Assembly (NCBI GenBank): GCA_015680635.1
Contig: JAABOA010000152.1
Span: 1 to 22,377 of the forward strand
Reading direction: 5' to 3'
DNA length: 22,377 nucleotides
From: Lunasporangiospora selenospora
Taxonomy: Eukaryota; Mortierellomycota; Mortierellomycetes; Mortierellales; Mortierellaceae
This document shows positions 1 through 22,377 of the stretch, in pieces; position 1 is the first letter of the stretch; each line of letters begins with the position of its first letter. The translations under genes were made by a program, and so were the position numbers. The notes below the pieces were generated by a model. The model searched no databases, was not told where the DNA came from, and worked only from the letters and a program-made list of their open reading frames with translations.

Positions 1-23
1 GAGAGAGAGAGAGAGAGAGAGAG
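1..23. repeat. GA dinucleotide microsatellite (window edge)
   Basis: An uninterrupted GA run that continues off the left edge of the window. Together with the sequence up to position 415 it lies downstream of SEC15; I see no gene in 1-415. Confidence 0.9.
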
Positions 24-415
24 TCCAAAAATGATACGTCCCTCCACTCTGGTGAAATGAACCCCGATGGCCGTCCTCTCTTCGCCGTTCCTTGGCCCGC
101 ACTTCGCACATACCTTTGAAGCGCAGCGGGGAGACGTGGCCATAGCCCATATCAATATCATATCTTCATCCAATACAGAGAAGCAATACATGCATAACAT
201 GCAGCGCACATGCTTCCTCTCTTACCCACACCCTCCGCTCATTTTTACTTCCTTGTTTCCGCCTCGGACTCAATGCATCCCCCACACGTACACACAGACC
301 AACTTCACTCAACAGCCTTCATTAGGATTGACCCAGTCTGGGTCACCAGTGCTACGGTTCCTATTCTAGTTTTATGCTTCCGTCGTATACTTCTACGGCT
401 TTTCATAGGGCCACC

Positions 416-3400
416 TCATGAGGAGCTGCTCTTCATACCTCCCCACTCAAGTACCTTGCTCCAGCTTCGCCTCTTTGTCCTCTCCTGTGTCGTGGTCGCT
501 GCTACGGGAGCAGTCATCAGTCTAGGTGTAGCGCATAGTAAGACAAAGAAATATGGTCAATTAAGGCGGCATCATTAAAAGAGGCACAGCGAACAACCAT
601 CTCGGATGTGACATAATGCATAAGACATACTTTTCAAGCATTCGAGTCACATCTTCAGGCTTGACTTGAGGATAGCGGGCACTCCGAATCTGTGGATCCA
701 TGTATTCCTCCGTGTTCTCGGACAGGAGCAACGTTATCAGCTAACATGCAGGACAGGAGAGGGAAAACTCGTTTAGCTATTAGACAATATCAGTGGTCGC
801 ATTTTTAGCCTTCATTCTTGGCGGGAGACAACTTAGTACCTGTCGCAAGGGCACAAACGTTTCGGGGGCGTTGAGTATGTCCAAGGTGGAGGCAAACTCT
901 TCCAAGAAACGAATATCCTGGTCAAAAACAGCGACAAAGTTCTGGTTGGTGTGCTTCACGTTCGGATCCGTGAAAATACCCTAAAATACCAATCAGATTA
1001 TTTTTTTTAGAACGTTGAGATAGTTGAGCAGGGTATCCTCTATCCAAGTCATTAGAATACAGTCCCCTTGGATATGAAAGTCCCACCATGACTTACGTGA
1101 AGAGTGGAGGCCAAGTGCTCCAGTGCGTTGTAATACACAACAGTCTTGATAGAGTCGGGCAAACTGTTCAAAGTGACACTCATCATCACGCCCATAAAGT
1201 TCACAAGTTCTAATATCCAGAGTAACTGCCATGTCAGTCCTCCATAAACCTGAGTTTACATCTCATTATAATCTACAGAGGTCCCAAGGCGTAACTTACC
1301 TTGTAGATATGTGCTTGGGTGATCCTGGACTGCGGTCGGAAGCCTTTTTGAGAAAATGCAAGAGATAAAATAAGGCTAGCTTAGACGCGGAGGTGCAAGG
1401 CAGACTAGAACACAAGACACCTGCAAACTGTCGACACTCGGGCTCCTTTTCATGATAGGACTCTTACCAGTCGTATTCTGAGAATTCGACAATTTCGTCA
1501 ATCTTGGAGTTGACCAATTCAGAAATTCGCTGTTCAGCAGACTTTCTTGTCTCTCTGAACAGTCCTGTTGCTTGAAGCGAGACCTTGGAGGGGTCGGATG
1601 AAAGCCTAGACCGAAAAGAAAAGCATTCAGCACTGTTAAAACAAAATATGATCATATTTCCACTTTTTTTTTTTTTTTTCAAAAACCATCTCGTACCTCA
1701 TATCTGTGAGCATCTGCTCAAAATCACTACAGGCACTCTGGAAGTACTCCAAGTTGATCATAATTTGTGCAATCTGAGAAAGGACTCTTGACTCGAGTTT
1801 CTTTAGCCATACGGAATGGACATGCTGAATCAGCAATGTATCCAGACTCTAGAAATAGTTTACATTTCAACAAGCAACAACTCCGAAATGTTAGTTATCC
1901 AAACCTGACAAGCAACGCACTCTTGAGCGAAATTCGATTTTACTCACATCTCTGACAAGATCTCCCATTTCGCTGGTATCATGGTTAAACCCTTCAACAA
2001 ACCGATGGAACTGGGTAATATACTGCTTAATGTCCTCGCAGCAGTAGGGAACCACCTTGGAGAATGGCATTGTCCTCGGGAATCTACAGCGGTCCATTGA
2101 TCTCTATTAGTGTACTTCCTTTCTTGGAAAAATATGTGCCCACTAAAATCAGGCGTTAGCAAATTTACCCTTGTCTTGTTGCAACTCGATCTTCCTTGAA
2201 ACGGAATGACATTTGCAGAATGTTGTATTCATCGTCGTTCTCGACCATCATTGGCGTACAGTCATCCTCATCCACAAGCTATTAACAGATAAAGCAAAAA
2301 TAAACATTAGAAAGGAGCAATAGGGCATCACAACAATCGACTCCTATGAGTGATCTCATCACGGCCGCTACCTTGCGGAAGTTGACACTGAACTTGGTCT
2401 CCAGCTGATCAGCATAAGTGCGGAAGAGTGTCAAAAGCAAGTCATTCAGCTTGCTAACAGGATAGTTGTAGGACTAGAATACAAATAAAAAAACATGTCA
2501 GTACATTTGTGTGAATGGCGAGTACAGTATAGTATTTTTCTAGAGTCAAATGTTACCTCCATCGTCTGAATGTAGAGCATCAGCTGAAGCTTGACATCCA
2601 AGAACATTTCGGGATCGTGGCAACTGGCCAATCCCTCGGACAGGAACCGGAGCAATAGATTGGTGACCATATCGCAAAGTTCATCCAACTACATCACATA
2701 GAAGCAGCGATTCTTCCTTGTCAGTGCGACTTGACAACGTTACCATCCACATCATATTCTAAAGGAACCAACTTTCTTTTTTGTCCGCATGACTCAGTAC
2801 CTGACTTTGGGTCCGGAAGTTATTCGTGGTGTGGAAAATAATGTGCTCCACAATAAAGAATCCCACGATGTTATGAAGGAGAGATTGAAAGCCTTCGATA
2901 TTACGGTCCTTGAGATTCAATGACGAGGTCATAGACGAAAGCGATAGCTTGGCTTGGGCCTTTCGGTCCTCTGCATAGTTTGATCTGAAATCTGCACGCT
3001 GACCAAGCTCGTCGTAAATATGAAGACATTGGTATAATGGCTTGAAGTCCAGCTTCACTTCTTCCATATCCTGAATAGCAACTGTGAGAATAAGGTATAT
3101 GTTCCCCATTTTGCCGAGGGTGAAATCGTCAGCTTCAAAATACCGGGAATAACAAGTGGCCTTCAGCCATCCAATATCTGAGACGTAACTCTCTCCCCCT
3201 TACCTTCAGATGCCTCATTCACTGCAACCTCCACAGGTGAATTCACGTTATGGGTAATCCTGAGCTTATAATCAGCGCTCGATCTCTCTCTCCATCTTTG
3301 CTGTCTTTCTGCCATCCTGTCCATGGCGATCTTTCCCATTTCTTTTTGTGTCGTACGAATGCTACAAGAGTATGAAATACAGCACTTCATTAGTCTTGAG

Positions 3401-4398
3401 CGTGATAGCAGATCCGGTAGTCATTCAAGGGGTATTACACAGTGAAAAAAAAATTTACCTAAACAGCCATTCTTTAACTTCTGTCGTGACAGCATCCTTA
3501 ATAGCATGTTGAAGGATGGGGATACAATCCTCTATAGAAAATTGAAGGAATAAAGGAACGCTTTAGTAAAGGATCACCACAAGTGGACTTTTGCAGTGCT
3601 CACTAAAGACTGTTCCACTCACGCATATGTCTTGCAAACTCGAATTGAATCACACTGCGCAAATGCGAAACTTGGATCTCGTCTACAATCTGTTAAAGAA
3701 CAGCGGATTAATAAAATCCGATGCTGAGGGTCGAGACTAGTGCCGTCGCCTACTCATTTTTCCCCCGTTGCTTCGCTAATAGTATCGCCAATTGAACATT
3801 ACCCTAAGAGCTGAAAAGTATTTTCGGTTCTCGACCTGCACATTGACTCTGTTGGCGAGATCAAGAAAGGTAACACAGGTACGAAGAGTATCCATGGCAG
3901 TCGCAATGTTCTCTAGGATCTTTTTGGATTCGATAAGCTCCCTTTTCTATTATAGAGAAAAAGGTTACCCCGTAGTTCCCAATAGAACAAATTAACAGTC
4001 TGTTCAAGCTCAACAAGGAGTAAAGTATTTGGCATGAATTCAATGCTGATGAGAGTTAAATGGGCAAGGTGTCTGGCACATACTTTCATTGTAAGCTCTC
4101 CTCCTGCTTGTTGAACATCGGAGTTGAGAGTTCCGATTTTGTTCTTCAGATCGACCGTTCCTTGTCTGACCTTTAACAGTCTGTCGACGGATTGAACAAA
4201 CTCTTGGTAGTTTGAATTGCACATTTTCTCAATTTCCAACTCCTTGCGACGAATGAACATGCCGAGTTGGTCCAAGAACTGTTTCATCTTGTCGTTGCGG
4301 TAAACCTCTTTCATGGTCGGGCCCAGATGCTCAAGGTTCTCTGCGTCATTGGTTGCATCCGAGACCAAGACGAGCTGCTCAATATCGAACTCTGCCAT
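416..4398 (-). CDS. SEC15: Exocyst complex component Sec15 (EXOC6 family), 17 exons
   Basis: Subunit of the exocyst, the octameric complex that tethers secretory vesicles to the plasma membrane. In yeast Sec15 binds the Rab GTPase Sec4 on the vesicle and Sec10 in the complex. Exons, 5' to 3': 4398-4084, 3946-3803, 3689-3623, 3531-3459, 3361-3204, 3081-2801, 2688-2557, 2473-2372, 2278-2169, 2083-1948, 1848-1697, 1605-1468, 1343-1300, 1209-1097, 980-840, 740-631, 521-416. They sum to 2322 nt, giving 773 aa, close to the usual size of about 800. The N-terminal coiled-coil part (residues 1-150) holds KRELIESKKILENI. Family-typical stretches follow: FKPLYQCLHIYDELG, CHDPEMFLDVKLQLMLYIQT, FPRTMPFSKVVPYCCEDI and RISELVNSKIDEIVEFSEYDW minus its last residue. 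The start is the ATG of MAEFDIEQ; the upstream extension lacks a better ATG. The 3' end after LEK uses a small last exon ending in four serines. SEC15 is divergent from the sugar transporter. The identification is firm; individual splice sites are predictions. Confidence 0.93.
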
Positions 4399-4812
4399 GT
4401 TGGATACCAGACGCTCGTTCGGTATGTCGCTGGTGAAAATGATTGAATGGAAAGAGAATGAGAACAAGAGTGACACGAGAGTTCCTGGCACGCATCAGCA
4501 TCCCTGACCAACTCCTCATTCAGGTAGAATGCAGTCACAATTCTTGGCCGTGTTGGCGCCCATGCTCCCGAATAGAAAGAGAGAGGCCATGCCTCGTGCG
4601 CCCAGTGCAGCAAACTGCCCCTGCCCTGCAACAGTCTCGACAGCATATTATTCGGGTGTGAGGTCTCATCAATTCTGCAATGACACACACACTCTCTCTC
4701 TCTCTCTCTCTTTCTTTCTCTCTCTCTCTTTTACTATTTTTTTCTCTTTGTCTTCTCTCTCCCTTTCTTTTGCTCTCTCTCACGCTCCCTCACCCCCGAC
4801 TGATGCTCAGCC
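4399..4812. promoter_or_regulatory. Divergent intergenic promoter region between SEC15 and the transporter
   Basis: These 414 bp separate two start codons facing away from each other, so both promoters and 5' UTRs must fit here. The right half is strongly pyrimidine-rich on the + strand (4682-4799). I did not find a convincing TATA box. Open frames in this stretch are low-complexity shadows. Confidence 0.6.
4682..4729. repeat. CA/CT dinucleotide microsatellite
   Basis: A short CA run passes into a long CT run with TTTC interruptions, and pyrimidine-rich sequence continues to about 4799, ending 13 bases before the transporter ATG. CT-rich stretches near fungal start sites are often 5' UTR or core promoter sequence, so this may be part of the leader. 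Confidence 0.85.
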
Positions 4813-7800
4813 ATGGCTCGCTTAGCCATGGCTAATTCACAACAACACCCTCAGCAAGGGTCTGACTTTGAGACGGCACCATTCATCGACAATGGTCATA
4901 GTCATCGACTCCGTCAGAACTCACCTCGCCTCCAACAGTCTTCCTCTCCGGGTCCCACTCTCGCCACACGGCCCCGATTAAACAATTCGCCCGGCTCCAA
5001 CTCAAGTATCCGTCGGCCAGGATTGCATGGTCGTGCCCATATCAAAGGTCCCACTCAGACGATACGCATGATCTTTCTAACTACAGCCTTGATGGGGTAA
5101 GTGCTTTTAGACCCTTGGCCTCGACACAACAACTGGCAGCTAGTGGTCTAACTTTTGGTATTATCGCTCCTCCTTACTCATGTTTCTATCTTACTTGCCG
5201 GGGTGTTTCTTTTGCAATGAAATATACACGCAGACTCCAGTTCACTTGTATGTAGTTTGTATACACGGGATGACTTGCCCATGATATCATTTCAGGTTTT
5301 GAGTTTATTTTGGGTCATTCTGTGCAGGCAACCACAATCTTTGCTCACAGGAATATTCCTTTTTTTTCAACTCTCAGGGTCCGTCGAGATGGCCTATGGC
5401 ACTCCCTTCCTACTTCAGCTGGGTCTCTCCAAGTCGCTCATGTCCCTTGTCTGGCTTGCTGGGCCTTTATCTGGTACAAACTCATGAAAGCTGCCTTGGT
5501 AACACCTGAGAAGACATCAATTCCCACTAATCAAATGCTACCCAAAAAAAACGAACTAGGATTGGTGATGCAACCTGTCGTGGGTGTCTTATCGGACCGG
5601 TGCACCTTTAGGCTTGGCAGGAGACGACCCTTCCTCATCATTGGAGTCGGATCAGTGGTGTTGACTTTCCTTTCCCTCGGCTGGTGTAGAGAGATCATGA
5701 GGGAACTCCTCGGCGCTGATAACCCAAAAGTATGGCTGTGCCGCAGGTCACTGAGTGTTTCTCTACACTTTTCCTTCTGCATAAGATTAACAAGAGCCAA
5801 ACTTGCCTCCCTTTCTCTATCGTGTGGGTCTATGAAATAGCTTCATGATGCGACCATCCTGATGGCGGTGGCATCAATTTACATCCTGGACTTTGCCATC
5901 AATTGCGGTATGTTTCCGTGGAGCAACACCCATAACCCCAATACGACGCTTTCCGTATTTAACTTCCTCAATGCCTAACCGCCATTGTCCCACCTCTCTA
6001 GTTCAGGCAAGCTGCAGGACATTGATTGTAGACAGCCTTCCATCATCTCAACAAGAAGCTGCTGCTGCATGGGCAAGTAGGCTAATGGGACTCGGTGGCA
6101 TCTTTGGCTACTTTATGGGAAATATCAATTTACCAGAGCTGATCCCGGCCTTTGGAGATACCCAGATCAAAGGTCTTTGTGTCACTGCTTGTCTGTTCTT
6201 GCTCCTGTCTGTTGGATTGACCTGCTTCACTGTCACGGAGCGGTTCTTTGTCCGACCACCAACGTAAGCAACCATGATTCTCTCCTCAGACTGATACAAC
6301 TGTCCAGTGGGAGGGAGACGGGGAACTACAGCATCTCCGTTTCAGTGGATACTCTTTCGTTACTGAATCGTGTTGTTTTCAAACCTGGTGTGTTGTCTGT
6401 TAATAGTGAATCCACGTCAAAGACAAGTGAATTCTTGCAAGGATTCAGAAGCATCCTTCGCGCAATCCAATACTTACCGACTCGGATTCAGTATTTATGC
6501 AATGTCCAGTTCTTTGCATGGATGGGCTGGTTCCCCTTTTTGTTTTACTCCTCGACTTATATTGCAGAGATCTATACAATCGAACAATACCAAAAGGGTA
6601 CACCAATTGACAGGCCCGAGGATGGATCCGATCCTACTACAGGAGTCCAGGATGCTGCAGTCCGGGCTGGATCATTTTGTCTTCTTATCTACTCTGTGGT
6701 CTCGTTGGTAGCATCGATCCTACTTCCAGTTTTCGTCGAACCTGATGTCCAGCTGCTATCTTCAGACACTGGTACGGGTCGAGGGCCATTTGCTACCATG
6801 ACCTCCGCTTCGCCTTCTCTCGGTCGCCAAAGAGATGCCAACTCTAGACTAGGAACTCGCCCATCGGGATTCGCTCGATGGAGACGATGGAGACGATGGT
6901 GGTCACGATGGCTACGACTTCCAGTCCCTGGATTCACATTACCTCGGATGTATACACTCTCACTGGTACTACTTGCCTGTTCGCTGCTAAGTACTTTTTT
7001 TATTCAGGATCTCCAAGGAACTACATTCTTGTTTGCTTGCTGTGGTATCGCATGGGCGGTATCGATGTGGGCACCTTTTTCTATCTTGGGAGAAGTTATC
7101 TCACAACAAATGCAGGAGGATACACATCAGGAGCGCACTCACGGAAGGGACGTGCGCAATGATAGACACAGCCATGAGGGTGTGGAACAGGAAGAGGAGA
7201 ATGAATTGCTCTTCCACAAGGAAGATGACGATGATGAGCACGGTACTGAAGAAATTCGTATGACGGAGAGTCACCGTGGACAGAAGTACCACCCAGTAAA
7301 GTCTCGAGAAAGTCTGGAAGTAGTCGTTACAGAAACCAACATTAGGAATGACATTTCAAGTCTCGAAGTTAATGGGAATGGCACCAAAGCGGAAGGATCT
7401 TTCACATTAGGTTCAAGGCTAGGAAGCGCAAAGGAAGCACGAACTGGCAGGGGCGAGGATCCTCTTGCCTCCGTAGGTAGGGATCAAGTGTTTTCCGATC
7501 CAAGCTCCGATACAGACTTTTCAAGTGAGCACAAGACCAGTAACTATGATCCATCCAGGCTCGATGAACAAGACGAAGAAGCAGGAATGGCTACGACAAG
7601 GTTGGTCGATTATTTCAACAATAGCAAGAGCAATAACCAATTCACATCGCGCCGGATCTCTTCCTACCACCGCGAATCTGGGCTTTCTGCCCCAAACCAG
7701 AGATCTAATCATGCTCGTCATCATATCCATTATCGCGGCGACATTCATGACAACCATGATTATACCCACCAACACCCTCCAACCACTAGCTCTTTGCTGC

Positions 7801-8165
7801 CATCGAGCACCTTGTCGCCTTCGTCACTGCCATCGTCATCACCATCACCAGCAGCATCTGGTTCACTTGGCCAAGATAACTCTACGACTGTAGAGGCCAC
7901 CTCTGCAGGAGCACTCTTGGGAATCCACAATGTCTACATTGTTCTACCTCAGTTTCTGGTCAGTTTCCTGAGTAGTGTAATCTTTGCTGCGATCGAGCCC
8001 AAGTCTGTAGACACGACTACATCCAACCAAGACGCGTCAGGAGGGAACCACCAAGATTCGAACGTAGCAGACCCACAGACAATTGGTGTAATGCTTCGAT
8101 TTGGAGGATTGATGGCTGCCGTTGCCGCACTACTGAGCCTCAGATTATGGAAGAAACATTTGTAG
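4813..8165 (+). CDS. SUT/SLC45-type sugar:proton symporter (MFS), 7 exons
   Basis: Likely plasma- or vacuolar-membrane disaccharide or alpha-glucoside/H+ symporter of the glycoside-pentoside-hexuronide-like SUT/SLC45 family; S. pombe Sut1 is the characterised fungal relative. Exons: 4813-5096, 5234-5247 (14-nt micro-exon), 5378-5473, 5560-5729, 5841-5907, 6002-6263, 6308-8165. They sum to 2751 nt, giving 916 aa, against about 550 for S. pombe Sut1. Joined exons give family hallmarks: QFTWSVEMAYGTPFLLQLG, WLAGPLSG followed by LVMQPVVGVLSDR, then RLGRRRPFLIIG (the conserved arginine-rich loop), then LDFAIN, QASCRTLIVD and the QQEAAAAWASR/GYFMGNIN region. About 12 membrane segments can be placed. 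A hydrophilic N-terminus of about 80 residues precedes TM1. A long loop (about residues 565-829) lies before the last two membrane segments. It is acidic, His-rich and Ser/Pro-rich, with HKEDDDDEHG and several SSS/SPS runs. Substrate cannot be told from sequence. The start is the first ATG; a second in-frame ATG lies five codons on. Confidence 0.9.
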
Positions 8166-8213
8166 ATAGCACGCATACAGATCAAAAGACACCCCAAATA
8201 TATCAAACTTTCC

Positions 8214-8233
8214 AAAAAAAAAAAAAAAAAAAA
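8214..8233. repeat. A20 homopolymer downstream of the transporter
   Basis: Twenty A residues 48 bases after the transporter stop codon, within the probable 3' UTR. It could cause internal priming in cDNA work or assembly slippage. Confidence 0.85.
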
Positions 8234-8350
8234 CTCGCATAAGAGCCCCTGTTCATTAAACGCGAGAATTCGGAAACTACCTGAAAGGGAATACTGCTCA
8301 GATACCCTGAAAGAACTCTATCTTCTGCTGTAGAGCTAATTGGAAGCGAA

Positions 8351-8356
8351 AATAAA
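8351..8356 (+). terminator. Possible polyadenylation signal (AATAAA) for the transporter
   Basis: A canonical AATAAA hexamer lies 186 bases past the transporter stop, just before the converging minus-strand gene that ends at 8391. Distance and orientation fit, but fungal poly(A) signals are loose, so this is only a candidate. Confidence 0.35.
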
Positions 8357-8390
8357 AGATCTTCGGATAATAAGCTGGCTTGGTTTGCTA

Positions 8391-8929
8391 CTATCCATCG
8401 CTGGTTTCAGACGGGTCAGCACATCCTGCTTGGCACTTGGCAGAGGCTCTTTTGCCCACCTCATTTGATGCATTAATGGCCGCATCACTCCATTGGCAGC
8501 CACCATTTGCAGTGATACTGACCCATGTGTCGTAATAATCTGTGCAGAAACCTGAGCCATGACCATCTGTGCACCCATACTCCTCTACCCCATTTGTGAC
8601 CTTCGTAATGATCTGCCAGTTCGCACCATCAACCTCAAGTCCTCCCATCCTTTCAAGGCCTTTCAGGATCTTTTCAACCTCCCATCCATCTAAGATGATA
8701 TTCACAAGGATTGCAATGATCGCGTTCGCCTGGGCTGGGGCCCTGAACCTTGTGCTCTGCATTCCAAACTTGTTTCTGGCAGATATCGTCTTGCAATCGC
8801 CTTCAATTGTGCTATCTACCCAATGTAGCCCATTGTTTTCTCCTCCATTAAGCCATCTTGACAGCACTGAATAAATTGTGTAAGTTGTCTTAAGTTGATT
8901 GCGGCAGAGACAGCAGCAGAAAGAGCCAT
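8391..8929 (-). CDS. Unrecognised small cysteine-containing protein, probably two exons
   Basis: I do not recognise this protein. Preferred model: start ATG at 8929, exon 8929-8820, a 44-nt GT-AG intron (8819-8776), exon 8775-8391, giving 164 aa starting MALSAAVSAAINL. Without the intron the long second frame has no ATG until 8762, which would give a 123-aa protein. The C-terminal half has a compact composition with several cysteines (in YGCTDG, GFCTDYYD, GGCQWSD and AKCQAGCAD), suggesting disulphides or a metal site. It also has an amphipathic stretch, NAIIAILVNIILDGWEVEKI. The N-terminus is Ala-rich but is not a classical secretion signal. The gene converges with the transporter. A TATA-like box and a 9-bp tandem repeat lie upstream, so it is probably transcribed. 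An intron of the same 44-nt length occurs in the neighbouring transporter, which makes the short intron credible. Function unknown. Confidence 0.55.
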
Positions 8930-9030
8930 CTCTTGCTTGAGTGTGTTGATGATGCTTTGTTAGTTGTTGGGATTTGGTAACAAGTTCGATCCCTGTTGTG
9001 AGCACCTTGGCTTACCTGCTTGTCTACTAT

Positions 9031-9075
9031 CTTGCTTGACTTGCTTGACTTGCTTGACTTGCTTGACTTGCTTGA
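9031..9075. repeat. Five perfect copies of a 9-bp tandem repeat
   Basis: The unit CTTGCTTGA (TCAAGCAAG on the minus strand) is repeated five times without mismatch. It lies about 100 bases upstream of the minus-strand ATG at 8929 and 37 bases downstream of a TATA-like box, so it is probably in the 5' leader of that gene. An isolated TCAAGCAAG also occurs just before that ATG. Confidence 0.95.
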
Positions 9076-9111
9076 GGTGCGGGCACTTTTTAAAGACTTG
9101 TTATGTAGGAG

Positions 9112-9120
9112 TATTTATAT
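9112..9120 (-). promoter_or_regulatory. TATA-like box for the 8391-8929 gene
   Basis: On the minus strand this reads ATATAAATA, about 185 bases upstream of the ATG at 8929. A start site 30 or so bases downstream would put the 9-bp repeat array at the beginning of the transcript. A GTAAGC donor-like site lies at about 9011-9016, so a leader intron is possible. Confidence 0.45.
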
Positions 9121-9229
9121 GTTGTCCCGACCTCCTAGATGCCTCATTAGATGAGAGAGCTCCCGCTAAAGCCAGTTACTGCCTTTCAACCTTTTTTTTT
9201 TGCCTCTCATATCCTTGATCTGAATTATA

Positions 9230-10570
9230 TTTAGGCGGTTTGCATGAAATAGCCCAGATAGACCCTCCTGGAATCTCTTTCGTCCTCAAGAGTACGCTCG
9301 CCTCTCGTCGACTTTTAAAGGTCGGCCGGCCTCACCCTTTTGTCAAATACTAACACGTTTATTCTTCCTCATGAATCTCGCAACAGACCTCGCCAATCGC
9401 TTCAACCATCACAAGAACCGGCTTATGAATGATAATCATCGCTGCATCCCTGCATGAGCGCATCTGACCTTATCAAGGACATCCACAGGCACGAACAGGC
9501 ATTTACACTGCTCTTAATTACAAGATCTACAACAACCACAAGAAGACACGTCTACCCAGCATCGCATCTCTCTAATATTGCGGGTAACGGTCTCTCGAGC
9601 TTCACGTACGACTGCACTTGTACCGACTCGAGAACATTCGGTACAATCTCATATGTGAAGCCTTTTGGAATGCCCCAACATCAGGTACAGATAGCAAAGG
9701 GAGGAGTTTGATTCAAGCTGCTAGCCTATGTTTTGCGAATGGTGGAAATACGAACCATGCACACGGACAAAACGCCTGTCAGTAACTTGCTAAATCAGAT
9801 CCTGACATAGCACAGCGCGGTGCAGGCAGCTACCAGTACTTTGCAGAGAACAGCCCATTTCTCGATTGAGTTTGTGAATCATTGAACAATAAAAGGTGGC
9901 TGGGATATAAATCCTGAGTTTCCGCAGGCGGTTGTTCGAGGCTTCAGAAACTTCCCCGCGCGGCCCCGCTCGCGCTAGAGAGAGAATTCATGCCATAACA
10001 AGTCCTTGTCCATTTTTCCCCCTTGCTGCTGAACCTCACTTCACATAGGAAACAGGTCCAGCAAACATTAAGAGAGTGGGTGAAGAAGACAAAACATACG
10101 TTGATGACATTAGAAGAATGAGTGACTGCGAGAGAAGAGTGAGAAAGGTGGCAAAAGGACGAAACCCCCTATCAGTAAGCGAGAGTACACCTTGAAGAAT
10201 AATATGTGTGATCCTGCAAGTCGGAATGATCTCGGATTATGGCTAGCATCCAACTACTTGACACTAAGTGTGGAAAGCAAGTCGTTAGTTAGGGCACAGA
10301 GTACAAAAAAAAGATACCCTAATCATAAAATCTAGCTGAATGAGAGAGTGAGAGAGAGAGTGAGAGTAGTGAAGGTGAGAGACACCCGGAGAGAATCATT
10401 ATGCTCGAATTCTACATTGTATTGGAACGCAGGGAGGGGAGAGAGAGCCGATATCACTATGAACTCGTAGCTGCCACAAGCGTGTCAGGTTGATGACTGT
10501 GTTAATGCGAACCTTTGAGATCAAGGAGAAACTGATAGTGCATAGAGAGAGAGATTGAATATCTTCCTTT
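9230..10570. other. Intergenic stretch, no supported gene
   Basis: Contains only short open frames. The best one (9454-9711, +) has no recognisable motif and an AC-rich, leader-like composition. The right part (about 10060-10450) is rich in GAGAG and GTGAG runs. A small GC-rich patch lies at about 9950-9975. I found no tRNA, rRNA or convincing snoRNA. Confidence 0.6.
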
Positions 10571-10572
10571 TC

Positions 10573-10578
10573 TTTATT
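10573..10578 (-). terminator. Polyadenylation signal of RPL10 (AATAAA on the minus strand)
   Basis: The minus-strand hexamer AATAAA lies about 100 bases after the RPL10 stop codon, in the right orientation and at a usual distance for a fungal 3' UTR. Confidence 0.5.
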
Positions 10579-10679
10579 GGGGCAAAGTCCTGAGAGAGTG
10601 GAACAAGAAAAAGGAATTTCGATCTTTCTTTCCTAATTTTTTGTTTGATTCGGTTGGGATGGGTTGGGTGGTTGGTTGT

Positions 10680-12820
<2,141 letters not shown>

Positions 12821-12822
12821 CT

Positions 12823-13679
12823 CTAGGCTGAACGTGACCTTGCAACATCATCTTTGGTGTGATCGTCTTCATCATTGTCTGTATCATAGTCGTGATATGA
12901 TCCTAGTGCCTCGCTTTGTTGGCTTGACACTTGTCTACCCTCTCCACTCACGTTCTCTCCAAAGCTACCATTCTCCTCGTCATCCTCGTCGTCTTCATCG
13001 TCCTTAAATCGAACACCAAACCCTGGCATCTTTTGTGACATGTCCGTCAACGGTCGACCCATCGCCTCTTCCTCATTTTCAAAGCTATCAATCTCCTCAT
13101 CGTCCTTGAATCGAACACCGAGCCCAAGCTTTTTACGTGACATGTTTGTCAGGGGTCGACTTGCTGCTACTTCCTCACTCTCGTCAATACTATCTCCATC
13201 TTCATCCTCTCCTAGACACAAATCAACGGCGTCGTTGTCATCATCATGACCGTCCCTGAAAATCAGCCCATCCTCCTCGAGTTGGGCGTCGACATCCTCC
13301 CAGTCCAAACCCGTGGCACCGTGAAGATCATCGTCTGACAATGCAATCGGTCCTCGTCGACTCAGTCGATCTCCTGAAGCTCCTGAACCGCCGTTAAATA
13401 TCTGGAGTGGGATATTAAGTCCTCTTGGTAAGAGCGTAGAAGCTCGCCGGAAACAATAGAGAAGACCCAAGAGAGAGAACACGGTGATGGCAATCGACTA
13501 TGAACAAAAAATACTGGTAATCAGATTCTAGGATATAAAGGATCGATAGAGAGAACCGACATTTCTCTGCTCATCTGGCCCTTGAAAAGGGTCTCCACCT
13601 TTTTTTTTGCCGCTGTCAAAAGAAAATAAAATATAGAAAGCGCTTACAAACCCCATTCCTACTACGGGCTGGTCGTCAT
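12823..13679 (-). CDS. Small single-pass membrane protein with long acidic, internally duplicated tail
   Basis: I do not recognise the family. Model: exon 1 13679-13666, intron of 53 nt, exon 2 13612-13561, intron of 63 nt, exon 3 13497-12823, giving 246 aa. The N-terminus reads MTTSPGKKKGGDPF, then QGPDEQRN. One hydrophobic segment follows, SIAITVFSLLGLLYCF (about residues 23-38), then arginines, consistent with a type III or signal-anchor protein with a cytosolic C-terminus. The rest is hydrophilic and rich in Asp/Glu/Ser. It contains two copies of a module RPLTxMSxKxxGxGVRFKDDE about 34-40 residues apart, each followed by acidic runs. The last exon is certain to be coding in character. The first two exons are my best frame-consistent solution, but the start is less sure: another donor could be used upstream, and the region 13680-14060 holds open frames I could not connect. 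Confidence 0.6.
12996..13159 (-). repeat. Direct coding duplication in the acidic tail
   Basis: Unit A 13098-13159 and unit B 12996-13057 align nearly base for base, 102 bases apart. They encode RPLTNMSRKKLGLGVRFKDD and RPLTDMSQKMPGFGVRFKDD. Flanking similarity (CAAAGCTAYCA at about 12960 and 13080) extends the duplication, with an 18-nt DDE-coding expansion in unit B. Confidence 0.8.
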
Positions 13680-14329
13680 CAAAGGCTCCTATTACGACAT
13701 CCCATCATCAAAAGCACCAGAGGAAGTGAGAGACTTGGTAGGTTAGGGAGAAAGAAGCTTTGGCGAAATACAAAAAGCCATCTCAACCATCCCCATGAGA
13801 GTCAGGAAAACGAGGAATGGCAACGGGCCATTCCTAAGGAATCCACCATGTCGTACTTGGCCCAACAATGGAATGTATGCTTGGCATCGAGTTTGTCCTT
13901 TGGCGATTTGAATGGGTAGAAAAAGAAAAAAAAAGGAGAAGGGGGGAGGAAAGTGGCCACGTCGAGAGGTCCATGCCACCTGCAGTCGACTTCGACCAAT
14001 GCTTCTTGAAAGCCGTCCCACACCTCTCCCTCTCGTCTCTATCCCCTTAACCAACCAGAATCATGTCTGTACCTGAGGACTGGGGTGATGATGGACACGG
14101 CCCGCACCCACTCACTTACACACATACACACACGCACACACAAATGCCAAGAGTCCAACTGCCATCTTGTGTTTATTGCTCGCCGACAGAGACTAGAAAG
14201 GGATCATCGAACTGTCTGTCCTCCTCGAGGTCCATGACAATACTATACAGAATTATAAAGGAAACAGCAGCTGGGAGGGGAAGAGAAAGTGGAGAGAGGA
14301 GGAAGGTTGAGAGGAAGAAATCTCCCACT
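13680..14329. other. Intergenic stretch between the membrane protein and CK2 beta
   Basis: Should hold the promoter of the membrane-protein gene and the 3' UTR of CK2 beta, both on the minus strand. It includes an A/G-rich run at about 13920-13955 and a CA microsatellite at 14118-14142. Open frames on both strands lack recognisable motifs. Confidence 0.5.
14118..14142. repeat. CA dinucleotide microsatellite
   Basis: Interrupted CA run of about 25 bases in the 3' flank of the CK2 beta gene. Confidence 0.8.
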
Positions 14330-15561
14330 CTAATTCACATCCGCCATGGCGCCAGACTCGGTCGCATTATTTCCTTCGCTAGCCTTCTGCTTGGCGAGGC
14401 CCTGCTGTGTGGATGAGGAAGCTGCGGCAATAGACGCACTAGGAAGTCCCTCAATACCGGCCATGATCCTTGCATGGCTCTCTTCCCTAATCATGTCCTG
14501 GTATCTATGCAGCTTGGCAACATCATGCAGTTTGAATCCAAAGATTCTTGGCACATAACGATCCGTGCTCTTGGGTGGCACCAACTGCGGGTAGACCTGG
14601 AAGAGCATATGAGGGAAACTGCAGCCAAAGTACGCACCATCAATCGATGCATGGCGAGTCGACTTTGGATTGTAAACATCTTCGCAACGGCAGCAGAAGA
14701 GTTTTACAGACTTTGAGAAGGGAACATCCGAAAGGGCGACTGGCAAGAGTGGATGGTTGTGGCAGAGCACTCGTGGGCACCTTCCAAAGTCGCACTTTTT
14801 GAACTTTTCGAGCTATTGATAAAAGCCAATGGAGTAGGGGGAAGCAAAAGATTGTTTTGTAAGAACGATAAAGTCAGGTTAGAATTGGATAGCACCACCA
14901 ATATCCCTAAAACAATGCAAGAAACAGAGGGGAGGGAAACCTCCTAGTAAAGCAAGGGCAGAGTCTGTACCATCTTTGTGAGCCCATGAGTAGTAATGAT
15001 GAACCGAGCATGGATCAATCCATAGAGGTGGCGAGCCGATTTTTCAACAATATCACGCATTTCCTCGTCCAAGTTCTCATCTAAAGAAAAAGCGCAGTAG
15101 GAACAATGACAATGAACAAGATGAGTTAGCACATTGGCTTGCATATCCCGAGCACTTGGACTAGCATAAAAAAAGAGCTCCATTTTTTCATTTTCTCTTT
15201 TTTTTTTTTTTTTTTTTTTTACCAAGGTTGTCCGTGATCAAGTCCAATGCCTGAGAGTAGTACTGGACCTCAGTGTTCAATCCTGTAAGGTTGAACCTGT
15301 CCAGGATGTAGTCCTCGTCCACCTCACAAAAGTACTCATTTCCCTTGGTACCCAAGAACCAGTCAATCCAGTACTTTGTGTAATCGGAATCAGATCCACT
15401 TGTGCAGTCTTCCACTATTTAATGACGACATTTACGGAGACAAAATGTAAAAAAAAAAAAAAAAAAAGGTGCAGAAATGATATCAGGAGGCATGTCAAGG
15501 CATCAAAACTCCAACGAACAAAGAACAAAAAATAACGGTTAAAAAGAAACGTTGACTCACT
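14330..15561 (-). CDS. CKB1: Casein kinase 2 regulatory (beta) subunit, start codon split by an intron
   Basis: Regulatory dimer of the CK2 Ser/Thr kinase holoenzyme, which stabilises the catalytic alpha subunits and directs substrate choice in nucleus and cytoplasm. Coding exons: A of the ATG at 15561, then 15414-15223, 15080-14971 and 14812-14330, giving 261 aa (human 215, yeast Ckb1 278, Ckb2 258). The N-terminus reads [20 protein letters not shown], followed by the family blocks [20 protein letters not shown] and [16 protein letters not shown]. Then come [20 protein letters not shown] and [13 protein letters not shown]. The dimerising zinc finger is intact, with CPRVLC and, after a spacer, CCRC, matching human Cys109, 114, 137 and 140. 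The block [18 protein letters not shown] follows. The last 50 or so residues are an Ala/Ser-rich tail. CK2 sites in the acidic Ser-rich N-terminus suggest autophosphorylation, as in relatives. The symbol is by family; paralogue assignment (CKB1 or CKB2) is not possible here. Confidence 0.93.
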
Positions 15562-16286
15562 GTTAAAGGCTAGAGATAGAGAGAGAGTTGTGTCAAGGTT
15601 GCAGAGATAGCACAAGATGAAATGGGTGAGGTGACAATGTTAGAATCTACAGGGGTTTGTCACAAGGTCATATCCCCCCACCGGAGAAAAGGACTTTGTG
15701 TGTGTGCTCTGGCAGAAGAGGCTGAGTTCAGAGGAGCTCTTGGTATTAGAGCTCCCTCTCCTCTTCCTCTTCTTCCTCCTCCTTTAAGGATGCAATGATG
15801 TTCAATTGGAGAAAAGCGATGTGAATCCCGGCCAGATGTGATTGTGAGGGGCCATGCTCCCTCCATCTTTGAAGCAGGCAGGTTGTCGTTTTTGTTGGTT
15901 GATCCCTTGTTTGTCTCCCAGCTTGCGGTCTAGAGCTGACGAATCTGATGCCCGAGTCTCTCATCCATGTCTTCAGAGTCAAATGCTTTCCGTTTCGATG
16001 AGACCATATCACTGCTATTAGTCGGGGATATACATACAGTGAAGAGATAAAGTGCAGAGATGGAACGAGCTTGATGAAGAGCAATGGAAAGCAGAATGAA
16101 TGGATGATGGGCTTGCAAAAGGGGACTTTTGCTCTTCAAACCCTCTCTCCATCTCTTGGTTTGCCACAAATAACGCAGAAACCCCGCTCTCGAAGGCCAC
16201 AAGCCACCCTGAGTCCAGTTGCAGTGCTCAGCTTATTATATTTACAAGTGTAGGCGAGCACTATACTACGACTACGACCACTTGGC
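15562..16286. other. Intergenic stretch: CK2 beta leader/promoter and 3' flank of the methyltransferase-like gene
   Basis: No confident gene. It contains GGAAGAGGAG-type purine/pyrimidine runs at about 15745-15785 and a short ORF at 15930-16007, listed separately. A minus-strand AATATAATAA near 16234-16243 could serve as poly(A) signal for the gene ending at 16287. Confidence 0.5.
15930..16007 (-). other. Short ORF (25 aa), possible upstream ORF or orphan exon
   Basis: ATG at 16007 to TAG at 15930 encodes a 25-residue hydrophilic peptide starting MVSSKRKAFDSEDMDERLGH. Its composition looks more protein-like than its surroundings. It lies about 370-450 bases upstream of the inferred CK2 beta start and 280 bases downstream of the preceding stop. 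It could be an upstream ORF in a long CK2 beta leader, an alternative last exon of the upstream gene, or chance. Confidence 0.25.
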
Positions 16287-18750
16287 CTACTCGGACATTT
16301 CTGCGTCACTCTCTGCTCCTCCTTTATCCTTCTCGGGACGCTTGAGTTTCGAGAACGTATCATCATCCATTTTCCGCCTCTTGCTATGATGCCATGAAGC
16401 GGTAGCATCTGACGGACGTCCAACACGCTCTAACCGAGGCTTCTTGTGTGGAGGAAGGATGCTGTATATATCATCGACACGGGGATCCATCAGGTCTTCA
16501 TCATCATCATCCTGGGATGGGTTCCATGACTGGGCCGTCTGTTTTGGTAGCTGACCATGCTCACGGAATAGGCGTCGGAATCCAGTTATCCATCGAGCGC
16601 TATCTGCACCATCGAGTCCCGTCGATCCACGAGAATCACCTGGAGGTGAGATTCCGAGGTCTTGGAACAATTGAACAAACTGGCGTTGACGGATCGGGTC
16701 TCGGCCGAGAAATACGACAATATAGCTGTGTACCTCGGAGTATCTCTGCTAGGGACAAAATTCAAGACGATTCGACTTTTACTGGTTAATAAAAATAAGG
16801 CCCCAACACCAATACTGAGGTTCCTTTTGGACGCTCGTATCATATCAAGAGTATCCAGGTCATCTTGCTTACTGTGTCCCTTGTATTAGCCTGCTCAAAC
16901 TTTAGCCCAGACATGACAACACAGGGCCAATCGGCTAGCTCTGTCCTGCCGAACCATGTAGATGATGTTGGTATCAATGTAATGGCTTCTACAACATTTC
17001 CTGTGGTAAAACAAGAGTACGTGGGATGAGAACAAAAGGCATCAGTCTCAAAGAACAATCAACACAAGAAATTTCTGTAGAAGAGGAAAGAAGGAAAAGG
17101 GATTACCATTGGCAAATTCTTCCCATAGCTTTGAATTCATATGACCTGCAAGACGCGTGTCATCTAACAGGACGACTTCTGCTTCTGTCTCATATCGACG
17201 TTTGGATGGAAGTATAGGGACATGCAAGAAACAAGACTGGATTGGTGAAAAACTGAGGGTCGCACCAATGTTGCTTGGATTTGATTCCGGGACTTGCCAG
17301 GAGTCGCTATCCATAATGAGCGGGAACGGTACCGATATCGGACACTCCATTTCCGTTCCGTCAAATGACGCCGAGTCCATCTGAGGAACTCCCCCAAAGA
17401 ACTTTAGAATACGCTCGAGCACGACATAGGGGGCATTGAATCTCCTCCTGTCGGCCAATAACTCAGAATACCGATCTTCGAATGCTACAGTCACTGGTGA
17501 TTGCTGATTCAAGGCAGATGAATTTGAAGGGCCAACATTTGGTCCGCACTGTGCAGGTATAAGTGGTTGGGCTGAATGTACTGGCTGAGAGATGCCGTTC
17601 TGAGATACTGAAGACTGGGATGGATACTGAAACTGGGAAGTTGATGATGAGCGTTGCTGGAATGGTGCTAACTGCGATTTGAAATGTGAATTTGACAGGG
17701 GATATGGTTGAGACTGCGATTGTACAGGTAGAGATGTCTGGGGCCCTGGTTGACGACTTCCAGCAATGGAAAGCGGCTGCTGGTGGTGCTGCTGCTGGTG
17801 ACCGTGATGGTGTTGTTGTTGTTGTTGTTGTTGGTGGTGGTGGTGCTGTTGCTGCTGCTGCTGTTGCTGCTGTTGCTGCTGTTGTTGTTGTTGTTGCTTT
17901 GCTCTTTCACTCATCACAACGCCGTCAACAAATCCAGAAGTCATTCCTTCTATATCAACGCGGTTACTAGGCCCAGGTCCATGTTGACTATGCCATGCCC
18001 TCAAAATACGTTTCCAGAGTTCTGGTGCAATAGAGACTCTTTGCAAGACTGCCGGCTGTAATTGGACTGAAGCCTCCGCAAGCGCCTTACACACTGGTTC
18101 TGATCTAGGTCGAACAGGTATCTCGGAGAGCTCCTTTAAAATAAAAAGTAATAATTGATTGATGAGCATTCTGTGTATCCGAACAAATCTGGTTGAACAG
18201 ACCAAAGATGATTGCGTGCCACCCTACCCGCAACAACTCGGCATACTCAATCTAATGCATGATGATAAAAGCAAGACCAAAAGGTGCATACTCGTGAGTA
18301 GAGAGAACATGGGAAACAGGGGCACAGAGAAGAGAAACAGTATCAAACCTATACACTTGCCAGCAATGCCTTTCTTGGTTTGGCAATATCCCACTGGTAT
18401 TTACAGAACTCGCCCTCATTGTGAAAACGGGCATCGCTTTTCCACAGGCGATTCAAAATGATCTCGCGGAATGCCAAGAGACTGATTTCAAACAGTGAAC
18501 TGGACGCTCCTGCGGATGGGCCAGCCTGTCGATGTCTCGAGGGGATGCCATGTTTAATAATGGATGGGTCAATCTAAAAAAAGGGCAAGAGAATTGCATT
18601 TTCTAGTCAACATCCCGCATCCGATAAGTTGACGGTAATAGAACCAAGTATGAACATAGTCGGCACCTTTTCGAGCTGCTTCTGTAAAGGTGTTTGCCGT
18701 GGTCGTGACAGATCGCTCACGGTTAGGTAGTCCGAGGTTGGTCGCTCCAT
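16287..18750 (-). CDS. PolyQ/polyH protein with phage-type DNA N6-adenine methyltransferase-like domain, 6 exons
   Basis: Exons: 18750-18667, 18573-18355, 18251-18228 (24 nt), 18133-17107, 17000-16873, 16745-16287. They sum to 1941 nt, about 646 aa, in frame throughout; introns are 93-127 nt. Layout: residues about 60-160 form a helical module with SLLAFREIILNRLW, FCKYQWDIAKPRKALLAS, IEYAELLR and ELSEIPVRPRSEPVCKALAE. Next is a Gln/His tract (about 187-225), then a Gln/Ser/Pro linker. From about residue 335 come FNAPYVVLERILKFFGG and MDSAS, then about 65 residues on VVLLDDTRLAGHMNSKLWEEF, NVVEAITLIPTSSTWF, VVMSGLKFEQA, HSYIVVFLGRD and FVQLFQDLG. The tail is acidic with basic, NLS-like clusters (KKPR, SKRRK). 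The order TPxxL...GxxDxDPxS...NPPY...G.V..A..L.P..T.TxWF...GRxxF...hVVFxG is that of phage/plasmid adenine methyltransferases, as I remember the family. The catalytic NPPY/DPPF position reads LDDT, so activity is doubtful. The homology is inference from pattern. Confidence 0.7.
17775..17897 (-). repeat. CAA/CAG and CAC/CAT tract encoding polyglutamine and polyhistidine
   Basis: About 40 near-uninterrupted Gln/His codons on the minus strand. Mixed CAA and CAG codons indicate an older, partly stabilised tract rather than a fresh expansion. The antisense frames read as poly-Leu and poly-Val and are artefacts. Confidence 0.95.
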
Positions 18751-21290
18751 GAGACAATGTCGAATTCCTGAGTTCCTGACCTTTGAGCTGGAGAGAACAA
18801 AAGGAAGAGACAGGGAAGAGAGTCTGAAGGTGACAGAGCTGGGCTGCTTTTTTTTTCCTCCAATTGTTTGTGCTGTGCATTTATCCCCAAGTCCGAGGGG
18901 TCGGTTGTTTGCACACCCCTGCCTAAGAAATGCTCCCCCTAGAATCCCCGACCGCAAAACACCACTCCTCTTCAACACCATTTGTTTAGAGCCCTGGATC
19001 ATCTGGTAGTCCTAGCTCTCGTGACAGCCCGAGGACGCCGGGCTCTACTTTTTTTTGTTCCTTCGTAGCGTCCACCATGCCCTTTAAGGCCAAGGAAACA
19101 GGAACAATCTAGTAGCCAAAAGAATGGATTGTCTTGTTGAGAAGTAGATCTGAACCAGCATCCACACCCAGCATAAGCAGACCACTTCTATCAGCATCCA
19201 CCCATATCAGCGTCGATAAACTCACTGCCGATGGCGGTGAAATTATTACAGCTGGACAGATGTTTGTTCAAATTTGTTTGGAACGCTCCTCATGCCGTGT
19301 AGAATCAAGAAAAGGGGGACAGAGACCAGGTATTGACATGTTGGCTTAACCCACATCTGTAGCCCTCTACGCCATCCCCTCTCCAGTTATATCACCCCTT
19401 GAGTATTCCAAGCAGACTTGATCTAACGCCTTCTTCACAAACTAGTTTCTGCTTTTCCTCTTCCAATTGCTTTGGATCAGAGCGTCCCTTTCTCACACCT
19501 TGGTGCTTCGTTTGATCAGTTGCAATCGGCTTTAGTAAAGAGGGGAATTGTAAAGTCGATGGTGCAAACCAACGCCGTAGCTTAACACCAGTCAACTTTG
19601 TATTATTTAACTGACATGAGGTTTTCAGGGGTTAGCATCGCAGATTGTTCCTCTGTCTCGAGTATTGATCCTATACAAACCTCCGAATATGGAAGGGTGA
19701 AGTTGCAAGATCCTTGTCGACAAAGATTTTTATTATCACTCTATTCTCTCTTCCTTGGCACTCTCGATGTTGTAATAACAATAGAAAGAGGTAACATTGT
19801 TCATTACAGTCCTTCACTAGCACGCACTCCCGCTATGCTTAGATGAGAGTCGAAAACTTATGGCAATTTTTTCTAACCGGAATAGGTTCTACTCAGAAAC
19901 CCCTCTTATGACTCCCTTTACTCTATCTAAACACTTACTGAAAACGAACAGAAAACTATTTTGGCGGCCTTTGGAAGCGAGTACAAGATCAACAGAGTCA
20001 AAAAAACAAAAAGTTTATCGACATTGGTGCACAGGAAAAGTTTAGGCCAGGGAAGGCCTTGTGGAACTCATATTTCAGTTGTCTTGCGAGGAATCAATGT
20101 CACAAAAGTCTTTGGGTCATCTGGAGACAGGCGATGCTGATGACAACTTGATTCAATTTACGTAATGATAATTCGAAAGGACAAGATGTCGTTGAAATTG
20201 GATGCAGTTTATTCATAGGCAAGGCCAGTATTTCCCTTTGGCTAACTGTTTGGCTCCTTTTGTTTTGACCATTAAAATTAACGTTGATGGACACAACAGG
20301 TGTTATTTTTCTGTTTGATCCATATCGATGCGTTTCTCTTGCACTCAAAGAAACAAGAACCGGTTCGAGGCAAACACAGCTGTGACAGGATGCTTGAAGC
20401 TGAAATTTTGAATCTAGGAAGCGATTGATAATTGCTTAGCAGATACGTCTGTGGTTGACTATGAGCGGCGCGCCAAGACAGAAGATACAATATGACATGT
20501 GGCATCAAGGGTATCGCCGCAACACTTACAAAGAGCAGGACCAAGACTTTTATGTAATACATTCTTTATCTATTACCACTTGTGCTTTTCCTATTGGTAA
20601 AGTGATCCAATATCGAATGGCTCAGGTAGTGTTAGCAACTTGAATGTTCTGATAGAGAATAATATGTGGTCGAACGACGAGAAATTGGCACTTATGCACT
20701 AATTTCTGCGAGTCCAGTAGTTCTCGATTAAAGAAGAGTATACATCATCGAGTTGAGTGTAGACAAAAGGTTACTGGGGCTCTCTGGTAAAATTGATAGT
20801 ATTGGGTTAAAATAATGCAAGTCATCGGAATCATTGACTATTGACTACACGTCTCAGGATGGCTACAAAGTCTTGGAAATGCTCCAAATTGCCTGTTTAG
20901 CAACCAAGAAACTCGCTACATCCAACTCTCTCTTCCATTGACACCTTCCCGCTTTCCCATCACCCTATCAAGAGTAGGCTTGTCGCGAATTTTATTTTTG
21001 GAGACATGGTATTCAATGGACTTGTTGATGCCTCTTGCACCCGCGGCGTACTACCGTGGAGGCCATGCCAAACCCGCAATTTTTCCTTTGACTTCTATGC
21101 GCTGTCTTGAGAACTTTCAAGGCTGAGGTGTCCCATCGGACTGTTGCTTGCTTATACAATCCTACCATTGCTTTTTCTCGAGTGACGAGAGTTTAGGATG
21201 AGAATCTAGTGCTAAAGTACCAAGACACACCTGAGCCTTAATAATTGACTAAACATCATTTTTTGGGCTGGTACAATTGGCTACGCTATC
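18751..21290. other. Long gene-poor stretch, no supported gene
   Basis: The leftmost few hundred bases should contain the promoter of the methyltransferase-like gene. Beyond about 19000 I find only short frames without recognisable domains, for example 19134-19349 (+), 19392-19595 (-), 20100-20348 (-), 20278-20562 (-) and 20938-21126 (+). Composition becomes AT-richer to the right. This could be decayed transposon or gene remnants, but no terminal repeats, polymerase or transposase motif could be seen. Confidence 0.5.
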
Positions 21291-22019
21291 ATGGAGCGAG
21301 CAGGAAAAAATGAAACTTGGACGTCACTTGCAGTACTGAGTGGAAGTAACCGAGCACATCTTTCACGATACCATCGAGACTTTTATGTCAGAATTGCATA
21401 TCTCAAGGACAGCCAAGAGACTATTCATGGGATCAACAGACAAGCAAACGGACTCTTCGGTTGCATCTGTGGAGAAACTACCAAGGTCCTGACTTCGATC
21501 AAGCGTCATGCTGAGAACTGTTTGAAGCTGCATCAAGTCTTGGGATGCAACTTCAATATTTACATTTTAACTATAGTCGAGGACAAGAACAAGGAGAATG
21601 AATACAGCACTCTTGCTGTTGGTTTCGTGGACGAGAGCCTAGGAATCTCTGCTCAAATTCGAGACTTACAAAAAGTAGCACAGGATTTAAACATGCGACT
21701 TCAACTGCTCAACTCCATTATCGACAATCTCCTTACTTCTCAGTTTAGGGGGCAAAGGAACAGACTAGGGCAACTAGAGGTTACTTATCAGCTCTCGAGA
21801 GTAACTTAAGATGAGGCGATTGCAGCATTACAGGGTAATGTAAATAACATTAAGGTGAACTTGAGCAGCTTGATAAAAAGGAGTGACGCTCCTGTGTTTG
21901 CCACTTGCTGCGCTGCCACGACATCGCCTCGGCCTTGCAGCCCCCTACCTACAACTTACCCTGCCCTACCTTCGATCCCCATCTCCTCTCAGTGTTTCAT
22001 CGGATTTTCTTGCTTGTAG
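21291..22019 (+). pseudogene. Probably broken gene: C2HC-like finger and helical tail with in-frame stop
   Basis: An intact frame runs from ATG 21291 to TAA 21807-21809 (172 aa). After the TAA the same frame stays open for another 69 codons to TAG 22017-22019 and begins with a helix-like stretch, DEAIAALQGNVNNIKVNLSS, that continues the heptad-like character of the preceding IRDLQKVAQDLNMRLQLLNS. An N-terminal part, RAHLSRYHRDFYVRIAYLKD, is followed by a possible zinc finger in LFGCICGETT...SIKRHAENC, with spacing C-x-C-x11-H-x4-C. I do not recognise a named family. The short length, in-frame stop and gene-poor, repeat-bearing surroundings suggest a decayed member of a larger family. It could equally be a genuine 172-aa protein. 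Confidence 0.45.
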
Positions 22020-22056
22020 ATGGCGCTCGACCCTTGTCTTTTTTTATTTATGAAAA

Positions 22057-22175
22057 TATTCTCCTTTTCAGATATTTTTGTTAGGATTACTCAACAATTA
22101 AGAACGGCCCTTTATTCTCCTTTTCAGACATTTTTGTTGTTTGCAGGATTACTCGACAATTAAGAATGGCCCTTT
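22057..22175. repeat. Imperfect tandem duplication of a ~57-63 bp unit
   Basis: Copy 1 (22057-22113) and copy 2 (22113-22175) share TATTCTCCTTTTCAGAYATT and, after TTTTGTT, AGGATTACTCRACAATTAAG and AAYGGCCCTTT. Copy 2 carries a 6-base insertion (GTTTGC or equivalent) in its middle. The element is T-rich on the + strand and lies just past the probable pseudogene. Confidence 0.85.
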
Positions 22176-22257
22176 TACAGGGGTCTACTGTGAGAGAGGT
22201 TATTGATCAACAAACAAGGACCTCAATTGTGGTAAAAAAAAAAGTGAAAAGGGCCAT
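22164..22257. repeat. Inverted repeat ATGGCCCTTTT(C)AC
   Basis: The end of the second duplication copy (ATGGCCCTTTTAC) reappears inverted at about 22241-22256 (GTGAAAAGGGCCAT), with about 65 bases between the arms. Together with the tandem copies this resembles the end structure of a small non-autonomous element, but no target-site duplication could be defined. Confidence 0.45.
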
Positions 22258-22334
22258 ATTGCAATCGCCTAAATAGTGATTCTCGGGACTTGTACAAAAA
22301 AATAGTTTCCGTACTAACTCGATGTAAGGGCGGT

Positions 22335-22361
22335 GGGTTGCCACGCATTAAATAGCAACCC
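22335..22361. repeat. Short perfect inverted repeat (hairpin)
   Basis: GGGTTGC (22335-22341) and GCAACCC (22355-22361) form a 7-bp stem with a 13-base loop, 16 bases from the window end. It has no T-run or other terminator context. Confidence 0.5.
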
Positions 22362-22377
22362 AGTCGTCAAATAGCTT

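Follow-up and report, generated by a model that had tools for sequence, protein, structure and literature searches.

A probable domesticated pseudo-methyltransferase of prokaryotic mobile-element origin in Mortierellomycotina

Gene model and fungal family

Motifs of a phage-type Dam protein in a spliced fungal gene raise two questions: whether a prokaryotic DNA methyltransferase has been captured by the fungus, and whether the product is still an enzyme. Such a gene is found on the minus strand, from 18750 to 16287, of the 22,377-nucleotide stretch of Lunasporangiospora selenospora DNA analyzed here (hereafter the window; contig JAABOA010000152.1 of assembly GCA_015680635.1). The initial annotation joined six exons by hand and read the product as a captured phage or plasmid DNA N6-adenine methyltransferase. 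The exons, with the basis of each, are as follows.

18667..18750, minus strand: exon 1, aa 1-28 (open frame and homolog alignment)
18361..18573, minus strand: exon 2, aa 29-99, followed by the GC-AG donor GCAAGT (sequence and homologs)
18228..18251, minus strand: exon 3, 24 nt, aa 100-107 (open frame, homologs)
17107..18133, minus strand: exon 4, aa 108-449 (open frame and homolog match in the assembly)
16873..17000, minus strand: exon 5, up to aa 492 (open frame and homolog match in the assembly)
16287..16745, minus strand: exon 6, aa 493-644 and the stop codon (open frame and homolog match in the assembly)

The six exons do join into one open frame, but the boundary of exon 2 had to be moved. 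Homologs aligned across the exon 2/3 join read LL on one side and IECAEL on the other, and therefore the end of exon 2 was set at 18361, six bases before that of the first model; with the resulting GC-AG intron the encoded protein has 644 aa, not 646. The acceptor of the last intron is a TAGCAG pair, so that one extra Gln is possible, and at the exon 5/6 join a few residues present in most of the aligned relatives are missing from the window protein. Because the gene has five introns and shares its contig with Sec15, ribosomal L16/L10e and CK2-beta genes, we regard it as a fungal nuclear gene; contamination and a pseudogene were both ruled out by the introns, the fungal neighbors and the conserved frame. 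It is a single-copy host gene in the source assembly (8.2 Mb, completeness not stated), where a homolog query gave four matches, all of them exons of this gene.

The gene for the CK2 regulatory (beta) subunit (14333-15415, minus strand) lies directly below it on the same strand. Elsewhere in the window, a 62-base AT-rich unit occurs in two tandem copies at 22057-22175 and a 9-base unit in five perfect copies at 9031-9075, and an Rfam scan of the window gave no match. The source assembly also holds a decayed reverse-transcriptase stretch with an internal stop (G000:C165:9281-9715, locus L042), which is the only RVT_1 match listed for it.

Database searches yielded 42 homologs in total (P0001-P0042). 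A search with residues 370-590 against 5.8 billion proteins gave 27 homologs at E 3e-48 or better, and a second one with the family profile, in which 7997 candidates were scored, gave 28; both detect only proteins that share short words with the query. Sources are named for 34 of the 42 (the other 8 carry no source name), and all belong to genera that we take to be Mortierellomycotina, including Mortierella, Linnemannia, Podila, Lobosporangium, Gamsiella, Dissophora, Actinomortierella and Haplosporangium. In these two word-based searches, no other organism was listed among the homologs up to E 10. The family is conserved across the lineage, and its protein has the following parts.

17921..18495, minus strand: N-terminal module (N-module), helical, plasmid-partition-type, about aa 55-178, exons 2-4
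17486..17896, minus strand: Q/H-rich linker, aa 187-323
16644..17485, minus strand: Dam-like domain, aa 324-526, exons 4-6
16287..16487, minus strand: conserved C-terminal tail, DPxxDDIYSxxPPxKK... to MSE, with invariant columns
16425..16445, minus strand: basic cluster KKPRLER (sequence), conserved in the family alignment
16371..16382, minus strand: basic cluster KRRK (sequence), invariant in the family alignment

Family alignments were made from 20, 24, 19, 8, 11 and 11 sequences, taken from the 42 homologs or the window protein. Mean column identity was 0.71 for the N-module, 0.80 for the C-terminal domain (C-domain) and 0.79 for the tail, and only 0.43 for the linker, where a tandem repeat is located (17811-17898). 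KKPRLER and KRRK are each likely to be part of a nuclear localization signal.

The tail also bears on the limits of the gene. Seven of the 42 homolog models continue into CK2-beta, which follows on the same strand, and from this it might be argued that the gene encodes only the N-terminal part of a longer CK2-beta fusion. We find this hardly credible, since CK2-beta in the window has its own ATG at 15415, approximately 870 bases below the stop of our gene, and since a common MSE stop ends all 20 non-fused models that were aligned. The fusions are probably merged gene models, and the seven cases are a warning for databases.

No description of the family was found in the literature searched, among the matches listed, nor in the parts consulted of PMC12695648, PMC13297926, PMC11258239, PMC5512222, PMC8298701, PMC3783388, PMC3537659 and PMC6211444; an earlier mention may exist.

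Two modules shared with bacterial proteins

Searches with single sequences were of little help. Pfam scans of the window protein and 8 trimmed family members gave nothing useful up to E 10: no row appeared for PF05869, whose curated score was not reached (hmmscan), or for PF05063 and PF02384 (MT-A70 and MetB-type). A single sequence gave one row each in PHROGs (E 0.17) and NCBIfam (E 0.09). The family profile, searched against PDB sequences, hit a single row attributable to chance, and in a BFVD fold search none of the 85 rows was under E 0.001, with two unnamed rows at probability 0.99. Comparison at the level of the family gave a different result. The Dam-like domain is homologous to PF05869 by profile comparison, and the match to the phage-type Dam family proposed in the initial annotation is significant between profiles or HMMs, although no single fungal sequence tried reaches it by hmmscan.

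The initial annotation had likened the N-terminal part to a helical module in front of such Dam domains in bacterial plasmid and phage proteins. A search with bacterial module rows joined to bacterial Dam rows found 3720 matching proteins among 7998 scored candidates. All of the 120 listed contain PF05869, and separate profiles detected both modules in all 120, with the N-module first in 119; natural fusions with both modules show that this architecture exists. Some sources name these proteins 'phage N-6-adenine-methyltransferase' or 'ParB family chromosome partitioning protein'. In the remaining one, the metagenome protein P0143, Dam comes first and the partition-type module second, and the bacterial HMM and the tree were built without it, from 119 of the 120.

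When scored with the HMM of these 119 two-module proteins, the window protein gave 33.9 bits and its relatives up to 47.5, against at most 3.7 bits for the 903 decoys, which were shuffled or reversed sequences. Thirty-seven of the 43 fungal proteins (window included) were above the best decoy, and the other six are short models. In the window protein each module was hit separately, at aa 63-140 for the N-module (16.3 bits) and at aa 437-524 for the Dam part (18.5 bits). In the reverse test, the joined fungal profile placed 123 of 125 prokaryotic proteins, a set that includes five with one module only, above the best of 1125 decoys; the N-module profile did so for 118 and the C-domain alone for 64. 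Comparison by hhalign gave 97.9% (E 6.3e-13) for the joined modules, 95.8% (E 7.9e-9) for the N-module, with 90.8% in a separate run of the N-module alone, and 94.6-96.0% for the C-domain alone, while the maximum in 60 column shuffles each was 4.0% (joined), 2.6% (N-module) and 9.0% (C-domain). The decoys and the column shuffles place the likeness beyond chance, as the initial annotation had argued from the order of the two modules. That the likeness is due to chance, or that the protein belongs to an unrelated eukaryotic family, would fit the single-sequence scans, in which nothing in Pfam, PHROGs or NCBIfam rose above chance, and the single tblastn matches, which were found only at E 1-8. 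Nevertheless, two independent modules in the right order, together with the decoy and shuffle controls, make this reading very improbable. Judged by sequence comparison, the fungal family is related by descent to phage/plasmid-type proteins in which a helical module is followed by a PF05869-type Dam.

In the Dam part, the motifs MDSAS, LWEEFANG, TSSTWF, SGLKF, FLG and FVQLFQDLG were all found, and in Dam order, as first noticed from the sequence. The column table covers one of them:

17366..17380, minus strand: MDSAS, the equivalent of LDPAS

In this motif all 8 fungal rows keep the Asp and 7 of the 8 keep the Pro, which is replaced by Ser in the window protein. The family consensus gave one match (E 1, tblastn) against 50,697 phage records, and the gene is a PF05869 Dam. 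Against 72,556 plasmids the C-domain gave four rows at E 1-2; the first-listed row comes from Calothrix and is a PF05869 Dam (hmmscan, 6e-19), and the other three, one of which has a better E-value than the Calothrix row, are not PF05869 Dam. PF05869 was matched in 12 of 292 cyanobacterial genomes and in none of 5 genomes reached through the loci. Among the cyanobacterial PF05869 frames examined (without L017), no N-module was seen before Dam, and one locus (L015) has a ParB_N domain in its place.

The N-module, which is all helical in the predicted model, is homologous by profile to a plasmid partition-type helical module that has no Pfam name; the HMM and hhalign scores above bear out the resemblance first noted by eye. 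The fungal N-module gave five plasmid rows at E 1-8 (tblastn); two of them, ranked first and fourth, are cyanobacterial plasmid proteins with exactly this helical module, and the remaining three carry no such annotation. The helical module itself is present in 100 plasmid records at 1e-4. In 4 of the 10 plasmid loci fetched (Kitasatospora, Emticicia, Spirosoma and Streptomyces) its gene adjoins a ParA or AAA ATPase gene; in one, ParA is approximately 1.2 kb off on the other strand, and one has no annotation. In one further locus, on a Gloeothece plasmid (L024:1367-3304), the module forms the rear part of a fusion with a cytosine-5 DNA methylase. Against phages, the bacterial N-module had no match at 1e-4, and the fungal consensus only seven rows at E 6-10.

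Replacement of motif IV

Motif IV (NPPY) is catalytic in N6-adenine methyltransferases. The motifs collected in the initial annotation did not include it, and its position reads differently in the fungal proteins (hhalign, patterns and column table):

17213..17224, minus strand: HVPI at the position of the catalytic NPPY (motif IV)

The fungal HVP is set on NPP by hhalign; all 119 bacterial rows have N-P-P-Y/F as the motif, and all 8 fungal rows have H-V-P-I/V/M. HVP(I/V/M) is found in all 35 homologs that reach the site (the other seven of the 42 do not), and the longer pattern HVPxxP[ST]KR in 34 homologs and also in P0033, whose model starts at the site. In the predicted model, a strand ends at the site and is followed in turn by a hairpin insertion, one helix and a strand with the sequence EAISLVP, which would be the expected order. 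The Dam of Aliivibrio phage H905 (L001:3653-4261), which passes the PF05869 cut-off, reads NHPF at the NPPY position.

Since NPPY is lost and the role of motif IV is established, we infer a loss of catalysis, and the fungal Dam-like enzyme is most likely dead. The view that the gene adds a second adenine-methyltransferase lineage to these fungi is not supported by this comparison. An active methyltransferase with an unusual motif IV would account for the Asp of LDPAS kept in all rows, for the strict conservation of HVP and for the high 6mA reported for the lineage (PMC11258239, in part). We consider it improbable because the N/D at the first position and the aromatic residue at the fourth are both lost, because [ND]PP[YFW] does not occur anywhere in the 42 homologs, and because the part of PMC11258239 available names MT-A70 and MetB as the writers known in this lineage. 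The strict conservation of HVP suggests instead selection for something else, and Dam-like motifs in fungi need not imply enzyme activity.

Origin, possible role and known systems

The family is probably, in our reading, a domesticated pseudo-methyltransferase of prokaryotic mobile-element origin that has been kept across Mortierellomycotina. A mobile-element protein in which a plasmid-partition-like helical module was fused to a PF05869-type N6-adenine DNA methyltransferase would have entered an ancestor of Mortierellomycotina, the direction of transfer being the one we infer. Introns, the Q-rich linker and new tails would have been gained after entry, and the catalytic motif, presumably with its activity, lost, with the protein kept since as a pseudo-methyltransferase. 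In the tree the fungal clade (8 rows) has a support of 1.0 and a stem of 2.0 and lies at the midpoint root, and the donor is not placed.

Shared descent with the prokaryotic proteins stood up, but the capture assumed in the initial annotation may have been indirect, through DIRS retrotransposons. In this main and serious rival route, which we regard as rather unlikely, the Dam-like domain comes from a DIRS pol ORF and was tamed by the host, and the N-module was joined later or came with an element that carried one. Early-fungal DIRS retrotransposons carry a domain that PF05869 detects, tyrosine-recombinase (YR) elements occur in Mortierella verticillata (both from part of PMC3783388), and the methylase of ALOG-type DIRS1 is described as lacking catalytic activity (PMC3537659, in part). 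However, the fungal family has the N-module before Dam, as the bacterial proteins do, which speaks for descent from a bacterial two-module protein, whereas DIRS pol, compared by its description only, is given in the parts of these sources available as RT-RNase H-methylase with no N-module named. In the source assembly, moreover, PF05869 gave no match, and no methylase was detected near the sole reverse-transcriptase stretch listed.

As to the present role of the domesticated protein, the link of N-module relatives to ParA points to DNA binding, and a regulatory nuclear protein is suggested by the basic tail together with the Q-rich linker. The N-module, perhaps with the dead Dam fold, may touch DNA while the linker and tail recruit partners. 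We suggest tentatively, without favoring it strongly, that the protein works as a non-catalytic nuclear scaffold or regulator associated with DNA. Mortierellomycota rank with the groups highest in 6mA, and MetB is present in them (PMC11258239, in part), and Lobosporangium, the source of homolog P0015, is named as a 6mA-bearing member (PMC8298701, in part). A survey of eukaryotic 6mA writers covers MT-A70, and the words 'phage' and 'Mortierell' are absent from the part of it consulted (PMC12695648). It is possible that the fungal protein is a reader or partner of 6mA. A more specific proposal seems doubtful to us: both the dead methylase fold and the partition module would bind DNA, which might carry 6mA, and would influence transcription or where 6mA is placed, with no methylation by the protein itself. 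If the general reading is true, a high-6mA lineage that keeps a motif-less plasmid/phage-type Dam with a partition-type module would join two known themes, the acquisition by early fungi of an adenine methylase from bacteria and the use of inactive methylases as partners in 6mA complexes; it would also be a case of a plasmid-segregation module reused in a eukaryotic nucleus and offer a new handle on the reading or placing of 6mA in such fungi.

Several known systems can be compared with the fungal family. Mta9 in the fungal MTA1 complex is likewise a DNA methyltransferase that is not active and is retained as a partner (PMC11258239, PMC13297926, each in part), but it belongs to the MT-A70 family, and the present protein has no known partner. 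The DIRS methylase is likewise of PF05869 type and found in fungal genomes, but sits in a retrotransposon pol ORF, whereas here a single-copy host gene carries the N-module. MetB (PF02384) of early-diverging fungi is also a bacterial adenine methylase that was taken up (PMC11258239, in part), but it is of another family, is active and has no partition-type module. The likeness in architecture is to the bacterial and metagenomic two-module proteins (P0048-P0167), which have both modules, in the same order as the fungal family; they keep NPPY (120/120) and a short linker, whereas in the fungal family the motif reads HVP, the linker is rich in Q, and the genes have introns and encode conserved additional tails.
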